Shown here: piece after piece, positions 1 to 64,000 of the stretch
Layout: each line of letters begins with the position of its first letter
Position numbering within the stretch: the first letter of the stretch is position 1
Assembly (NCBI RefSeq): GCF_001544915.2
Contig: NZ_FCOE02000001.1
Span: 1-64,000, forward strand
Origin: Caballeronia pedi
GTDB taxonomy: Bacteria > Pseudomonadota > Gammaproteobacteria > Burkholderiales > Burkholderiaceae
Direction of reading: 5' to 3'
Length of the DNA: 64,000 nt
Program-made: the position numbers and the translations under genes
Notes under the pieces: model-generated
The model's input: only the letters and a program-made list of their open reading frames with translations
Databases searched by the model: none
What the model was told of the DNA's origin: nothing

Positions 1-625
1 GCCATAGCTGATCGAGCGCCCAGCCGCCGACGAAGAACGCCTGGCTCGACGAGCGCGCCGGATTCACCGACGTATTCGTGACCGGGATCGAGATCAGATG
101 GATCAGCGTCAGGCACAGGCCGATGGCGAGCGGCGCGAAGCCCTTAGGCGCGCGGTCGTCGGTGGCGCCGAGGATCACGAACAGGAAGAAGAACGTCATC
201 GCGACTTCAGAGACCAGCGCCGCCGTCATCGAGAAATGGCCGGGCGAGTGCTCGCCGAAGCCGTTCGCAGCGAACGCGCTGGACGCGAAGTCGAAGCTCG
301 GGTTGCCCGTCGCGATGAGATAGATGACCCACGCGCCGAGCGTTGCACCGATCACTTGCGCGGCGATGTACGGCACGAGATCGCGCACCGGGAAGCGGCC
401 AGCGGTCGCAAGACCGATGCTCACGGCCGGGTTCAGGTGGCAGCCGGACACGTGACCGATGGCATAGGCCATCGTCAGCACAGTGAGACCGAACGCCAGC
501 GAAACGCCAGCGAAACCGATGCCGAGTTGAGGAAAGCCCGCCGCCAGCACGGCGCTTCCGCAGCCGCCCAGCACGAGCCAGAAAGTACCGAAAATTTCCG
601 CGCCGAGACGCTTCGACAAATGCAT
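1..625 (-). CDS. aqpZ: Aquaporin Z (3' end outside window)
   Basis: Water channel of the MIP family in the inner membrane. The reverse-strand frame reads [20 protein letters not shown] from the ATG at 625 and stays open to the window edge, about 208 codons. Both aquaporin signature loops are present: NPAVS after the second hydrophobic segment (HLNPAVS) and NPARS near the edge (SVNPARS). AqpZ proteins usually run about 230-250 residues, so only the last segment is missing. An AAGG ribosome site lies about 8 nt before the start. It lies downstream of a glycosyltransferase on the same strand but behind a strong terminator, so it is probably transcribed separately. Confidence 0.93.
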
Positions 626-826
626 GATTCTGCCTTCGTGAAAAGAATGAAAAACCGTTGATTTAAAACAAGAACGCGTAATGCGCTTGCGCAGCGGAGT
701 TTAAGCGCGGCGTCTTTTGCGAACTGTCAAAAATGGTCGATCGGCTCTTAATTCACGGGCATTGCATCGAAACTTCGGATTGTTCCGTATTTAAAATGGA
801 AAAGCGCCCGAATATTCGGCGCGCAT

Positions 827-857
827 AAAAAATGCCGCCCGAAAAACGGGCGGCATT
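827..857 (-). terminator. Rho-independent terminator of the glycosyltransferase gene
   Basis: An 11-bp perfect stem (AATGCCGCCCG at 831-841 with CGGGCGGCATT at 847-857) and a 5-nt loop is followed on the minus strand by a T-run. It lies 35 nt past the glycosyltransferase stop. Confidence 0.88.
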
Positions 858-891
858 CGATGTGGCTTGAATCAGGCGTTCGCGGGCGCTA

Positions 892-1956
892 TCAGCCCAC
901 CGCGACTTGACGCAGCACCGGGCGCTTCGCGGCCTGAAGCATCGCCGTGTAGCTTTCGACGTAGTTCTGCGCCATCGTCTGCGCGCTGAAGCGGCGCTCG
1001 AACTGCGCGCGGATTTCCGTGCGCGACAATTCGTCGAGTCGTTGCAGCGCGCCAACGGCGCCTTGCACGTCCTCGCAGATGAAACCCGTCACGCCGTGGT
1101 CGATCACTTCCGGCACCGAGCCACGATTGAACGCGATCACCGGCGTGCCGCAGGCCATCGCTTCGATCATCACGAGGCCGAACGGCTCGTTCCAGTCGAT
1201 TGGGAAGAGCAGCGCCTTGGCGCCCGACAGAAACTCCGGCTTCTGCGCCTCGGTGATCTCGCCGATGAATTCCACATGCGCCTGCGACAGCAGCGGCTCG
1301 ATCGTCGACTTGAAGTATTCCTGGTCGACCTTGTCCACCTTGGCGGCGATCTTCAGCGGCAGACCGCTCTGCGCCGCGATCTTGATGGCGAGATCGGCGC
1401 GCTTTTCCGGACAGATTCGGCCGAGGAACGCCAGATATTCCGGCTTCTTGTGCGGCTGCGGCGTCAGCAGTTCGTGCGGCAGACCGTGATAAACCGTGTT
1501 TAGCCAGTTCGCCTGCGGCAGCGGCCCGCGCTGGTTATCCGAGATCGAGATGACGTTCGCCTTCGTGAAGGTGTCGAAGATCGGCTGCAGTTCGGGCAGA
1601 TCGAGACGGCCGTGCAACGTCGTCACGAACGGCGTGTCCATCTGCGTGAACAGCGGAAACGGCATGTAGTCGAGGTGGAAGTGCAGCACGTCGAATTCGT
1701 GCGCGCGGCGGCGGACGTTTTCGAGCAGCAGCATGTGCGGCGCGAGCGCATCGCGGATGGTCGGATCGAGGCGCAACGCGCGCGGCCACGCCGGTTCCAG
1801 CGTCGCCTTGGTTTGCGAATCGCCGCTTGCGAACAAGGTTACATCGTGGCCGAGGTCGACGAGAGCGTCGGTCAGATATGACACGACGCGCTCAGTGCCG
1901 CCGTAAAACTTCGGAGGTACTGCTTCGTGCAACGGTGCAATTTGTGCGATTCGCAT
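892..1956 (-). CDS. Glycosyltransferase family 4 protein
   Basis: Predicted GT-B fold, retaining glycosyltransferase of 354 residues that moves a sugar from a nucleotide donor. The N terminus (MRIAQIAPLHEAVPPKFYGG) has the glycine-rich loop after the first strand (YGGTERV). The C-terminal half has the GT4 donor-site pattern: FLGRICPEKRADLAI near residue 185 and EPFGLVMIEAMACGTPVIAF near 265. The start at 1956 is preferred over the ATG 15 nt upstream because GGAGAG stands 7 nt before it. The acceptor cannot be told from sequence. The gene stands alone rather than in a polysaccharide cluster, so a role in trehalose, glycolipid or capsule synthesis is open. Confidence 0.85.
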   Translation of the reverse strand: MRIAQIAPLHEAVPPKFYGGTERVVSYLTDALVDLGHDVTLFASGDSQTKATLEPAWPRALRLDPTIRDALAPHMLLLENVRRRAHEFDVLHFHLDYMPFPLFTQMDTPFVTTLHGRLDLPELQPIFDTFTKANVISISDNQRGPLPQANWLNTVYHGLPHELLTPQPHKKPEYLAFLGRICPEKRADLAIKIAAQSGLPLKIAAKVDKVDQEYFKSTIEPLLSQAHVEFIGEITEAQKPEFLSGAKALLFPIDWNEPFGLVMIEAMACGTPVIAFNRGSVPEVIDHGVTGFICEDVQGAVGALQRLDELSRTEIRAQFERRFSAQTMAQNYVESYTAMLQAAKRPVLRQVAVG

Positions 1957-2339
1957 AACGTGACTCTCCATGTAGGTGAGGCATTGCAGTCACGCTCCGG
2001 TCGAGCGCTCAACATGCCATTCGGGCGGGCCGCGTGTCGATGTGACGCCGCCCGAGATCGGCCCGGAGATGAGAAAACATCGCGACCGGGTTATCCCTTA
2101 CTGCCCATTATCGGGATCGAGAGCGGCATTTCACGTCATTTTTCAATCGCTTATCGTTGTTACAGCGCGAAACATGTGCTGTTACGAAGTCAGAAATTGC
2201 ATCGAAGCGGACGATGTGGACGAATTTGAAGCGTTGAACAGCCGCGGGTGAGTCTTTAGCAATTCCCGGTCCCGCACTGCGCTGCAACATGTGCGGGCGT
2301 TGCGCGGGCCGCCCAGCATCGAGCGTTGCCATTAAGCCG

Positions 2340-2366
2340 TTAAGTCAGACGAATATTTGCCGATAA
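2340..2366 (+). promoter_or_regulatory. Sigma-28 (FliA)-like promoter upstream of flhDC
   Basis: TTAAGTCA, an 11-nt spacer, then GCCGATAA. The -10 octamer matches the FliA consensus (TAAAGTTT-N11-GCCGATAA) exactly and the spacer is right; the -35 matches 5 of 8. It points toward flhD, whose start is about 235 nt further on. Whether it is used is inference. Confidence 0.4.
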
Positions 2367-2402
2367 CTTATCTGCCGTTCGTCAAGGTAAGAACGACGTC
2401 AT

Positions 2403-2419
2403 GTAAGAAAATTTCCTAC
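2403..2419. promoter_or_regulatory. 17-bp palindrome in the flhD leader
   Basis: GTAAGAAAATTTCCTAC is symmetric with arms GTA-n-GAAA and TTTC-n-TAC around one central base. The size and symmetry suit a dimeric regulator. The protein is unknown. Confidence 0.35.
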
Positions 2420-2602
2420 ACGAATCTTCGCGAAACTCCGTCGTTGCGTCGGAAGGTTTGTCCGACAGGCGCGGCTGCGGGCATCGGCGACAATCGAATC
2501 GACACCAGACAACACGCGCGGGGCCGGATTCGTTGTCCTTTGCGAATCCGAGCAAACGTTCCCGCCGGGCCTGACCAGCCACTTATCGATTCGGGGAAAC
2601 AG

Positions 2603-2926
2603 ATGACGACCAGCACTACGAGTACGCTCGCGGAAATCCGCGAGGTGAATCTGTCGTACTTGCTCCTCGCGCAGCGGCTTCTTCAGGAAGACCGCGTTTC
2701 GGCGATGTACCGCCTCGGGCTGTCCGATCAGGTCGCGCAGGTGCTGACCTCGCTCACGCTCGCACAGGCGGTGAAAGTGGCGTCGTCGAGCCATTTGCTG
2801 TGCCGCTTCCGTTTCGACGATCACGCCATCCTCTCCTCGCTCGCCGACAAGGATCGAAGCGCGGCGCTCGCCCACGCGCACGCGGCGATCCTGCTCGCGG
2901 ACGCGTCCGTCGAACAGATCGGCTAG
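2603..2926 (+). CDS. flhD: Flagellar transcriptional activator FlhD
   Basis: Subunit of the FlhD4C2 complex, which activates class II flagellar operons with sigma-70. It has 107 residues from the ATG at 2603 (MTTSTTSTLAEIREVNLSYL), matching the family length; a longer open frame upstream lacks FlhD similarity and a ribosome site. The helical core VNLSYLLLAQRLLQEDR is typical, and SSSHLLCRFRF carries the cysteine seen in FlhD near residue 65. flhC starts 13 nt after the stop, so the two are co-transcribed. Confidence 0.95.
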   Translation: MTTSTTSTLAEIREVNLSYLLLAQRLLQEDRVSAMYRLGLSDQVAQVLTSLTLAQAVKVASSSHLLCRFRFDDHAILSSLADKDRSAALAHAHAAILLADASVEQIG

Positions 2927-2939
2927 CCGCGAAACGCCG

Positions 2940-3506
2940 ATGGCGACGAAAAGCGTGGTCGCGGAAGTCCGCGAAATCACTCTGGCGATCGAGCTGATCG
3001 AGCTCGGCGCGCGCCTGCAGTTGCTCGAAGCGGAAACGAGCCTGTCGCGCGACCGTCTCATCAAGCTCTACAAGGAGCTGAAGGGCGCGTCGCCACCGAA
3101 AGGCATGCTGCCGTTCTCGACCGACTGGTTCATGACCTGGCAGCCGAACATTCATTCGTCGCTGTTTCACGGCATCTACCGCTTCATGGCGGACAACGAC
3201 AGGAGCCAGCCGGCGATCCAGTCGATCGTCAAGAGCTACCGCCTTTATCTGGAACACGCGGCGCTGCACGGCGACGAACCCGTCCTCTCGCTCACGCGCG
3301 CCTGGACACTCGTGCGCTACTTCGAATCCGGCATGCTGCAGACCAACGCCTGCACGCGCTGCGGCGGGCGCTTCGTCGCGCACGCGTATGAGCTGCGCGC
3401 GGGCTACGTCTGCGGCCTGTGCCAGCCGCCGTCGCGCGCGGGCAAGACCCGCAAGGCGTCGATGCCGCCGGGCGTCACGGCGCACGCGCCGCGCATCGCG
3501 GCCTGA
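2940..3506 (+). CDS. flhC: Flagellar transcriptional activator FlhC
   Basis: DNA-binding partner of FlhD, 188 residues. The C-terminal zinc site is intact: C138 and C141 (NACTRCGG) and C158 and C161 (YVCGLCQ). The N-terminal helical region (REITLAIELIELGARLQLLE) matches FlhC. The last 25 residues are basic and proline-rich. It follows flhD by 13 nt and precedes motA, as in other Burkholderiaceae. Confidence 0.95.
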   Translation: MATKSVVAEVREITLAIELIELGARLQLLEAETSLSRDRLIKLYKELKGASPPKGMLPFSTDWFMTWQPNIHSSLFHGIYRFMADNDRSQPAIQSIVKSYRLYLEHAALHGDEPVLSLTRAWTLVRYFESGMLQTNACTRCGGRFVAHAYELRAGYVCGLCQPPSRAGKTRKASMPPGVTAHAPRIAA

Positions 3507-3507
3507 T

Positions 3508-3527
3508 GCCGCAGCCCTTGCTGCGGC
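3508..3527 (+). terminator. Hairpin after flhC, possible weak terminator
   Basis: GCCGCAG, a 6-nt loop, then CTGCGGC, starting 1 nt past the flhC stop. There is no U-run (GCGGGGTTT follows), so at most a partial terminator or an mRNA end stabiliser separating flhDC from the sigma-28-driven motA transcript. Confidence 0.3.
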
Positions 3528-3564
3528 GCGGGGTTTACCGTTTGCCGCGCCTCTGGATTTGCCC

Positions 3565-3591
3565 CAAAGTTTTTCAGTCGAGTGCCGTAAA
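3565..3591 (+). promoter_or_regulatory. Sigma-28 (FliA) promoter for motA
   Basis: CAAAGTTT, exactly 11 nt, then GCCGTAAA, against the consensus TAAAGTTT-N11-GCCGATAA. It lies 45 nt before the motA start. It makes motAB and the che genes late-class genes, as is usual. Confidence 0.75.
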
Positions 3592-3636
3592 CCACTTAAC
3601 GGCGGTCTAACCGCACCCACAAGTGAGGACTCGACT

Positions 3637-4497
3637 GTGCTGATTTTCGTAGGATCGCTCGTGACATTGCTGTCCGTGTTCGGCGGTTACGCGCTCGAAG
3701 GCGGCCACCTTGGCGCGCTCATGCAACCTGTAGAGATCTTGATGATCGCGGGCGCGGGCGTCGGAGCGTTCATCCTCGGCAACAACGTCAAGACCATCAA
3801 GGCGACCATCCAGGTCCTCCCGACGCTCTTCAAGGGCGCGAAGTACGACAAGAGCATGTACATGGAGCTGATGGGGCTGCTCTACGTGCTGCTCGCGAAG
3901 GCGCGCAAGGAAGGCACGCTCGCGCTCGAAGCGGATATCGAAGACCCGTCGAAGAGCCCGGTCTTCAGCCAGTACCCCAAGATTCTCGCGGATCATCACA
4001 TCGTCGAATTCCTGACGGATTATCTGCGCCTCATGGTCAGCGGCAACATGAACGCGTTCGAGATCGAAAGCCTGATGGACGAGGAGATCGAGACGCATCA
4101 CGTCGAAGGCGAAGCGCCCGCGCACGCGCTCACCAAGGTCGGCGACGCGATGCCCGCGTTCGGCATCGTCGCGGCGGTGATGGGCGTCGTCCACACGATG
4201 GCTTCCGCCGATCAGCCGCCCGCGATTCTCGGCGAGATGATCGCGCAGGCGCTCGTCGGCACCTTCCTCGGCATTCTGCTTTCCTACGGCTTCATCGGCC
4301 CGCTCGCGAACGTCGCGGAACAGCGCGTCGCGGAGCAGACCAAGATGTTCCAGTGCATCAAGGTGACGATCCTCGCGAGCCTGAACGGCTACGCGCCCGC
4401 GATCGCGGTGGAGTTCGGCCGCAAGGTGCTGTTCTCGACGGAGCGCCCGTCGTTCTCCGAACTGGAAGAACACGTGCGCCGGGTCAAGTCGAAGTGA
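3637..4497 (+). CDS. motA: Flagellar stator protein MotA
   Basis: Proton-channel subunit of the flagellar stator, 286 residues, four membrane segments. Translation starts at GTG 3637 (read as MLIFVGSLVTLLSVFGGYAL), seven nt after GTGAGGA; the frame is open further upstream but shows no MotA similarity there. The cytoplasmic loop with the charged torque residues spans about 70-165. The paired C-terminal membrane segments (PAFGIVAAVMGVVHTM and FLGILLSYGFIGPLAN) carry the conserved prolines. Its partner motB is displaced by a 286-bp palindromic insertion. Confidence 0.96.
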   Translation: MLIFVGSLVTLLSVFGGYALEGGHLGALMQPVEILMIAGAGVGAFILGNNVKTIKATIQVLPTLFKGAKYDKSMYMELMGLLYVLLAKARKEGTLALEADIEDPSKSPVFSQYPKILADHHIVEFLTDYLRLMVSGNMNAFEIESLMDEEIETHHVEGEAPAHALTKVGDAMPAFGIVAAVMGVVHTMASADQPPAILGEMIAQALVGTFLGILLSYGFIGPLANVAEQRVAEQTKMFQCIKVTILASLNGYAPAIAVEFGRKVLFSTERPSFSELEEHVRRVKSK

Positions 4498-4509
4498 CTT
4501 CCTCATCAC

Positions 4510-4795
4510 AGGGTCTGTTCACATATAAAACGGCCATGCGAACGCCCGAAATCGGCTGCAGTGCAAGAAGCGCGTCGCGCCGTTTGGCCGCTCCAAACAA
4601 GCGGCGCGCGACGCCGCAATGCGGCCGATTTCGGGCGTTCCCCAAGATTAATTTTTCTAGTCAGGGGTTGCCCCGTAAAGGGCCGCTCGCGGCGTCATGC
4701 TCCTCGCGAATACTTCCGGTATTAGCTTCGTCGCATTCCTTGCGATCGGCCCTTTACGGGGCAACGCATGGCCGTTTTATATGTGAACAGACCCT
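4510..4795. mobile_element. 286-bp nested-palindrome element between motA and motB (MITE-like)
   Basis: Three perfect inverted-repeat pairs are nested. The outer pair is 31 bp, 4510-4540 with 4765-4795, starting AGGGTCTGTTCAC. Arm A is 17 bp, 4540-4556 with 4624-4640, continued inside by a second stem (4572-4587 with 4593-4614, one 2-nt bulge). Arm B is 19 bp, 4667-4685 with 4747-4765. The whole could fold as one stem with two long arms. It has no transposase frame. The ends and size fit a miniature inverted-repeat transposable element, but I cannot see a target duplication. It fills nearly all of the 310-bp motA-motB gap; motB's ribosome site (AGAGA) starts at its right edge. Family unknown. 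Confidence 0.75.
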
Positions 4796-4807
4796 AGAGA
4801 CACAGCG

Positions 4808-5806
4808 ATGAGCACCGAACGCGAACGTCCGATCTTCATCAAGCGCATCGTCGCCGGCAAGAAGGGCCATCACGGCGGCGCGTGGAAGCTCGCCTACGCG
4901 GACTTCATGACCGCGATGATGGCGTTCTTCCTGCTGATGTGGCTGCTTTCTTCGACCTCGCCGGTGCAGCGGCGCGGCATCGCCGAGTACTTCAACATGC
5001 CGCTCAAGGCGGCGATGGTCGGCGGCAAGAGCGTTGGCATGGACAACAGCATTCTGATCGGCGGCGGGCGCGACATCTCGAGCACCGAAGCGGGCGCGGC
5101 GCGCAAGACCAATGGCAGCACGCAGCTCGCGCAGCGCGCCTCGTCCGACGCCGACGAAGAATTGCTCAAGGCCGCGCAAGGCGAGCTGGAACGACGCGAA
5201 CAGGTGCGCCTGCACGATCTCCAGGTGAAGCTCATGGCCGCGATCGAGGCCAATCCCACGTTGCGCCAGTTCAGGCAGCAAATCCGCATCGAATCGACGC
5301 AGCAGGGCTTGCGCATCGAGATCGTCGATACCCAGAAGCGCCCCATGTTCGCGCTCTCCAGCGACGCCGTGCAGCCCTACATGCGCGACATCCTGCGCGA
5401 GATCGGCAGGACCTTGAACGACGTGCCGAATCGCATCGTCGTGCAGGGACACACCGACGCCGTGAAATACGCCGGCGGCGACAAGGGCTACAGCAACTGG
5501 GAGCTGTCGGCGGACCGCGCGAACGCGTCGCGGCGCGAGCTGGTCGCGGGCGGCATGGACGAAGCCAAAGTGCTGCGTGTGCTCGGCCTTTCATCGACGC
5601 AGAACCTGAACAGGAAAGACCCGCTCGATCCGGAGAACCGGCGCATCAGCGTCATCGTGCTCAACCGGCGGGCGGAAATGTCGATGTTGCGCGACGACGG
5701 CTCGCCCGGCGCGACGCTCGACAACGGCACGGACACTGAAGGCGCGCCAACGACTGCGCTCGGCCAGCTTATTCCCGGTGTCGCGGCACGGCCCGCGGCG
5801 CATTGA
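4808..5806 (+). CDS. motB: Flagellar stator protein MotB
   Basis: Stator subunit that anchors MotA to peptidoglycan and carries the proton-binding aspartate, 332 residues. The single membrane segment follows YADFMTAMMAFFLLMWLL, with D32 in the position of the essential E. coli D32. The C-terminal OmpA-like domain (about 170-290) has VQGHTDAVKYAGG, NWELSADRAN and RRISVIVLN. The ATG at 4808 has only a weak AGAGA ribosome site at the edge of the preceding palindromic element, so translation may depend on that junction. Confidence 0.95.
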   Translation: MSTERERPIFIKRIVAGKKGHHGGAWKLAYADFMTAMMAFFLLMWLLSSTSPVQRRGIAEYFNMPLKAAMVGGKSVGMDNSILIGGGRDISSTEAGAARKTNGSTQLAQRASSDADEELLKAAQGELERREQVRLHDLQVKLMAAIEANPTLRQFRQQIRIESTQQGLRIEIVDTQKRPMFALSSDAVQPYMRDILREIGRTLNDVPNRIVVQGHTDAVKYAGGDKGYSNWELSADRANASRRELVAGGMDEAKVLRVLGLSSTQNLNRKDPLDPENRRISVIVLNRRAEMSMLRDDGSPGATLDNGTDTEGAPTTALGQLIPGVAARPAAH

Positions 5807-5873
5807 GCAGATTGCTCGAAAAAGACGCTCAAGACTCGACACGTTTTGACCGTCATCCCGGCAAGAGACAAAC

Positions 5874-6251
5874 ATGATCAAACACATTCTGGCAATCGAC
5901 GATTCCGCCGCGATGCGGCAAATCCTCTCGGCGACGCTGTCGACGGCGGGTTACGAAGTGACCGTCGCGTCGGACGGCGAAGAAGGCCTGGAGTGGGCGC
6001 TCGCGGAGCGCTTCGATCTCGTTCTGACCGACCAGCACATGCCGGGCAGAAGCGGGCTCGATCTGATCGTGGCGCTGCGCGGCAACCCCGCCTACAAGGC
6101 GACGCCGATTCTCGTGCTGACGACCGAAGGCGGCGAGCCGTTCAAGGACGCGGCGCGTTCGGCGGGCGCGACGGGCTGGATCGAGAAGCCGCTCGATCCG
6201 GACCTGCTGACCGAACTCGTCGCCGCGCTCTCGGAAGACACGCAGCACTGA
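5874..6251 (+). CDS. CheY-like single-domain response regulator
   Basis: Receiver domain only, 125 residues. Acidic pocket D9 and D10, phosphoacceptor D53 (LVLTDQHMPG), T83 and K105 (WIEKPLD) are all present. It lies between motB and cheA, apart from the second, more canonical cheY at 13.9 kb. Probably a chemotaxis output or phosphate sink for CheA; which of the two binds the motor switch cannot be told here. Confidence 0.9.
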   Translation: MIKHILAIDDSAAMRQILSATLSTAGYEVTVASDGEEGLEWALAERFDLVLTDQHMPGRSGLDLIVALRGNPAYKATPILVLTTEGGEPFKDAARSAGATGWIEKPLDPDLLTELVAALSEDTQH

Positions 6252-6302
6252 AGCCGAAGCACAAGACAACCCGCGCACGCACGCGCCGATGGTGACTCAA
6301 GC

Positions 6303-8579
6303 ATGACACTCGACATTACTCAGTTCTACCAGACCTTCTTCGACGAAGCGGACGAACTGCTCGCGCAGATGGAGCAACTGCTGCTCGTTCTGGATATCGC
6401 GAATCCGGACCCGGAAGACCTCGCGGCGATCTTTCGCGCGGCGCACTCGATCAAGGGCGGCGCGGCGACCTTCGGCTTCACCGCGCTCACCGAAACGACG
6501 CACATTCTCGAATCGCTGCTGGACCGCGCGCGCAACAACGAACTCGTCCTGCGCCGCGACATGATCGACACCTTCCTCGCGACCAAGGACGTGCTCTCGG
6601 ACCAGCTCGCCGCGTACCGCGCGAGCGCGGAGCCCGATGCGGCCGCTGCCGCCGCGATTTGCGCGAAGCTCGAGCGCCTGAAGAACGAGACCGCCGAAGC
6701 CGGCGAGGCGCCGGCGAAGATCGAGCCGCCCGCGCTGCCGGGCACGCAGCACGCCGCGTCGAACGCGAACGTCGCGCCCGCCTACGACGGCCCGAACGCC
6801 GCGCCCGCGCACGTGATCGCGCAGGCGATGGACGCGATCGAGGACGACGGCAACTGGGACGGCGCGTTCGAGCTCACCGATGGAAATACGCATGCAGGAA
6901 CCGCTGCCGATGCAACGCCGGGACACACCGGCGCACCGGTGGCGGAAGTTGGACCCCACCTGAAAATTACGCTACGGGGGGTGGGCGAGAAGGACCTGGC
7001 GACGCTGATCGGGGAGCTGGGGAATCTGGGAAGCATCGTCGGAGAAAAGAAGACGGACGCCGAGTACGTGGTATGGCTCGACTCGGACGTCCCGGCTGAC
7101 GATATCGTCGCCGTGTGCTGCTTCGTGATCGATGAAGCGCAGATCACGATCGGCCGTGGCGACGCGGCGGCGCAAGCCGCCGAAGCAACGCAGGCAGTGG
7201 AAGAAGCAAAACGCACGCTACGGGAAGAGCCGAAGCAATCGCAGGCGCAGGCAGCGCCCGCATCCGCGGCCAGCAAGGAAGCAGCAAAAGAAGAAGCGGC
7301 GGCGGCGGGTGCACAACACCCGTCCGCCCAGCCGTCCAAAACCGCCGCGAGCGATGCCGACAAGAAGGCGCGCCCGCAGGCCGCCGCATCGGCGGAAGGC
7401 AGCTCGATTCGCGTCGGCGTGGAGAAGGTCGATCAGCTCATCAATCTGGTGGGCGAACTCGTCATCACGCAGGCGATGCTCGCGGAAACCACGAGCACGT
7501 TCGATCCCGCCCTGCACGACCGTCTTTTCAACGGCATGGCGCAGCTCGAGCGCAACGCGCGCGATCTGCAAGAGGCCGTCATGTCCATCCGCATGATGCC
7601 GATGGACTACGTATTCAGCCGCTTCCCGCGCCTCGTGCGCGATATCGCCGGCAAGCTCGGCAAGGAAGTGGAACTCGTCACCTTCGGTCAGGCGACCGAG
7701 CTCGACAAGAGCCTGATCGAGCGCATCATCGATCCGCTCACGCACCTCGTGCGCAACTCGCTCGATCACGGCATTGAAACCGTGGAAGCGCGCCGCGCGG
7801 CGGGCAAGTCGACCACCGGCCAGCTCGTGCTGTCGGCGGCGCATCACGGCGGCAACATCGTCATCGAAGTGAGCGACGATGGCGCCGGCCTGCGCCGCGA
7901 CAAGATTCTCGCGAAGGCGCAAAAGCAGGGCATGCAGGTGTCCGACTCGATGAGCGATGAAGAAGTCTGGCAGCTCATCTTCATGCCGGGCTTCTCGACC
8001 GCCGAACAGGTGACCGATATCTCGGGCCGCGGTGTGGGCATGGACGTGGTGAAGCGCAACATCCAGTCGATGGGCGGCCACGTCGAAATCATGTCGCGCC
8101 AGGGCGCGGGCACGACGACGAAGATCGTGCTGCCGCTCACGCTCGCGATTCTCGACGGCATGTCGGTGAAGGTCGGCAACGAGATCTTCATCTTGCCGCT
8201 GAACTTCGTGATGGAGTCGCTGCAGCCGGTCGCCGAAGACATCTACACGGTCGCGAACGGCGAGCGCGTGGTGCGCGTGCGCGGTGAATATCTGCCGCTC
8301 GTCGCGCTGCATCGCGTGTTCGATGTCGAAGGCGCGCGCACCGAGCCGACGCAAGGCATCGTCACGATCATGCAGACCGAGGGACGGCGCTTCGCCATGC
8401 TGATCGACGAACTCGTCGGCCAGCAGCAGGTCGTCGTGAAGAACCTCGAAACGAATTACCGCAAGGTGCACGGCATCTCCGCCGCGACCATCCTGGGCGA
8501 TGGCAGCGTCGCGCTGATCGTCGACGTGGCCGCGCTCAACCGCGAATCGCGCGCACAGCACGGCGCGCACTCTCATTGA
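6303..8579 (+). CDS. cheA: Chemotaxis histidine kinase CheA
   Basis: Kinase that phosphorylates CheY and CheB, 758 residues. Order: P1 Hpt domain with H48 ([10 protein letters not shown]); a linker rich in Ala and Pro; a P2-like domain around 220-285; a second Ala/Glu/Lys-rich linker to about 360; P3 dimerisation ([18 protein letters not shown]); P4 ATPase with the N box ([13 protein letters not shown]), DDGAGL and [10 protein letters not shown]; and the C-terminal CheW-like P5 domain. cheW follows after 17 nt. The P2 and linker stretch (about 6.88-7.33 kb) differs visibly in base use from the flanking domains. Confidence 0.96.
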
Positions 8580-8596
8580 TACCGAAGGAGCCCTTT

Positions 8597-9115
8597 ATGG
8601 CAGACGTTCAAACGATTCATACCGCTGCGCCTTCGCGACGTGATGCGGGTCACGCCGAAGCGGCCGGACAGGAATTTCTCGTGTTCACGCTCGGCGCCGA
8701 GGAATACGGCATCGACATTCTGAAGGTGCAGGAAATTCGCGGCTACGACAACGTTACGCGCATCGCGAATGCGCCCGCGTTCATCAAGGGCGTGATCAAT
8801 CTGCGCGGCATCATCGTGCCGATCGTCGATATGCGCATCAAGTTCAATCTGGGCCGCGTCGAGTACGACAACCAGACGGTCGTGATCATCCTGAACGTCG
8901 CGCATCGCGTGGTCGGCATGGTGGTCGACGGCGTGTCGGACGTGCTCACGCTCACGCAGGAGCAAGTGATGCCCGCGCCCGAATTCGGCGGCACGCTTGC
9001 AACGGAATATCTCACGGGCCTCGGCACGGTCGATGGCCGCATGCTGATCCTGATGGACATCGAAAAGCTCATGACGAGCCGCGAGATGGAGTTGATCGAC
9101 TCCGTCGCCGCATAA
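8597..9115 (+). CDS. cheW: Chemotaxis coupling protein CheW
   Basis: Adaptor that links receptors to CheA, 172 residues. The start is set at ATG 8597 because GAAGGAG lies 7 nt before it; an in-frame start 21 nt upstream lacks this. Characteristic stretches are [33 protein letters not shown] and [16 protein letters not shown]. Cytoplasmic, part of the receptor array; sits between cheA and the receptor gene. Confidence 0.96.
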
Positions 9116-9137
9116 CGAGCGAAGCGAGAAATAAGCC

Positions 9138-10967
9138 ATGTTGAAGAAGTTGTCGATCCGCACGACGCTCACGCTCGTCGGCCTGCTGTTCACCGGATGC
9201 GCGGCGCTGATCGGCGCGCTCGCGCTCGTCGGACTCAATTCCGCCGGCGCATCGCTTGCGTCGCTCGCGCAGGAAGACATGGTCGCGATGCGCGCGCTGG
9301 CCGAAACATCGTCGTATCTGCTGCGTTCGCGCATCACGCTCGACCGCGTGCGCTCGCTCGCCGAAGCGGGCAGCACGGAAGAAGCGAAGAAGGCGATCGA
9401 TCGCGGCCAGTATCTGCTCGACAAGAGCAACGAAAACTGGAAGCTCTATCTCGATACGCCGAAGCCGATGCTGCCGAAAGAGACGCTCGACGCACTCGTC
9501 ACGCAACGCGACGCGCTCGTGAAAACCGGCGTGGAGCCGGAGTTCACCGCGATCCGCGCGAACGACATGGCCGCGTATCACGCAATCGCCGACACGAAGA
9601 TCAGCCCGATGTTCGTCGCGTTCGATCAGGCCGTGACGGCCGCCGTCGCATCGCATCAGGAACACGCGGAACAATCGCGCGCCGGCACGGCATCGCATAT
9701 CGCGGCGCTCAACCTGACGATCGGCGCGGTGCTGGTGCTCGCGGTGCTGATGCTCATCGGCACGCGCATGGCGCTCTCCAGCCTGATCGTGAAGCCGATC
9801 AACGACGCCGTCGATCACTTCGACCGCATTTCGCGCGGCGATCTCACGCAATCCGCGCACACCGACAGGACCAACGAAATCGGGCGGCTCTTCGCGGGTA
9901 TCGAACGCATGCGCGGCAATCTGACCACGATGGTCGGCTCGGTGCGTCACGGCGCGGAATCGATCGATGTCGGCGCGCATGAAATCGCCAGCGGCAACAC
10001 GGATTTGTCGCAGCGCACGGAAGAGCAGGCGGCGTCGCTGCAGGAAACCGCATCGAGCATGGAAGAACTGACGAGCACGGTGAAGCAGAACGCCGACAAC
10101 GCGCGCCAGGCGAGCCAGCTTGCGGTGAACGCGTCGGATATCGCGTCGCGCGGCGGCGTGGTCGTCGAGCAGGTCGTCGAGACGATGCATGCGATCGCGT
10201 CGAGTTCGAACAAGGTCGTCGACATCATCGGCGTGATCGAAGGCATCGCGTTCCAGACCAATATTCTCGCGTTGAACGCGGCCGTCGAAGCGGCGCGCGC
10301 AGGCGAGGAAGGGCGCGGCTTCGCGGTGGTCGCGGGCGAAGTGCGCTCGCTCGCGCAACGCAGCGCGGCGGCGGCAAAGGAAATCAAGACGCTGATCGGC
10401 GATTCGGCCGCGAAGGTCGACAGCGGCACGGAACTCGTCGCGCGCGCCGGCCAGACGATGGGCGAGATCGTGCAGGCGGTGCGCCGCGTGACCGACATCA
10501 TGGGCGAGATCAGCGCGGCGTCGGAGGAGCAGTCCGACGGCATCGAGCAGGTCAATCGCGCCGTCACGCAGATGGACAGCGTGACGCAACAGAACGCCGC
10601 GCTCGTCGAGCAGGCGGCGGCTGCTGCGGCGTCGCTCGAAGAGCAGACGCGCCAACTGAAGGATGTGGTCGCGCAATGGCGTCTGGAGAGCGGGGCGCCG
10701 GTGCGCGCGAGCGCATCGACGGCGGCCGCGCGCATCAAGGCGTCGGCGCCGGCTGCGCGTGTCGAGCCTTCATCGAAGAACCTCGTCAAGCACGCGAAGT
10801 CTGTCGAGAACGCAAAAGTTGCGCCGGAAGCAGCCGTTATCAAGGAAACAGGCAAGGAAGCGGACAAGGCAACGGCCAAGGCGGCGATCAAGCCGGCCAG
10901 CGTCGCGAAACCCGCACCGCGCGCCAAGGCAACCACCGCCGACGACGGCGACTGGGAAACCTTCTAA
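9138..10967 (+). CDS. Methyl-accepting chemotaxis protein with C-terminal CheR-docking pentapeptide
   Basis: Tsr/Tar-type transmembrane receptor, 609 residues. TM1 about 10-35, a periplasmic four-helix ligand domain (Tar-like), TM2 about 192-215, HAMP to about 270, then the methylation helices ([20 protein letters not shown]) and the signalling hairpin ([21 protein letters not shown]). An Ala/Lys-rich linker follows and the protein ends DWETF. This matches the NWETF/NWESF tail that tethers CheR (and CheB) in high-abundance enteric receptors. cheR lies just downstream. The ligand is unknown; amino acids are usual for this class. Confidence 0.93.
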
Positions 10968-11124
10968 CCGAAACCGAAACGACAACGACCATGCTGGCCT
11001 CGCGCGACACGACTGATTACCGGCGTTTCATCGAAACGCACGGACGACGCGAGTCCGCATGGTCACGCGCGACGAACACGCCACATCCGGCGCGGCTGAG
11101 CGCGCCAAGGAAGCACGAGACATC

Positions 11125-12048
11125 ATGATGGCAACGCGCAACCCGCGCGTCGACCTGGCCCCGAGTGTGCGCGGCCCGGACGTCGAGCGCGATTTCGAAT
11201 TCACGGTGGCGGATTTCGCCCGCATTCGCGAGCTGATTCATCGCCGCGCGGGCATCTCGCTGTCCGACCATAAACGCGACATGGCGTACAGCCGCCTCGC
11301 GCGCCGTCTGCGCGCATGCGGCATCGACACGTTCAAGCAGTATCTCGATCGCCTGGAAACGAACGAGGACAACGCCGAGTGGGAAGCGTTCGTCAACGCG
11401 CTGACCACGAACCTGACGGCGTTTTTCCGTGAGTCGCATCACTTCCCGATTCTCGCGGAGTTCGTGAAGCGCAGGCCGCAGCCGTTCTCGGTGTGGTGCT
11501 CGGCGGCGTCGACGGGAGAAGAACCGTATTCCATCGCGATGACGCTCGTCGAAGCGCTCGGCGAGCACGCCGCGCGCCAGTGCACGGTGTTCGCGAGCGA
11601 CATCGACAGTCAGGTGCTCGCCAAGGCCGAAGCGGGCGTGTATTCGCTCGATCAGGTGAAGGCGTTGTCCGTCGAGCGTCTCAAGCGCTTCTTCCTGAAG
11701 GGCACGGGTTCGCACGCGGGCCTCGTGAAAGTGCGCCCCGAATTGCGCGCGATGGTGAACTTCGGCCGCGTGAATCTGACGGACGCACGCTACGACCTGA
11801 AAGGCCCGTTCGACGCGATCTTCTGCCGCAACGTGATGATCTACTTCGACAAGCCGACGCAAGGCCAGGTGCTCTCGCGCTTCGAGCCGCTGATGAAGCC
11901 GGGCGGCCTGCTGTTCGCGGGACATTCGGAGAATTTCACCTACGTGTCGCAGGCGTTCAGGTTGCGCGGCCAGACCGTGTATGAACTGTCGCGCGATCTC
12001 AAGCCGGCGGCGAAGCCGCAGCGCGCGCTCGCGGGAGAGACGGCATGA
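11125..12048 (+). CDS. cheR: Chemotaxis protein methyltransferase CheR
   Basis: S-adenosylmethionine-dependent methylation of receptor glutamates, about 307 residues from this start. The N-terminal domain ([20 protein letters not shown]) and the SAM site ([17 protein letters not shown]) are clear, followed by [14 protein letters not shown]. The start is uncertain: an ATG at 11059 extends the frame by 22 residues without a ribosome site, while AAGGAAG stands 11 nt before the ATG at 11125. The stop overlaps the cheD start (ATGA). Confidence 0.93.
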
Positions 12049-12779
12049 GCGGGCTGCCCATCGCGTCGAATCTTTACTTCGACAATCATTTCAAGAAGCC
12101 GGGCGTGAAGCTCCTGCCTAACGAGTTCTTCATGACGAGCGAAGACATGGTGCTCGTCACCGTGCTCGGCTCGTGCGTGGCGGCGTGCATCAACGATCGC
12201 ACGGCGGGCATCGGCGGCATGAATCATTTCATGCTGCCCGACGACGGCTCCGACGCCTCGCACGCATCGTCCGATTCGATGCGCTACGGCGCGTACGCGA
12301 TGGAAGTGCTCATCAACGAGCTCATCAAGCGCGGCGGGCGGCGCGAACGCTTCGAAGCGAAAGTGTTCGGCGGCGGCGCGGTGCTCGCGGGCATGACGAC
12401 CATCAACATCGGCGATCGCAATTCGGAATTCGTGCGGCGCTATCTCGCGCTGGAGAAGATTCGCATCGTCGCCGAGGACTTGCAGGGCATGCATCCGCGC
12501 AAGGTCGCGTTCATGCCGCGCTCGGGCCAGGTGATGGTGAAGAAACTGAAGACCGCGCATGACCCGATCGTGGTCGAACGTGAGCAGGCGCTCGTGCAGC
12601 GTACGCCGGAAGAGCGCGCGGAACGGCTCGCGAAGGCGCGTGCGCGGGTCGAGCTGTTCCAGTCGAACGCGACGAGCGCGAAGCCGCGCGCGGAATTGTT
12701 CACGACGAATGCGTCGAGCGTGAAGCGCCCGCGCGCGGAACTGTTCACGTCGCGCATGAAGACCGTGGAGGAAGCATGA
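12045..12779 (+). CDS. cheD: Chemoreceptor glutamine deamidase CheD, with repeated C-terminal tail
   Basis: Deamidates receptor glutamines to allow methylation. The catalytic Cys is in [12 protein letters not shown] and the His in GGMNHFMLP. The 244-residue protein is longer than the roughly 160-200 usual for CheD. Its C-terminal 40 residues hold three tandem copies of a short motif: [22 protein letters not shown] and RAELFTSRM. The function of the tail is unknown. Translation is coupled to cheR and cheB by 4-nt ATGA overlaps on both sides. Confidence 0.93.
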
Positions 12780-13879
12780 CACTCAGCCACGCGCCGAAAA
12801 TCAAGGTGCTGTGCGTCGACGACTCGGCGCTCGTGCGCAGCCTGATGACCGAAATCATCAACTCGCAGCCCGACATGCACGTGTGCGCGACCGCACCCGA
12901 TCCGCTCGTCGCGCGCGAGCTGATCAAGCTGCACAACCCGGACGTGCTGACGCTCGACGTCGAAATGCCGCGCATGGACGGCCTCGACTTTCTGGAGAAG
13001 CTGATGCGCCTGCGGCCGATGCCGGTCGTGATGGTGTCCTCGCTGACCGAGCGCGGCAGCGAAATCACGCTGCGCGCGCTGGAACTCGGCGCGGTCGATT
13101 TCGTCACGAAGCCGAAAGTCGGCATTCGCGACGGCATGCTCGATTACGCGGAAAAGCTCGCCGACAAGATTCGCGCTGCGTCACGCGCGCGCGTCAAGCA
13201 GGCGGCGCACGCCCCGAGCGTTCCCGGCAACGCGAACGCGACCACGCACAAGCCCGCGCCGCATTTCAACAACCCGCTCGTATCGACGGAAAAGCTCGTG
13301 ATCGTCGGCGCATCGACGGGCGGCACGGAAGCGATCCGCGAAGTGCTCGTGCCGCTGCCGCCCGATGCGCCCGCGGTGCTCATCGCGCAGCACATGCCGC
13401 CGGGCTTCACGAAGTCGTTCGCGCAACGTCTGAACGGGCTATGCCGCATCACCGTGAAGGAAGCGGAGCACGGCGAGCGCGTGCTGCCGGGCCACGCGTA
13501 TATCGCGCCGGGCCACGCCCATCTGGTGCTCGCGAGAAGCGGCGCGAACTATGTCGCGCATCTGTCGGATGCGGCGCCGGTAAACCGGCATCGGCCTTCG
13601 GTCGACGTGCTGTTCCGCTCGGCGGCGCAGCACGCGGGCAAGAACGCGATCGGCGTGATCCTGACCGGCATGGGCCGCGACGGCGCCGCCGGTCTTCTGG
13701 AGATGCAGCAGGCGGGCGCGTACACGCTCGCGCAGGACGAAGCGAGTTGCGTGGTGTTCGGCATGCCGCGCGAAGCGATTGCAATGGGCGGCGCAAGCGA
13801 AATCGCGCCGCTCTCTGAAATGAGCCGGCGCGTGATGGCGCGGCTTGCCTCGATGGGCGAACGCGTGCAGCGCGTCTGA
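12776..13879 (+). CDS. cheB: Chemotaxis protein-glutamate methylesterase CheB
   Basis: Response regulator-methylesterase, 367 residues. N-terminal receiver domain with D15, D16 and phosphoacceptor D61 ([12 protein letters not shown]). A linker of about 30 residues follows, then the esterase domain with the catalytic triad: S180 ([12 protein letters not shown]), the His of [10 protein letters not shown] and the Asp of [10 protein letters not shown]. It overlaps cheD by 4 nt and opposes CheR in adaptation. Confidence 0.96.
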
Positions 13880-13928
13880 ACTTTGGAATTAAGCGGCGCC
13901 GCCGCATTGAGAACTCAAGGGAGTAAAG

Positions 13929-14324
13929 ATGGACAAGAACATGAAGATCCTCGTCGTCGACGATTTTCCGACGATGCGCCGTATCGTGCGCAACCTGCTC
14001 AAGGAACTGGGCTACGGCAACGTCGACGAAGCCGAAGACGGCGCGGCGGGCCTCGCGCGTCTGCGCGGCGGCGGCTTCGACTTCGTGATCACCGACTGGA
14101 ACATGCCGAACCTCGACGGCCTCTCGATGCTGCAGCAGATCCGCGCGGACGCGGCGCTCGCGCATCTGCCGGTGCTGATGGTGACGGCGGAATCGAAGAA
14201 GGAAAACATCATCGCGGCGGCGCAGGCGGGCGCGAACGGTTACGTGGTGAAGCCCTTCACGGCCGCCACGCTCGACGAGAAGCTCACCAAGATTCTCGAG
14301 AAGATGGCCAAAGCCGGGAGCTGA
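13929..14324 (+). CDS. cheY: Chemotaxis response regulator CheY
   Basis: Motor-binding response regulator, 131 residues. D11 and D12, phosphoacceptor D56 ([13 protein letters not shown]), the switch Thr ([13 protein letters not shown]) and Lys ([11 protein letters not shown]) match the E. coli CheY pattern closely, more so than the copy after motB. AAGGGAG precedes the start. cheZ follows 2 nt after the stop. Confidence 0.96.
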
Positions 14325-14326
14325 TC

Positions 14327-15040
14327 GTGAACGATCTGACCACTGAACTGGCAGCCGCGGTTGCCGAAGCGGAAGCCGATCCGTCGAGCGACCGCATCCT
14401 CGCGCGCATCGGACAGCTCACGCGCACGCTGCGCGACTCGATGCGCGAGCTCGGCCTCGACAAGCAGGTCGAAGCCGCCGCGCAAGCCGTGCCCGACGCG
14501 CGCGACCGCCTGAAGTATGTCGCGACCATGACCGAGCAGGCCGCCGAGCGCGCGCTCAACGCGATCGAGCTGGCGAAGCCGGTGCAGGAAGCGATGCAGA
14601 CCGAAGCGCAGGCGCTCGACGCGCGCTGGGAAAAATGGTACGGCGCACCGCTCGCGCAGGGCGAGGCGGGCGAGTTGCTCGCGCAAACGCGCACGTTCCT
14701 GCAAAGCGTGCCGGAACGCACCCAGGCGACCAACGCGCAACTGCTGGAAATCATGCTCGCGCAGGACTTCCAGGATCTGACCGGCCAGGTGATCAAGAAG
14801 ATCACGGACGTCGTGTATCTGATCGAACAGCAATTGCTGGGCGTGCTGCTCGAGAACATCGCGCCCGAGCGGCGCGAGCAGTTCGCGGCGTCGGCGGCGG
14901 CGCTGATGTCGTCGGCGGCGGCGGGGAGCGGCAGCCCGGAAAGCCTGCTCAACGGGCCGCAGATCAATCCCGAAGGCCGCAGCGACGTCGTGCAGGATCA
15001 GTCGCAGGTGGACGATCTGCTCGCCAGTCTCGGCTTCTGA
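14327..15040 (+). CDS. cheZ: CheY-phosphate phosphatase CheZ
   Basis: Dephosphorylates CheY-P, 237 residues, all-helical. The GTG start at 14327 follows GGGAG by 6 nt and lies 2 nt past the cheY stop; the open frame extends upstream only as a shadow of cheY. The catalytic helix [14 protein letters not shown] contains the active glutamine, and the C terminus [12 protein letters not shown] is the CheY-binding amphipathic helix. Last gene of the operon. Confidence 0.96.
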
Positions 15041-15089
15041 CGTCTATCGCAACAAAGCGTCATTTCGACGTACTCAGTGTGGCAGAACG

Positions 15090-15124
15090 ACGCGAAGCGC
15101 ATACCATTGCGCTTCGCGTTTTTT
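15090..15124 (+). terminator. Rho-independent terminator of the motility/chemotaxis operon
   Basis: A 12-bp perfect stem ACGCGAAGCGCA (15090-15101) with TGCGCTTCGCGT (15108-15119), loop of 6, then a T-run. It lies 50 nt past the cheZ stop. Confidence 0.92.
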
Positions 15125-15291
15125 CTTGTGTGCGCTTGCGAACGTTAGGACTATTCCTCGTGGCTGGCATACTAGACGGTGTTCGCGCCGCACAAGCGGC
15201 GCAAGAAATGAGTGACGCATCGGTCATTCAATCGTCAGGAGCCGGCCGGGAGCGAGAGCGCGTGGGCGGCCGACAACCGATAGGAGGCCCA

Positions 15292-15816
15292 GTGAAGGCA
15301 CCGAAGCAATCCCGTCATGGGCATCTGGTAAGCGCGCTGGCGATCGTCGCCGGCGCGTTGAGCGTGTGCGCCGCGGCGCCCGCCTACGCCGTGCTCGGCG
15401 GCGAGCCGATGAGCGCGCCGCAGGGCGCTACGTCCGCCAAGGCCGTCGTGCGCGCGGCCGTCGCGAGCGGTGCGTCGAACGCATCGGCGGCATCGTCATC
15501 GAACTTTACGGTTCGCTCGACGACACTCGCGAGCGGCACCGTCATCAACGAATATCTGTCTGCGGAAGGCGTCGTGTTCGGGATCGCGTGGCACGGGCCG
15601 CGCGTGCCGGATCTCGCGAGCCTGCTCGGCAGCTACTTCCCGCAATATCAGCAGGGCCTGAAGGCGCAGCGCGCCGCGCGCGGCGGGCGCGGGCCCGTGA
15701 GCGTGCAGGATTCGGGGCTCGTCGTCGAATCGGGCGGCCATATGGGCGCGTTCGCGGGCAGCGCGTATCTGCCGCAATCGTTGCCGGCCGGCGTGTCCGC
15801 CAGCGATATCCAGTAA
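15292..15816 (+). CDS. DUF2844 domain-containing exported protein
   Basis: Unknown function, 174 residues. The GTG start at 15292 follows TAGGAGG closely; the frame is open further upstream but over cheZ. A signal peptide covers about residues 1-32 (HLVSALAIVAGALSVCAAAP-AYA), followed by the LGG start usual for DUF2844. The mature part contains VINEYLSAEGVVFGIAWHGP and ends in a region predicted to be secreted or periplasmic. Paired with the DUF3443 gene 18 nt downstream, a recurrent pair in Burkholderiaceae. Confidence 0.8.
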   Translation: MKAPKQSRHGHLVSALAIVAGALSVCAAAPAYAVLGGEPMSAPQGATSAKAVVRAAVASGASNASAASSSNFTVRSTTLASGTVINEYLSAEGVVFGIAWHGPRVPDLASLLGSYFPQYQQGLKAQRAARGGRGPVSVQDSGLVVESGGHMGAFAGSAYLPQSLPAGVSASDIQ

Positions 15817-15834
15817 GCGACGGGAGACTCCAGT

Positions 15835-17145
15835 ATGCAGCGAACGACACTCGGCCTTCCCGCCTCCTCCATCCGACGCGGCGGCTTCGCCCGCTGGCTC
15901 GGCGTGCTCTGTCTGTCCGTCATGCTCGCGGCCTGCGGCGGCGGCGGCGATGACAGCTCCAGTTCCAGCAGCGGCGGCGGTTCGTCGGGCGGCGGCAGTG
16001 GTGGATCAGGCGGCGGCAGCTCGGGCACCAGCACGGCCAATTTGCAGCCGATCGCGGCCAACGGCACGAACGCTGTGCCGATCAACGTCAACACCGGCGT
16101 CGCGGGCTTCGTCAACATTCCGAACGTGTCCGTGACGGTGTGCGCGCCGGGTTCGTCGGTGTGTCAGACCATCGACAACATCCAGGTCGATACGGCGTCC
16201 TTCGGCCTGCGCATTCTCGGCTCGGCGGCGCAGTCGGTGCTCGGCAGCCTGCCCGTCACGCGCGCGTCCAACGGCGGCCAGCTCGCCGAGTGCGCGGGTT
16301 TCGCGGACGGCTACACGTGGGGCACCGTGCGCACAGCCGACGTGAAGATGGGCACGGAACTGGCGTCGGGCGTGCCGATCCAGATCATCGGCGATCTGGA
16401 TGCATCGGCGGCGCCGACCGGCTCCAACGGATGCCCGTCCGGCAACGACGAAAACACCGTCGGCGATATCGGCGCGAACGGCATTCTCGGCATCGGCCCG
16501 CAGACCTACGATTGCGGCTCGGGCTGCGTGAGCACGTCGCTCAACGCGATGTACTTCGCGTGCACGAACGGCGCGAACTGCACGGGCGTCGCGGCGCCGC
16601 TCGCGCAGCAGGTCATCAATCCGGTCACGAAGTTCGCGGTCGACAACAACGGCGTGATCGTGCAATTGCCGCCGGTTCCCGATAACGGCGCGGCCACCGC
16701 GACCGGCGTGCTGATATTCGGTATCGGCACGCAGAGCAACAACGCGATCAGCGGCGTGACGAAGTACGGCACCGACCCCTACGGCGATCTGACCGGCACA
16801 TACAAGGGGCAGACGTACAAGACGTTCTTCGATTCCGGATCGAACGGCAACTTCTTCCAGGATAGCTTCCCGCTGTGCTCGAGTTCGAGCGCGTTCTATT
16901 GCCCGAGCTCGGAGCAGTCGCTGTCGACGACGATCAAGGGCACCGAAGGCAACAGCGCAACCGTGCCGTTCCAGCTCGTCAGCGCCCGCACGCTGACGCA
17001 GGGCGGCGGCAAGTTCGCATTCAACAGCCTCGGCGGCCAGCTCGGCATGTCCAACTTCTTCGACTTCGGCCTGCCGTTCTTCTACGGACGACACGTCTAT
17101 GTCGGATTCGAGTTGCCGAACAGCTCGGCGTATGTGGCCTTCTGA
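15835..17145 (+). CDS. DUF3443 family lipoprotein
   Basis: Unknown function, 436 residues. Signal peptide with lipobox VMLAAC near residues 30-35, then a low-complexity Gly/Ser stretch (about 36-64) like a flexible outer-membrane linker. The mature domain is rich in Cys, Gly and Asn and carries NIQVDTASFGLRI, NGILGIGPQTYDCG and FFDSGSNGNFF. DTASFGLR and DSGSNG resemble the two DT/SG motifs of pepsin-like folds, so a retropepsin- or pepsin-like fold is possible; this is inference. GGGAGA lies before the start. Ends at a strong terminator. Confidence 0.82.
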   Translation: MQRTTLGLPASSIRRGGFARWLGVLCLSVMLAACGGGGDDSSSSSSGGGSSGGGSGGSGGGSSGTSTANLQPIAANGTNAVPINVNTGVAGFVNIPNVSVTVCAPGSSVCQTIDNIQVDTASFGLRILGSAAQSVLGSLPVTRASNGGQLAECAGFADGYTWGTVRTADVKMGTELASGVPIQIIGDLDASAAPTGSNGCPSGNDENTVGDIGANGILGIGPQTYDCGSGCVSTSLNAMYFACTNGANCTGVAAPLAQQVINPVTKFAVDNNGVIVQLPPVPDNGAATATGVLIFGIGTQSNNAISGVTKYGTDPYGDLTGTYKGQTYKTFFDSGSNGNFFQDSFPLCSSSSAFYCPSSEQSLSTTIKGTEGNSATVPFQLVSARTLTQGGGKFAFNSLGGQLGMSNFFDFGLPFFYGRHVYVGFELPNSSAYVAF

Positions 17146-17193
17146 CGCACTGTTCTGACCGGAGACGCTTCCGGTCGGGCGGTCTGCAAAGTG

Positions 17194-17228
17194 AAACCGG
17201 CTGCGTTTTTGGCGCAGCCGGTTTTTTT
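17194..17228 (+). terminator. Rho-independent terminator after the DUF3443 gene
   Basis: A 12-bp stem AAACCGGCTGCG (17194-17205) with CGCAGCCGGTTT (17213-17224), then T-run to 17228. It separates the plus-strand pair from the convergent SDR gene, which ends at 17230. Confidence 0.9.
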
Positions 17229-17229
17229 G

Positions 17230-18003
17230 TCACTCGCCCGCGCGCGGTTTGCGCGGTGCGCGCTCGGCGAGCGCGTCGTAGAGCCAGCGCGGCAGCGCGT
17301 GCATCAGCATGCCCGCCACGCGCATCTGCCACGGAAACGTCGCGTAGCGGACCTTGCGTGCGATGGCGTCGGCGGCTTTCGTGGCGAAGCGGTCGGCGTC
17401 CATCAGAAAGGGCATCCGATACGGATTGTGCGCGGTCATCTCCGAGCGCACGTAGCCCGGCGCGATCGTGACGACGGCGACGCCGAGCGGCCGCATCTCG
17501 ACGCGCAACGCTTCCAGATACTTCGCCGCCGCCGCTTTCGACGCGCTGTATGCACCGCCGCCCGGCAAGCCGCGCACGCCCGCGACGCTCGCAATGCCGA
17601 CGAGCGTGCCGCGCCGCGCCGCAGTCATCGACGCGACGAAGGGCTCGAACGTCGCGACCATGCCGAAGTAGTTCACGTCCATCACGGTGCGGAAGGTGTC
17701 GAGATCGCCGTGGCCCGTCAGCGCGCCGCGGCTCATGCCCGCGTTCGCGATGACGATGTCCGCCGGGCCATGCTCCGCGATGAAGCGGCGCCCGGCATCG
17801 GCGAGCGCGTCGGCGTCGCGGACATCGGCGGGATAGATCGAAATGACGCTTTGAGGATGGCGGGCCGCGAAGGCGGCGAGGGAATCGGCGCGGCGGGCGA
17901 CGAGGCCGAGCACGGCCCCGCGCTTCACATATTCCTCGGCCAGTGCGAGGCCGATGCCGCTCGATGCGCCGGTGATGAAGACCTTCAGGCGAACTGCAGT
18001 CAT
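17230..18003 (-). CDS. SDR family oxidoreductase
   Basis: Classical short-chain dehydrogenase, 257 residues, NAD(P)-dependent. Cofactor motif TGASSGIG (residues 11-18), then NAG (VIANAGMS), catalytic Ser (GIASVAG) and YxxxK (YSASKAA). The N-terminal motif is followed by VARRADSL, an arginine pair that favours NADP. The substrate is not evident. Next gene in the same direction is dsbA, 17 nt upstream, so the two probably share a transcript. Confidence 0.88.
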   Translation of the reverse strand: MTAVRLKVFITGASSGIGLALAEEYVKRGAVLGLVARRADSLAAFAARHPQSVISIYPADVRDADALADAGRRFIAEHGPADIVIANAGMSRGALTGHGDLDTFRTVMDVNYFGMVATFEPFVASMTAARRGTLVGIASVAGVRGLPGGGAYSASKAAAAKYLEALRVEMRPLGVAVVTIAPGYVRSEMTAHNPYRMPFLMDADRFATKAADAIARKVRYATFPWQMRVAGMLMHALPRWLYDALAERAPRKPRAGE

Positions 18004-18020
18004 GCCGGCGCGGGAGAGTT

Positions 18021-18668
18021 TTAAAGCTTCTTGTCGCGGACTTGCTGGACGAGGAAGTCCATCACCTGCGTCGTGCCCGGCAGGCTGTTGGTCATCGCCG
18101 GGCCGGTTTCGTACTTGCCCTGCACGACGATCGTCGGGACGCCGTCGATCTTGTAGTCCTGCAGGAGCTTGGCGTCGCGCTGGACGGCGCTTTGCGTGGA
18201 GAACGAGTTATAGGCGTCCATGTACTTCTTCGGATCGACGCCCTGCGTCTTGAGGAAATCCGCCTGCGCCTGCGGCGTCAGCAGATAGTTCTTCTTCACG
18301 TGGATCTCGTTGAACACGGCCGGCGTGACCTTGTCGGCGATGCCGAGCGCGTCGAGCGCGTGATACATCTTCGAATGGGGAATGAAGTCGTCCCGGAACG
18401 CCACCGGCACGCGCTTGAACACGACGTCCGGCCCTTGCTTCTTCGCCCATGCCTCGAGGTACGGCTCGAACTCGTTGCAGTGCGGGCAGCCATACCAGAA
18501 GAACTCGATGACTTCGACCTTGCCCGCGGGCGCGGCGATCGGCTGAGCCGCCTGCAGCACGGTGTAGTCCTTGCCGGCGGCGGGCGCGGCCATCGCCGAA
18601 CTCGCGACGCTCATCGAAGCGGCTGCGATGCCGAGGGAAAGAGCCAACGCGCTAAACAGTTTTTTCAT
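18021..18668 (-). CDS. dsbA: Thiol:disulfide interchange protein DsbA
   Basis: Periplasmic oxidase that introduces disulfides into secreted proteins, including flagellar P-ring protein. 215 residues from MKKLFSALALS; the frame is open 20 codons further but the signal peptide (cut after SAMA, about residue 28) fixes this start. Active site C61-P-H-C64 in FFWYGCPHCNEF, and the cis-Pro loop DGVPTIVV. Lies between the SPOR protein gene and the SDR gene. Confidence 0.95.
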   Translation of the reverse strand: MKKLFSALALSLGIAAASMSVASSAMAAPAAGKDYTVLQAAQPIAAPAGKVEVIEFFWYGCPHCNEFEPYLEAWAKKQGPDVVFKRVPVAFRDDFIPHSKMYHALDALGIADKVTPAVFNEIHVKKNYLLTPQAQADFLKTQGVDPKKYMDAYNSFSTQSAVQRDAKLLQDYKIDGVPTIVVQGKYETGPAMTNSLPGTTQVMDFLVQQVRDKKL

Positions 18669-18783
18669 GATTGGAAAGAGAAGCAATGGATACGCGACGG
18701 AACAAAAGCAGGTCCGTAAGTGGGACACACGACGCTTAAGCCACGCTTAAACGCCGTGCCGGCATGTCGACTTCGTTGCTGCG

Positions 18784-19536
18784 TTATTGCTTGGAGAAAC
18801 GGATCACGGCCGTATCGACACCCGCATCGGACAGACGCTGGCGCGCCGTGTTCATGTCCTCGAACTTCGCGAACGGCCCGATGCGCACACGATAGTACGT
18901 CACGCCGCCCGCATCGCGCTGCGTGACCTTCGATTCGAAGCCCTGGAAGCCGAGACGCGCGCGCTGCTGTTCGGCATCCGCTTGCGTCTTGTACGCGCCC
19001 ACTTGCAGGAAGTAGCCGGTATTGGGCTCGCCGGGCGCGGGCGGCGTGGTCTTCGCCGTCGTGGGCGCCGAGCCGCCCTTCGGCGGCGTGGCGTTGGCGT
19101 TGCTGGTGGCGTTCGGCGCGGTCTCGGGCTTCTTAGCGGGCGTCGTGCTCGCGGTCTTCGGCGCGGATGCCGTCCCGCCCGACGGCGGCACTTCGACGAT
19201 CTGCGGCTCGTCGAGCACGCCCGACGACTGCGTCTGATTGTTGGTCTGACCCGGCGCGGTGTTCGGCGGCGTGGGCTGCGCGGCTTGCGGCACGGCCTGA
19301 CCCGGCGTCTTGCCCTGCAGCGGACGGTTTGGATCGTACGGCTGCGCGGCGGCGGGCGCGGAGTTGGCCTCCGACGGCGGCGGCGCGACCTTCGCCACGA
19401 ACGGCGTGGGCGCGCGCGTGATGTACAGCGCGACGATCACGGCGATCGCGAGGCCGACGATCAGGCCCAGCACGATGCCGATAAACGTTCCCCCGGTTTG
19501 CTTCGACTGCTTCGATGTGCGGCGTGGTTTTGCCAT
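18784..19536 (-). CDS. SPOR domain protein (FtsN-like)
   Basis: Cell-division-type protein that binds septal peptidoglycan, 250 residues. Basic cytoplasmic start (MAKPRRTSKQSKQ), one membrane segment at about 17-38, a long Pro/Ala/Thr-rich periplasmic linker (about 45-170), and a C-terminal SPOR domain (NTGYFLQVGAYKTQADAEQQ to the end). The ATG at 19536 has AGGTG 9 nt before it, against an upstream GTG without one. Placed between argS and dsbA. FtsN-like by architecture; I cannot confirm orthology. Confidence 0.85.
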   Translation of the reverse strand: MAKPRRTSKQSKQTGGTFIGIVLGLIVGLAIAVIVALYITRAPTPFVAKVAPPPSEANSAPAAAQPYDPNRPLQGKTPGQAVPQAAQPTPPNTAPGQTNNQTQSSGVLDEPQIVEVPPSGGTASAPKTASTTPAKKPETAPNATSNANATPPKGGSAPTTAKTTPPAPGEPNTGYFLQVGAYKTQADAEQQRARLGFQGFESKVTQRDAGGVTYYRVRIGPFAKFEDMNTARQRLSDAGVDTAVIRFSKQ

Positions 19537-19676
19537 CGTATGAATCACCTGCGAGAAAGTCTTCTGGTTGGGCGACGATTATAGCCGTGGGGCAAGGCAC
19601 ACCCGCGCCATGCTCCCGTCCGCGCACGCCGGAATAATCCGATTTGCGTGCGCGTCCGGCGAGAGGCAACGGGCGA

Positions 19677-21461
19677 TTACATCTTTTGAGGAGCGGATAC
19701 GCCGATGGTCGCGAGACCGTTTTCGAGAACCTGGCGCGTCGCCGCGAGCAGCGCGATGCGGGCCGTGCGCTCTTTCTCATCGTCCACGAGCACGCGCTCC
19801 GCATTGTAGAACGAGTGAAATTCGCCAGCGAGATCGCGCAGATAGAACGCGACCGCGTGCGGCGCGAGTTCGTGGGCCGCGTGCGAAAGCATCTCGGGGT
19901 ATTCGGCGAGCTTGTTGAGCAGCGCCATCGCGCGGTCGCTCGACAACGGCGAGAGATCGGCCTGCGCTGCCTTCGACAGATCGCCGCCGTAACGTTCCTT
20001 CCAGTCGTTGAGAATCGTGCAGATGCGCGCGTGCGCGTACTGCACGTAGTAGACCGGATTCTCGTCGTTCTGCTTGAGCGCGAGGTCGATGTCGAATACG
20101 AATTCGGTATCCGCCTTGCGCGAGATGAGGAAGAAGCGCACCGCGTCGCGGCCGCGGCGGATGGTGTCTTCGTCGATCTGATCGGGCGCGGTTTCGTGAC
20201 CCGGCGCGAGGCCGCCCGACCATTCGATCAGATCGCGCACCGTGACGTAACTGCCCGCGCGCTTCGAGATTTTCACTTCCTGGCCGTCGCGCATGACGGT
20301 GACCATCTTGTGCAGCACGTAGTCGGGATAGCCTTTCGGAATGCCGACGCCGAGACCTTGCAGGCCGGCGCGCACGCGCGCGATCGTGCCGTGATGGTCC
20401 GAGCCCTGGATGTTGATGACCTTCGTGTAGCCGCGCTCCCACTTGGTCACGTGATACGCGACGTCGGGCACGAAGTACGTGTAGGCGCCGTCGGACTTCT
20501 TCATGACGCGGTCCTTGTCGTCGCCGTCGTCGGTGGTGCGCAGCCACAGCGCGCCGTCCTGCTCGTAGGTCTTGCCGGCATCGACGAGCGCCGCGACCGT
20601 CTTCTCGACGCGACCTTCCTTGTACAGCGCAGACTCCAGATAGAACTGGTCGAACTTCACGCCGAACGCGGTCAGATCCATGTCCTGTTCGTGACGCAGA
20701 TACGTGACCGCGAAATGACGGATGGCTTCGAGATCTTCAACGTCGCCCGTGCCCTTGACCGGCTCGCCGTCCTTCGCCGCGACGGTTTCGCCCGCCATGT
20801 AATCGCGCGCGATATCCGCGATGTACTCGCCGTTGTACGCGGCATCCGGCCAGCCCGGCTCGTTCGGCCTGAGGCCGCGCGCGCGGGCCTGCGTCGAAAT
20901 TGCGAGGTTGTTGATCTGCACGCCGGCGTCGTTGTAGTAGAACTCGCGGTGCACGTCGTAGCCCTGCGTTTCGAGCAGGTTCGAGAGCGCATCGCCGAGC
21001 GCGGCCTGACGGCCGTGGCCGACGTGCAGCGGACCCGTCGGATTCGCCGACACGAACTCGACGAGCACGTGTCTGCCTGCCTCACGCGTCGAGCGGCCGA
21101 AGGCGGCGCCTTCGCTCAGCACGGCCGGGATCGCTGCTTGCTTCGCGGTCGCGGCAAGACGCAGATTGATGAAGCCGGGACCCGCCACTTCGGCGCCCTC
21201 GACGAGACCCTGCGCCGCCGGAAGGCCGAGCACCGCATCGACGATCTGCTGCGCAAGCTGGCGCGGATTCGCGCGCAGCGGCTTGGCGAGCTGCATCGCG
21301 ACATTCGATGCGACATCGCCGTGCGCCGCGACTTTCGGCCGTTCGAGGACGATCGCGGGCGCGACGAAAGCGGCTTCGCCTGCCGCCAGAGTGGCTTGCG
21401 CGACCTGCTTGACCGCGTCGGTGAGGAGCGTTTCGAGAGTGTGTTTATGTGCGGGCAGCAT
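19677..21461 (-). CDS. argS: Arginine--tRNA ligase
   Basis: Class I aminoacyl-tRNA synthetase that charges tRNA-Arg, 594 residues from [15 protein letters not shown]. Residues upstream in the open frame (to 21590) are arginine-rich and not part of the family. Signature [17 protein letters not shown] carries the HIGH motif, and [12 protein letters not shown] is the KMSKS equivalent. The N-terminal Add1 domain that recognises the tRNA elbow covers about 1-110, and the anticodon-binding domain lies at the C terminus ([14 protein letters not shown]). Confidence 0.96.
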
Positions 21462-21601
21462 GCTGAATGTGATCCAGTGGAGCGAGGGCTGACGGGGCGC
21501 TGATCGGCGTCTGCCCCGACTCGGACGGCGGCTTCGCGAAGCGTCGGCCCCGGTATGCGGTGTTGGCAGCCGAACAGAATCGACTACCACATGAAGTGGG
21601 G

Positions 21602-21618
21602 ATTTTAGCAGGTGCTAA
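21602..21618. promoter_or_regulatory. Promoter-like box with palindrome between argS and the DUF1840 gene
   Basis: TTAGCAGGTGCTAA (21605-21618) is a 6-bp-arm palindrome. On the minus strand it ends in TAAAAT (21607-21602), a good -10 for argS, with a start site about 130 nt before the argS ATG. On the plus strand TAATAT overlaps its other edge, toward the DUF1840 gene. No clear -35 on either side. Confidence 0.35.
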
Positions 21619-21720
21619 TATGTCGAATCAGGGTGTCGTCATGTTGTCAGGGAGACCGGCTCGTCTGCGTGTTTCGTTAGCAAACCGCCTAAGACCTAAC
21701 TCAAACAAAAGGACCATGCC

Positions 21721-22047
21721 ATGCTCATCACATTCAAAAGCCCGGCCTCACCGGATGTCATCATGCTGGAGAACCTTGCGGAATACTTGCTCGGCATCAT
21801 CGGCAAGCAGTTGACCGAACGGGGCGTCATCACGCACGAAGATATTCCGGCGGCCATCCAGAAACTCGAAGCGGCCGTTGCCACCGACAAGAAAGAGCGC
21901 GCGGAGCACGAGGGCCATTTTCACGAAGGCGAGGAAGGTCATGTGCCGCACGAGCATCCGGTCGGACTCGCGCAGCGCGCGTTTCCGTTCATCGACATGC
22001 TGCGGCTCGCGCAGAAGGACAACAAGGATATTCTCTGGGGCGTCTGA
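21721..22047 (+). CDS. DUF1840 domain-containing protein
   Basis: Small cytoplasmic protein of unknown function, 108 residues, beta-proteobacterial. It starts MLITFKSPASPDVIMLENLA, has AEYLLGIIGKQLTERGVITHED, then a His/Glu-rich stretch (EHEGHFHEGEEGHVPHEHP, about residues 62-80), which could bind metal, and ends with the conserved PFIDMLRLAQKDNKDILWGV. AAGGA precedes the start. Monocistronic, with a strong terminator. Confidence 0.88.
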   Translation: MLITFKSPASPDVIMLENLAEYLLGIIGKQLTERGVITHEDIPAAIQKLEAAVATDKKERAEHEGHFHEGEEGHVPHEHPVGLAQRAFPFIDMLRLAQKDNKDILWGV

Positions 22048-22078
22048 GCGTCGCGTGCATCAAACGCTGCCATGAATG

Positions 22079-22116
22079 AAAAAAAACCCGCATCGGCGAC
22101 GATGCGGGTTTTTTTC
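22079..22116. terminator. Bidirectional rho-independent terminator
   Basis: ACCCGCATCG and CGATGCGGGT form a perfect stem around the loop GCGA, with an A-run on the left and a T-run on the right. It can end the DUF1840 gene (plus) and the small minus-strand gene that stops at 22133. Confidence 0.9.
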
Positions 22117-22132
22117 TTCCGATGAAACCGTC

Positions 22133-22330
22133 TTACTGCGATTGACCGCCCATCGAAGATTTCGGCGCGGGCGCCTTCTTGGGCTTCTTGGGCTTCTTCT
22201 TGTGCTCGGTCTGCGGCGGCGAGTACGACGACGCAGTGGTGCTGCTGGCCGGCTGCGCGATCGCTGCCGAGCTTGCGGCGAGAACGGCGGCTGCGATCGC
22301 AACGCTTACGGCGGACGTCAGCTTCTTCAT
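22133..22330 (-). CDS. Small exported lysine-rich protein
   Basis: Hypothetical, 65 residues. Signal peptide MKKLTSAVSVAIAAAVLAAS with cleavage after AIA (about residue 25). The mature part is short, begins with a Ser/Thr stretch and carries HKKKPKKPKKAPAPK before the end. GGAGA lies 9 nt before the ATG at 22330. No domain is recognised. The high charge and small size suit an envelope or nucleic-acid-binding periplasmic peptide, but this is a guess. Stands between two transcription terminations. Confidence 0.6.
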   Translation of the reverse strand: MKKLTSAVSVAIAAAVLAASSAAIAQPASSTTASSYSPPQTEHKKKPKKPKKAPAPKSSMGGQSQ

Positions 22331-22506
22331 GCGACTTATCTCCGTGACGAAAAATGCGTGTCCGTCGTCGTGACGGCGCATCGCAGGAGCAAGTCTACGA
22401 AAACTAAAAAATTCCCGCCGATTACGCGGCGCTTTTTTTCGCCATCACGCGCCGCGTATGTTTTTTTCCAACGCTCTCGCGAAAGCCCTACTACCGCCGC
22501 ATTTTT

Positions 22507-25224
22507 TTAGCGCTGCGGCGCGAGCGCGCGTTCGGCATCCTTGACGGACATCGCCATGCGTTCGGCGTAGCTCGCGAGCTGATCGTCGCCGATCTTGCCG
22601 ACCGAGAAGTACGTGCTGTCCGGATGCGCGAGATAGAAGCCCGAGACGCTCGCGGCCGGCAGCATCGCGAGGGATTCGGTGACGCTCATGCCGAGCTCGT
22701 CTGCCTGAAGCACTTCGAACATATCGCGCTTCACGAGGTGATCCGGGCATGCCGGATAACCGGGCGCGGGACGAATGCCGGCGTACTTTTCCGCGATCAG
22801 CGCGTCGTTGTCGAGTGTTTCGTTCTGCGCATAGCCCCACAGTTCGCGGCGCACGCGCGCGTGCAGCGCTTCGGCGAACGCTTCCGCGAAACGGTCGGCC
22901 AGTGCCTTGAGCATGATCGCGCTGTAGTCGTCGTGATCGGCCTCGAACTGTCGTTCCTTTTTGTCGACGCCGAGGCCCGCCGTCACCGCGAAGATGCCGA
23001 TATAGTCCTTCACGCCCGAATCCTTCGGCGCGATGAAATCGGCGAGCGAGCGGTTCGGGCGCATCACGCCATCGACCACCGGACGCACGCTCTGCTGACG
23101 CAGATTGCGCCATGACATTGCGACCTGCGAGCGCGATTCATCCGTGTAGATCTCGATGTCGTCGTCGTTCACGGTGTTCGCGGGCAGCAGCATGACGACG
23201 CCATTGGCCGTCAGCCAGCGGCCCTGAATCAGTCGCGCGAGCATCGACTTGCCGTCCGAGAACACGCGCCGCGCCGATTCGCCGACGATCTCGTCGTTGA
23301 GAATCGCGGGATAGGGGCCCGCGAGATCCCACGTCTGGAAGAACGGAGCCCAGTCGATGTAGTTGGCCAGATCGGCGAGGTCATAGTTCTTGAACACGCG
23401 CCGCCCGATGAAGGTCGGCTTCTTCGGCGTGTACGCGCTCCAGTCGATCTTCGTCTTGTTGGCGCGCGCTTGGTCGTAGGTGACCATCGGCTGCGCCTTG
23501 CGGTTCGCGTGCTGCGTGCGGATGCGGTCGTAGTCGCTTTTGAGTTCGTCGAGATACTTCGCGGCGCCTTCGTCCGACAGGAGGCTCGAAGCCACCGACA
23601 CCGACCGCGACGCATCCGGCACGTAGACCACCGGCCCTTCATAGTGCGGCGCGATCTTGACGGCCGTATGCACGCGCGATGTCGTCGCGCCGCCGATGAG
23701 CAAGGGCGTCTGCTTGCCGCGGAAGTATTCGTCGCGCTGCATTTCGGAGGCGACGTAAGCCATTTCTTCGAGACTCGGCGTGATGAGCCCCGACAGCCCG
23801 ATGATGTCCGCGCCTTCTTCCTTCGCTTTCTGAAGGATGGTCGCGCAGGGCACCATCACGCCCATGTTGACCACTTCGAAGTTGTTGCACTGGAGCACGA
23901 CCGACACGATGTTCTTGCCGATGTCGTGCACATCGCCCTTCACGGTCGCGATGACGATCTTGCCCTTCGGACGCACGTCCGCGCCTGCATCGGCGAGGCG
24001 CTTTTTCTCTTCTTCGATGAACGGAATCAGATGCGCGACCGCTTGCTTCATCACGCGCGCCGACTTCACCACTTGCGGCAGGAACATCTTGCCCGCGCCG
24101 AACAGGTCGCCGACGATGTTCATGCCGTCCATCAGCGGCCCTTCGATCACGTTGATCGGACGGCCGCCTGCCTTCTCGATCTTCGCGCGCACTTCCTCGG
24201 TATCTTCGACGATGAAGTTCGTGATGCCGTGCACGAGCGCATGCGACAGACGCGCCTCGACCGGCTGATTGCGCCATTCGAGGTTCTCTTCCTTTTTCGC
24301 CGCGCCGGTCTTGAACTTGTCGGCGACTTCCAGCAGGCGGTCCGTGCCGTCTTCGCGGCGGTTGAGCACGACGTCTTCCACGCGCTCGCGCAGCTCGGCG
24401 TCGAGATCGGCGTACACGCCGAGCATGCCCGCGTTGACGATGCCCATGTCCATGCCAGCCTGGATCGCGTGATACAGGAACACCGTATGAATGGCCTCGC
24501 GCACGGGATCATTGCCGCGAAACGAGAACGACACGTTCGACACGCCGCCGCTTACCTTCGCGTGGGGCAGGTTCTGCTTGATCCAGCGCGTCGCGTTGAT
24601 GAAATCGACCGCGTAGTTGTTGTGTTCTTCGATGCCCGTTGCGATCGCGAAGATGTTCGGGTCGAAGATGATGTCTTCCGGCTCGAAGCCGACTTCGTTC
24701 ACGAGGATGTCGTAGGAGCGCTTGCAGATTTCGGTCTTGCGCTGGAACGTGTCTGCCTGACCCTTTTCGTCGAACGCCATCACGACCGACGCCGCGCCGT
24801 ATCGGCGGATCAGCTTCGCGTGATGTTTGAACGCGTCAACGCCCTCCTTCAGCGAGATGGAGTTGACGATCGCCTTGCCTTGCACGCACTTCAGGCCCGC
24901 TTCGATCACGTCCCACTTCGACGAGTCGATCATGATCGGCACGCGCGCGATATCCGGCTCCGACGCGATCAGATTCAGAAAGCGCACCATCGCTGCTTTC
25001 GAATCGAGCATGGCTTCGTCCATGTTGATATCGATGACCTGCGCGCCGTTTTCGACCTGCTGCCGCGCGACGGCGAGCGCTTCGTCGAACTGGCCGTTCA
25101 GGATCATGCGCGCGAACGCCTTCGAGCCGGTCACGTTCGTGCGCTCGCCGACGTTGATGAAAAGCGAGCCGTCGTTGACGTTGAACGGCTCGAGGCCGGA
25201 GAGGCGCATGGTGTGATCGGTCAT
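22507..25224 (-). CDS. metH: Methionine synthase, folate, cobalamin and reactivation domains
   Basis: Second half of cobalamin-dependent methionine synthase, 905 residues. Order: pterin-binding domain ([14 protein letters not shown] near residue 25); cobalamin module with the cap helices and [10 protein letters not shown], whose His is the lower axial ligand, then [13 protein letters not shown] and [13 protein letters not shown]; and the C-terminal AdoMet activation domain, ending in [24 protein letters not shown]. The ATG at 25224 has AAGAGA 8 nt before it. The homocysteine domain is in the separate gene 35 nt upstream. Confidence 0.94.
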
Positions 25225-25259
25225 GTCTGTTATCTCTTGTTCGATGTCAGGCGCGCTTG

Positions 25260-26321
25260 TTACGCAACCTCGCGATATTGCGACGGAAAGGCGCGCGGCT
25301 TCACTTCCGCGAGCGCCTTCGCGATTTCGGCGATATGCTCCGGCGTCGTGCCGCAGCAGCCGCCCGCGATATTCACGAGGCCCGCCGTCGCAAATTCCTT
25401 CAGCAATCCCGAAGTCACGTCGGGCGTTTCGTCGAAGCCGGTGTCGCTCATCGGATTCGGCAGACCGGCGTTCGGATAGCAGGACACGTAGGTGTCGCAC
25501 AGCTTCGACAGCTCTGCGATGTACGGCCGCATCAGCGCCGCGCCCAGTGCGCAGTTCAGGCCAAAGGTCAGCGGCTTCGCGTGACGCAGCGAGTTCCAGA
25601 ACGCTTCCACCGTCTGGCCCGACAGAATGCGGCCGGAGGCATCGGTGACCGTGCCCGAGATCATGATCGGCACCAGTTCGCCCGTGTCGTCGAACAGTTG
25701 GTCGAGCGCGAACAGCGCCGCTTTCGCATTTAACGTATCGAAGATCGTCTCGACGAGAAACAGATCGCAGCCCGCATCGAGCAGCGCCTTGGCCTGTTCG
25801 TAGTACGTGTCGCGCAGTTCGTCGAAGGTCACGTTGCGTGCGCCCGGATCGTTGACGTCGGGCGAGATGCTCGCGGTCTTCGGCGTCGGTCCGATCGCGC
25901 CCGCGACGAAACGCGGTTTGTCCGGCGTCGAATACTTTTCGCACGCTTCGCGCGCGACCTTTGCGGACTCGATGTTCATCTCGGCGGCGAGGTCTTCCAT
26001 GCCGTAATCGGACTGGGCTACGCGCGTGGCGCCGAACGTGTTCGTCTCGATGATGTCCGCGCCCGCCGCGAGGTATTGCTCGTGAATCTCGCGGATGATC
26101 TGCGGCTGCGTGATCGACAGCAACTCGTTGTTGCCCTTGATGTCGCGGCCATAGTCCTTGAAGCGCTCGCCGCGATACGCGGCTTCGTCGAGCTTGTAGC
26201 GCTGGATCATCGTGCCCATCGCGCCGTCGAGAATCAGGATGCGCTTTTGCAGCAGCGCGGGCAGCGCGGCGCCGCGCGTGTAGGCCCGCGCGGGGGCTTT
26301 CGGAAGGGCGTTCTGGGTCAT
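25260..26321 (-). CDS. Methionine synthase, homocysteine-binding domain as a separate protein
   Basis: Homocysteine S-methyltransferase module of MetH, 353 residues from [15 protein letters not shown]. Zinc ligands are visible in GLNCALGAA and [10 protein letters not shown], and the start of the barrel reads [13 protein letters not shown]. In E. coli this is fused to the rest of MetH; here a stop, a 35-nt gap and a new ribosome site separate them, so it is a true gene split and not a frameshift. A -10-like TACAAT lies at 26365-26360 on the minus strand, about 40 nt before the ATG, leaving no room for a riboswitch. Confidence 0.92.
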
Positions 26322-26423
26322 GACGGACGAGGCCTGCACCAAATGTGAAATAGCCTGACATTGTAGCCGCAGCGCGGAGCCGTCGCTTTCAGGACGGGCC
26401 TGGCGGACAGGAACTTGTCGCGT

Positions 26424-26455
26424 AAAAAAACCCCGCCGGTTGCGGGGCGGGGTCT
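26424..26455 (-). terminator. Rho-independent terminator of the DUF3567 gene
   Basis: Minus strand: an 8-bp GC stem (ACCCCGCC with GGCGGGGT, 26430-26453) followed by seven T. It lies between the DUF3567 gene and metH. Confidence 0.88.
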
Positions 26456-26542
26456 TTGGGAAACGGCGAGTGTCGCCTTCAGCCGCGAGTCCGGGCGGCG
26501 GCGGGCGCGGACGGCGGCGAGCCGGCCGCGCGCGTGCATGCA

Positions 26543-26800
26543 TCAGTGGAGCACGACGGGTTGGGTCATCAGAATATCGAACTGACCGAGGAATTCATCG
26601 ACATCTTCGAGCGACGGCTCGTCTGCGATCAGTTGCTGCACGTGCTCGCGAAACTTCGCGGCGAGCGCGCCGTCGATGAAAATTTCCCGTTGCGTGTTCT
26701 TGTCGACGATCTCGTAGCCGCCCGCCTTCATGGCGAGATGGTTGTCCTGCGGCGGAAATTCGACGACGCAATAGTTGGGGCTGTTGTAGATCATTTGCAT
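26543..26800 (-). CDS. DUF3567 domain-containing protein
   Basis: Small cytoplasmic protein of unknown function, 85 residues, typical of Burkholderiales. It starts [20 protein letters not shown] and contains [20 protein letters not shown] and [18 protein letters not shown]. The ATG at 26800 has AAGGAG 8 nt before it, so upstream codons in the frame are not used. Acidic C-terminal half. Monocistronic. Confidence 0.85.
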
Positions 26801-26936
26801 GGCGACACTCCTTATTCCTTGTTTGCTCCGTGGCAATCCTGACGCTTAGTTGGAGCGATTGGGTTGGAATTCAAGGGGTGGCCTCGACGTAATGCCAGTG
26901 GTATCGAGGCTTTCTCTGCAACAAAAACAGGCTAAA

Positions 26937-27725
26937 TCAGGTGGAACCGCGTAAGAAATCTCCCAAAAGCGCGGAAAAGCGCTGCGATTCCTCCACCGGT
27001 GACAAATGAGCGGCATTGAGTAATTCGAATCGCGCGCCCGGCACTACGTCTGCAACAACCTTTGAGGCAGCATGCGGCGTGCCAACATCGTGCTGACCCG
27101 CGACGACGAGTGTGCGCTTCGTCACAGTGGGCAGTTTGTCGCGCGCATCGAAACGGCTGACCGCTTCCGCGGCGCGCGCAAAGCCCTCTGCGGGCGTGTT
27201 CGAGATGGTATCGGCGATCTGCTCGACCACTTCGGGATGCGCCTTACGGAAGTCCGGCGTGAGCCATCGCTCGAGCGTTGTGTCCACGATACTCGCAGTC
27301 CCGTTTTCGCGCACGGAAGCTGCCCGTTGCGCGAAGGTCGGGCGCGCGTCCTCAGGAATAAAGGCCGGCGCGCCGACGACCGTCAGAGTCTCCACTTTGT
27401 CCGCATGGTTGATCGCGAGCTTCTGCGCGACCATGCCGCCGATCGACAGCCCGACCACATGCGCCGACGGCGCGCCGAGCTTGTCGAGCAGCGTCGCGAG
27501 ATCGTCGGCGAGATCGTCGATCGTGAAGGCGTCGGGCGAGACGGCCGTTTCGCCGTGGCCGCGCAGGTCGTAGCGCAGCACGTTGAAGCCGTGCCGGAAG
27601 TAGCCGGCCATCTGGTCCCACACCGAGAGATCGCCGGCCAGTTGATGGATGAAGACGAGCCAGGGACCGCCGCCTTCGTTGTCTAGAACATAGCGTGTAT
27701 CGATGCGATTGATCGTCAACTGCAT
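26937..27725 (-). CDS. Alpha/beta hydrolase, 3-oxoadipate enol-lactonase-like
   Basis: Serine hydrolase of 262 residues. The nucleophile elbow is GLSIGGM (residues about 94-100), the oxyanion region is FIHQLAGDLSVWD and the catalytic His is in LLNAAHLSP. Sequence resembles PcaD, which opens the enol-lactone of the beta-ketoadipate route, but no other pca gene is nearby, so the substrate is open. GGAG lies 6 nt before the ATG at 27725; the longer open frame to 28340 is a shadow of the DUF3108 gene. Confidence 0.8.
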   Translation of the reverse strand: MQLTINRIDTRYVLDNEGGGPWLVFIHQLAGDLSVWDQMAGYFRHGFNVLRYDLRGHGETAVSPDAFTIDDLADDLATLLDKLGAPSAHVVGLSIGGMVAQKLAINHADKVETLTVVGAPAFIPEDARPTFAQRAASVRENGTASIVDTTLERWLTPDFRKAHPEVVEQIADTISNTPAEGFARAAEAVSRFDARDKLPTVTKRTLVVAGQHDVGTPHAASKVVADVVPGARFELLNAAHLSPVEESQRFSALLGDFLRGST

Positions 27726-27825
27726 GTCGGCTCCGTAAAGAATGCGGTTTGCGATGCTGTTTCCGATTGACTGCACGCGATGCCGCGCGTCGCTGTCCCG
27801 AGTGTCACGAAGTGTGACGGTGGCG

Positions 27826-29046
27826 TTACGGTTTGTCCGCATCGGGCGTTGCGGGCGCGGCTGGCGCGGATTCCTCAGACGCAGCTTGCGTGCCCGGTGT
27901 GACATCCTGTGTCGCCGACGGCGGCGGTGCGGTGGTGAGCTTGCCGGCCCAGAGCAGTTCGACCTGCATTCCGTTCGGCTCGGTTTGCAGAATCCGCACG
28001 GGCAGCCAGCCGATGGACGGCGCGAGCCAGATGTCGAGCCTGCGGCGATCGCCCTCCTTGCGCGGCAGGCGCGTGAAATGGCGCGCCGACGTGAAGCCGC
28101 CGCGCGCCTGCACGGTTTCGTCGCCGACGGTTTCGATCGGCCAGATTTCGTTGCTGTCGTTGTCCGCGACGCTGAATTGACGCGTGACGCCCGGCTTGTA
28201 CTTGTCCGGCGCGCCGCGCACGAGGCTCGCGAGCTGCATGACGACGCTGAAGCGGTCCTGCGCGCCGTCGGCGAGCGGCTGGCTTTGCGGCGTCTTCGTG
28301 TAGACGATCTGCTTCGTGTCGCGGTTGAAGACGGCGACATCGGCGGCGCGGCGGCCGCGCTGCTCGGAATACTGCTCCGGCGCGATGCCGAATCCGTCGA
28401 TATGGCCCTTGCTCGAATACACGAACGGACCGACGAAAGGGATGGGAATCGAGACGACCATCTCGTAGCGCTGACCGTCGTTGATCCAGTGGATCGTGCC
28501 GGTCTGGTTCATCATGCCGTTGACGAGCGTGTCGTAACGTAACTCGCCCGTGGGCGGAACACTGAACTTGTCGCCCGATGCGACGGCGGCTTGCGACGCG
28601 GGCGCTGGCGCAGCGGCAGGGCTCGACGCGGGCGCTGCCGCCGGCGCGGAGGCCGCCACGCCCGACGCAGCGGCGGGCGCATCCGGCTGTGACGTCGCGG
28701 CGCTCAGCACCGGCGCGGGCGCGGCGGGTTTTGGCGGCGCGGGTGCGGGCACGGGCATCGGTGCGGCCGGTGTCGGCGGCGCGGGTGCGGGCGCGGGCGG
28801 CTGCGGCGCGGGCGGGGCGATCGGCTTCGGCGTCAGCAATTCCACCTGCACGGGCGGCGTCTCCGGCGGCGCGTTGGTCGGCTGGCGATTGTGTTCGAGC
28901 CACCGCATGGCGCTCAAGTGCAGGCACGTGACGATCAGCACGGCCAGCGCCCAGCGCGCCCAACGGCGCGGCGTGGCGGATTCGGAGGCGGCGTCGGGCG
29001 GCTCGCCCGACGCGGGGTGAGATCGGCGGAATTGAAACAGTGACAT
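27826..29046 (-). CDS. DUF3108 domain-containing membrane-anchored protein
   Basis: Unknown function, 406 residues. Cytoplasmic start (MSLFQFRRSH), one membrane segment near 33-53 (WALAVLIVTCLHLSAMRWL), then a very long Pro/Ala linker (about 65-165), and a C-terminal periplasmic DUF3108 domain (YDTLVNGMMNQTGTIHW, RRLDIWLAPSIGWLPVRILQ). The fold is thought to be lipocalin- or LolA-like beta-barrel; that is family inference. The linker length would let it span the periplasm. The last 30 residues are again Pro/Ala-rich. Confidence 0.82.
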   Translation of the reverse strand: MSLFQFRRSHPASGEPPDAASESATPRRWARWALAVLIVTCLHLSAMRWLEHNRQPTNAPPETPPVQVELLTPKPIAPPAPQPPAPAPAPPTPAAPMPVPAPAPPKPAAPAPVLSAATSQPDAPAAASGVAASAPAAAPASSPAAAPAPASQAAVASGDKFSVPPTGELRYDTLVNGMMNQTGTIHWINDGQRYEMVVSIPIPFVGPFVYSSKGHIDGFGIAPEQYSEQRGRRAADVAVFNRDTKQIVYTKTPQSQPLADGAQDRFSVVMQLASLVRGAPDKYKPGVTRQFSVADNDSNEIWPIETVGDETVQARGGFTSARHFTRLPRKEGDRRRLDIWLAPSIGWLPVRILQTEPNGMQVELLWAGKLTTAPPPSATQDVTPGTQAASEESAPAAPATPDADKP

Positions 29047-29141
29047 CGTGCTGGGGGAGAAAGAAGCGCGTGGCGGGGAGGCGAAACGCGTAAGACACGC
29101 GCGATGGAAACGATGTTCCTCGCCCACGTCGACGAACGCGC

Positions 29142-29969
29142 TCAGCGCTCGCCCGCTTTATACCCCAATTCATACGACAGCTCGCGCGCGCACTCGCGCA
29201 ACGCGGAATCGATTTCGCCGCCCCAGCGCGTATCGAACGTGCCTTCGTGCCCGAGCGCGATGAGGCCGAGCGCGAGTTCGCCGGTCGAATCGAACACCGG
29301 CGTGCAGAATGCATGGATCGTCGGCAGCAGCATGCCTTCGACGCGCGCCGCGCCGTGCTCGCGCACTTCGGCGAAGTGCGGCTCGACATCGGCCAGGGTT
29401 CGCTTCATCGCGACGAGTTCGCGCTCCAGCATCGGCTGCGTCTTGCTGCGCGGCAGATACGCGGCGAACAGCAGGCCGGTCGCGGACGTGAGCAGCGGCA
29501 TCACGTCGCCCAGTTTGAGCGACGCCTTCGCCGGATGGCTCGACTCCATCCAGTGCACGACGGTCGGCCCCTGATTGCCCCAAACCGCGATGCCGACCGT
29601 CTGATCCAGCCGGTCGCGCATCTGCGCGAGCGCGATGCGCGCGAGCCTCACGCCATCGACGCGCGCAAGCCGCGCGAGACCCATCTGCAACGCGAAGCCG
29701 CCGAGTTCATAGCGCCCGGAAACCGGGTCCTGCGATGCAACCCCGAGCCGCAGGAAACTCACGAGATAACGATGCGCCTTCGCCGGACTCATGCCCGCGC
29801 GCTGCGCGAGGTCGCGCAGCATCATCGCGCGCGGCTCATTGGTGAGCACGTCGAGCAGCCGGAAGCCGACTTCGATCGATTGAATGCCGGAGCGGGTTTT
29901 TTCCTCGGCGGCGTCGTTGGCGTCGAGGTTGTCTTCGTCGTCGGAAGCAGCGGATGGGATCGATTGCAT
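29142..29969 (-). CDS. IclR family transcriptional regulator
   Basis: 275 residues. An N-terminal winged helix-turn-helix (GFRLLDVLTNEPRAMMLRDL, AGMSPAKAHRYLVSFLRLG; about 35-95) is followed by the IclR effector domain (about 110-270). Divergent from the FAH-family hydrolase gene with a 69-bp gap, so it very likely controls that operon. A 25-residue acidic extension precedes the helix-turn-helix. Effector unknown. Confidence 0.9.
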   Translation of the reverse strand: MQSIPSAASDDEDNLDANDAAEEKTRSGIQSIEVGFRLLDVLTNEPRAMMLRDLAQRAGMSPAKAHRYLVSFLRLGVASQDPVSGRYELGGFALQMGLARLARVDGVRLARIALAQMRDRLDQTVGIAVWGNQGPTVVHWMESSHPAKASLKLGDVMPLLTSATGLLFAAYLPRSKTQPMLERELVAMKRTLADVEPHFAEVREHGAARVEGMLLPTIHAFCTPVFDSTGELALGLIALGHEGTFDTRWGGEIDSALRECARELSYELGYKAGER

Positions 29970-29989
29970 GAAGCGCGAAAAGCACAGCC

Positions 29990-30022
29990 AAGGGATTCAC
30001 CATCGTAAAATAGATTTCCCTT
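29990..30022. promoter_or_regulatory. Inverted repeat and -10 box between iclR-type gene and FAH hydrolase gene
   Basis: AAGGGA (29990-29995) and TCCCTT (30017-30022) flank a TAAAAT -10 box (30006-30011). The spacing puts an operator around the likely start of the plus-strand operon; candidate site for the divergent IclR protein. Confidence 0.35.
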
Positions 30023-30038
30023 AACGTCATCTCAAGCT

Positions 30039-31025
30039 ATGAAACTTGCCACGCTGAAGGACGGCACGCGCGACGGCCAGCTCGTCGTCGTATCGCGCGA
30101 TCTGCGCACGGCGGCCATCGCCGATGGAATCGTCTCGACGCTGCAACGCGCGCTCGACGACTGGATCTTCTACGCGCCGCAACTCATGGAAGTCTACGAG
30201 GCGCTGAATGCCGGCCGCGCGCGCAATACCTTCCCGTTCGATCCGAAATCCTGCATGGCGCCGCTGCCGCGCGCGTTTCAGTGGGCCGACGGCTCGTCGT
30301 ATGTGAATCACGTCGAACTCGTGCGAAAGGCGCGCAAAGCGGAAATGCCGCCCGAATTCTGGACCGACCCGCTGATGTACCAGGGCGGCAGCGACGACTT
30401 CATCGGTCCGACGGACGACATCGTGTGCGCGACGGAATCGTATGGCATCGACTTCGAAGCGGAAGTCGCGGTGATCACATCCGATGTCCACATGGCCGCG
30501 ATGCCCGACGAAGCGCTGCGCAGCGTGCGTCTCCTGATGCTCGTGAACGACGTGTCGCTGCGCAATCTCATTCCCGCCGAGCTCGCGAAGGGCTTCGGCT
30601 TCTTCCAGAGCAAGCCCGCGACGGCGTTCTCGCCTGTCGCCGTCACGCCCGATGAACTCGGCGACGCGTGGCGCGAAGGGCGCGTGCATCGCCCGATGAT
30701 CGTGCACTGGAACGGCAAGAAGGTCGGCCAGCCGGATTGCGGCACGGACATGGTGTTCCACTTCGGGCAACTGATCGCGCACGCGGCGAAGACGCGCAAT
30801 CTGCGCGCGGGCTCGATCGTCGGTTCGGGCACGATCTCCAATAAGGACGCGAAGCGCGGCTACTGCTGCATCGCTGAGAAGCGCTGTCTGGAAACCATCG
30901 AGCACGGCGCGCCGCAGACGGAGTTCATGAAGTTCGGCGACGGCGTGAAGATCGAGATGTTCGACGAAGACGGCAAGTCGATCTTCGGCGCGATCGATCA
31001 GGCGGTCGTTCAACCGGAGCATTGA
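30039..31025 (+). CDS. Fumarylacetoacetate hydrolase family protein
   Basis: C-C bond hydrolase or hydratase fold, 328 residues, cytoplasmic, divalent-metal dependent. The metal ligands lie in YGIDFEAEVAVI and LMLVNDVSLRNL; the C-terminal part has NLRAGSIVGSGTISN. It starts MKLATLKDGTRDGQLVVVSR, which matches the long FAH type acting on acylpyruvates or aromatic ring-cleavage products. First gene of an apparent catabolic operon under the divergent IclR regulator. No homogentisate genes are in view, so tyrosine catabolism cannot be assumed. Confidence 0.87.
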   Translation: MKLATLKDGTRDGQLVVVSRDLRTAAIADGIVSTLQRALDDWIFYAPQLMEVYEALNAGRARNTFPFDPKSCMAPLPRAFQWADGSSYVNHVELVRKARKAEMPPEFWTDPLMYQGGSDDFIGPTDDIVCATESYGIDFEAEVAVITSDVHMAAMPDEALRSVRLLMLVNDVSLRNLIPAELAKGFGFFQSKPATAFSPVAVTPDELGDAWREGRVHRPMIVHWNGKKVGQPDCGTDMVFHFGQLIAHAAKTRNLRAGSIVGSGTISNKDAKRGYCCIAEKRCLETIEHGAPQTEFMKFGDGVKIEMFDEDGKSIFGAIDQAVVQPEH

Positions 31026-31121
31026 ACGGGTTTAGCCCGATGCGGCGTGCGCAAGCCTCGCCTTACACTTTGCCGGGCTGCGTTCGCGCAGCAATAAAAC
31101 GATCAAAAAAAGGAGACTTCG

Positions 31122-32291
31122 ATGGCGGCAGGCAAGTGGACATTCCTGGCGGGCGCGGCGTTCGCGCTCGCCGCGACGACGGCGGCATTCGCGCAGACGG
31201 CGCAGCACGTGAAGATCGGCCTCGTGCTCTCGCTGACGGGACCGGCCGCGTCGCTCGGCATTCCCGCGCGCGACACCGTCGCGCTCCTGCCGAAGGAAAT
31301 GGGCGGCAAGCCGGTCGATTACATCGTGCTCGACGATGCATCCGACACCACGCAGGCCGTGCAAACCACGAAGAAGCTCATCAGCGAAGATCAGGTCGAT
31401 GCGATCATCGGCTCGTCGATCACGCCGAACTCGCTCGCGATGATCGATGTCGTAGCGCAAGGGCAAACGCCGATGATCTCGCTCGCGTCGTCGTCGAAGA
31501 TCATCGAGCCGGTCGACGACAAGCGCCGCTGGGTCTTCAAGACGCCGCAAACCGATGCGATGATGGCCTCCGCCATCGCCGAGCACGCCAGCAATCACGG
31601 GGTGAAGACGCTCGCGTATATCGGTCAGGCGGACGCGCTCGGCGAGACCTTCTACGCCGAAGTCGCGAAATTCGCGCAGTTGCACAAGATCGAAGTGGTC
31701 GCGAACGAGCGCTTCAATCGCACCGATCCGAGCGTGACCGGGCAGATTCTCAAGATTCTCGCGGCGAAGCCGGATGCGGTCGTCGTCGGCGCGGCCGGCA
31801 CGCCTGCGGCGTTGCCGCCGAAGACGCTCGCGCAGCGCGGCTTCAAGGGCAAGGTGTATCACAATCACGGCGTGGGCAATCGCGACTTCCTGCGCGTGTG
31901 CGGCGCGGATTGCAACGGCACGTTCCTGCCCGCGAGCCCGGTGCTGGTCGCCGCGCAGTTGCCCGACGATCATCCGGCCAAACGTCTCGCGCTCGAATAC
32001 ATCAAACTGTATGAGGCGAAGCAGGGCGCGGGCACCGTATCCGCGTTCGGCTCGTATGCGTGGGACGCGGGCATGCTGCTCAATCGCGCGGTGCCCATCG
32101 CGCTGAAGGCGGGCGCGCCCGGCACGCCGGCGTTCCGCAGTGCGCTGCGCGACGCGCTCGAAGGCACGAAGAATTTTTCCGACACCAACGGGCAGGTCAA
32201 CATGACGCCCAACGATCACATCGGCCTCGACCAGCGCGCGCGCGTGATGGTCGAGATCCGCGACGGCAAGTGGATTTACCAGCCGCGCTAA
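31122..32291 (+). CDS. ABC transporter substrate-binding protein (branched-chain amino acid type)
   Basis: Periplasmic type I binding protein, 389 residues. Signal peptide MAAGKWTFLAGAAFALAATT cut after AFA (about residue 25). Mature start KIGLVLSLTGPAASLGIPAR is typical of the LivJ/Peripla_BP_6 family, with DDASDTTQAVQTTKKLISED and IGSSITPNSLAM. AAGGAG precedes the start. No permease or ATPase gene is adjacent, so it must use components encoded elsewhere. The context suggests an aromatic acid or related ligand rather than an amino acid. Confidence 0.9.
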   Translation: MAAGKWTFLAGAAFALAATTAAFAQTAQHVKIGLVLSLTGPAASLGIPARDTVALLPKEMGGKPVDYIVLDDASDTTQAVQTTKKLISEDQVDAIIGSSITPNSLAMIDVVAQGQTPMISLASSSKIIEPVDDKRRWVFKTPQTDAMMASAIAEHASNHGVKTLAYIGQADALGETFYAEVAKFAQLHKIEVVANERFNRTDPSVTGQILKILAAKPDAVVVGAAGTPAALPPKTLAQRGFKGKVYHNHGVGNRDFLRVCGADCNGTFLPASPVLVAAQLPDDHPAKRLALEYIKLYEAKQGAGTVSAFGSYAWDAGMLLNRAVPIALKAGAPGTPAFRSALRDALEGTKNFSDTNGQVNMTPNDHIGLDQRARVMVEIRDGKWIYQPR

Positions 32292-32309
32292 CCTTTAGTG
32301 AACTGAACC

Positions 32310-33137
32310 ATGAGCGATCTCTCTCTCTACGCGAGCTACAAGTCGCTGGAGTTGCGCCGCCATCCGCACGGCGTGCTCGAAGTGGTGATGCCCGGCGCGG
32401 GCGCGAACAAGAGCGGCCTGTCCACCGCCGACGCCAACATGCATCGCGAGCTCGCGGATATCTGGCGCGACATCGATCGCGATCCCGATACGCGCGTCGC
32501 GCTGATCCGCGGCGAAGGCAAGGGCTTTTCGGCGGGCGGCGATCTCGGCCTCGTCGAGGAGATGGCGAACGACTTCGACGTGCGCGCGCGGGTGTGGCGC
32601 GAGGCACGCGATCTCGTCTATAACGTGATCAACTGCGGCAAGCCGATCGTCTCCGCGATGCACGGTCCCGCAGTCGGCGCGGGTCTGGTCGCGGGCCTCC
32701 TCGCGGATATCTCGATCGCGTCGAAGTCGGCGCGCATCATCGACGGGCACACGCGGCTCGGCGTCGCGGCGGGCGATCACGCGGCGATCGTATGGCCGCT
32801 GCTGTGCGGCATGGCGAAGGCCAAGTACTATCTGCTGCTGTGCGAGCCAGTGAGCGGCGAGGAGGCGGAGCGCATCGGACTGGTGTCGCTCGCCGTCGAA
32901 GAGAACGAACTGATGCCGAAGGCGATCGAAGTGGCGAACCGTCTCGCACAAGGCTCGCAGACCGCGATCCGCTGGACCAAGTACGCGCTCAACAACTGGC
33001 TGCGCTCGGCGGGACCGACCTTCGATACGTCGCTCGCGCTGGAATTCATGGGCTTCGCGGGCCCGGACGTGCACGAAGGCATGCGCTCGTTGCGCGAGCG
33101 GCGCGCGCCGGATTTCCCGGGCGGCGCGCCGTTCTGA
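32310..33137 (+). CDS. Enoyl-CoA hydratase/isomerase family protein
   Basis: Crotonase-fold enzyme, 275 residues. Oxyanion-hole segments are [13 protein letters not shown] (about 67-79) and [19 protein letters not shown] (about 116-134). It lies 18 nt after the binding-protein gene and belongs to the same transcript. With the FAH hydrolase it suggests breakdown of a CoA-linked or ring-cleaved substrate. The exact reaction cannot be assigned. Confidence 0.86.
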
Positions 33138-33177
33138 GCCGCGCGAATCTCACACGCAAGAAAACAAGGAGAGTCGA

Positions 33178-33951
33178 ATGACCGATAACACTGGCGGTAC
33201 GCCGCCCTACACGATTCCCGGTTTTCCCGGATTCGGCCAGGCCGACATGATGGGCAAGATGTGGGAACTGATGCGTCTGAATCCGTTCGCCGCCGCGATG
33301 CCGGGCGGCGGGCAGGGCATGGGTCCCTCACTCTCGATGATGTCCGACATGCTCGCTCCGCTCACCAACATCGAAGAACTCGACAAGCGCGTGACGGACA
33401 TGCGCGCCGTCGAGCACTGGCTGAAGCTCAATCTCAACATGCTGCAATCGGCGATTCAGGCGCTCGAAGTGCAGCGCGCGACGCTCGCGACGCTGCGCGC
33501 GTTCGGCGCGTTTGCGCAGACGTCGGTCGAAAGCGCGCACAACGCCGCGACGGAGAACGCGAAAGTGGCGAGCGCGGGCTGGCCGATGAGCGGTGCGGCG
33601 AAGCCGGAAGCGCCGAAGCCGGCGGCGGCAGGCGTTGCGCCTGCGAGCGAGACATCGGCTGAAGGCGAGGAAGCCAGCGAGACGGCGTCCGCGCCGCCCG
33701 GTTTCGATCCGACCGGCTGGTGGAACGTGCTGCAATCGCAGTTCAATCAGCTTGCGCATCTCGCGATGCTTCAGCCTGGCATGACCGGCCAGTTCGACCC
33801 GACGGGCGCGGCAGGTCAGCCGGGTGCCGCCGCCGGTGAAAACAGCGCCGGACAGCCGGCGGACGGCGCGGAGGATAAACCCGACGCCGCCTCCGCGGCT
33901 GCGAAGAAAGCGCCGGCACGCAAGGCCGCGCCGCGCAAGAAACCCGTCTGA
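33178..33951 (+). CDS. phaM: PHA granule regulatory protein PhaM
   Basis: Polyhydroxyalkanoate granule-associated protein, 257 residues. In Ralstonia PhaM activates the PHB synthase PhaC and ties granules to the nucleoid. Here the N terminus is Pro/Gly/Met-rich ([20 protein letters not shown]), the middle has [20 protein letters not shown], and the C terminus is a Lys/Ala/Pro tail ([15 protein letters not shown]) of the histone H1 type that binds DNA. AAGGAG lies before the start. Follows the enoyl-CoA hydratase gene by 40 nt. Confidence 0.85.
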
Positions 33952-34217
33952 CTTTCCTTCTTCAGGCGTTTTCGCCCTGAAACTGCGCTCGGCGGCGCGT
34001 CACGTTCCGCCGAGCCTGCCGACTTCCTTCGATGCGCCAAGCGTCATCGAACCGCGTCATTGTGCGTCCGCCAGTTCGACGAAACGCATCTCAGCACCGA
34101 CGAACGTTGCAATTTTGTCTATGATGAAACATCGACGGCGCCCGAATTTGTCCACCTTCGGCGTCGGGCATGCAATCTGCATCAAGCGTGGTGTCTACGA
34201 TTCAAATCAATCTGTCC

Positions 34218-35219
34218 ATGACAAACTCATCAGAACAAGACTTCGATTCCGGGCCGCTTGCCGATGACCCGGAGACGCCTGAGCCCGCGCAGCGGGGCGC
34301 TGCGGCCTCGGGCGGGGCGGGAATCGGCATTGGCGCGATCGCTCAGGAAATTGGTCTGACGAAGGACACATTGCGCGTCTGGGAGCGTCGCTACGGTTTT
34401 CCTCAGCCCATGCGCACTGCGGGCGGCGAGCGGCTGTATCCGCAGGAACAGGTGACGAAGCTGCGGCTCGTCAAGCGTTTGCTCGACGCGGGGCATCGCC
34501 CGAGCAAGGTGCTCGCGCAACCGATCGACCTGTTGCAGCAACTGGCCGAAAGCTCCGGCGTCGGCCAGGATGCGCCGGACGCCGAACTCGATCACCTGAT
34601 CTCGCTGTTGCGCAGGAGCGCGTACGAAGAGTTTCGCTTCGGCCTGCTGAAGCGCGCCACGCGCGACGGGCTCGAACGGTTCGTGCTCGATATCGCGGCG
34701 CCGCTGTCGGCGCGCGTCGGCAACGCGTGGGCGGCGGGCACCTTGCAGGTGTATCACGAACATTTGTTCAGCGAGGCGATCCAGGCGTCGATGCGCACGC
34801 TGATGCGGCCGCTTTCCGATGCCGTGCGCGGGCGCGGCGGCCGGCCGCGCGTGCTCCTCACGACGCTTTCCGGCGAAGGCCATGGCCTCGGTATCCTGAT
34901 GGCCGAAGCGATGTTCACGCTCTCCGAATGCGAGTGCGTCCAGCTCGGGCTGCAGACGCCGCTGCACGATATCGTCGATGCCGTGGCTGCCCATGAGGTC
35001 GATGTCGTCGCGCTGTCGTTCACGGCGGTGCTGCCCGCGCAGGCCATCGCGAACGGGCTGACCGATCTGCGCAATCTGTTGCCGCCGCACGTGCGCATCT
35101 GGGTGGGCGGGAGCAGCCCGGCGCTGCGCCGCAAATTCAGCGACGGCATACAACTCGTCGGCGGTCTCACGCCGATCGACGAAACTGTCGCGGATTGGCG
35201 TCAATCGGCCGTGCTATGA
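34218..35219 (+). CDS. MerR family regulator with cobalamin-binding domain (CarH/LitR-like)
   Basis: 333 residues from ATG 34218 (an in-frame ATG at 34170 is possible; neither has a clear ribosome site). An N-terminal MerR winged helix (IGAIAQEIGLTKDTLRVWER, YGFPQPMRTAGGERLYP; about 35-105) is followed by a four-helix bundle and a B12-binding Rossmann domain. The three marks of adenosylcobalamin photoreceptors are present: W171 and E181-H182 spaced as W-x9-EH, and E-x-H-x-x-G (E220-G-H222-G-L-G225), whose His is the lower B12 ligand. In CarH, AdoB12 in the dark assembles a DNA-bound tetramer that light breaks. That this protein acts so is inference. Confidence 0.85.
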   Translation: MTNSSEQDFDSGPLADDPETPEPAQRGAAASGGAGIGIGAIAQEIGLTKDTLRVWERRYGFPQPMRTAGGERLYPQEQVTKLRLVKRLLDAGHRPSKVLAQPIDLLQQLAESSGVGQDAPDAELDHLISLLRRSAYEEFRFGLLKRATRDGLERFVLDIAAPLSARVGNAWAAGTLQVYHEHLFSEAIQASMRTLMRPLSDAVRGRGGRPRVLLTTLSGEGHGLGILMAEAMFTLSECECVQLGLQTPLHDIVDAVAAHEVDVVALSFTAVLPAQAIANGLTDLRNLLPPHVRIWVGGSSPALRRKFSDGIQLVGGLTPIDETVADWRQSAVL

Positions 35220-35267
35220 TCGATTGCGCTCGCTGCGGCGAGTATTGGCGCGCAAGTTCGCGGCGCA

Positions 35268-35285
35268 TGCATATCGTGCATATCG
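35268..35285. repeat. Tandem 9-bp repeat, possible operator of the MerR/B12 regulator
   Basis: TGCATATCG occurs twice without a gap and is followed by CAT. It lies 49 nt past the regulator's stop codon. CarH-type operators consist of short repeated half-sites, so this is a candidate; no consensus is proven here. Confidence 0.4.
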
Positions 35286-35521
35286 CATGGCTGTCACGCG
35301 AGCAGGGCATACTGCGCGGCCGGCGCCGTATCGGCGGCGGTCACGGCGCCACTTGAACATACCTCAGGCACAGGTTTCGCTCCTCACCCACGGTAGAACA
35401 AGACGCAACACGCAACATTTGCACGGGGAGTGCAGTGTTTCAGCGGGACGCGAGGCCTTGTCGCCGCGCCCTATTTGCGCGCTCGTTGTCGCTTTTCGTC
35501 TTTGGCCGACCGAATCCCGCG

Positions 35522-35555
35522 TAAAATTGAAAGCTTGGCTGCTTGCATGCAAGCA
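35522..35555 (+). promoter_or_regulatory. Candidate promoter and operator of the ferritin-like gene
   Basis: TAAAAT (35522-35527) is followed 12 nt later by the perfect palindrome TGCTTGCATGCAAGCA (35540-35555), a position just after the expected start site where a bound repressor would block transcription. The -35 is weak. Confidence 0.4.
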
Positions 35556-35622
35556 TTTGCGTACGCGTCGGCCGAAAGTCAACACAGATATAACGTCGCA
35601 TAAGTGGCATCAGGGGTGGACT

Positions 35623-36498
35623 ATGAACACCATGCTTTATCCGGAACTTTATAAATCGCTGGAATCCGTCCGCTGGGATATGGAGAAGGATATCCCGTGG
35701 GACAAATTCGATGTTTCCCTGCTCACCGACGAGCAGGCCAAGACCATCAAGATGAACGCGATCACCGAATGGTCCGCTCTTCCCGCAACCGAAATGTTCC
35801 TGCGTGACAACCACCATGACAGCGATTTCTCCGCTTTCATGAGCGTGTGGTTCTTCGAGGAACAGAAGCATTCGCTCGTGCTGATGGAGTATCTGCGGCG
35901 CTTCAAGCCCGACATGGTGCCCACCGAAGAGGAACTGCACGCGGTGCGCTTCGAATTCGATCCCGCGCCGCCGCTGGAAACGCTGATGCTGCACTTCTGC
36001 GGCGAGATCCGTCTGAACCACTGGTATCGACGCGCGGCCGAGTGGCACACCGAACCGGTGATCAAGCACATCTACGAAACCATTTCGCGCGACGAAGCCC
36101 GCCACGGCGGCGCGTATCTGCGCTACATGAAGAAAGCGCTCACGAATGCAGGCGACACCGCGCGCGCGGCGTTCGCGAAGATCGGCGTGCTGATGGCGTC
36201 CGCGCGCCGCACGGAAAAACCGCTGCATCCGACCAACCTGCACGTGAATCAGGCGCTGTTTCCGCGCGACACCGTGCAGTCGCGCCTGCCCGATCCGGAA
36301 TGGCTCGAGCGCTGGCTGGACGACCAGATCCGCTTCGACGACAGCTGGGAAAAGAAGGTCGTCGAGCGCATTCTGCACAACCTGTCGATTCTGTTCGAGC
36401 GTTCGTTTGCGACCGCGCAGGAATTGAACCGTTATCGCAAGGAAGTGACGCAACGTCTGCAAGCGGCGCCGGGCGGCGCGGCCGAGCAGCCGGCCTGA
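35623..36498 (+). CDS. Ferritin-like diiron-carboxylate protein
   Basis: 291 residues from ATG 35623 (MNTMLYPELYKSLESVRWDM), preceded by AGGGGTGG. The ligand set of a class I diiron site is visible: E49 (AITEWSA), E80 and H83 (FFEEQKHS), E128 (CGEIRLNHW), E158 and H161 (SRDEARHGG). The EExxH...DExRH pattern is shared with acyl-ACP desaturases and AurF-like oxygenases; ferritin storage is less likely. The substrate is unknown. Lies downstream of the B12-type regulator and upstream of a GC hairpin, probably as its own transcription unit. Confidence 0.82.
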   Translation: MNTMLYPELYKSLESVRWDMEKDIPWDKFDVSLLTDEQAKTIKMNAITEWSALPATEMFLRDNHHDSDFSAFMSVWFFEEQKHSLVLMEYLRRFKPDMVPTEEELHAVRFEFDPAPPLETLMLHFCGEIRLNHWYRRAAEWHTEPVIKHIYETISRDEARHGGAYLRYMKKALTNAGDTARAAFAKIGVLMASARRTEKPLHPTNLHVNQALFPRDTVQSRLPDPEWLERWLDDQIRFDDSWEKKVVERILHNLSILFERSFATAQELNRYRKEVTQRLQAAPGGAAEQPA

Positions 36499-36528
36499 GG
36501 TTTCAGGACTCAGGCTTGCGACGATGAA

Positions 36529-36562
36529 GCGGCCCGCCGGGTAGAACCGGCGGGCCGCTTGC
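36529..36562 (+). terminator. GC-rich hairpin after the ferritin-like gene
   Basis: A 12-bp perfect stem GCGGCCCGCCGG (36529-36540) with CCGGCGGGCCGC (36547-36558), loop of 6, followed by TTGCATTT rather than a clean T-run. Probably the terminator. Confidence 0.65.
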
Positions 36563-36638
36563 ATTTCATCGCTGCCGATTCGCGTGCGAGGTGTCGTGGC
36601 ACAATGCGCGCTTTCAGCACATCGCCACGAGCGCCGTC

Positions 36639-37121
36639 ATGCCCGCTATTTTCGAACGCAAGATCATCACGCGCGAAGCGCTCGCCGCGCGCCGTCCCAC
36701 GCTCGCTGGCCCGGTCGTCTTCACGAACGGCGTCTTCGACATTCTTCATCGCGGCCACGTGAGCTATCTCGCCGATGCGAAAGCGCTGGGCGCGACGCTC
36801 ATCATCGGGGTGAACAGCGATGCGTCGGTGCGAACGCTCGGCAAGGGCGACGACCGGCCGATCAATCGCGAGGACGATCGCATGGCGCTGCTGGCGGCGC
36901 TGGAAAGCGTCGACTGGGTCGTGAAGTTCGAGGAATCGACACCGCTGCAACTGATCGAGGCCGTGCATCCCGATGTGCTGGTGAAGGGCGGCGACTACGA
37001 CATGGACAAGCTCGCCGAATCGGCGCTCGTGCGCAGCTGGGGCGGCAAGGCGCTCGCCATCGCGTTCGAGCACGACCGGTCGACGACCGCGCTGCTCAGA
37101 AAGGTTCGCGCGCAGTCCTGA
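36639..37121 (+). CDS. rfaE2: D-glycero-beta-D-manno-heptose 1-phosphate adenylyltransferase
   Basis: Makes ADP-heptose for the lipopolysaccharide inner core; this is the nucleotidyltransferase half of the E. coli HldE fusion as a stand-alone enzyme of 160 residues. Motifs: TNGVFDILHRGHVSYL with HxGH, and LVKGGDYDMDKLAES. The start at 36639 (MPAIFERKIITREAL) fits family length; the frame is open 16 codons upstream without a ribosome site. The kinase half (rfaE1) is not in the window. Confidence 0.92.
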   Translation: MPAIFERKIITREALAARRPTLAGPVVFTNGVFDILHRGHVSYLADAKALGATLIIGVNSDASVRTLGKGDDRPINREDDRMALLAALESVDWVVKFEESTPLQLIEAVHPDVLVKGGDYDMDKLAESALVRSWGGKALAIAFEHDRSTTALLRKVRAQS

Positions 37122-37136
37122 CTGTTCTGCGCTGGC

Positions 37137-37376
37137 TTACTGCCCGAGCGGTGCAGTCTGCACGTTGGCGGCCGGCGCCGGTCCGCCGACGCGCGGCTGG
37201 TCGAATGATTCTTCGGGACGGAGCGGACGCGTTGCGAGCGCTTCCGGATGCACCTGCTGCAAGAGATGGTACGGCTCGCGTGCGCCCGCCGCGGGCAGCG
37301 GACCGAACATGCCGCGCATGACCGCGAACATCAGCAAGTTGGCGAGAATCAGGAGGGCGATCAGCCAGCGCAGCAT
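37137..37376 (-). CDS. Small membrane-anchored protein downstream of coaX
   Basis: Hypothetical, 79 residues. One N-terminal membrane helix (LRWLIALLILANLLMFAVM, residues 2-20), then a Pro-rich periplasmic tail. In other beta-proteobacteria a longer SPOR-domain protein with a similar start lies in this place next to coaX; here no SPOR domain is present, so this may be a shortened member. It converges on rfaE2 with a 15-nt gap and follows coaX by 29 nt. Confidence 0.6.
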   Translation of the reverse strand: MLRWLIALLILANLLMFAVMRGMFGPLPAAGAREPYHLLQQVHPEALATRPLRPEESFDQPRVGGPAPAANVQTAPLGQ

Positions 37377-37405
37377 TCCTGGGCTCCGTCGATCAGATAA
37401 GGGAA

Positions 37406-38227
37406 TCAGGATGAATGGCGCGCTGTCGCGTCACGCGCGATGAGCGCGAGGCCGGACAGCACGAGGGAATCGTGTCGCGTATGCGGCACGTCGAGCGCGC
37501 CTGCGATTTCATGCGCGGCGCCGCCGCCGAGCACGAGCCGGACGTCGGCATGCAAGTCCGCTTTCAGATCGTGCCACGCGCGCTCGATCAGACTCGCCTG
37601 TGCGAGCAGGCATCCGGACGACAGCGCGGCGGCCGTGTCGGTGGCGAAGAGGCTGCGCGTCTGACTCAGCGCTTCGCGTGCGGATGCGGCGTCGAGCGTC
37701 GGCAGTTGCGCGGTGTGGCTGCCAAGCGATTCCATCATCAGCGACCAGCCCGGCGCGATTAAACCGCCGATGAAGACGCCGTCGGCGCGCAGCGCTTCGA
37801 GCGTCGTCGCGGTGCCGAAGGTTGCGACCAGCAGATGCTCGCCCGGATACGCCGCGCGCGCCGCGATCATGCCGGCCCAGCGATCGCTGCCGAGGCGCGT
37901 CGGATCGGCGTAGCTGTTGACCACGCCGCATTGTTCGGCGCGCGCGCGCACGACGGTGCGCGGCAACGATGGCCAGCGCGCGTCGATCAGCCGCTGGATA
38001 CGGTTCTGCACCGGCATGCCCGCGACGTTCGAAATCCACGCGCTCGCCGGCACGGGCAAAGTGGACCAGTCGCCGAGCGCGGCGTCGTCGGCGGCGGTCG
38101 AGTGATGCGCGTGCTCGAATGCGCCGTTCGTCAGCGACGCGCCGTGAGCATCGACGAGCGACCACTTGATGCGGCTGTTGCCCGCGTCGATGAGCAGATA
38201 CGGCGCTTCATCGCCGGACGTTTTCAC
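37406..38227 (-). CDS. coaX: Type III pantothenate kinase
   Basis: First step of coenzyme A synthesis, ATP-dependent phosphorylation of pantothenate; 273 residues, ASKHA fold. The phosphate-1 motif is [12 protein letters not shown], and [13 protein letters not shown] and [12 protein letters not shown] follow. It overlaps birA by 4 nt (ATGA), so the two are translationally coupled, a common arrangement in beta-proteobacteria. Confidence 0.94.
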
Positions 38228-39111
38228 GGGCGCTCCCTCGCGAGACGCAGCGTGAGTTCGCCTGTGGCGACGGCGCGCGGACCTTCGGGTGCGTCGATCA
38301 GCAACTGGCCGCTGTCATCGACGCCCGCAGCGATGCCGCGCGTTACTTCCATGCCTTGATCGATCAGCGCGACTTCGCGTCCCGCCCAGGCGTGTGCGTC
38401 GAGCCAGCGCTGGCGAAACGGCTTGAAGCCCTCTGCTTCGAAACGCGGCAGCGCGGCGTCGAGCGCGTTGAGGAGCGCGGCGAGCGCATCGGTGAGATTG
38501 GCGTCGGGCCACGCGCGCGCGAGCGCCGCCGGTGCGGCGCCGGGAGCGGACGACGCGGCCATCCGATTCGCGTCGTCGACCTGCGCGGCGAGTTGCTCAG
38601 CACCGTGCAGGTTTACGCCGATGCCGATCACGACCGCCGTCGCGTCCGGCGTGTTCCACGCGGTTTCGATGAGAATGCCGGCGAGCTTGCCGTCGTCGAG
38701 CAGGACATCGTTCGGCCATTTCAACGCCGGGCGCGCGGATGGCGCGAGCGGCAGACGCGCGAGCGCATCGAGCACGGCGGTGCCGATGGCGAGACTCAGA
38801 CCCGACAGTCCTTCGATCGGCCGCTTCAGCACGCAGCCGACCGACATCAGCAGCGCATTGCCCGGTTCGGCGAGCCACGCGCGGCCGCGCCTTCCGCGCC
38901 CGGCGGTTTGCGAATACGCGATGCGGGCGACCGGCGCGGGCGTACCATCGCGCCGTGACGTGCGCAATTGCGCCATCAGATCAGCGTTCGTGGAACCCGT
39001 TTCATCGACGATGTCGATGGTCCAGTCGCGAACTGGACGCTCGGCGAGTGCCGCGAGCCGGGTGCGATCGATGCGCCAGGGCGCGTCGGGGGCGAAGGGG
39101 GAAGAGGTCAT
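38224..39111 (-). CDS. birA: Biotin--[acetyl-CoA-carboxylase] ligase
   Basis: Attaches biotin to the acetyl-CoA carboxylase carrier protein via biotinyl-AMP; 295 residues. Motifs: [23 protein letters not shown] (biotin/AMP loop), [19 protein letters not shown]. The N-terminal winged helix of E. coli BirA is absent, so it is a monofunctional enzyme and not the bio-operon repressor. Confidence 0.93.
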
Positions 39112-39158
39112 GGCGGGTATTGTAGCCGTGGGTCGGGCGTGCTACACCTGCCGGCGAG

Positions 39159-39425
39159 TCACACGATCGAGATCCGCAGCGTCTTGCCGCAGGCTGCTGC
39201 GTATCTGCGCAAGGCGTCGAGCGTCGGCGAGTGCCTCTTGCTGACGATCGACGCTTCGAGCCGGACAACGGCGGAAGGGGTCGTGCCCATGCGTTCGGCA
39301 ATTTGCGCATACGTCAGTCCGGCGTCCGCGCGCGCCCGACGGAACGCGTTTTGCAGCTGGGCGAGGCCGTCGCTGTTCGGCAGCGAGCGATGCCCTAGTT
39401 CAAATTCGGATTGTGCTTGGGTCAT
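39159..39425 (-). CDS. XRE-type helix-turn-helix protein, probable antitoxin
   Basis: 88 residues. The helix-turn-helix (LTYAQIAERMGTTPSAVVRLEAS; about 37-60) is typical of HigA-like antitoxins, followed by TLDALRRYAAACGKTLRISI, the usual end of this family. Its ATG follows directly after the stop of the parE/relE remnant, so it was part of a toxin-antitoxin operon whose toxin has been lost. Confidence 0.8.
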   Translation of the reverse strand: MTQAQSEFELGHRSLPNSDGLAQLQNAFRRARADAGLTYAQIAERMGTTPSAVVRLEASIVSKRHSPTLDALRRYAAACGKTLRISIV

Positions 39426-39529
39426 TCAGTGATTTTTATTCGTTGGATACCGTAGGCGCGCGTGCAGTACATTCAGAACGGTGATGCGATCCGAAGCCTA
39501 CGGGCGCGTGGCCGCCAGTCAACGAGCAT
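39426..39529 (-). pseudogene. ParE/RelE-family toxin remnant with internal deletion
   Basis: The ATG at 39529 overlaps the antitoxin stop and reads MLVDWRPRARRL, the usual start of ParE-type toxins, but ends after 18 codons. In another frame the same stretch ends DRITVLNVLHARLRYP and a stop at 39426, the usual end of ParE (…VLRVLHG…). Only about 104 of the expected 290-300 bases remain, and 104 is not a multiple of 3. The simplest reading is one internal deletion that fused the two ends out of frame. Confidence 0.7.
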
Positions 39530-39710
39530 TCCGCGCCTTCCGTTTCGTCGCTATCAGGGCGTCCATTTCCGCGAACACCTGATCATGCGGGATCGATGGA
39601 GCCGGCTCCGACAGCGAGGCTTCGACCTCGGCGCGGAACCATTTGTCGTAAAGTTCGGCGTCTTCAAGCGTTTCGAACTCGGAAATGAGCGGGTCCAGTC
39701 TTCCATCCAT
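39519..39710 (-). CDS. RelB/ParD-type antitoxin
   Basis: 63 residues from ATG 39710 (MDGRLDPLISEFETLEDAEL), with GGAG 9 nt upstream. FETLEDAELYDKWFRAEVEA and the end PHDQVFAEMDALIATKRKA match the small antitoxins that pair with RelE/ParE toxins. Its toxin gene, which overlaps the stop codon, survives only as a deleted remnant, so this is an orphan antitoxin. Confidence 0.78.
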   Translation of the reverse strand: MDGRLDPLISEFETLEDAELYDKWFRAEVEASLSEPAPSIPHDQVFAEMDALIATKRKARNAR

Positions 39711-39890
39711 TTGGTTTGCTCCGGAACTGTTCAAACCATGATAGCGCAATGACTCAAGCGCACCGCAACCCGGAAATTCCGATCTTGCCGCGCTCAAACC
39801 CATCGCGCCGCGCCACCATCCCCGCCCCCGCGACACACTTCGCTACAATGTCCTCTCCCCATTAACCGCGTCTCATCGCGCCATCGATCC

Positions 39891-41018
39891 TTGGACTTCG
39901 ACACGCCGCCGCGCCTACGGGTGGAAGCTGGTCAGCAGGGCAAGGTGGTCCGGCTCTCGGGCCAGTGGACCGCGCTCGCGCTCGCCCGCGACCGCGCGAA
40001 GAGCGGCGTCACGCGGCGGCTGCGCGCCATCGGGCGCGAAGCGATCAGCCAGTGGGATCTGTTGTCCGTCGAGCGGCTCGATCACGTCGGCGGGCAGGCG
40101 CTCTGGCGGGTCTGGGGCCGAAAGATGCCCGCGACCATCGCGCTGTCCGACACTCAACGCGAAATCTTCGAGCGCGTCGCGCTGCTCGATGCCGAGCGCG
40201 AGGAACCCGAGCCCATCGACCGCGTCGATCCGGTCACGCGTCTCGGTCAGCTGATCTTCACGTTCTTCGATCATCTCTACGGCGGCCTCGCACTGTTCGG
40301 CGGCTTCATGCTCGATCTCTTCGGGCTCGTTCGGCGTCCGCAGCGAATCCCGTGGACGGAAATCTCCGCGAACATCTATAGCGCGGGCGCGCAAGCGCTC
40401 GCGATCACCGCGCTCGTCGCGTTCCTGATCGGCATCGTGCTGAGTTATCTGTCCGCGCAACAGTTGCAGGCGTTCGGCGCGAACCAGTACATCGTGAACA
40501 TTCTCGGGCTGTCGGTGATCCGCGAGCTCGGCCCGGTGCTCTCGGCGATTCTCGTCGCTGGGCGCTCCGGCTCCGCGATCACCGCGCAGATCGGCGTGAT
40601 GCGCGTCACCGAGGAACTCGACGCGATGCAGGTGATGGGCATTCCGCACGGCCTGCGACTCGTGCTGCCGCGCGTGATCGCGCTCGGCATCGCGATGCCG
40701 CTGCTCGTCATGTGGACCAACATCATCGCGTTGACGGGCGGCGCGCTCGCGGCGAAGCTCGTGCTGTCGATCGACATGAACTTCTTCATTCGCTCGCTGC
40801 CGTCGGTCGTGCCGATCGCGAATCTGTGGATCGGGCTCGGCAAGGGCGTCGTGTTCGGCATGCTGATCGCGCTCGCGGCGTGTCATTTCGGCTTTCGTAT
40901 CAAGGCGAATTCGCAGAGTCTCGGCGAAGGCACCACGACCTCCGTCGTCACGTCGATCACCATCGTCATTCTCGCGGACGCCGTGTTCGCGATCCTGTTT
41001 CAGAACGTCGGACTCTGA
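39891..41018 (+). CDS. MlaE family lipid ABC transporter permease
   Basis: Inner-membrane permease of an MCE-type phospholipid transporter, 375 residues if the TTG at 39891 is the start. The N-terminal 100 residues resemble a STAS-like domain (VVRLSGQWTALALARDRA); the C-terminal 240 residues are MlaE (LSVIRELGPVLSAILVAGRS, GVMRVTEELDAMQVMGIP). A TACAAT -10 box lies at 39844-39849. First of four genes for the complex. Distinct from the canonical mla operon in layout (fused N-terminal domain, lipoprotein at the end). Confidence 0.9.
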   Translation: MDFDTPPRLRVEAGQQGKVVRLSGQWTALALARDRAKSGVTRRLRAIGREAISQWDLLSVERLDHVGGQALWRVWGRKMPATIALSDTQREIFERVALLDAEREEPEPIDRVDPVTRLGQLIFTFFDHLYGGLALFGGFMLDLFGLVRRPQRIPWTEISANIYSAGAQALAITALVAFLIGIVLSYLSAQQLQAFGANQYIVNILGLSVIRELGPVLSAILVAGRSGSAITAQIGVMRVTEELDAMQVMGIPHGLRLVLPRVIALGIAMPLLVMWTNIIALTGGALAAKLVLSIDMNFFIRSLPSVVPIANLWIGLGKGVVFGMLIALAACHFGFRIKANSQSLGEGTTTSVVTSITIVILADAVFAILFQNVGL

Positions 41019-41023
41019 CCGCC

Positions 41024-41902
41024 ATGTCGACCACGCTCGCCACCGCCGTTCGCCATCAGCCGCCGCCCGTCATCGCGGAACCGGTGATCGAAGTGCGCGA
41101 TCTCACCAAGCGCTACGGGCGCACGGTGATCCACGAGCATCTGAATCTGGACGTGCGGCGCGGCGAGATCGTCGCACTGCTGGGCGGTTCGGGCTCGGGC
41201 AAGACCACGCTCGTGCGGCAGATGCTCGGGCTGGAATCGCCGACCTCGGGCACCATTCACGTGCTCGGCGAGGAATGGGCGCAAATGGACGAGGAAACCG
41301 CGAAGATGCTGCGCACGCGCTCCGGCATGATGTTCCAGCAGGGCGCGCTGTTCTCGTCGCTGACCGTGTACGACAACATCGCGCAGCCGTTTCGCGAACT
41401 CGGCAAGATTCCCGAGGATCTGATCCGCGAGTTCGTGATGTTGAAGCTGGAGATGGTCGGGCTGTCGTGCAAACACGCGAGCAAGATGCCCTCGGCGCTG
41501 TCGGGCGGGATGGTCAAGCGCGTGGGCATCGCGCGGGCGATCGCGCTCGAGCCCGAACTGCTGTTTCTCGACGAACCCACCGCCGGTCTCGATCCGAAGG
41601 CGTCGGACGAATTCGTCGATCTGATCGCGACGCTGCATCGCGCGCTCGGGCTGACCGTCGTCCTGGTCACGCACGATCTGGATACGATGGTCGCGCTCTC
41701 CACGCGCGTCGCCGTGCTGGCGGAGCGGCGCGTGCTGGTCGCTGCGCCCGTGGAGGAAGCGTGCGCGGTGGACCATCCGTTCATCCGCGAGTATTTTCTC
41801 GGACGGCGTGGGCGGCGCGCGTTGCAGGCCCTGCCGCCCGAGCGTCGCGCGAAGCTGCCGCCGGCCGCGCTGGAGGACGCGCGGATCACCGTCAGCAAAT
41901 AG
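41024..41902 (+). CDS. MlaF-type ABC transporter ATP-binding protein
   Basis: ATPase of the MCE transporter, 292 residues from ATG 41024, 5 nt past the permease stop. Walker A LLGGSGSGKTTLV, Q-loop MMFQQGALFSSLT, signature ALSGGMVKRVGIARA, Walker B LLFLDEPTAGLD, H-loop VLVTHDLD. SGGMVKR with Met-Val-Lys is the form seen in MlaF/Mkl ATPases. The C-terminal 40 residues are basic and extend past the core domain. Confidence 0.92.
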   Translation: MSTTLATAVRHQPPPVIAEPVIEVRDLTKRYGRTVIHEHLNLDVRRGEIVALLGGSGSGKTTLVRQMLGLESPTSGTIHVLGEEWAQMDEETAKMLRTRSGMMFQQGALFSSLTVYDNIAQPFRELGKIPEDLIREFVMLKLEMVGLSCKHASKMPSALSGGMVKRVGIARAIALEPELLFLDEPTAGLDPKASDEFVDLIATLHRALGLTVVLVTHDLDTMVALSTRVAVLAERRVLVAAPVEEACAVDHPFIREYFLGRRGRRALQALPPERRAKLPPAALEDARITVSK

Positions 41903-41950
41903 CCGCACGACCCGCCGCCGACGCCGCCAGGAAGTCAAAGGAACCCGCCG

Positions 41951-42910
41951 ATGGAAAACAAATCACATGCGTTCTGGACTGGGCTTTTCACGATCGCCCT
42001 CGTGCTGGCCATCGCGTTCGCCGTGTTCTTCTTCAACGTGGATCGCACCGTGCGCGTGCCGTACGATCTGATCGCCCGCACCAATGTCACCGGGCTGTTC
42101 ACGGACGCGGCCGTGCGTTATCGCGGCCTGGGCGTCGGCAAGGTGCAGTCGATCAGCTTCGACAAGTCGCATCCGGGGCAGATCCGCATCCGCATTCTGG
42201 TCGATAAAAACGCGCCGATGACGCACTCCACCTACGCGACACTCGGCTTTCAGGGCGTGACGGGCATCGCGTTCGTGCAGCTCGACGACACCGGCAAGGA
42301 CACGGAAGCGCTGGCGTCGTCGCCGCAGCACATCGCCGAAGTGCCGATGCGCCCGGGCCTGTTCGAGCAGTTGCAGCAGCGCGGCGACGTGATCCTGCGC
42401 AAGTTCGAGCGCCTCGCGGACGACGCCGACAAGTTCCTCTCCGACGACGTGCGCGATCAGCTCATGGCGACCACGAAGAGCTTGCAGGGCGCCGCTGACG
42501 GCATCGCGACGCTCGCGAGCCAGGTTCAGCCCACGACGGCGCAGTTGCCGCAGACGCTCAAGCAGATCAACACCACGCTCGCCTCGACCAATCAGCTCGT
42601 GCAGAACCTGAATCGTCCGGATGGCCCGTTGTTCACCAATCTGAACAAGGCGGGCAAGGCCGCGGAAGACGCAGGCGCGGCGCTCGCCGACATGAACGAG
42701 TCGCTGCGCTTCGTGACGGCGCGCGTCGGCTTCGAGGCGCTGCCGCGCTTCTACTCGTTCGGCGACGACGTGAGCGCGGCCGCCCGCTCGGTCGATCGGG
42801 CCGCCGACGCGTTCAGCACCAATCCGCGCAGCGTGCTCTTCGGCGCGCCGCAGAAGGAGCCGGGGCCGGGCGAGCCGGGCTTCACGTGGCCCGCGAAAGC
42901 CGCGCATTGA
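41951..42910 (+). CDS. MlaD family (MCE) lipid-binding protein
   Basis: Periplasmic lipid-tunnel subunit anchored in the inner membrane, 319 residues. One N-terminal membrane segment (FWTGLFTIALVLAIAFAVFFF, 8-28), one MCE domain (FTDAAVRYRGLGVGKVQSIS to FVQLDD, about 37-115), then a long helical C terminus with repeated Gln/Thr/Leu heptads (about 150-240) suited to a needle-like extension. AAGGAA lies before the start. Confidence 0.9.
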   Translation: MENKSHAFWTGLFTIALVLAIAFAVFFFNVDRTVRVPYDLIARTNVTGLFTDAAVRYRGLGVGKVQSISFDKSHPGQIRIRILVDKNAPMTHSTYATLGFQGVTGIAFVQLDDTGKDTEALASSPQHIAEVPMRPGLFEQLQQRGDVILRKFERLADDADKFLSDDVRDQLMATTKSLQGAADGIATLASQVQPTTAQLPQTLKQINTTLASTNQLVQNLNRPDGPLFTNLNKAGKAAEDAGAALADMNESLRFVTARVGFEALPRFYSFGDDVSAAARSVDRAADAFSTNPRSVLFGAPQKEPGPGEPGFTWPAKAAH

Positions 42911-42928
42911 TCGAATCGAGAGAACGAC

Positions 42929-43555
42929 ATGGCAAAGATCGACATGAAAGTAGCGGCCGCGGCGTTCGCGCTAACCTGCGTCACGATGCTCGCGGGCTGC
43001 GGATCGACCTCGACCGTGATGCCCAACGCGCGCTACGACCTCGGTGCGGCGCCTGTGACGGACGGAACGGCCAACGTCGCGCCGACGCCGCCTGTGAAGG
43101 TGCTCGCCGTGGCCGCGCCGCGCAGCCTGGAAACCGACGCGTTCGCGTTTCGCCTCAGTTATGTCGATGCGCAGCGCACCGGCAGCTATTCGAACAGCCA
43201 CTGGACGATGCCGCCCGCGCAACTCCTGACGCAGCGTCTGCGCGAAGCGCTCGCGGCGCGCGGCCCGATTCTCTCGGGCGCCGATCCGGTGCGCGCCGTG
43301 CCGCTGCTCGAAGTCGAGCTGACGGGCTTCGAACAGGTCTTCGACGCGCCCGAGCAAAGCCACGGCCTCGTGTCCGTGCGCGCGACGCTCACGCAGCAAG
43401 GCCGCGTGGTCGGCCAGCGCAGCTTTGCCGCGAGCGCGCCCGCGCCGAGCGCCGACGCAGCCGGTGGCGCGCGGGCGCTCGCCGCCGCATCGGACGATGT
43501 GATCGCGCAACTTTCCGCGTGGCTCGCCGCACAACCGCTGACCGCATCGCGATGA
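42929..43555 (+). CDS. ABC-type transport auxiliary lipoprotein (PqiC-like)
   Basis: 208 residues. Signal peptide with lipobox TMLAGC (C near residue 24), then an ABC_trans_aux domain (YDLGAAPV, LLEVELTGFEQVFDAPEQSH, ALAAASDDVIAQLSAWL). In PqiABC the counterpart sits in the outer membrane and docks the MCE needle, which suggests this transporter connects both membranes. Last component gene before the VanZ protein. Confidence 0.88.
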   Translation: MAKIDMKVAAAAFALTCVTMLAGCGSTSTVMPNARYDLGAAPVTDGTANVAPTPPVKVLAVAAPRSLETDAFAFRLSYVDAQRTGSYSNSHWTMPPAQLLTQRLREALAARGPILSGADPVRAVPLLEVELTGFEQVFDAPEQSHGLVSVRATLTQQGRVVGQRSFAASAPAPSADAAGGARALAAASDDVIAQLSAWLAAQPLTASR

Positions 43556-43604
43556 CCTTCGGCAGTTTCATCAACCGCCCAGCAAGGAGGCGCCCGGGCG
43601 GCTC

Positions 43605-44777
43605 ATGACGATCAAGCAATGGCAGCGCCGCCCGTCGGCGTTTTCCCGGCAGGCGCTCGCCGCGTACGCGGCGCTCGTCGTGTATGGCTCGCTCTATCCG
43701 TTTTCCGGCTGGCGTTCGCTGGGCCTGAGCCCGTTCGCGTATCTCCTCGATCCGCTGCCGCAATACCTGACCGCCTTCGATGTCGTCACTAACGTGCTCG
43801 GCTACATGCCGCTCGGCGTGTTGATCGTGCTCGCGCTGTATCCGCGCTTTCGCGGCACGCTCGCCGTGTGCGCGGCGCTCTTCGGCGGCGCGTTGCTCTC
43901 CGGCACGATGGAGGCGATTCAGACGTATTTGCCTACACGCGTCGCCTCCAACCTCGATCTCGCCGCCAATGCGTTCGGCGCGCTCCTTGGCGGCGTGCTG
44001 GTCGCGCCCGCGACGAGCGCGCTGCTCGACCGGGGCGTGCTGCGGCGCATCCGCTTCACGTGGTTCGAGCGCGATGCGGCATATGTCATCGGACTATCGG
44101 CGCTGTGGCCGTTCGCGGCGATGTTCCCCGCGCCGTATCTGTTCGGCGGCGGCGACTTGCCGCGCGTGTTGTGGGACGAACTCGACCCGTCGATGCAGGA
44201 CGCGATTCTCGCGTGGACGCCCGTTTCGTGGGATGTCGAAAGCTGGCCGGACCGGCTCGGCGCGCTCTTGCCCGACGACGCGTGGGAAGCGCTCATCACC
44301 TCCACGGCTCTATTCGCGGCGCTCGTGCTTTTGACGCTGCTCACGCGCAAGCGCGCGCCGCGCATCCGGCTGATGCTCGGTCTCATCGCGATCACGCTGT
44401 TCGCGAAAGCGGGCGCGACCTTCCTGCAATCGCGCGCGGGCCTGACCTTCGACTGGGCGACCGACGGCGCGCTCGAAGGCATCGCGCTCGCGACGCTCGC
44501 GGGCGTGCTGTCGGTGTCGCTGCCGCGCGGCTTGCGGGCGGCGCTCGCGGGCGCGGCGCTGGTCGTCTCGCTTGCGCTCGTCAATCTGCTGCCGGTGAAC
44601 CCTTATTTCGACATCGTGCTCGCCGACTGGCGGCAGGGACGCTATCTGCATTTCAACGGGCTTGCGCACTGGCTCGCGTGGGTGTGGCCGTACGCGGCGC
44701 TCGGCTGGCTCGCATCGGCGGCGGAGCGCGCGTGGCTCGCGCGGCGGCGCGCGAGGCGAGTCGACGGCGGCGGGTGA
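43605..44777 (+). CDS. VanZ family membrane protein
   Basis: 390 residues with about ten hydrophobic segments. The N-terminal third is a VanZ domain (VTNVLGYMPLGVLIVLAL, SGTMEAIQTYLPTRVASNLD with the conserved Glu/Asn pattern). The C-terminal part adds further membrane helices. VanZ proteins affect teicoplanin resistance in Gram-positives; here the role is unknown. AAGGAGG lies 14 nt before the ATG, further than usual. Its nearness to the MCE genes may mean a link to lipid handling, but that is inference. Confidence 0.82.
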   Translation: MTIKQWQRRPSAFSRQALAAYAALVVYGSLYPFSGWRSLGLSPFAYLLDPLPQYLTAFDVVTNVLGYMPLGVLIVLALYPRFRGTLAVCAALFGGALLSGTMEAIQTYLPTRVASNLDLAANAFGALLGGVLVAPATSALLDRGVLRRIRFTWFERDAAYVIGLSALWPFAAMFPAPYLFGGGDLPRVLWDELDPSMQDAILAWTPVSWDVESWPDRLGALLPDDAWEALITSTALFAALVLLTLLTRKRAPRIRLMLGLIAITLFAKAGATFLQSRAGLTFDWATDGALEGIALATLAGVLSVSLPRGLRAALAGAALVVSLALVNLLPVNPYFDIVLADWRQGRYLHFNGLAHWLAWVWPYAALGWLASAAERAWLARRRARRVDGGG

Positions 44778-44834
44778 GGGCGGGCACGAACATCGCTCGC
44801 TATAATCGACCGACACTTCTCATTGCACCCGCTC

Positions 44835-45164
44835 ATGGATTCCTTCTACAAGTACCACGTGTTTTTCTGCCTGAATCAGCGCGACGCCGATGCGCCGCGC
44901 CCGAGTTGCGCGAACTGCAACGCGCAGGCCATGCAGGAGTACGCGAAGAAGCGCGTGAAGCAACTGGGCCTCGCGGGCGACGGCAAGGTGCGCATCAACA
45001 AGGCGGGCTGTCTCGACCGCTGCGAGCTGGGGCCGGTCGTCGTCGTGTATCCGGAAGGCACGTGGTACACGTATATCGATGAAACCGACATCGACGAAAT
45101 CGTCGATTCGCATCTGGCCAACGGCAAAATCGTCGAACGTCTTCTGATCGATCAACCGGCATGA
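44835..45164 (+). CDS. (2Fe-2S) ferredoxin, thioredoxin-like fold
   Basis: 109 residues from MDSFYKYHVFFCLNQRDADA. The cluster Cys are in VFFCLNQR, ASCANCNAQ-type spacing, and NKAGCLDRCELGPVVVVYPE, the Shethna/thioredoxin-like ferredoxin pattern. Electron carrier in the cytoplasm, partner unknown. The ATG at 44835 is used in place of an upstream in-frame TTG. Overlaps the following hydrolase by 4 nt (ATGA). Confidence 0.88.
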   Translation: MDSFYKYHVFFCLNQRDADAPRPSCANCNAQAMQEYAKKRVKQLGLAGDGKVRINKAGCLDRCELGPVVVVYPEGTWYTYIDETDIDEIVDSHLANGKIVERLLIDQPA

Positions 45165-45787
45165 ACGCGCAAACCGAAAAATTCCTGATCGACGGGCCGG
45201 TCGGCAAGATCGAATGCGCGCTCGACCGCCCCGATGCAACGCCGCGCGGTATCGCGCTCGTCGCGCATCCGCATCCGCTGTTCGGCGGCACGATGGACAA
45301 CAAGGTCGCGCAGACGCTCGCGCGCACCATGGTCCAGCTCGGCTACGTGACGTATCGCTCGAATTTTCGCGGCGTCGGCGAAACGGGCGGCGAGCATGAC
45401 AACGGCATCGGCGAACAGGAGGACCTGCTCGCGCTGATCGACCACATGCGCGCGCAGCCCGGCCAGGCCGACGTGCCGATCGTGCTCGCGGGCTTTTCGT
45501 TCGGCACCTTCGTGCTGTCGCATGTCGCCAAGCGCATGCTCGATGCGGGCAAGGACATCGAGCGCATGGTGTTCGTCGGCACGGCGGCGAGCCGCTGGGA
45601 AGTCGCGCCCGTGCCCGACACCACGCTCGTGATTCACGGCGAAGTGGACGAGACCGTGCCGATTCAATCCGTCTACGACTGGGCGCGGCCGCAGGAATTG
45701 CCGGTGGTCGTGATTCCGGGCGGCGAGCACTTCTTCCATCGCAAGCTGCATATTCTCAAGCGCGTGATCGTCGACGCGTGGCGCTGA
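45161..45787 (+). CDS. Alpha/beta hydrolase
   Basis: 208 residues, dienelactone-hydrolase-like small serine hydrolase. N-terminal VAHPHPLFGGTMDNKV, nucleophile elbow GFSFGTFV (near residue 112), Asp in HGEVDETVP and His in PGGEHFFH. This compact family occurs widely in proteobacteria and is often next to the 2Fe-2S ferredoxin gene, as here. Substrate unknown. Confidence 0.86.
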   Translation: MNAQTEKFLIDGPVGKIECALDRPDATPRGIALVAHPHPLFGGTMDNKVAQTLARTMVQLGYVTYRSNFRGVGETGGEHDNGIGEQEDLLALIDHMRAQPGQADVPIVLAGFSFGTFVLSHVAKRMLDAGKDIERMVFVGTAASRWEVAPVPDTTLVIHGEVDETVPIQSVYDWARPQELPVVVIPGGEHFFHRKLHILKRVIVDAWR

Positions 45788-46154
45788 GCCGTTTCCCCGA
45801 TCGATCGGTAAAGCCGGCTAAGCGTCGCCTGAAAAACGTTAAAACGGGCGTGAACCGCGCAGATTCAAAGGAAACCGGACGCGCCCGACGCGTATAATGG
45901 CGCAGAATTTTTTCGCTGTTTCAGGCCGCGCGAAGCTGTAGTCGAGCATCTCGCGGTCTTCGAAACCCGGCTTCCGAGAACCGTTTTCGCATCCGTCTGT
46001 CGAACGAGCGCTTTTTGCCGCGGTGCCGCGCGCGCCGCTGTCATGGCGAAAAGCCCGACCAGCAGCGACGGTCTGCCTGTTCAACCCGTGCTCCGCCGAT
46101 CTTCCGATCCCAGATCGCCGTCGTCGCAGCCTGCTTTTTCCGCCGATCGATCCT
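45788..46154. other. 367-bp intergenic leader of the carboxypeptidase gene
   Basis: No gene supported. A TATAAT -10 box lies at 45893-45898 with a poor -35, which would give an unusually long leader of about 250 nt before the ATG at 46155. The frame extending to 46023 lacks a ribosome site. Confidence 0.4.
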
Positions 46155-47357
46155 ATGCGCTTTGTCCCTTCCGGCCTGTCTCTTCCTTCCATTTCTGTTT
46201 CCGCCAAAGCCGCTTTCGTTCTGCCCGCCTTGCTGGCGGCAGCGAGCGCTTTCGCTCAGGTTCCGCCGCCCGACGTAACCGCACGCTCGTGGGTGCTAGT
46301 CGACGCCACCAGCAATCAGGTGCTCGCGTCCGGCAATCCCGATGAGCGCGTCGAACCGGCGTCGCTCACCAAGCTGATGACCGCGTATCTCGTCTTCGAC
46401 GCGCTGAAGTCGAAGAAGATCAACATGGATCAGACTGTCATGCCGAGCGAGGCCGTGCGCCGCGTGCGCACGGACGAGTCGCGCATGTTCATCGAGGCGA
46501 ACAAGCCGGTGACCGTGCACGATCTCGTCTACGGCATGATCGTGCAGTCGGGCAACGACGCGGCTATCGCGCTCGCGGAGCTCGTCGGCGGCAGCGAAGG
46601 CAACTTCGTGACGCTGATGAACGCGGCCGCGAAGCGCATCGGCATGAAGCACACGAATTTCGCCGATGTGAACGGCATGCCCGATCCGCAGCATTACACG
46701 ACCGCCGGCGATCTCGCCGTGCTGTCCACGCGGCTGATCCGCGACTTCCCCGAGTACTACAGCATCTTCTCGGTGAAGGATTTCACGTACAACAAGATCA
46801 AGCAGCCGAACCGCAACCGCCTGCTGTGGCTCGATCCGACCGTCGACGGTCTCAAGACCGGCCACACCAAGGCCGCGGGCTACTGCCTGATCGCCACCGC
46901 GCAGCGTCCGCTCGCCGGCATGCCTGACGCGAAACGCCGTCTCGTCGCCGTGATGATGGGCGAGCCGAAAGAGCACAACCGCGTGCAGGACAGCCTGAAA
47001 ATGCTGAACTACGGCTATACCGCGTACGACGCGTTGCGCCTGTACAAGGCGGACCAGGTGGTCGACTCGCCGCGCGTGTACAAGGGCACGGCCGACAGCG
47101 TGCAGGCGGGCGTCACGACCGACCAGTACATCACCGTGCCGAAGGGCCTGGGCGAGAAGGTCAAGCCGACCGTCACGCACAGCGACCTGCTCGTCGCGCC
47201 GATCAAGAAGGGCCAGCAGATCGGCACCGTCAAGATGATGGCGGACGGCAAGGAAGTCGCGCAGTTCCCGCTCGTCGCGCTGCAGGACGTGCCGGAAGCC
47301 GGTATCTTCGGCCGCCTGTGGGATTCGGCGCTGTTGTGGTGGCAAAAGCGCAAGTAA
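46155..47357 (+). CDS. dacA: D-alanyl-D-alanine carboxypeptidase (PBP5/6 type)
   Basis: Trims the terminal D-Ala from peptidoglycan stem peptides; 400 residues. Signal peptide to about residue 34 (ASAFA). Catalytic motifs S70-L-T-K73 (PASLTKLMTA), S132-G-N134 (VQSGNDAA) and KTG (DGLKTGHTKA). The PBP5 C-terminal domain and an amphipathic anchor (GRLWDSALLWWQKRK) follow. Upstream of a D-amino acid aminotransferase; both handle D-alanine metabolism. Could equally be named dacC. Confidence 0.94.
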   Translation: MRFVPSGLSLPSISVSAKAAFVLPALLAAASAFAQVPPPDVTARSWVLVDATSNQVLASGNPDERVEPASLTKLMTAYLVFDALKSKKINMDQTVMPSEAVRRVRTDESRMFIEANKPVTVHDLVYGMIVQSGNDAAIALAELVGGSEGNFVTLMNAAAKRIGMKHTNFADVNGMPDPQHYTTAGDLAVLSTRLIRDFPEYYSIFSVKDFTYNKIKQPNRNRLLWLDPTVDGLKTGHTKAAGYCLIATAQRPLAGMPDAKRRLVAVMMGEPKEHNRVQDSLKMLNYGYTAYDALRLYKADQVVDSPRVYKGTADSVQAGVTTDQYITVPKGLGEKVKPTVTHSDLLVAPIKKGQQIGTVKMMADGKEVAQFPLVALQDVPEAGIFGRLWDSALLWWQKRK

Positions 47358-47384
47358 TCGATTGTCTGAAAGGGAGCGGTTCCG

Positions 47385-48296
47385 ATGAGTCAAGCCGAAG
47401 TTTTCGATCCGACGGTCTACCTGAACGGCGAGTGGGGACCGCTTTCCGAAGCGCGCATTCCCGTGCTCGACCGCGGGTTCATCTTCGGCGACGGCGTGTA
47501 TGAAGTCGTGCCGCTCTACGCGCAAGCCGATGGCGCGCGCCTGCCGTTCCGCCTCAAGCAGCATCTCGCGCGGCTCAATCGCAGTCTCGGCAAGATCTGC
47601 ATCGACAATCCGTTCGACGAAGCCGGCTGGCGCGCGCTGATCGATCGCGTGATTCAGGAAAACGCCGGCAACGGCGACGCGCTCGTCTACATTCAGGTCA
47701 CGCGCGGCGTCGCGAAGCGGCGCGGGCATGCGTTTCCGGCGGGCATCACGCCGACCGTGTTCCTCATGCTCGGCCAGCTCGTGTTTCCGAGCGTGGCGGA
47801 TCGCGCGCGCGGCGCGGTGGCCGTGACCGCCGAAGACAAGCGCTGGCTGCATTGCGACATCAAATCGGTGTCGCTGCTCGGCAACGTGCTGATGGCGCAG
47901 CACGCCGCCGAAAACGACGCGCTCGAAACCATCCAGTTGCGTGACGGTTTGCTGACGGAAGGTTCGTCGTCGAACGTGTGGGTCGTGAAGGGCGGCACGC
48001 TGCTCGGCGCGCCGCGCGGACCGCGCATTCTGGAAGGCATCCGCTACGGGCTCATCGAGGAACTGGCGCGCGAAGCGGGCATTGCGTTCGAGGAACGCGA
48101 CATCACCGAGGCCGAACTGCGTTCGGCCGACGAAATCATGATCAGCTCCGCGACCAAGGAAGTCATGCCGATCACGACGCTCGACGGAAAAAGCGTCGGC
48201 GACGGCGCCCCCGGTCCGGTCTATGCTGCACTGTACGAAGCCTACCAGCGGGCCAAGGCGCGTGAATTCGCGCAAGAGGCCGCGCGCGCCAGATGA
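47385..48296 (+). CDS. dat: D-amino acid aminotransferase
   Basis: PLP enzyme, fold class IV, 303 residues; interconverts D-alanine and D-glutamate with their keto acids. Schiff-base lysine K160 in HCDIKSVSLLGNVLM, phosphate-binding RGFIFGDGVYEVVPLY, and LTEGSSSNVWVVKGG. CDIKS-type active site and the length favour D-amino acid transaminase over IlvE. Follows dacA by 27 nt and overlaps the open frame before ybeD. Confidence 0.9.
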   Translation: MSQAEVFDPTVYLNGEWGPLSEARIPVLDRGFIFGDGVYEVVPLYAQADGARLPFRLKQHLARLNRSLGKICIDNPFDEAGWRALIDRVIQENAGNGDALVYIQVTRGVAKRRGHAFPAGITPTVFLMLGQLVFPSVADRARGAVAVTAEDKRWLHCDIKSVSLLGNVLMAQHAAENDALETIQLRDGLLTEGSSSNVWVVKGGTLLGAPRGPRILEGIRYGLIEELAREAGIAFEERDITEAELRSADEIMISSATKEVMPITTLDGKSVGDGAPGPVYAALYEAYQRAKAREFAQEAARAR

Positions 48297-48319
48297 CGCG
48301 CGAAGTGAAGGAGAAAGCC

Positions 48320-48628
48320 ATGTCCGACAAGCCACAACCCACCGATCCGACCGATTCCGCCGCCCACAGCGCCGACGAACTGTTCGACTTTCCCTGCGAT
48401 TTCCCGATCAAGGTGATGGGCAAGTCGCATCCGGAATTCCAGGAGACGATCGTCGACGTGCTCAAGGCCTTCGACAAGGATTTCGACGCATCGCGTGTCG
48501 AAACCCGGCCGTCGTCCGGAGGCAATTACACGGGCCTCACCTGTACCGTGCGCGCGCAGAATCGCGCGCATCTCGACGATATCTATCGCGCGCTCACCGG
48601 CCATCCGATGGTCAAGGTAGTGCTCTGA
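48320..48628 (+). CDS. ybeD: YbeD family protein (DUF493)
   Basis: 102 residues, ACT-like small protein linked to lipoate genes. LFDFPCDFPIKVMGKSHPEF and YTGLTCTVRAQNRAHLDDIYRALTGHPMVKVVL are the family core. GAAGGAG lies 6 nt before the ATG at 48320. Its 3' end overlaps the 3' end of the convergent lysR-type gene by 17 nt. lipB follows 1.5 kb on, after an insertion of two genes. Confidence 0.9.
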   Translation: MSDKPQPTDPTDSAAHSADELFDFPCDFPIKVMGKSHPEFQETIVDVLKAFDKDFDASRVETRPSSGGNYTGLTCTVRAQNRAHLDDIYRALTGHPMVKVVL

Positions 48629-49565
48629 TCTTGCCCGCGGGCGCATCGCACACCGCCGGCGTGCGCTCGTAGAGCAGCCTGAACTGCTCGGCTTCCTCGA
48701 AGACCCATTCCCTGAAAGCCTGCACGCGCTTCGTCTGGAGAAGCGCCGTCGGACACACGAAGTAGTACCTCCACGGACTCGGGCCGTCGATATTGAACAG
48801 CCGCACGAGCCGTCCCGCGATGATTTCCTGCATCGCGAGCGAGCGCCGCACGAGCGCGATGCCCTGTCCGTCGATGGCCGCCTGCAGCAGATTCGACGAA
48901 TCCTCATAGAGAACGCCGCGTTTCGGCTCCGGAAGCTCCGTGAGCCCGGCCGCGTCGAACCACGGGCGCCACAATTCTTCGTCCGAACGCAGCAGAGGCG
49001 TGTTCGCCAGATCCTGCGGCACGCGCGGTAACTCGCCGCCGCGAAAATTCGGCGAGCAGGCCGGAAAGAACACTTCGTCGAGCAATTCTTCCGCATGCAG
49101 CCCGGCGTACTTGCCGTAGCCGAAGCGGATCGCGACATCCACGTCGTCGCGATTGAAGTCGGTGAGCGCATTCGTCGACAGCAATTCGAGATCGACTTCC
49201 GGATGCTTTTCGATGAACCTGCCGACGCGCGGCGTCAGCCACCGCGCCGAAAACGACGACAGCATCGACACGATCAGCCGCCGGTCGCGATCGCCGGAAC
49301 GGATGCGGCGTGTCGATTCCGCCAGTGCGACGAGCGCCGCCCGCACTTCCGCCGCGTACTGCCTGCCGCGATCGGTGAGACGCACGCGTTTGCCGTCGCG
49401 CGCGAACAGCGACACGCCGAGTTCGGCCTCCAGCGCGCGAATCTGATGACTGACCGCGCCGTGCGTGACGAAAAGCTCGTCGGCGGCGCGGGAAAAGCTC
49501 TCGTGACGGGCGGCGGCCTCGAAGGCGCGCAACGCGTTCAAGGCGGGAAGCTGGCGGAGGTCCAT
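48612..49565 (-). CDS. LysR family transcriptional regulator (GcvA-like)
   Basis: 317 residues from ATG 49565 (MDLRQLPALNALRAFEAAAR). The helix-turn-helix is SFSRAADELFVTHGAVSHQI, followed by the usual RALEAELGVSLFAR; the effector domain ends near the C terminus. The LPALNALRAFEAAARH start is typical of GcvA-type regulators. Divergent from the DUF2917 gene, which is its probable target. Inserted, with that gene, between ybeD and lipB. Confidence 0.88.
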   Translation of the reverse strand: MDLRQLPALNALRAFEAAARHESFSRAADELFVTHGAVSHQIRALEAELGVSLFARDGKRVRLTDRGRQYAAEVRAALVALAESTRRIRSGDRDRRLIVSMLSSFSARWLTPRVGRFIEKHPEVDLELLSTNALTDFNRDDVDVAIRFGYGKYAGLHAEELLDEVFFPACSPNFRGGELPRVPQDLANTPLLRSDEELWRPWFDAAGLTELPEPKRGVLYEDSSNLLQAAIDGQGIALVRRSLAMQEIIAGRLVRLFNIDGPSPWRYYFVCPTALLQTKRVQAFREWVFEEAEQFRLLYERTPAVCDAPAGKIRALP

Positions 49566-49688
49566 GTGGATTGTCGGCGTTGTCGTTGTCAATACAGCTC
49601 ACATAGCGATGAAAATTGATCGTTTTGCCTGATGCCTTGCCACGCCTAGGATTGTAGTCATCGAAACGTTCCTTTGGCGGAGTGGATC

Positions 49689-50015
49689 ATGCGAGAAATA
49701 TCAACAAGCGTCACGTTCGAAATCAAGCCCGGCGAAACCGTGCCGATGCGCATCGCGCGCGGCACGCGCCTGATGGTTCACGGCAACCCGGTCTGGGCGA
49801 CGCGCAGCAACGACATCGAGGACTACTGGCTCGTTCCCGGCGACAATCTCAAGCTGCGCGAGCGTGAGCGGCTTTGGCTGTCGGTCGAGGGTGATCGTCC
49901 CGCTTACGTCGTCTTCACGATCCTGCCGCGTTGCGACGAACGCGCGATGCACTGGCTTTCGACGGGCATCGAGCGCCTGGCTCAGCGTTTTCGCTCCGGA
50001 TGGCGCACCGTCTGA
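49689..50015 (+). CDS. DUF2917 domain-containing protein
   Basis: 108 residues of unknown function. The DUF2917 core is MREISTSVTFEIKPGETVPM to VWATRSNDIEDYWLVPGDNL and LWLSVEGDRPAYVVFT, a small cupin-like beta domain. GGAG lies 6 nt before the ATG at 49689. Divergent from a GcvA-like LysR gene with a 123-bp gap, a pairing often seen in Burkholderia, so it is likely under that regulator. Confidence 0.82.
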   Translation: MREISTSVTFEIKPGETVPMRIARGTRLMVHGNPVWATRSNDIEDYWLVPGDNLKLRERERLWLSVEGDRPAYVVFTILPRCDERAMHWLSTGIERLAQRFRSGWRTV

Positions 50016-50097
50016 CGCAAGTATTCGAATTTGCCATCGAAGGCATGCAAATTCACCATCGGCGGGCATGGGTCGATTTCGGTAAACTACCGGCACC

Positions 50098-50880
50098 ATG
50101 TCCGCCACACCGCTCGCCGTCCCACAGGCATTCCACTACGCGCCCGACACCGTGCTCAGTTCCGGCGAGTTTCCGGTCGCGCTGCGCTGGCGCGGCCGCG
50201 AGCCGTACGGCCAGAGCTTCGACGCAATGCGCGCTTTCACCGACGCGCGCACGCCCGAGACGCAGGACGAAATCTGGCTCGTCGAGCATCCTCCCGTTTT
50301 CACGCTGGGCCTCGCGGGCGATCCCGCCCATTTGCTGCTCGCCGGAAGCGGCATTCCGCTCGTCAAGGTGGATCGCGGCGGACAGATCACGTATCACGGG
50401 CCTGGGCAGATCGTCGCGTATCTTCTGATCGATTTACGTCGCCGAAAACTGATGGTGCGCGAGCTGGTGCGCCGCATCGAAGAGGCCGTGATCGAAACCC
50501 TTGCGACGTATAATCTCGCGACCGACCGCAAGCCCGGAGCGCCCGGCATCTACGTTGCCGAACCGTCCGTGCGGCAGGCAAATCACGGCGCGAACGTTCG
50601 TTTGCACGAATTGCATCAGGGCGCGAAGATCGCCGCGCTTGGACTCAAGATTCGCAACGGCTGCAGCTATCACGGCGTGAGCCTGAATGTGACCATGGAC
50701 CTGCAGCCGTTCCTCGCCATCAACCCGTGCGGCTACGCGGGGCTCGAAACAGTCGACATGGCGACGCTCGGCGTCGCAGCCGACTGGCGCGACGTAGCTC
50801 TCGTGCTGGCCGAACGGCTGGCACTTCAAATCGGCGGCCTCCCCGCAATTGCCGCTGCAACAACCGGATCGACCGAATGA
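50098..50880 (+). CDS. lipB: Octanoyltransferase LipB
   Basis: Moves octanoate from acyl carrier protein to lipoyl domains; 260 residues. Motifs: [20 protein letters not shown], the catalytic Lys in [19 protein letters not shown] and the catalytic Cys in [11 protein letters not shown]. Overlaps lipA by 4 nt (ATGA), so the two are coupled. N-terminal extension of about 40 residues relative to the E. coli protein. Confidence 0.95.
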
Positions 50881-51878
50881 CTGACGCAACCGCAAACCTG
50901 GCTGGCGATACCGCCGCTTCTGCTCCGTCGCCCACCGCTTACGACGCCACTGCCAAGCAGAAGGCGCAAGCGAAGACGTCGCGCATTCCGATCAAGGTCA
51001 TCCCGATCGAGAAGCTGAAGAAGCCGGAGTGGATCCGCGTTCGCACGGCGACGGGCAATTCGCGCTTCAACGAGATCAAGCAGATCCTGCGCGAGCACAA
51101 CCTGCATACCGTCTGCGAAGAGGCGAGCTGTCCGAACATCGGCGAATGTTTCGGCAAGGGCACCGCGACGTTCATGATCATGGGCGACAAGTGCACGCGC
51201 CGTTGCCCGTTCTGCGACGTCGGCCACGGCCGCCCCGATCCGCTCGATGCGGAAGAGCCGCTGAATCTCGCGCGCACGATCGGCGCGCTGAAACTGAAGT
51301 ACGTGGTGATCACGTCGGTGGATCGCGACGATCTGCGCGATGGCGGCGCGGCGCACTTCGTCGAGTGCATCCGTCACGTTCGCGAGCATTCGCCGGAAAC
51401 GCGCATCGAGATTCTGACGCCGGACTTCCGCGGCCGGCTGGATCGCGCGATCGGCATCCTGACCGCCGCTCCGCCCGATGTGATGAACCACAATCTGGAA
51501 ACGGTGCCGCGTCTCTACAAGGAAGCGCGCCCGGGTTCGGATTACCACCATTCGCTGAAGCTGCTGAAGGACTTCAAGGCGCTGCATCCGGAAGTCGCGA
51601 CGAAATCGGGCCTGATGGTCGGTCTCGGCGAGACGGAAGAGGAAATCCTGCAGGTGATGCGCGATCTGCGCGCGCACGACGTGGACATGCTGACGATCGG
51701 GCAGTATCTGCAGCCGTCGGAGCACCATCTGCCGGTGCGCGCTTACGTGCATCCGGATACGTTCAAGATGTACGAGGAAGAGGCGTACAAGATGGGCTTC
51801 ACGCATGCGGCGGTCGGCGCGATGGTGCGCTCGAGCTATCACGCAGATCTGCAGGCGCATGGGGCGGGCGTGGTTTGA
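50877..51878 (+). CDS. lipA: Lipoyl synthase LipA
   Basis: Radical SAM enzyme that inserts two sulfurs into the octanoyl group; 333 residues. Auxiliary cluster cysteines C80, C85 and C91 ([12 protein letters not shown]) and the radical SAM motif C106-x3-C110-x2-C113 (CTRRCPFC). The C-terminal RSSYHAD supplies the serine ligand. The start overlaps the lipB stop; upstream open frame is a shadow. Ends at a strong terminator. Confidence 0.96.
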
Positions 51879-51906
51879 GCGGTTTTGCGCTGGCTCTGCT
51901 TTTCGG

Positions 51907-51935
51907 AAAAACCCACGGGATACCGTGGGTTTTTT
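51907..51935 (+). terminator. Rho-independent terminator of lipBA
   Basis: AAAACCCACGG (51908-51918), loop GATA, CCGTGGGTTTT (51923-51933), with T-run to 51935. It lies 30 nt past the lipA stop. Confidence 0.92.
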
Positions 51936-52038
51936 GTTGGGCTTTCGATTTTGACGGATGGCTATCTCGTCCAATTCGTGTTGATTTCAACGTGGTCTTG
52001 CAGAGATGATGAGATGCTGTTTTTCATAGGGCCATACG

Positions 52039-53061
52039 ATGAGCGCGCAAGAAATGCACTCTGAACTCGTGCTGTACGCAACCGAGGACGGAAGCGCGAA
52101 ATTTTCCTTGAGAGCGAAAGATGGAAGTGTCTGGCTGACGCAAGGCGAGTTGGCAGAACTGTTCCAGACCACCAAGCAAAACATAAGCTTGCATGTTCGC
52201 AATGTGCTGGAGGAAGCCGAGCTTCGTGCTGATTCAGTTGTCAAGAAAGACTTGACAACTGCCACCGATGGCAAAAGCTACCGTACGTTGCTGTACAGCC
52301 TCGAAATGATTCTGGCGGTCGGTTACCGAGTGAAATCTCCCCGCGGCACCCAGTTTCGTCAGTGGGCGACGACGAACCTGCGCGAGTACCTCGTAAAAGG
52401 CTTCGTAATCGACGACGAGCGCCTGAAAGGTTCCGGGCAGTGGGACTACTTTGACGAACTGCTTGAGCGTATTCGCGACATTCGGTCGTCGGAGAAGCGG
52501 TTCTATCAGAAGGTGCGTGACCTGTTCGCGCTGTCCATCGACTACAGTGACGATGCCCAAGCTACCAGCCTTTTCTTCGCCGAAGTCCAGAACAAGATGT
52601 TCTTCGCGGTCACCGGTCATACGGCAGCCGAGTTGATCGTAGAGCGTGCCGACCTCGCTCAACCAAACATGGGGCTGACTTCATGGAATGGGGGGCGAGT
52701 ACGTAAGGGCGATGTGACGGTTGCAAAAAACTACTTGAAGGGCGACGAGTTGCGCGACCTCAATCGCATTGTCACTCTGTTTCTCGACTTCGCTGAGCTT
52801 CGCGCGCAGCAGCGACAGAATCTCCGCATGCATGATTGGCGAGCCTATGTGGATAGCTTCATGACGTTCAATGAGCAGCCACTTCTTCGCGACAACGGCC
52901 GGATGAGTCAGGCCTCGATGAGCACCATCATCGCGGAATTGTATGAGAAATTCGATGCGTCCCGACGCGCGGCGGAAGCGAAAGACGCAGACGAAGCGGA
53001 TCTGCGCGAGATTGAAGATGTCGAGAGACAACTGGGCAATCGCGCCAAGACCGCACATTGA
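52039..53061 (+). CDS. RhuM family protein
   Basis: 340 residues of unknown biochemical function; RhuM was named from Salmonella pathogenicity island 3. The N-terminal winged-helix-like region (VWLTQGELAELFQTTKQNIS, about 30-50) suggests DNA binding. YRTLLYSLEMILAVGYRVKS, FRQWATTNLREYLVKGFVID and MFFAVTGHTAAELIVERAD are the family core; the C terminus is charged coiled coil. Base composition and codon use are clearly less GC-biased than in neighbours, suggesting transfer. It sits alone between the lipA terminator and the dctA regulatory region. RhuM genes often travel with restriction or phage islands, none of which is visible here. Confidence 0.85.
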   Translation: MSAQEMHSELVLYATEDGSAKFSLRAKDGSVWLTQGELAELFQTTKQNISLHVRNVLEEAELRADSVVKKDLTTATDGKSYRTLLYSLEMILAVGYRVKSPRGTQFRQWATTNLREYLVKGFVIDDERLKGSGQWDYFDELLERIRDIRSSEKRFYQKVRDLFALSIDYSDDAQATSLFFAEVQNKMFFAVTGHTAAELIVERADLAQPNMGLTSWNGGRVRKGDVTVAKNYLKGDELRDLNRIVTLFLDFAELRAQQRQNLRMHDWRAYVDSFMTFNEQPLLRDNGRMSQASMSTIIAELYEKFDASRRAAEAKDADEADLREIEDVERQLGNRAKTAH

Positions 53062-53107
53062 TGTGTTTGCGAGTTCAGGTTTTCGTCCAGATCGCCAGAC
53101 ACCCCCA

Positions 53108-53123
53108 TTCCGGATTTCCGGAA
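53108..53123. promoter_or_regulatory. Palindrome upstream of dctA, candidate DctD enhancer site
   Basis: TTCCGGA-TT-TCCGGAA is a perfect 7-bp-arm palindrome about 70-85 bp before the sigma-54 promoter, the position of enhancer sites for DctD. A further half-site-like ATTCCG lies just downstream. Identity of the binder is inferred from context. Confidence 0.5.
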
Positions 53124-53192
53124 ACTCAGATTCCGCCTACCTGCGCGTCAAAAAATAGCTAGAAAAATCATAAACTTAAAAAGAACCCAAGC

Positions 53193-53208
53193 TGGCATCG
53201 CCCTTGCA
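53193..53208 (+). promoter_or_regulatory. Sigma-54 promoter of dctA
   Basis: TGGCATCGCCCTTGCA, against consensus TGGCACG-N4-TTGCA/T: GG and GC sit at the correct -24/-12 spacing. Start site expected near 53219. dctD, an enhancer-binding protein, is encoded 3.5 kb downstream. Confidence 0.8.
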
Positions 53209-53260
53209 ATATAGACGCCACGGCCCGCGAGCCGCCCATAAAATTCAAGGAGACAAATCG

Positions 53261-53290
53261 ATGACCCCTCTCGCATCCAAACGTCCCTGA
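53261..53290 (+). CDS. Nine-codon upstream ORF in the dctA leader
   Basis: AAGGAG (53247-53252) and an 8-nt spacer precede ATG, reading MTPLASKRP and a stop. This is the strongest ribosome site between the sigma-54 start point and dctA, yet it serves only a peptide. It begins about 40 nt into the expected transcript and ends 147 nt before the dctA start. A regulatory leader peptide, a decoy, or a relic of a lost start are all possible. Confidence 0.5.
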   Translation: MTPLASKRP

Positions 53291-53437
53291 ATCCGTCGAC
53301 GAAGCGGCTAACGCTTTCGCGGCGCGATTCGACGTGCGCATCCCACAGACTCACCGTGCACGACAGAAAAGCTCCGCGCGTCAACGCTCGCCGCTGGCTG
53401 ACCTTCCGCCAACTGCTTGTTAACGTCTGGAACCATC

Positions 53438-54727
53438 GTGAAAAAACCCCTTTATAAAGTCCTGTACGTGCAGGTGATCGTGGCCATCATCATCGGCATC
53501 GCGCTCGGTCACTTCTATCCCACTCTCGCCGCGGACATGAAGCCGCTCGGCGACGGGTTCATCAAACTCATCAAGATGGTGATCGGTCCGATCATCTTCT
53601 GTACCGTCGTGACCGGCATCGCCGGGATGGAGGACATGAAGAAGGTCGGGCGCGTCGGCGGCAAGGCGCTGCTTTACTTCGAAGTCGTATCGACGTTCGC
53701 GCTGATCCTCGGCCTCGCCGCTACGCACATCCTGCGGCCCGGCGTCGGCTTCAACGTCGACCCGTCCACGCTCGATCACAAGGCGGTCGATTCGTTCGCG
53801 ACCAAGGCGCACGGCCAGAGCACGGTCGACTTCTTCCTGCACCTGATCCCGGACACGCTGGTTTCGGCGTTCGCGCAAGGTGAAATCCTGCAGATCCTGC
53901 TGATCGCGCTGCTGTTCGGCTCGGTGCTCGCACATATCGGCGAGCGCGGCAAGGTGGTGACGACGTTCATCGAAGGTCTGTCGAGCATCCTGTTCGGCAT
54001 GGTCGGCATCATCACGAAGCTCGCCCCGATCGGCGCGTTCGGCGCGATGGCGTTCACCATCGGCAAGTACGGCATCGGCTCGCTGCTGCCGATGCTCAAG
54101 CTCATCGGCACGTTCTATCTGACCTCGATCATCTTCGTCGTCTTCGTGCTCGGCGCGATCGCGCGCATGGTCGGCTTCTCGATCCTGAAATTCGTCGCGT
54201 ACATCAAGGAAGAGATGCTGATCGTGCTCGGCACGAGCTCGTCGGAAGCCGCGCTGCCGCAACTGATGCTCAAGCTTGAAAAGCTCGGCTGCTCGCGCTC
54301 GGTCGTGGGTCTCGTCGTGCCGACCGGCTACTCGTTCAATCTCGACGGCACCAACATCTACATGACGATGGCCGTGCTGTTCATCGCGCAGGCGACCAAC
54401 ACGGATCTCACGTGGGGCCAGCAGCTGACGCTGCTCGCGGTGACCATGCTCACGTCGAAGGGCGCGAGCGGGGTGACGGGCGCGGGCTTCATCACGCTGG
54501 CGGCGACGCTGGCCGTCGTGCCGACGATTCCGCTCGCGGGCATGGTGCTGATTCTCGGCATCGACCGCTTCATGTCGGAATGCCGCGCGCTGACGAACAT
54601 CGTCGGCAACGGCGTGGCGACGGTCGTCGTATCGGCGTGGGAAAAGGAGCTGGATCGCAGCAAGCTGAAAGCGGCGTTGTCGCGCGATGTCGACGTGACC
54701 GACACCGAAGAAGCGAAGTCGGTCTAA
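53438..54727 (+). CDS. dctA: C4-dicarboxylate transporter DctA
   Basis: Proton/sodium symporter for succinate, fumarate and malate, DAACS family; 429 residues with the GTG at 53438 read as [20 protein letters not shown], the standard DctA start. The transport core is visible: the serine-rich [24 protein letters not shown], and the C-terminal [15 protein letters not shown] and [16 protein letters not shown]. The ribosome site (TGGAA) is poor. Driven by a sigma-54 promoter about 220 nt upstream. Confidence 0.95.
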
Positions 54728-54760
54728 ACGCGTTCGGCATCCGGACACGCGATCATGCAA

Positions 54761-54794
54761 GCGGCGAAGCCTCAGTCTGCGAGTGCTTCGCCGC
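54761..54794 (+). terminator. Hairpin between dctA and dctB, possible attenuator
   Basis: GCGGCGAAGC (54761-54770) and GCTTCGCCGC (54785-54794) form a 10-bp perfect stem with a 14-nt loop. No T-run follows. It could lower read-through from dctA into dctB. Confidence 0.4.
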
Positions 54795-54844
54795 AGTCGT
54801 TTGCGGCGTCCGGCGGGCCGTATCCCGAAGGCGCGTATGCCACA

Positions 54845-56755
54845 ATGACAGATCCTCAACCGCGGGAATCTGCTCACGTGACGCGCCGTATCCTCGTGTT
54901 CTTCGCGCTCTTCGCCGCGCTCGTGGCGTGCTGCGCGCTCACGTGGCATGTCGCGTGGCGAAGCGGCATCGACGAACTCCGGCTCAACGCCGCCGCGCGC
55001 GTCGATCGCACGACCAGCACGCTCAAGAGCACGCTCGACCGCTACGAATATCTGCCGTATCTGCTGTCGCGGCATCCTGTCGTGCAGAACGCGCTCGATC
55101 ATCCCGACCCGGCCAACGTCGAACGCGCGAATCGCTATCTCGAAGACCTCAACGCGCGCGCCCACGCGACCGTCACCTATCTGATCCGCGCGAACGGAAT
55201 CAGCGTCGCCGCGAGCAACTGGAACGCCACGGACAGCTTCGTCGGCGTGGACTATAACTTCCGGCCGTATTTCATCGATGCGATGAAAGGCGGTGTCGGC
55301 CGGTTCTTCGGCATCGGCACGATCTCGACGGAACCCGGCTACTACATTTCGCAGCCGGTCTTTCGCGAGGGCACGCGCGAGATCATCGGCGTGGCGGTGG
55401 TCAAGCTCAATCTCGAATGGCTGCAAGGCGCCGATGCGTCCGAGCCGCTCATCGTCACCGACGACCACGGCGTGATCTTTCTGTCGTCACTGCCGGCGTG
55501 GAAATATCACACGGTGCGGCCGCTGCCGCAGAACATCGAGGCGTCCGTCTACGCGACACGTCAGTACGCGCAGCAAGCGATCACGCCGCTGCCGATGACC
55601 ATCGTGAAGACGCTCGAAGGCGGCGCGCAGATCGTGCGCGTCGGCGGCGGGGGAAACGGACGTCACGCGCCGGCGTATCTCGCGACACACCGTTCGATCG
55701 GCGAACCCGACTGGCAACTCATCACGATGGCGGCGCTCGATCCCGTCGAGAGCGCCGCGCAGAATGCGGTCATCGTCACGGCGCTCGTGTTCGTGTCGCT
55801 GTGTCTGCTCGCGTTCTACTGGCGCATGCGCCGCGCGCGCGTGCGCGAGATGATCAAGAGCCGCGAGTTGCTGCAGACCGCGTATGCCGAACTGAATCAG
55901 CGGGTTGCGGAGCGCACGGCGGATCTGTCGGAAGCCAACGCGCAGCTCACCAAGGAAGTGAACGAGCGCACGCGCGCGGAGCAGGATCTGCGCGCCGCGC
56001 ACGATGAACTCGTCCAGGCAAGCAAACTCGCCGCGCTCGGTCAGATGGCGGCGGGCATCACGCACGAACTGAATCAGCCGCTGGCCGCGCTGCGCAGCTT
56101 CTCCGACAACACGCGCGTCCTGATCGACCGCGGCGATCAGGCGGCGGCGCGCGAGAATCTCGAAGCGATCGCGTCGCTGACCGAGCGCATGGGCAACATC
56201 ACGAACCAGTTGAAGCTGTTCGTCACGAAAGCGCGGCCGAAGAACGCGCGCGCGGACGTCGCGCGCGCGCTGCGCCAGGTGTTCTCGATGCTGCGTCCGC
56301 GCATGAAGAACGTCGTGATCGATGTCGCGCCGGAACTCGCGGAAGGCAGCGCGCCGGTGTTCGTGCGCTGCGAGGATCTGCGGCTCGAACAGGTGTTCAT
56401 CAATCTGATCGGCAATGCGCTCGATGCGGTCGCCTCTTGCGACAGGCCGCGCATCGTCGTGGAACTGGACGCGCGCGAGAACGCGATCGAGATCGTCGTG
56501 CGCGACAACGGCCCCGGCATTCCCGCCGACGCGCTGCCGCGCCTTTTCGAACCGTTCTTCACGACGAAGGAAATGGGGCAGGGCTTAGGGCTAGGGCTCG
56601 CGATTTCGTCGGCGATCGCGCGTGATTACGGCGGTGCGCTCAGCGCGCGCAATCGCGTCGCGCCGATTGTCGCGGACGGCCCCGAAGGCGGCACGCAAGC
56701 CGACGCGGACGGCTCGTACGGCGCAGAATTCGTATTGACGCTGCGCCGTGCGTAA
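54845..56755 (+). CDS. dctB: Sensor histidine kinase DctB
   Basis: Membrane sensor of C4-dicarboxylates, 636 residues from ATG 54845. TM1 about 14-36, a periplasmic double-Cache domain (to about 275), TM2 near 312-332, a coiled coil (SRELLQTAYAELNQRVAERT), then the dimerisation helix with GITHELNQPLAALRSF, and the ATPase with N box (FINLIGNALDAV), DNGPGIP and GLGLGLAIS. An in-frame start 30 codons upstream would add a stretch without a signal; start uncertain. dctD follows. Confidence 0.9.
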   Translation: MTDPQPRESAHVTRRILVFFALFAALVACCALTWHVAWRSGIDELRLNAAARVDRTTSTLKSTLDRYEYLPYLLSRHPVVQNALDHPDPANVERANRYLEDLNARAHATVTYLIRANGISVAASNWNATDSFVGVDYNFRPYFIDAMKGGVGRFFGIGTISTEPGYYISQPVFREGTREIIGVAVVKLNLEWLQGADASEPLIVTDDHGVIFLSSLPAWKYHTVRPLPQNIEASVYATRQYAQQAITPLPMTIVKTLEGGAQIVRVGGGGNGRHAPAYLATHRSIGEPDWQLITMAALDPVESAAQNAVIVTALVFVSLCLLAFYWRMRRARVREMIKSRELLQTAYAELNQRVAERTADLSEANAQLTKEVNERTRAEQDLRAAHDELVQASKLAALGQMAAGITHELNQPLAALRSFSDNTRVLIDRGDQAAARENLEAIASLTERMGNITNQLKLFVTKARPKNARADVARALRQVFSMLRPRMKNVVIDVAPELAEGSAPVFVRCEDLRLEQVFINLIGNALDAVASCDRPRIVVELDARENAIEIVVRDNGPGIPADALPRLFEPFFTTKEMGQGLGLGLAISSAIARDYGGALSARNRVAPIVADGPEGGTQADADGSYGAEFVLTLRRA

Positions 56756-56774
56756 CACTTTGCAGAGGCAAGAC

Positions 56775-58109
56775 ATGACCACCGGTTTGCAGGTGATCTT
56801 CATCGAAGACGACGAACTCGTGCGCCGGGCGAGCGTGCAGAGCCTGCAGCTCGCGGGCTTCGACGTGACCGGTCACGGCAGCGTCGAATCGGCCGCGCGC
56901 GCGATCGACGCGAGTTTCCCCGGCGTGATCGTGAGCGATATCCGCCTGCCCGGCGCGAGCGGCCTCGATCTGCTCGCGCAATGCCGCGAGCGTGCGCCGG
57001 AAGTGCCGGTGATTCTCGTCACCGGCCACGGCGACATCTCCATGGCCGTGCAGGCGATGCGCGACGGCGCGTATGACTTCATCGAGAAGCCGTTCGCGTC
57101 CGAACGGCTGATCGAAGCGGTGCGCCGCGCGCTGGAGCGCAGAGCGCTGGTGCTTGAAAACCAGGCGCTGCGGCGCGAACTGGCGGGACAAAGCCGCATC
57201 ATCGGGCGCAGTCCGTCAATCGAGCAGGTGCGGCGGCTGATCGCGAACATCGCGCCGACGGACGCCTCCGTGCTCATCAACGGCGATACCGGCGCGGGCA
57301 AGGAACTGATCGCGCGCAGCCTGCATGAAATGTCGCCGCGCCGCGACAAGCCGTTCATCGCGGTGAATTGCGGGGCGCTGCCGGAGCAGATGTTCGAATC
57401 GGAAATGTTCGGCTACGAGGCCGGCGCGTTTACCGGCGCGCAGAAAAGGCGCGTCGGCAAGCTGGAGCATGCGTCGGGCGGCACGCTCTTTCTCGATGAA
57501 ATCGAAAGCATGCCGCTCTCGCTCCAGGTGAAGCTGCTGCGCGTGCTGCAGGACGGCGTGTTGGAGCGGCTCGGCTCGAACCAGCCGGTGCGCGCGAATC
57601 TGCGCGTCGTAGCGGCGGCCAAGGGCGACATGAACGAGCACGTCGCCGATGGCACGTTCCGTCGCGATCTGCTGTACCGGCTGAACGTGGTGACGATCAC
57701 GCTGCCGCCGCTCAACGAGCGCCGCGAAGATGTCGTGCCGCTCTTCGAGCACTTTCTGCTCGATGCCGCCGTGCGCTACGAGCGGCCCGCGCCGCTCATC
57801 ACGGATCGACAGCGCGCCGAACTGATGCAGCGCGACTGGCCCGGCAACGTGCGCGAACTGCGCAACGCGGCGGACCGCATGGTGCTCGGTATCGTCGATG
57901 ACGGCGGCGCCGCGTCGCTCGATACCTCGACGCAATCGCTCAAGGAGCGCACGGAGGTGTTCGAGCGCGCGGTGATCTCAGAAGCGCTGGAGCAGTGCGG
58001 CGGCGCGGTCGCGGTGGCGGCGGATCGGCTGCAACTCGGCAAGGCGACGCTGTACGAGAAGATCAAGCGCTATGGAATCGTCGTGAAGGGCGATTCGTCG
58101 GAGCGATAA
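56775..58109 (+). CDS. dctD: Sigma-54-dependent response regulator DctD
   Basis: NtrC-family activator, 444 residues. Receiver domain with phosphoacceptor D55 (VIVSDIRLPG) and Lys in DFIEKPF, AAA+ domain with Walker A (NGDTGAGKE), the sigma-54-contacting GAFTGA loop (YEAGAFTGAQ) and FLDEIESMPL, then a Fis-type helix-turn-helix (ALEQCGGAVAVAADRLQLGK). The ATG at 56775 is preferred over a GTG overlapping dctB. Expected to act at the palindrome and sigma-54 site upstream of dctA. Confidence 0.93.
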   Translation: MTTGLQVIFIEDDELVRRASVQSLQLAGFDVTGHGSVESAARAIDASFPGVIVSDIRLPGASGLDLLAQCRERAPEVPVILVTGHGDISMAVQAMRDGAYDFIEKPFASERLIEAVRRALERRALVLENQALRRELAGQSRIIGRSPSIEQVRRLIANIAPTDASVLINGDTGAGKELIARSLHEMSPRRDKPFIAVNCGALPEQMFESEMFGYEAGAFTGAQKRRVGKLEHASGGTLFLDEIESMPLSLQVKLLRVLQDGVLERLGSNQPVRANLRVVAAAKGDMNEHVADGTFRRDLLYRLNVVTITLPPLNERREDVVPLFEHFLLDAAVRYERPAPLITDRQRAELMQRDWPGNVRELRNAADRMVLGIVDDGGAASLDTSTQSLKERTEVFERAVISEALEQCGGAVAVAADRLQLGKATLYEKIKRYGIVVKGDSSER

Positions 58110-58140
58110 AAAAGCCCGCTGGTTTGCGCCAGCGGGCTTC
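58107..58140 (-). terminator. Rho-independent terminator between dctD and the TlpA-like gene
   Basis: AAGCCCGCTGG (58112-58122) and CCAGCGGGCTT (58129-58139). The T-run is on the minus strand, so it mainly ends the TlpA-like gene; it overlaps the dctD stop and may also end dctD. Confidence 0.88.
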
Positions 58141-58160
58141 GTGTCGGGTGTCGAAAGCGT

Positions 58161-58697
58161 TTAAGCCGAACCCAGCGCCTTGTCGAGCAACTGGTCCAGT
58201 TCCGCGAACGTCGGCTCGCCGACATAACGCTTCAAAATCTTCCCGTTCTTGTCGATGACGAAGGTCGTCGGCGTCAGTTGCACGTTCCCGAACTGCTTCG
58301 CGGCGCTGCCGTCGTCCATCGCGACCTTGAACGGCAGATTGCGCGTCTGCGCGTAATTGCTGACGTACATCGGCGCGTCGTAGTTCATCGCGACCGCGAC
58401 GAATTCCAGGCCGCGGCCCTTGAACTTGTTGTACGTGTCGATCATCTGCGGCATTTCCTTCATGCAGGTCTCGCAGCTCGTCGCCCAGAAGTTGACGAGA
58501 TAGACCTTGCCTTTCAGATCGCCGGACGTGGAAATTTTCTGCCCTGAAAGCAGTGTGAAGGTCGCGTCGGGCACCTTCTGCTGGCCGCCGAAGGCGAAAT
58601 AGCCGGTACAGGCGATCACGCCCGCGACGAGCGCCATCACGATATAGCGCAGCGGGCTCTTGGCGCGCGTGGTTGTGTCTTGCGTGGCTTGGGACAT
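58161..58697 (-). CDS. TlpA/ResA-like membrane-anchored thioredoxin
   Basis: 178 residues from ATG 58697 (MSQATQDTTT). One membrane anchor (YIVMALVAGVIACTGYFAF, about 18-36), then a periplasmic thioredoxin fold with C75-E-T-C78 (WATSCETCMKEM) and cis-Pro in QLTPTTFVIDKNG. Probably a reductant for periplasmic thiols, for instance in cytochrome assembly. Divergent from the lipoprotein gene. Confidence 0.9.
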   Translation of the reverse strand: MSQATQDTTTRAKSPLRYIVMALVAGVIACTGYFAFGGQQKVPDATFTLLSGQKISTSGDLKGKVYLVNFWATSCETCMKEMPQMIDTYNKFKGRGLEFVAVAMNYDAPMYVSNYAQTRNLPFKVAMDDGSAAKQFGNVQLTPTTFVIDKNGKILKRYVGEPTFAELDQLLDKALGSA

Positions 58698-58807
58698 GTG
58701 AAACCTCGAATTGCTCTCCCGCAAACGGCGGAGACTGCTGCGTATTCTAGCGCCAATTTCGGGATGGGTTCGTGACGCGCCGATAGGTTCGGCATCGCAG
58801 CGCGATA

Positions 58808-59437
58808 ATGATGGTTTTCAAGCTGCGATCCGTCATGAAGCGAGTTTTCTCTGTGGTTCCTGTCTATTTTGGGCGCGCGGCCGCGCGCTTTCTTCCGATG
58901 ATTACTTCGCCCGCGCGACTGCTGTGCGCATCTGTCGCATGCGGCGCGCTGCTCGCATGCACGCCGTCGTATGACTGGCGCACGGTGATGAACAACGACG
59001 ATGGCTACGAAGTGACCTTGCCCGCGAAGCCGCGCGCCAACGAACGGAAGATCGAAATCGCCGGCCAGCCGATGACCATGCGCATGCAGACCGCCGAAGC
59101 CGGCGATGCGGTGTTCGCCGTAGGCGCCGTGGTGCTGCCGAACGCCGATCCGGCGTTGCAGCGCGCGACGCTCGACTTTCTTCAGCAAGGCCTCGCGCAT
59201 AACGTGAACGCGACGCCCGACGCGCGCGCGACGCAAATCGATCTGGCGGCGGGCGGTCGAGTGCTCGGCAGTGAGATCGAAGTGAAGGGAGAAAGTGGAG
59301 ACAAACGCGAAGCGCGAACGATCCATGCGCGATTCGTCGCGCGCGGTGTGCATGTCTATCAGCTTGTGATCGTGTCCGACAAGTCGCCGCCCCGGGAGCA
59401 GGCCGACCAGTTCTTCACGTCCTTCAAACTCTTTTAG
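58808..59437 (+). CDS. Putative lipoprotein
   Basis: 209 residues from ATG 58808; ATGs at 58835 and 58898 are alternatives and the last gives a normal signal peptide (SPARLLCASVACGALLAC). The lipobox is ALLAC. The mature domain (GYEVTLPAKPRANERKIEIA, FARGVHVYQLVIVSDKS, FFTSFKLF at the end) resembles small beta-rich domains of unknown role that end in a TSFKL motif. No recognised enzyme motif. Confidence 0.7.
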   Translation: MMVFKLRSVMKRVFSVVPVYFGRAAARFLPMITSPARLLCASVACGALLACTPSYDWRTVMNNDDGYEVTLPAKPRANERKIEIAGQPMTMRMQTAEAGDAVFAVGAVVLPNADPALQRATLDFLQQGLAHNVNATPDARATQIDLAAGGRVLGSEIEVKGESGDKREARTIHARFVARGVHVYQLVIVSDKSPPREQADQFFTSFKLF

Positions 59438-59814
59438 AGGAAGCCTTCGAATTCTGCGAGTGCTGACTTAACAACGCCCTTAGGCCGCGTAACGAAACCG
59501 AAGTTCCTTCGTAAGTTTACGCGCTAATCCACGGATTCGTATGGACTTTTTCCACTATCCACAATGTCTGTGGATAACTGTGTGGAAAAGAGTGTGCGCT
59601 AGCGCCCAAAAGCCCAATTGATGCGGTTTACGTTACTTTGCCTGTCTTCGTGGCAAGTTAAATAATTCAATAAAATCAATGGTCTGCGAAATGAGCGCGA
59701 ATCAGGGGTTTGATCGGACGAAAATGCGGCCCGGATCGCTTCAGTGTGAATAAGTCAAGTCTTGACAAGCAATTTTCCACTAGCAGGGCTCGGGCCAGTC
59801 CGCTCGGGACGGCC
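59438..59814. other. Convergent intergenic region with DnaA-box cluster and AT-rich stretch
   Basis: 377 bases between two convergent genes with no gene inside. It holds a DnaA-box cluster (59548-59589), a 26-bp stretch with three G/C (59655-59680), a palindrome GTCAAG-T-CTTGAC (59754-59766) and one more box-like TTTTCCACT (59773-59781). No terminator is evident for either gene. Confidence 0.55.
59548..59589. promoter_or_regulatory. Cluster of DnaA-box-like sites
   Basis: In 42 bp: TTTTCCACT, CTATCCACA (each one base off TTATCCACA-type boxes), TGTGGATAA (59569-59577, a perfect box on the other strand) and TGTGGAAAA (one base off). The left two and right two are mirror-arranged around ATGTC. 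Function unknown. Confidence 0.5.
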
Positions 59815-61362
59815 TCAGGCGGCTCCGAGCACGCGCCGATACTGAACTGCTTCGGCCACATGAGCGGCGTCAGGCATCTCGGCGCCGGAGAGATCGGCGA
59901 TCGTCCGCACGACTTTCAGCACGCGGTAATACGCGCGCGCCGACCAGCCGAAGCGCTCGCCTGACGAGCGCAACAATGCTTCGCCAGCGGCGTCGGGACG
60001 GCAGACCTGATCGACTTCGCGGCCATCGAGCTCGCGATTGGTCTTGCCTTGACGCCGCATCTGAACGTCGCGCGCCGCCGCGACGCGCGCCGCGACCGCG
60101 GCGCTCGATTCGCCGCGCCGCGCGCCACGCGCCGACAGCTCCGCAGGCGACAGCGCCGGCAGCTCGATCTGAATATCGATGCGATCCATCAACGGCCCGG
60201 ACAGCTTGCGCAGATATCGCGCGGCGACATCGGGCGAGCAGCGGCAGCGTCCGCTCGGATCGCCACGCCAGCCGCACGGACACGGATTCATCGCGGCGAC
60301 GAGCTGGCACGCGGCCGGAAAGTCCGCCTGCTGCGCGGCGCGCGAGATGGTGATCTGCCCGACTTCGAGGGGCTCGCGCAGGGTTTCGAGCACTTTGCGG
60401 TCGAATTCGGGAAGTTCGTCGAGAAAGAGCACGCCGAGATGGGCGAGGGTGATTTCGCCGGGCTGCGGCGGATTGCGCCCGCCGACGAGCGCTGCCGCGC
60501 TCGACGAGTGATGCGGCGCGCGAAACGGCCTGCGCCGCCATTGCCCGGGCGTGAAGCCGATCGAACTCGCCGAAAGGATCGCGGCGGACGTGAGGGCTTC
60601 GTCATCGTTCATCGGCGGAAGCAGGCCCGGCAGGCGCGCGGCGAGCATGGACTTGCCCGCGCCGGGCGGCCCGACCATCAGCAGATGATGACCGCCCGCT
60701 GCCGCGACTTCCAGCGCGCGCCGCGCGGCGGGATGGCCGATGACATCGGCGAGATCGGCGAAAGGCGCGGTGGTGGCCGCGGGAAGGGGCGCTGCCTGCA
60801 CGGGTCTGAGCCGCGCGTCGGGCACGCCGTTCAGATGCGCGCAGAGCGTCGGTAGGTCCGCTGCGCCGAATACGTCGATGCCCGGCACGAGCGCCGCCTC
60901 CGATGCACTCGCGAGCGGCACGTAGATTTCGGGGACGCGCGTGTCCGCCTCGCGCGTCGATGCGTAATGGCGGGCCGCGCCGCAGACCATCGCGAAGGCG
61001 CCGCGCATCGGGCGCAGCGCGCCGGTCAGCGAAAGCTCGCCCGCGAACTCTCGATGTTCCAGCGATTCGGCCGGGATCTGCCCGCTCGCGGCGAGTATGC
61101 CGAGCGCGATCGGCAGATCGAAGCGCCCGGACTCCTTCGGCAGATCGGCGGGCGCGAGATTGACGGTGATTCTGCGGACGGGAAAATCGAAGCCACAGTT
61201 CTGCAGCGCGGCACGCACGCGCTCGCGGCTTTCGCGGACTTCGAGATCGGGCAAGCCGACGATCGAGAACGACGGCAACCCGTTGGCGAGATGAACTTCG
61301 ACGACGACTTCGGGCGCGCGCCCAGGAGCGGGCGCGCGGCTGCGTACCACGGCAAGCGACAT
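59815..61362 (-). CDS. comM: YifB/ComM family AAA+ ATPase
   Basis: Helicase-like Mg-chelatase-type ATPase, 515 residues. In naturally competent species ComM promotes branch migration during recombination. N-terminal ribosomal-S5-like domain (FSIVGLPDLEVRESRERVRA, NLAPADLPKESGRFDLPIAL), Walker A GPPGAGKSMLA, Walker B VLFLDELPEF, and a Cys-rich stretch NPCPCGWRGDPSGRCRCSP. The start MSLAVVRSRA is the usual one. ubiK lies 94 nt upstream. Confidence 0.94.
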   Translation of the reverse strand: MSLAVVRSRAPAPGRAPEVVVEVHLANGLPSFSIVGLPDLEVRESRERVRAALQNCGFDFPVRRITVNLAPADLPKESGRFDLPIALGILAASGQIPAESLEHREFAGELSLTGALRPMRGAFAMVCGAARHYASTREADTRVPEIYVPLASASEAALVPGIDVFGAADLPTLCAHLNGVPDARLRPVQAAPLPAATTAPFADLADVIGHPAARRALEVAAAGGHHLLMVGPPGAGKSMLAARLPGLLPPMNDDEALTSAAILSASSIGFTPGQWRRRPFRAPHHSSSAAALVGGRNPPQPGEITLAHLGVLFLDELPEFDRKVLETLREPLEVGQITISRAAQQADFPAACQLVAAMNPCPCGWRGDPSGRCRCSPDVAARYLRKLSGPLMDRIDIQIELPALSPAELSARGARRGESSAAVAARVAAARDVQMRRQGKTNRELDGREVDQVCRPDAAGEALLRSSGERFGWSARAYYRVLKVVRTIADLSGAEMPDAAHVAEAVQYRRVLGAA

Positions 61363-61456
61363 GATTTCACCTGAAACGGCGCAATGACCGCGCCGGCAAT
61401 GGAACTAGAAACTCACGGCTCGCTAGCCGAGGTATGCGGTAGGGCGGTTCTGCGCG

Positions 61457-61726
61457 TCAGTCCTGGACGGTGGAAGCGCCTACGCCACCCGCGAGACGCT
61501 GCTCCAGTTGCGCGACGCGCTTTTCGAGTTCCTCCAGACGGGCGCGCGTGCGCACGAGCACTTGCGTCTGCGTGTCGAATTCCTCGCGCGTCACGAGATC
61601 CAGCTTCGAGAAGCCCTGCGAAAGCATCGCCTTCATGTTTTTTTCGACGTCTTTCGCAGGCGAATTCTTGAAGAGATCGCTCATCTTCTGCTGCAGATCG
61701 TTGAAAACGTCGTTGGGCTGCTTCAT
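61457..61726 (-). CDS. ubiK: Ubiquinone biosynthesis accessory factor UbiK
   Basis: 89 residues, formerly YqiC/DUF526. N-terminal amphipathic membrane-binding helix (DVFNDLQQKMSDLFKN) and a C-terminal coiled coil (EEFDTQTQVLVRTRARLEEL, EKRVAQLEQRL). Trimeric; helps assemble the Ubi complex for late ubiquinone synthesis. GGGAG lies 6 nt before the ATG at 61726. A perfect NtrC-type site lies 15 nt beyond its start. Confidence 0.9.
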   Translation of the reverse strand: MKQPNDVFNDLQQKMSDLFKNSPAKDVEKNMKAMLSQGFSKLDLVTREEFDTQTQVLVRTRARLEELEKRVAQLEQRLAGGVGASTVQD

Positions 61727-61740
61727 CGTTTCTCCCTTCT

Positions 61741-61757
61741 TGCACTAAAAAAGTGCA
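61741..61757. promoter_or_regulatory. NtrC binding site (enhancer)
   Basis: TGCACTAAAAAAGTGCA is a perfect match to TGCACY-N5-RGTGCA. It lies 276 bp before the -24 element of glnK, an acceptable enhancer distance, and only 15 bp from the ubiK start. Confidence 0.75.
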
Positions 61758-62004
61758 TTCATTGTTAGGTCAGTGCCCCGAATTATCGAATGTTCGAAAT
61801 TGGTGCGCGCCGCCAACTGCGCCGGCACGCCTCGGAGCACCTTCGAGGCGCCGCGATTTTAGCGCTGCCGCGCCCTCGCGTTGTCCGCCCATGCCCCTTT
61901 TTGCGGGACCTTGCGACCACTCTAGCAACGAACACACCCCGGCGCCAGCGCGCGCGGCGCACGTTGGCCGTTCGGCCGACCCCTTCGGCGGAAGCTTTCC
62001 GTAA

Positions 62005-62511
<507 letters not shown>

Positions 62512-62542
62512 CAAGAAATTGGCGATAAGAGGAACCAGAAGA

Positions 62543-64000
62543 ATGCGTAACTTTTTGATGTCACTGTTGGTGGCGGGCGCGCTGATCGGCGCGAATGTCG
62601 GCACCGCTCTCGCCCAGGATGCGTCCGCGCCGGCCGCTGCCTCGGCACCCGCGTCGTCCGAGACCGCCGCAAGTGCACCGGCTTCCGCCAACACGGCGTC
62701 GGCCTCGTCCGCCGATGCCGCATCGGCGGCAGCGGCAGCGTCTGGCGCGTCCGATGCGGCGCCGGCCGCGCCGACCGAGCCCGTCATGGTCGATTCGTCC
62801 AAGATCAGCTCGGGCGACACCGCCTGGATGCTGACCTCGGTCGCCCTCGTGCTCTTCATGACGATCCCGGGTCTCGCGCTCTTCTACGCCGGCATGGTGC
62901 GCAAGAAGAACGTGCTCGCCACGGTGATGCAGAGCTTCGCGATCTGCTGTCTTGTGACGATTCTCTGGACCGTCGTCGGCTACAGCATCGCGTTCACGCC
63001 GGGCGGTTCGTTCCTCGGCGGCTTCTCGCGCGTGTTCCTGCACGGCATGGCCTACATCAAGGGCGACAAGGCGACCACGCTCACCGTGAGCCACCTCGCC
63101 ACGACCATTCCGGAGTCGGTCTACTTCGCGTTCCAGCTGACCTTCGCGATCATCACGCCCGCGCTCATCACCGGTGCGTTCGCCGATCGCATGAAGTTCT
63201 CGGCGATGCTCGTGTTCATGTCGCTGTGGTCGCTGATCGTCTACTCGCCGGTCGCGCACATGGTCTGGGAACCGACCGGCTGGCTCGCATCGGCTGGCGT
63301 GCTCGACTTCGCCGGCGGCACGGTGGTTCACATCAACGCAGGTATCGCGGGCCTGATGTGCTGTCTGGTGCTCGGCAAGCGCGTCGGCTACGGCCGCGAA
63401 GTGATGGCGCCGCACAATCTCGTGCTTTCGCTGATCGGCGCATCGATGCTGTGGGTGGGCTGGTTCGGCTTCAACGCGGGTTCGGCAGTCGCGGCTGACG
63501 GCCGCGCCGGCTTCGCGATGCTCACGACGCAGATCGCCACCGCCTTCGCCGCCTTCGGCTGGATGTTCGCGGAGTGGATCACGAAGGGCAAGCCGTCGGT
63601 GCTCGGCATCATTTCGGGCGCGGTCGCGGGTCTGGTGGCGGTGACGCCGGCATCGGGCTTCGTCGGCGTGACGGGCGCGATCGTGATCGGCATCGTCGCG
63701 GGCGTGGTCTGCTTCTGGTCGGCGACGTGGCTCAAGCACAAGTTCAACTACGACGACTCGCTCGACGCGTTCGGCGTGCACGGCGTGGGCGGGATCATCG
63801 GCGCGCTGCTGACGGGCGTGTTCGCGGTGAAGGATATCGGCGGTTTCGACGGCAGCGTGCTGGTGCAGGCGAAGGGCGTGCTCGTCACGCTGGTCTACAG
63901 CGGCGTCGTCAGCTTCGTGTTGCTGAAGGTCATCGACATGACCATGGGCCTGCGCGTCACGGAAGAACAGGAACGCGAAGGTCTCGACGTCACGCTGCAC
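62543..64000 (+). CDS. amtB: Ammonium transporter AmtB (stop codon outside window)
   Basis: Ammonium channel, 486 codons visible and open at the edge. Signal peptide MRNFLMSLLVAGALIGANVG to ALAQ (about residue 25), then an unusual Ala/Ser-rich periplasmic linker (about 26-75), then eleven membrane segments. The twin pore histidines are in YSPVAHMVW and AFGVHGVGG, and the phenylalanine gate and Amt signature (FGFNAGSA) are present. The end (RVTEEQEREGLDVTLH) is the usual C terminus that binds GlnK, so little is missing. AGAGGA precedes the start. Confidence 0.95.
   Translation, partial: MRNFLMSLLVAGALIGANVGTALAQDASAPAAASAPASSETAASAPASANTASASSADAASAAAAASGASDAAPAAPTEPVMVDSSKISSGDTAWMLTSVALVLFMTIPGLALFYAGMVRKKNVLATVMQSFAICCLVTILWTVVGYSIAFTPGGSFLGGFSRVFLHGMAYIKGDKATTLTVSHLATTIPESVYFAFQLTFAIITPALITGAFADRMKFSAMLVFMSLWSLIVYSPVAHMVWEPTGWLASAGVLDFAGGTVVHINAGIAGLMCCLVLGKRVGYGREVMAPHNLVLSLIGASMLWVGWFGFNAGSAVAADGRAGFAMLTTQIATAFAAFGWMFAEWITKGKPSVLGIISGAVAGLVAVTPASGFVGVTGAIVIGIVAGVVCFWSATWLKHKFNYDDSLDAFGVHGVGGIIGALLTGVFAVKDIGGFDGSVLVQAKGVLVTLVYSGVVSFVLLKVIDMTMGLRVTEEQEREGLDVTLH

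Follow-up and report, generated by a model that had tools for sequence, protein, structure and literature searches.

A mobile, gene-less palindromic element between motA and motB of Caballeronia pedi

The spacer between motA and motB of C. pedi holds a palindromic element that is mobile and not a fixed operon structure. We judge it likely that this is a gene-less palindromic MITE and that it entered the spacer by insertion in this lineage, probably moved in trans by a transposase of the IS5 family (IS427 type). Its transcript is predicted to form one stem with two arms, with the motA stop beside the motB start.

The element at motA-motB and its copies elsewhere

The window, the 64-kb stretch of DNA that was analysed, has the following features at this locus (TIR, terminal inverted repeat; G034, the closest relative).

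3637..4497, + strand: motA, with a GTG start by reading
4498..4509, + strand: left part of the native motA-motB spacer, identical to G034 up to CTTCCTCATCA
4510..4795, + strand: whole palindromic element, 286 bp, a member of subfamily A in sense orientation to motA and motB, with arm 1 leading
4510..4540, + strand: left TIR, matching the compared IS5-family IS ends at 11-13 of its first 14 nt
4541..4639, + strand: hairpin arm 1 with inner stem-loop
4640..4666, + strand: T-rich linker between the arms, with a short CCC/GGG stem at its base
4667..4764, + strand: hairpin arm 2
4765..4795, + strand: right TIR
4796..4807, + strand: remainder of the native spacer, including the ribosome-binding region of motB (AGAGACACAGCG), identical to G034 from GAGACACAGCG onward; Shine-Dalgarno score -2.9
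4808..5806, + strand: motB

The gene at 3637..4497 we take to be motA, from homology and an earlier note on this DNA. Its stop codon lies at 4495-4497 and the motB ATG at 4808, leaving 12 nt on each flank of the element. The earlier note had described a palindrome between the two genes with a 31-bp perfect TIR and two arms, and this is what the locus contains. The repeats at 4510-4540 and 4765-4795 are perfect complements (0/31 mismatches), arm 1 (GAACGCCCGAAATCGGC) pairs perfectly over 17 bp and extends inward with mismatches, and arm 2 (GTTGCCCCGTAAAGGGCCG) pairs perfectly over 19 bp. At 286 bp, gene-less, bounded by a 31-bp perfect TIR and with no motor of its own inside, the element is built like a MITE. 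Its predicted RNA fold reaches -193.5 kcal/mol (z -18.1) on the + strand and -193.7 kcal/mol (z -16.2) on the - strand, and on either strand none of 200 dinucleotide-preserving shuffles folded as well. The TIR pattern has no second match within the 64-kb window. Inside the element we found no outward sigma-70 promoter and one terminator-like match, on the minus strand (0.7 expected). A known structured RNA was also considered and rejected: the 3 Rfam matches at E ≤ 1, the best of them to animal or plant microRNA models, scored 22-24 against gathering scores of 100-102.

Besides a single full copy, the C. pedi genome (9.14 Mb, 142 contigs) contains a decayed right end at C72:516661. The decayed copy (L010:3618-3688) has lost arm 2 and part of arm 1 and retains the linker and right end; a decayed end in G034 (L090; C4:948125) is near-identical to it. 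Within the genus, element matches are present in 15 of 58 genomes, C. pedi included. A 23-nt end pattern with ≤2 mismatches occurs in 16 of the 58, some of these possibly by chance, and the reversed control matches a few too. In a sample of the family, at least 41 of 200 genomes, from 8 of the 25 genera, have matches at E ≤ 1e-8, the genome count being a lower bound because three candidates were scored per genome. The plasmid collection yielded five matching records (Burkholderia 3, Paraburkholderia 1, Caballeronia 1) and the phage records searched yielded none.

To read the spacer in relatives, we used 30 loci from 56 genomes with a match (C. pedi included); two could not be parsed, leaving 27 relatives. 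All 27, the closest one included, lack the element between motA and motB. G034, whose motB is 98% identical, has the spacer CTTCCTCATCATTCGAGACACAGCGATG where the window has CTTCCTCATCAC[element]AGAGACACAGCGATG. Across the loci collected we found 107 distinct TIR-pair sites, defined by ≤11/31 mismatches, a length of 170-420 bp or 1427 bp, and ≥40 blast bits to the alignment; most loci were chosen for carrying a copy and the 107 sites are uninformative on frequency. Merging sites with similar flanks gave 89 clusters, and splitting three doubtful ortholog pairs gave 92. Copies thus stand at non-orthologous sites and relatives have empty sites, as expected of a MITE. The impression in the earlier note that the element looks like one is borne out by these sites and by the likeness between its ends and those of a group of IS5-family ISs. 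The opposite pattern that it had named, conservation at motA-motB throughout the relatives with no copies elsewhere, is contradicted by the 27 empty spacers and the copies elsewhere.

Ends, target and candidate transposase

We searched six genomes with Pfam PF13340 and obtained 23 places. One IS from this search, L166, has ends CCTAGGGCGTGTTCACACTAT on both sides. In a set of 23 loci examined for their ends, L166 included, 16 have the ends CTAGGG(C/T)(G/C)TGTT(C/A)ACA or close variants, two of these loci being the same IS. Among the remaining seven, four have only an unrelated inverted repeat and three have none. The IS5-family ISs found here are about 811-832 bp long with CTAG around both ends. 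When the window's element end was compared with both ends of eight ISs, 11-13 of the first 14 nt agreed; agreement at 12 of 14 is reached at 10 of 41,318 positions (all of the eight loci, IS ends included). The likeness is confined to the outer 14-18 nt of the TIR, and an IS carrying the full TIR was not found in the search. IS5 loci of other groups were rejected as relatives, their ends beginning GAGGCC or GAGACGG, unlike the element.

Flanks were tabulated in 74 rows, of which four had a spurious left end and 70 were usable. They mostly read YT|AR, with T..A in 46 of the 70 usable rows, and with C the commonest outer base at -2 and G at +2. TA stands on both sides in most rows, and the A and T may belong to the element. 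At one site (L045) the joined flanks suggest that no target-site duplication was made. At motA-motB itself the element is flanked by C..A instead of T..A, and the joined spacer has 13 nt where relatives have 14, so target and duplication are unreadable there.

With ends like those of IS5-family ISs and a CTAG-like target, the preferred reading of the element is a MITE mobilized in trans, likely by an IS5-family transposase of the IS427 type. The IS427 group favours CTAG. Members of this group in Paracoccus are 832-865 bp long, with inverted repeats of 13-21 bp and 2-bp duplications except one with 4 (available text of PMC3281130). The ISs found here are similar in size to that group, the outer 14 nt and flanking CTAG are alike, and the transposase is probably shared. 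In contrast to the IS427 group, the element is gene-less, neither its inner TIR nor its arms turned up in the ISs found here, and its duplication is ambiguous. With the C-terminal half of the L166 transposase as query (126 aa), relatives at E ≤ 1e-30 were found in 9 of 299 family genomes and none in the C. pedi genome. Relatives were also found in 13 plasmid records, six of them named IS5 family transposase. Beside the best plasmid place listed for the element in each record (7 + 4 records, most of them sparsely annotated), no transposase name appears. In four genomes, ends with an exact 11-mer match pair at element size except in one 1427-bp copy invaded by an IS110; many 11-mer ends have no exact partner, and of those examined most are decayed copies.

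Anatomy and orientation of the family

Full copies are mostly 282-289 bp long. Most of them, in one genus after another, have both arms and the linker, which upholds the view of the earlier note that the double-arm layout goes beyond a simple MITE, yet a form of about 187 bp without arm 2 exists. Some copies have an extra small hairpin (GCCCCG..AATCCCC..GGGG-like), as if itself mobile, at the tip of arm 2 in L011:3908-4219 and L020:1503-1807 and inside arm 1 in L077. The last locus (L077:1370-3955, G002) also has about 2.2 kb between two remnants of different element copies, with differing inner TIRs; this insert encodes PAAR-like and peptidoglycan-amidase-like proteins by reading of the sequence.

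The stems co-vary as palindromic DNA. We aligned 37 of 53 full-length copies, hand-picked to span genera. RNAalifold predicted 96 pairs in this alignment, 48 of them with at least one double change. By parsimony on a FastTree tree there were 96 direct changes from one Watson-Crick pair to another, 26 to G.T, 20 to A.C, 10 repairs and 19 others; the TIR alone accounted for 40 Watson-Crick double changes, 4 to G.T and 6 to A.C. The apical part of arm 1 departs from strand symmetry (8 G.T : 1 A.C). Fold energies showed no significant strand preference (mean E(+)-E(-) of -1.7 kcal/mol, p = 0.16). Selection on RNA would favor G.T on one strand, and the near symmetry of G.T and A.C with few intermediates suggests instead that the stems are probably homogenized at the DNA level. 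Template switching in quasi-palindromes is a mechanism that could account for it.

Neighboring genes were called by a codon model trained on eight genes of the window, not taken from curated annotation. Of the 92 clusters, 40 are co-directional sense and 11 co-directional antisense (p 6e-5), 22 are divergent, 6 convergent and 13 unassigned. A smaller set gave 31:8, the collapsed sites 39:11 and the uncollapsed sites 50:13. Each copy was assigned to the subfamily of the nearest of the 37 aligned copies, the short and IS110-invaded forms being counted as A. Subfamily A, to which the window's copy belongs, stands between co-directional genes in a ratio of 37 sense to 4 antisense (p 1e-7), 21:1 where gene scores are ≥80 and 17:0 where both gaps are ≤60 nt. 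Subfamily B, with an inner TIR like CTAATAACGGGCTTGCG, has 1 sense and 6 antisense copies (p 0.125; A versus B, Fisher p 1e-4), and subfamily C has 2 and 1. The upstream stop codon spans the element junction at 14 of the 40 sense sites and none of the 11 antisense sites. With the same TIR at either end and a palindromic target core, neither target nor stop codon explains the orientation.

The asymmetry seems to reside in the linker, which in A-sense transcripts reads like CTGGAATGAATTTTTTAATTT. This A-sense consensus is fitted better by the arm1-first strand in 71 of 75 A copies and by the reverse complement of that strand in 10 of 11 B copies, the eleventh being a tie. Most B-antisense transcripts therefore show the same linker strand as A-sense ones, and the linker of subfamily B is apparently inverted, as judged from this fit. 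The rule is post hoc, found after the bias, and is broken by one sense B copy (L250). In the composition of the linker at 45 sites, T exceeds A in 32 and A exceeds T in 11, with two ties; six further sites were unaligned.

Since copies between co-directional genes mostly face one way, we predict that the element matters, or stays harmless, in the shared mRNA. Only the orientation bias hints at a role there. One alternative, in line with the decoupling suggested in the earlier note, takes the family for a selected RNA module: processing of the sense hairpin-linker-hairpin in the mRNA would set the ratio of the flanking cistrons, mobility being delivery only. The sense bias of subfamily A, complete at its tight junctions, and the U-rich linker in the transcript strand of A-sense and most B-antisense copies agree with such a module, and there is precedent for cleavage by RNase III or E in Correia and ERIC elements (available text of PMC10969869). 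However, the stem changes are strand-symmetric overall (G.T 26, A.C 20), the linker rule is post hoc and has its exception in L250, the linker composition is mixed, and the motAB insertion is young, confined to C. pedi among the genomes read. We regard a selected module as unlikely, if worth keeping in mind.

Similarly doubtful is that the bias arises in the act of insertion, by transposition coupled to the direction of transcription or replication, and not by selection on the transcript. Copies at the glcE-glcF junction, in one orientation in eight genomes of two genera and not one clade, would fit this, but a palindromic target core and the same TIR at both ends provide no known determinant, and subfamily B runs the opposite way. 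The junction (named by reading) is occupied at L014, L020, L101, L107, L210, L219, L230 and L252. The common ancestor of its copies spans 75 of 92 copies. Between the two genera their identity is ≤0.79, against 0.93-0.99 for the best match of each in its own genus, which for three of the eight is another glcE-glcF copy. As these copies are not one clade, the junction was hit more than once or the copies were converted.

Copies are often at operon junctions. In addition to glcE-glcF, gene pairs named by reading of their proteins include flgK-flgL (L097), flgI-flgJ (L254) and tssG-tssH (L200), and on an annotated P. sprentiae plasmid a copy stands between co-directional SMP-30-like and RuBisCO-like genes. 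At L254 (G116, around 1581-1893), the element separates a strong Shine-Dalgarno GGAGG from the ATG of a flgJ-like gene, and a split ribosome-binding site bridged by the predicted fold is possible. Phage T4 genes 25 and 38 have comparable split sites, where a fold between Shine-Dalgarno and AUG restores the distance (available text of PMC3014915). The T4 folds are short, whereas the element family has one candidate clear case in L254, and motB is not of this kind. As a general rule the split site was rejected, the joined site being strong only at L254 (-10.0; next -3.5). The 19 sites (uncollapsed) that lie ≤9 nt from a start have a right-side Shine-Dalgarno score of about 0.

Genome G247 has two 1427-bp copies (L122:2051-3477 and L123:1968-3394), the second with a changed end. 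Both contain an IS110-family gene, flanked by AAGGAG repeats, at the same point of arm 1, which could suggest an IS110-type element as the source of the recombinase, with the family as its non-coding shell. A third copy of this IS110 in G247 (L145) lies outside any element, so the IS110 is a guest. The recombinase gene expected in every autonomous copy is present in these two alone, and at E ≤ 1e-100 it occurs in only 3 of 65 genomes of this genus, where the element is in 21 of 26. IS110 was rejected as parent on the third copy and this distribution, and we consider the shell reading very improbable. Least credible is a cis-regulatory structure that is ancestral and fixed in the motAB operon: the exact intercistronic position and strong fold are in its favor, but it is refuted by the 27 empty spacers, the copies at many other sites and the lack of an Rfam family at gathering score.

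The element in shared transcripts

Several known repeats resemble the element in part. bcr1 of Bacillus cereus is a dispersed mobile repeat with foldable sequence; it is about half the element's length and from another phylum. bcr1 is cited in PMC3110155. Compared with the Correia/NEMIS MITEs of Neisseria, the element has two conserved inner arms, other ends and another target. Both are short, gene-less, TIR-bounded repeats found in transcripts, and Correia TIRs are cut by RNase III (available text of PMC10969869). The Chunjie MITE of Geobacter, from a different host, is similar in size (178-235 bp) and stands in an operon without disturbing it (same review, PMC10969869, available text). Like the element, BRE (Betaproteobacterial repeat element) is dispersed in Betaproteobacteria and mostly intergenic; BRE differs in being about 90 bp and in tandem, and the BRE table in the available text of PMC3110155 has no Burkholderia. 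REP/REPIN was rejected, these being palindromes of 20-40 bp (available text of PMC3733652), a size exceeded by a 286-bp element with 31-bp TIRs. PMC2267715 has no mention of Burkholderia. Our literature search, with subscription journals mostly outside its coverage, found no published description of the family, and four 12-nt end strings occurred in six papers, all titled on animals, cells or viruses. A structured MITE is a known kind; what is new is a two-arm core kept from genus to genus, a rule of orientation and a linker that is apparently inverted.

In our preferred reading, of a MITE moved in trans, an IS5-family transposase would act on the element. Insertion at or near a stop codon would be tolerated, as the first bases of the element can re-form the stop, and the folded insert may be nearly transparent to the next start codon, the stem base joining the flanks much as the folds do in the split sites of T4 genes 25 and 38. 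The one-way orientation probably acts through the transcript. There the U-rich linker between two hairpins is a plausible cleavage or binding site for RNase E or RNase III, and the stems could also be cleaved; Correia elements, cut by RNase III, and ERIC elements, cut by RNase E, are the models for this. Beyond the element's right end, motB has a leader matching the one in relatives; a strong block is therefore not implied and the predicted effect on motAB is small, a mild separation of the two cistrons.

More speculatively, and with rather low probability, the family may be a mobile 'cistron spacer': a cassette of hairpin, linker and hairpin between TIRs, whose transposition would target operon junctions with a stop codon. 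The linker strand would have to match the transcript, as it mostly does in two subfamilies with opposite arm order, and the insert would fold out of the ribosome's way and tune or insulate the two cistrons. If so, its transposition would hand out ready-made post-transcriptional control.

Palindromes of this type should not be taken for native motAB regulation. MITEs are usually seen as passive debris, and in this Burkholderiaceae family one transcript strand is measurably preferred. The family's copies lie where the genes of an operon meet and at stop codons (motA-motB; by reading also flgI-flgJ, flgK-flgL, glcE-glcF and tssG-tssH), with stems matched within each copy. This raises the questions of how one side of a palindrome copies its changes to the other, and whether a mobile element is evolving to be harmless, or useful, inside polycistronic mRNA.
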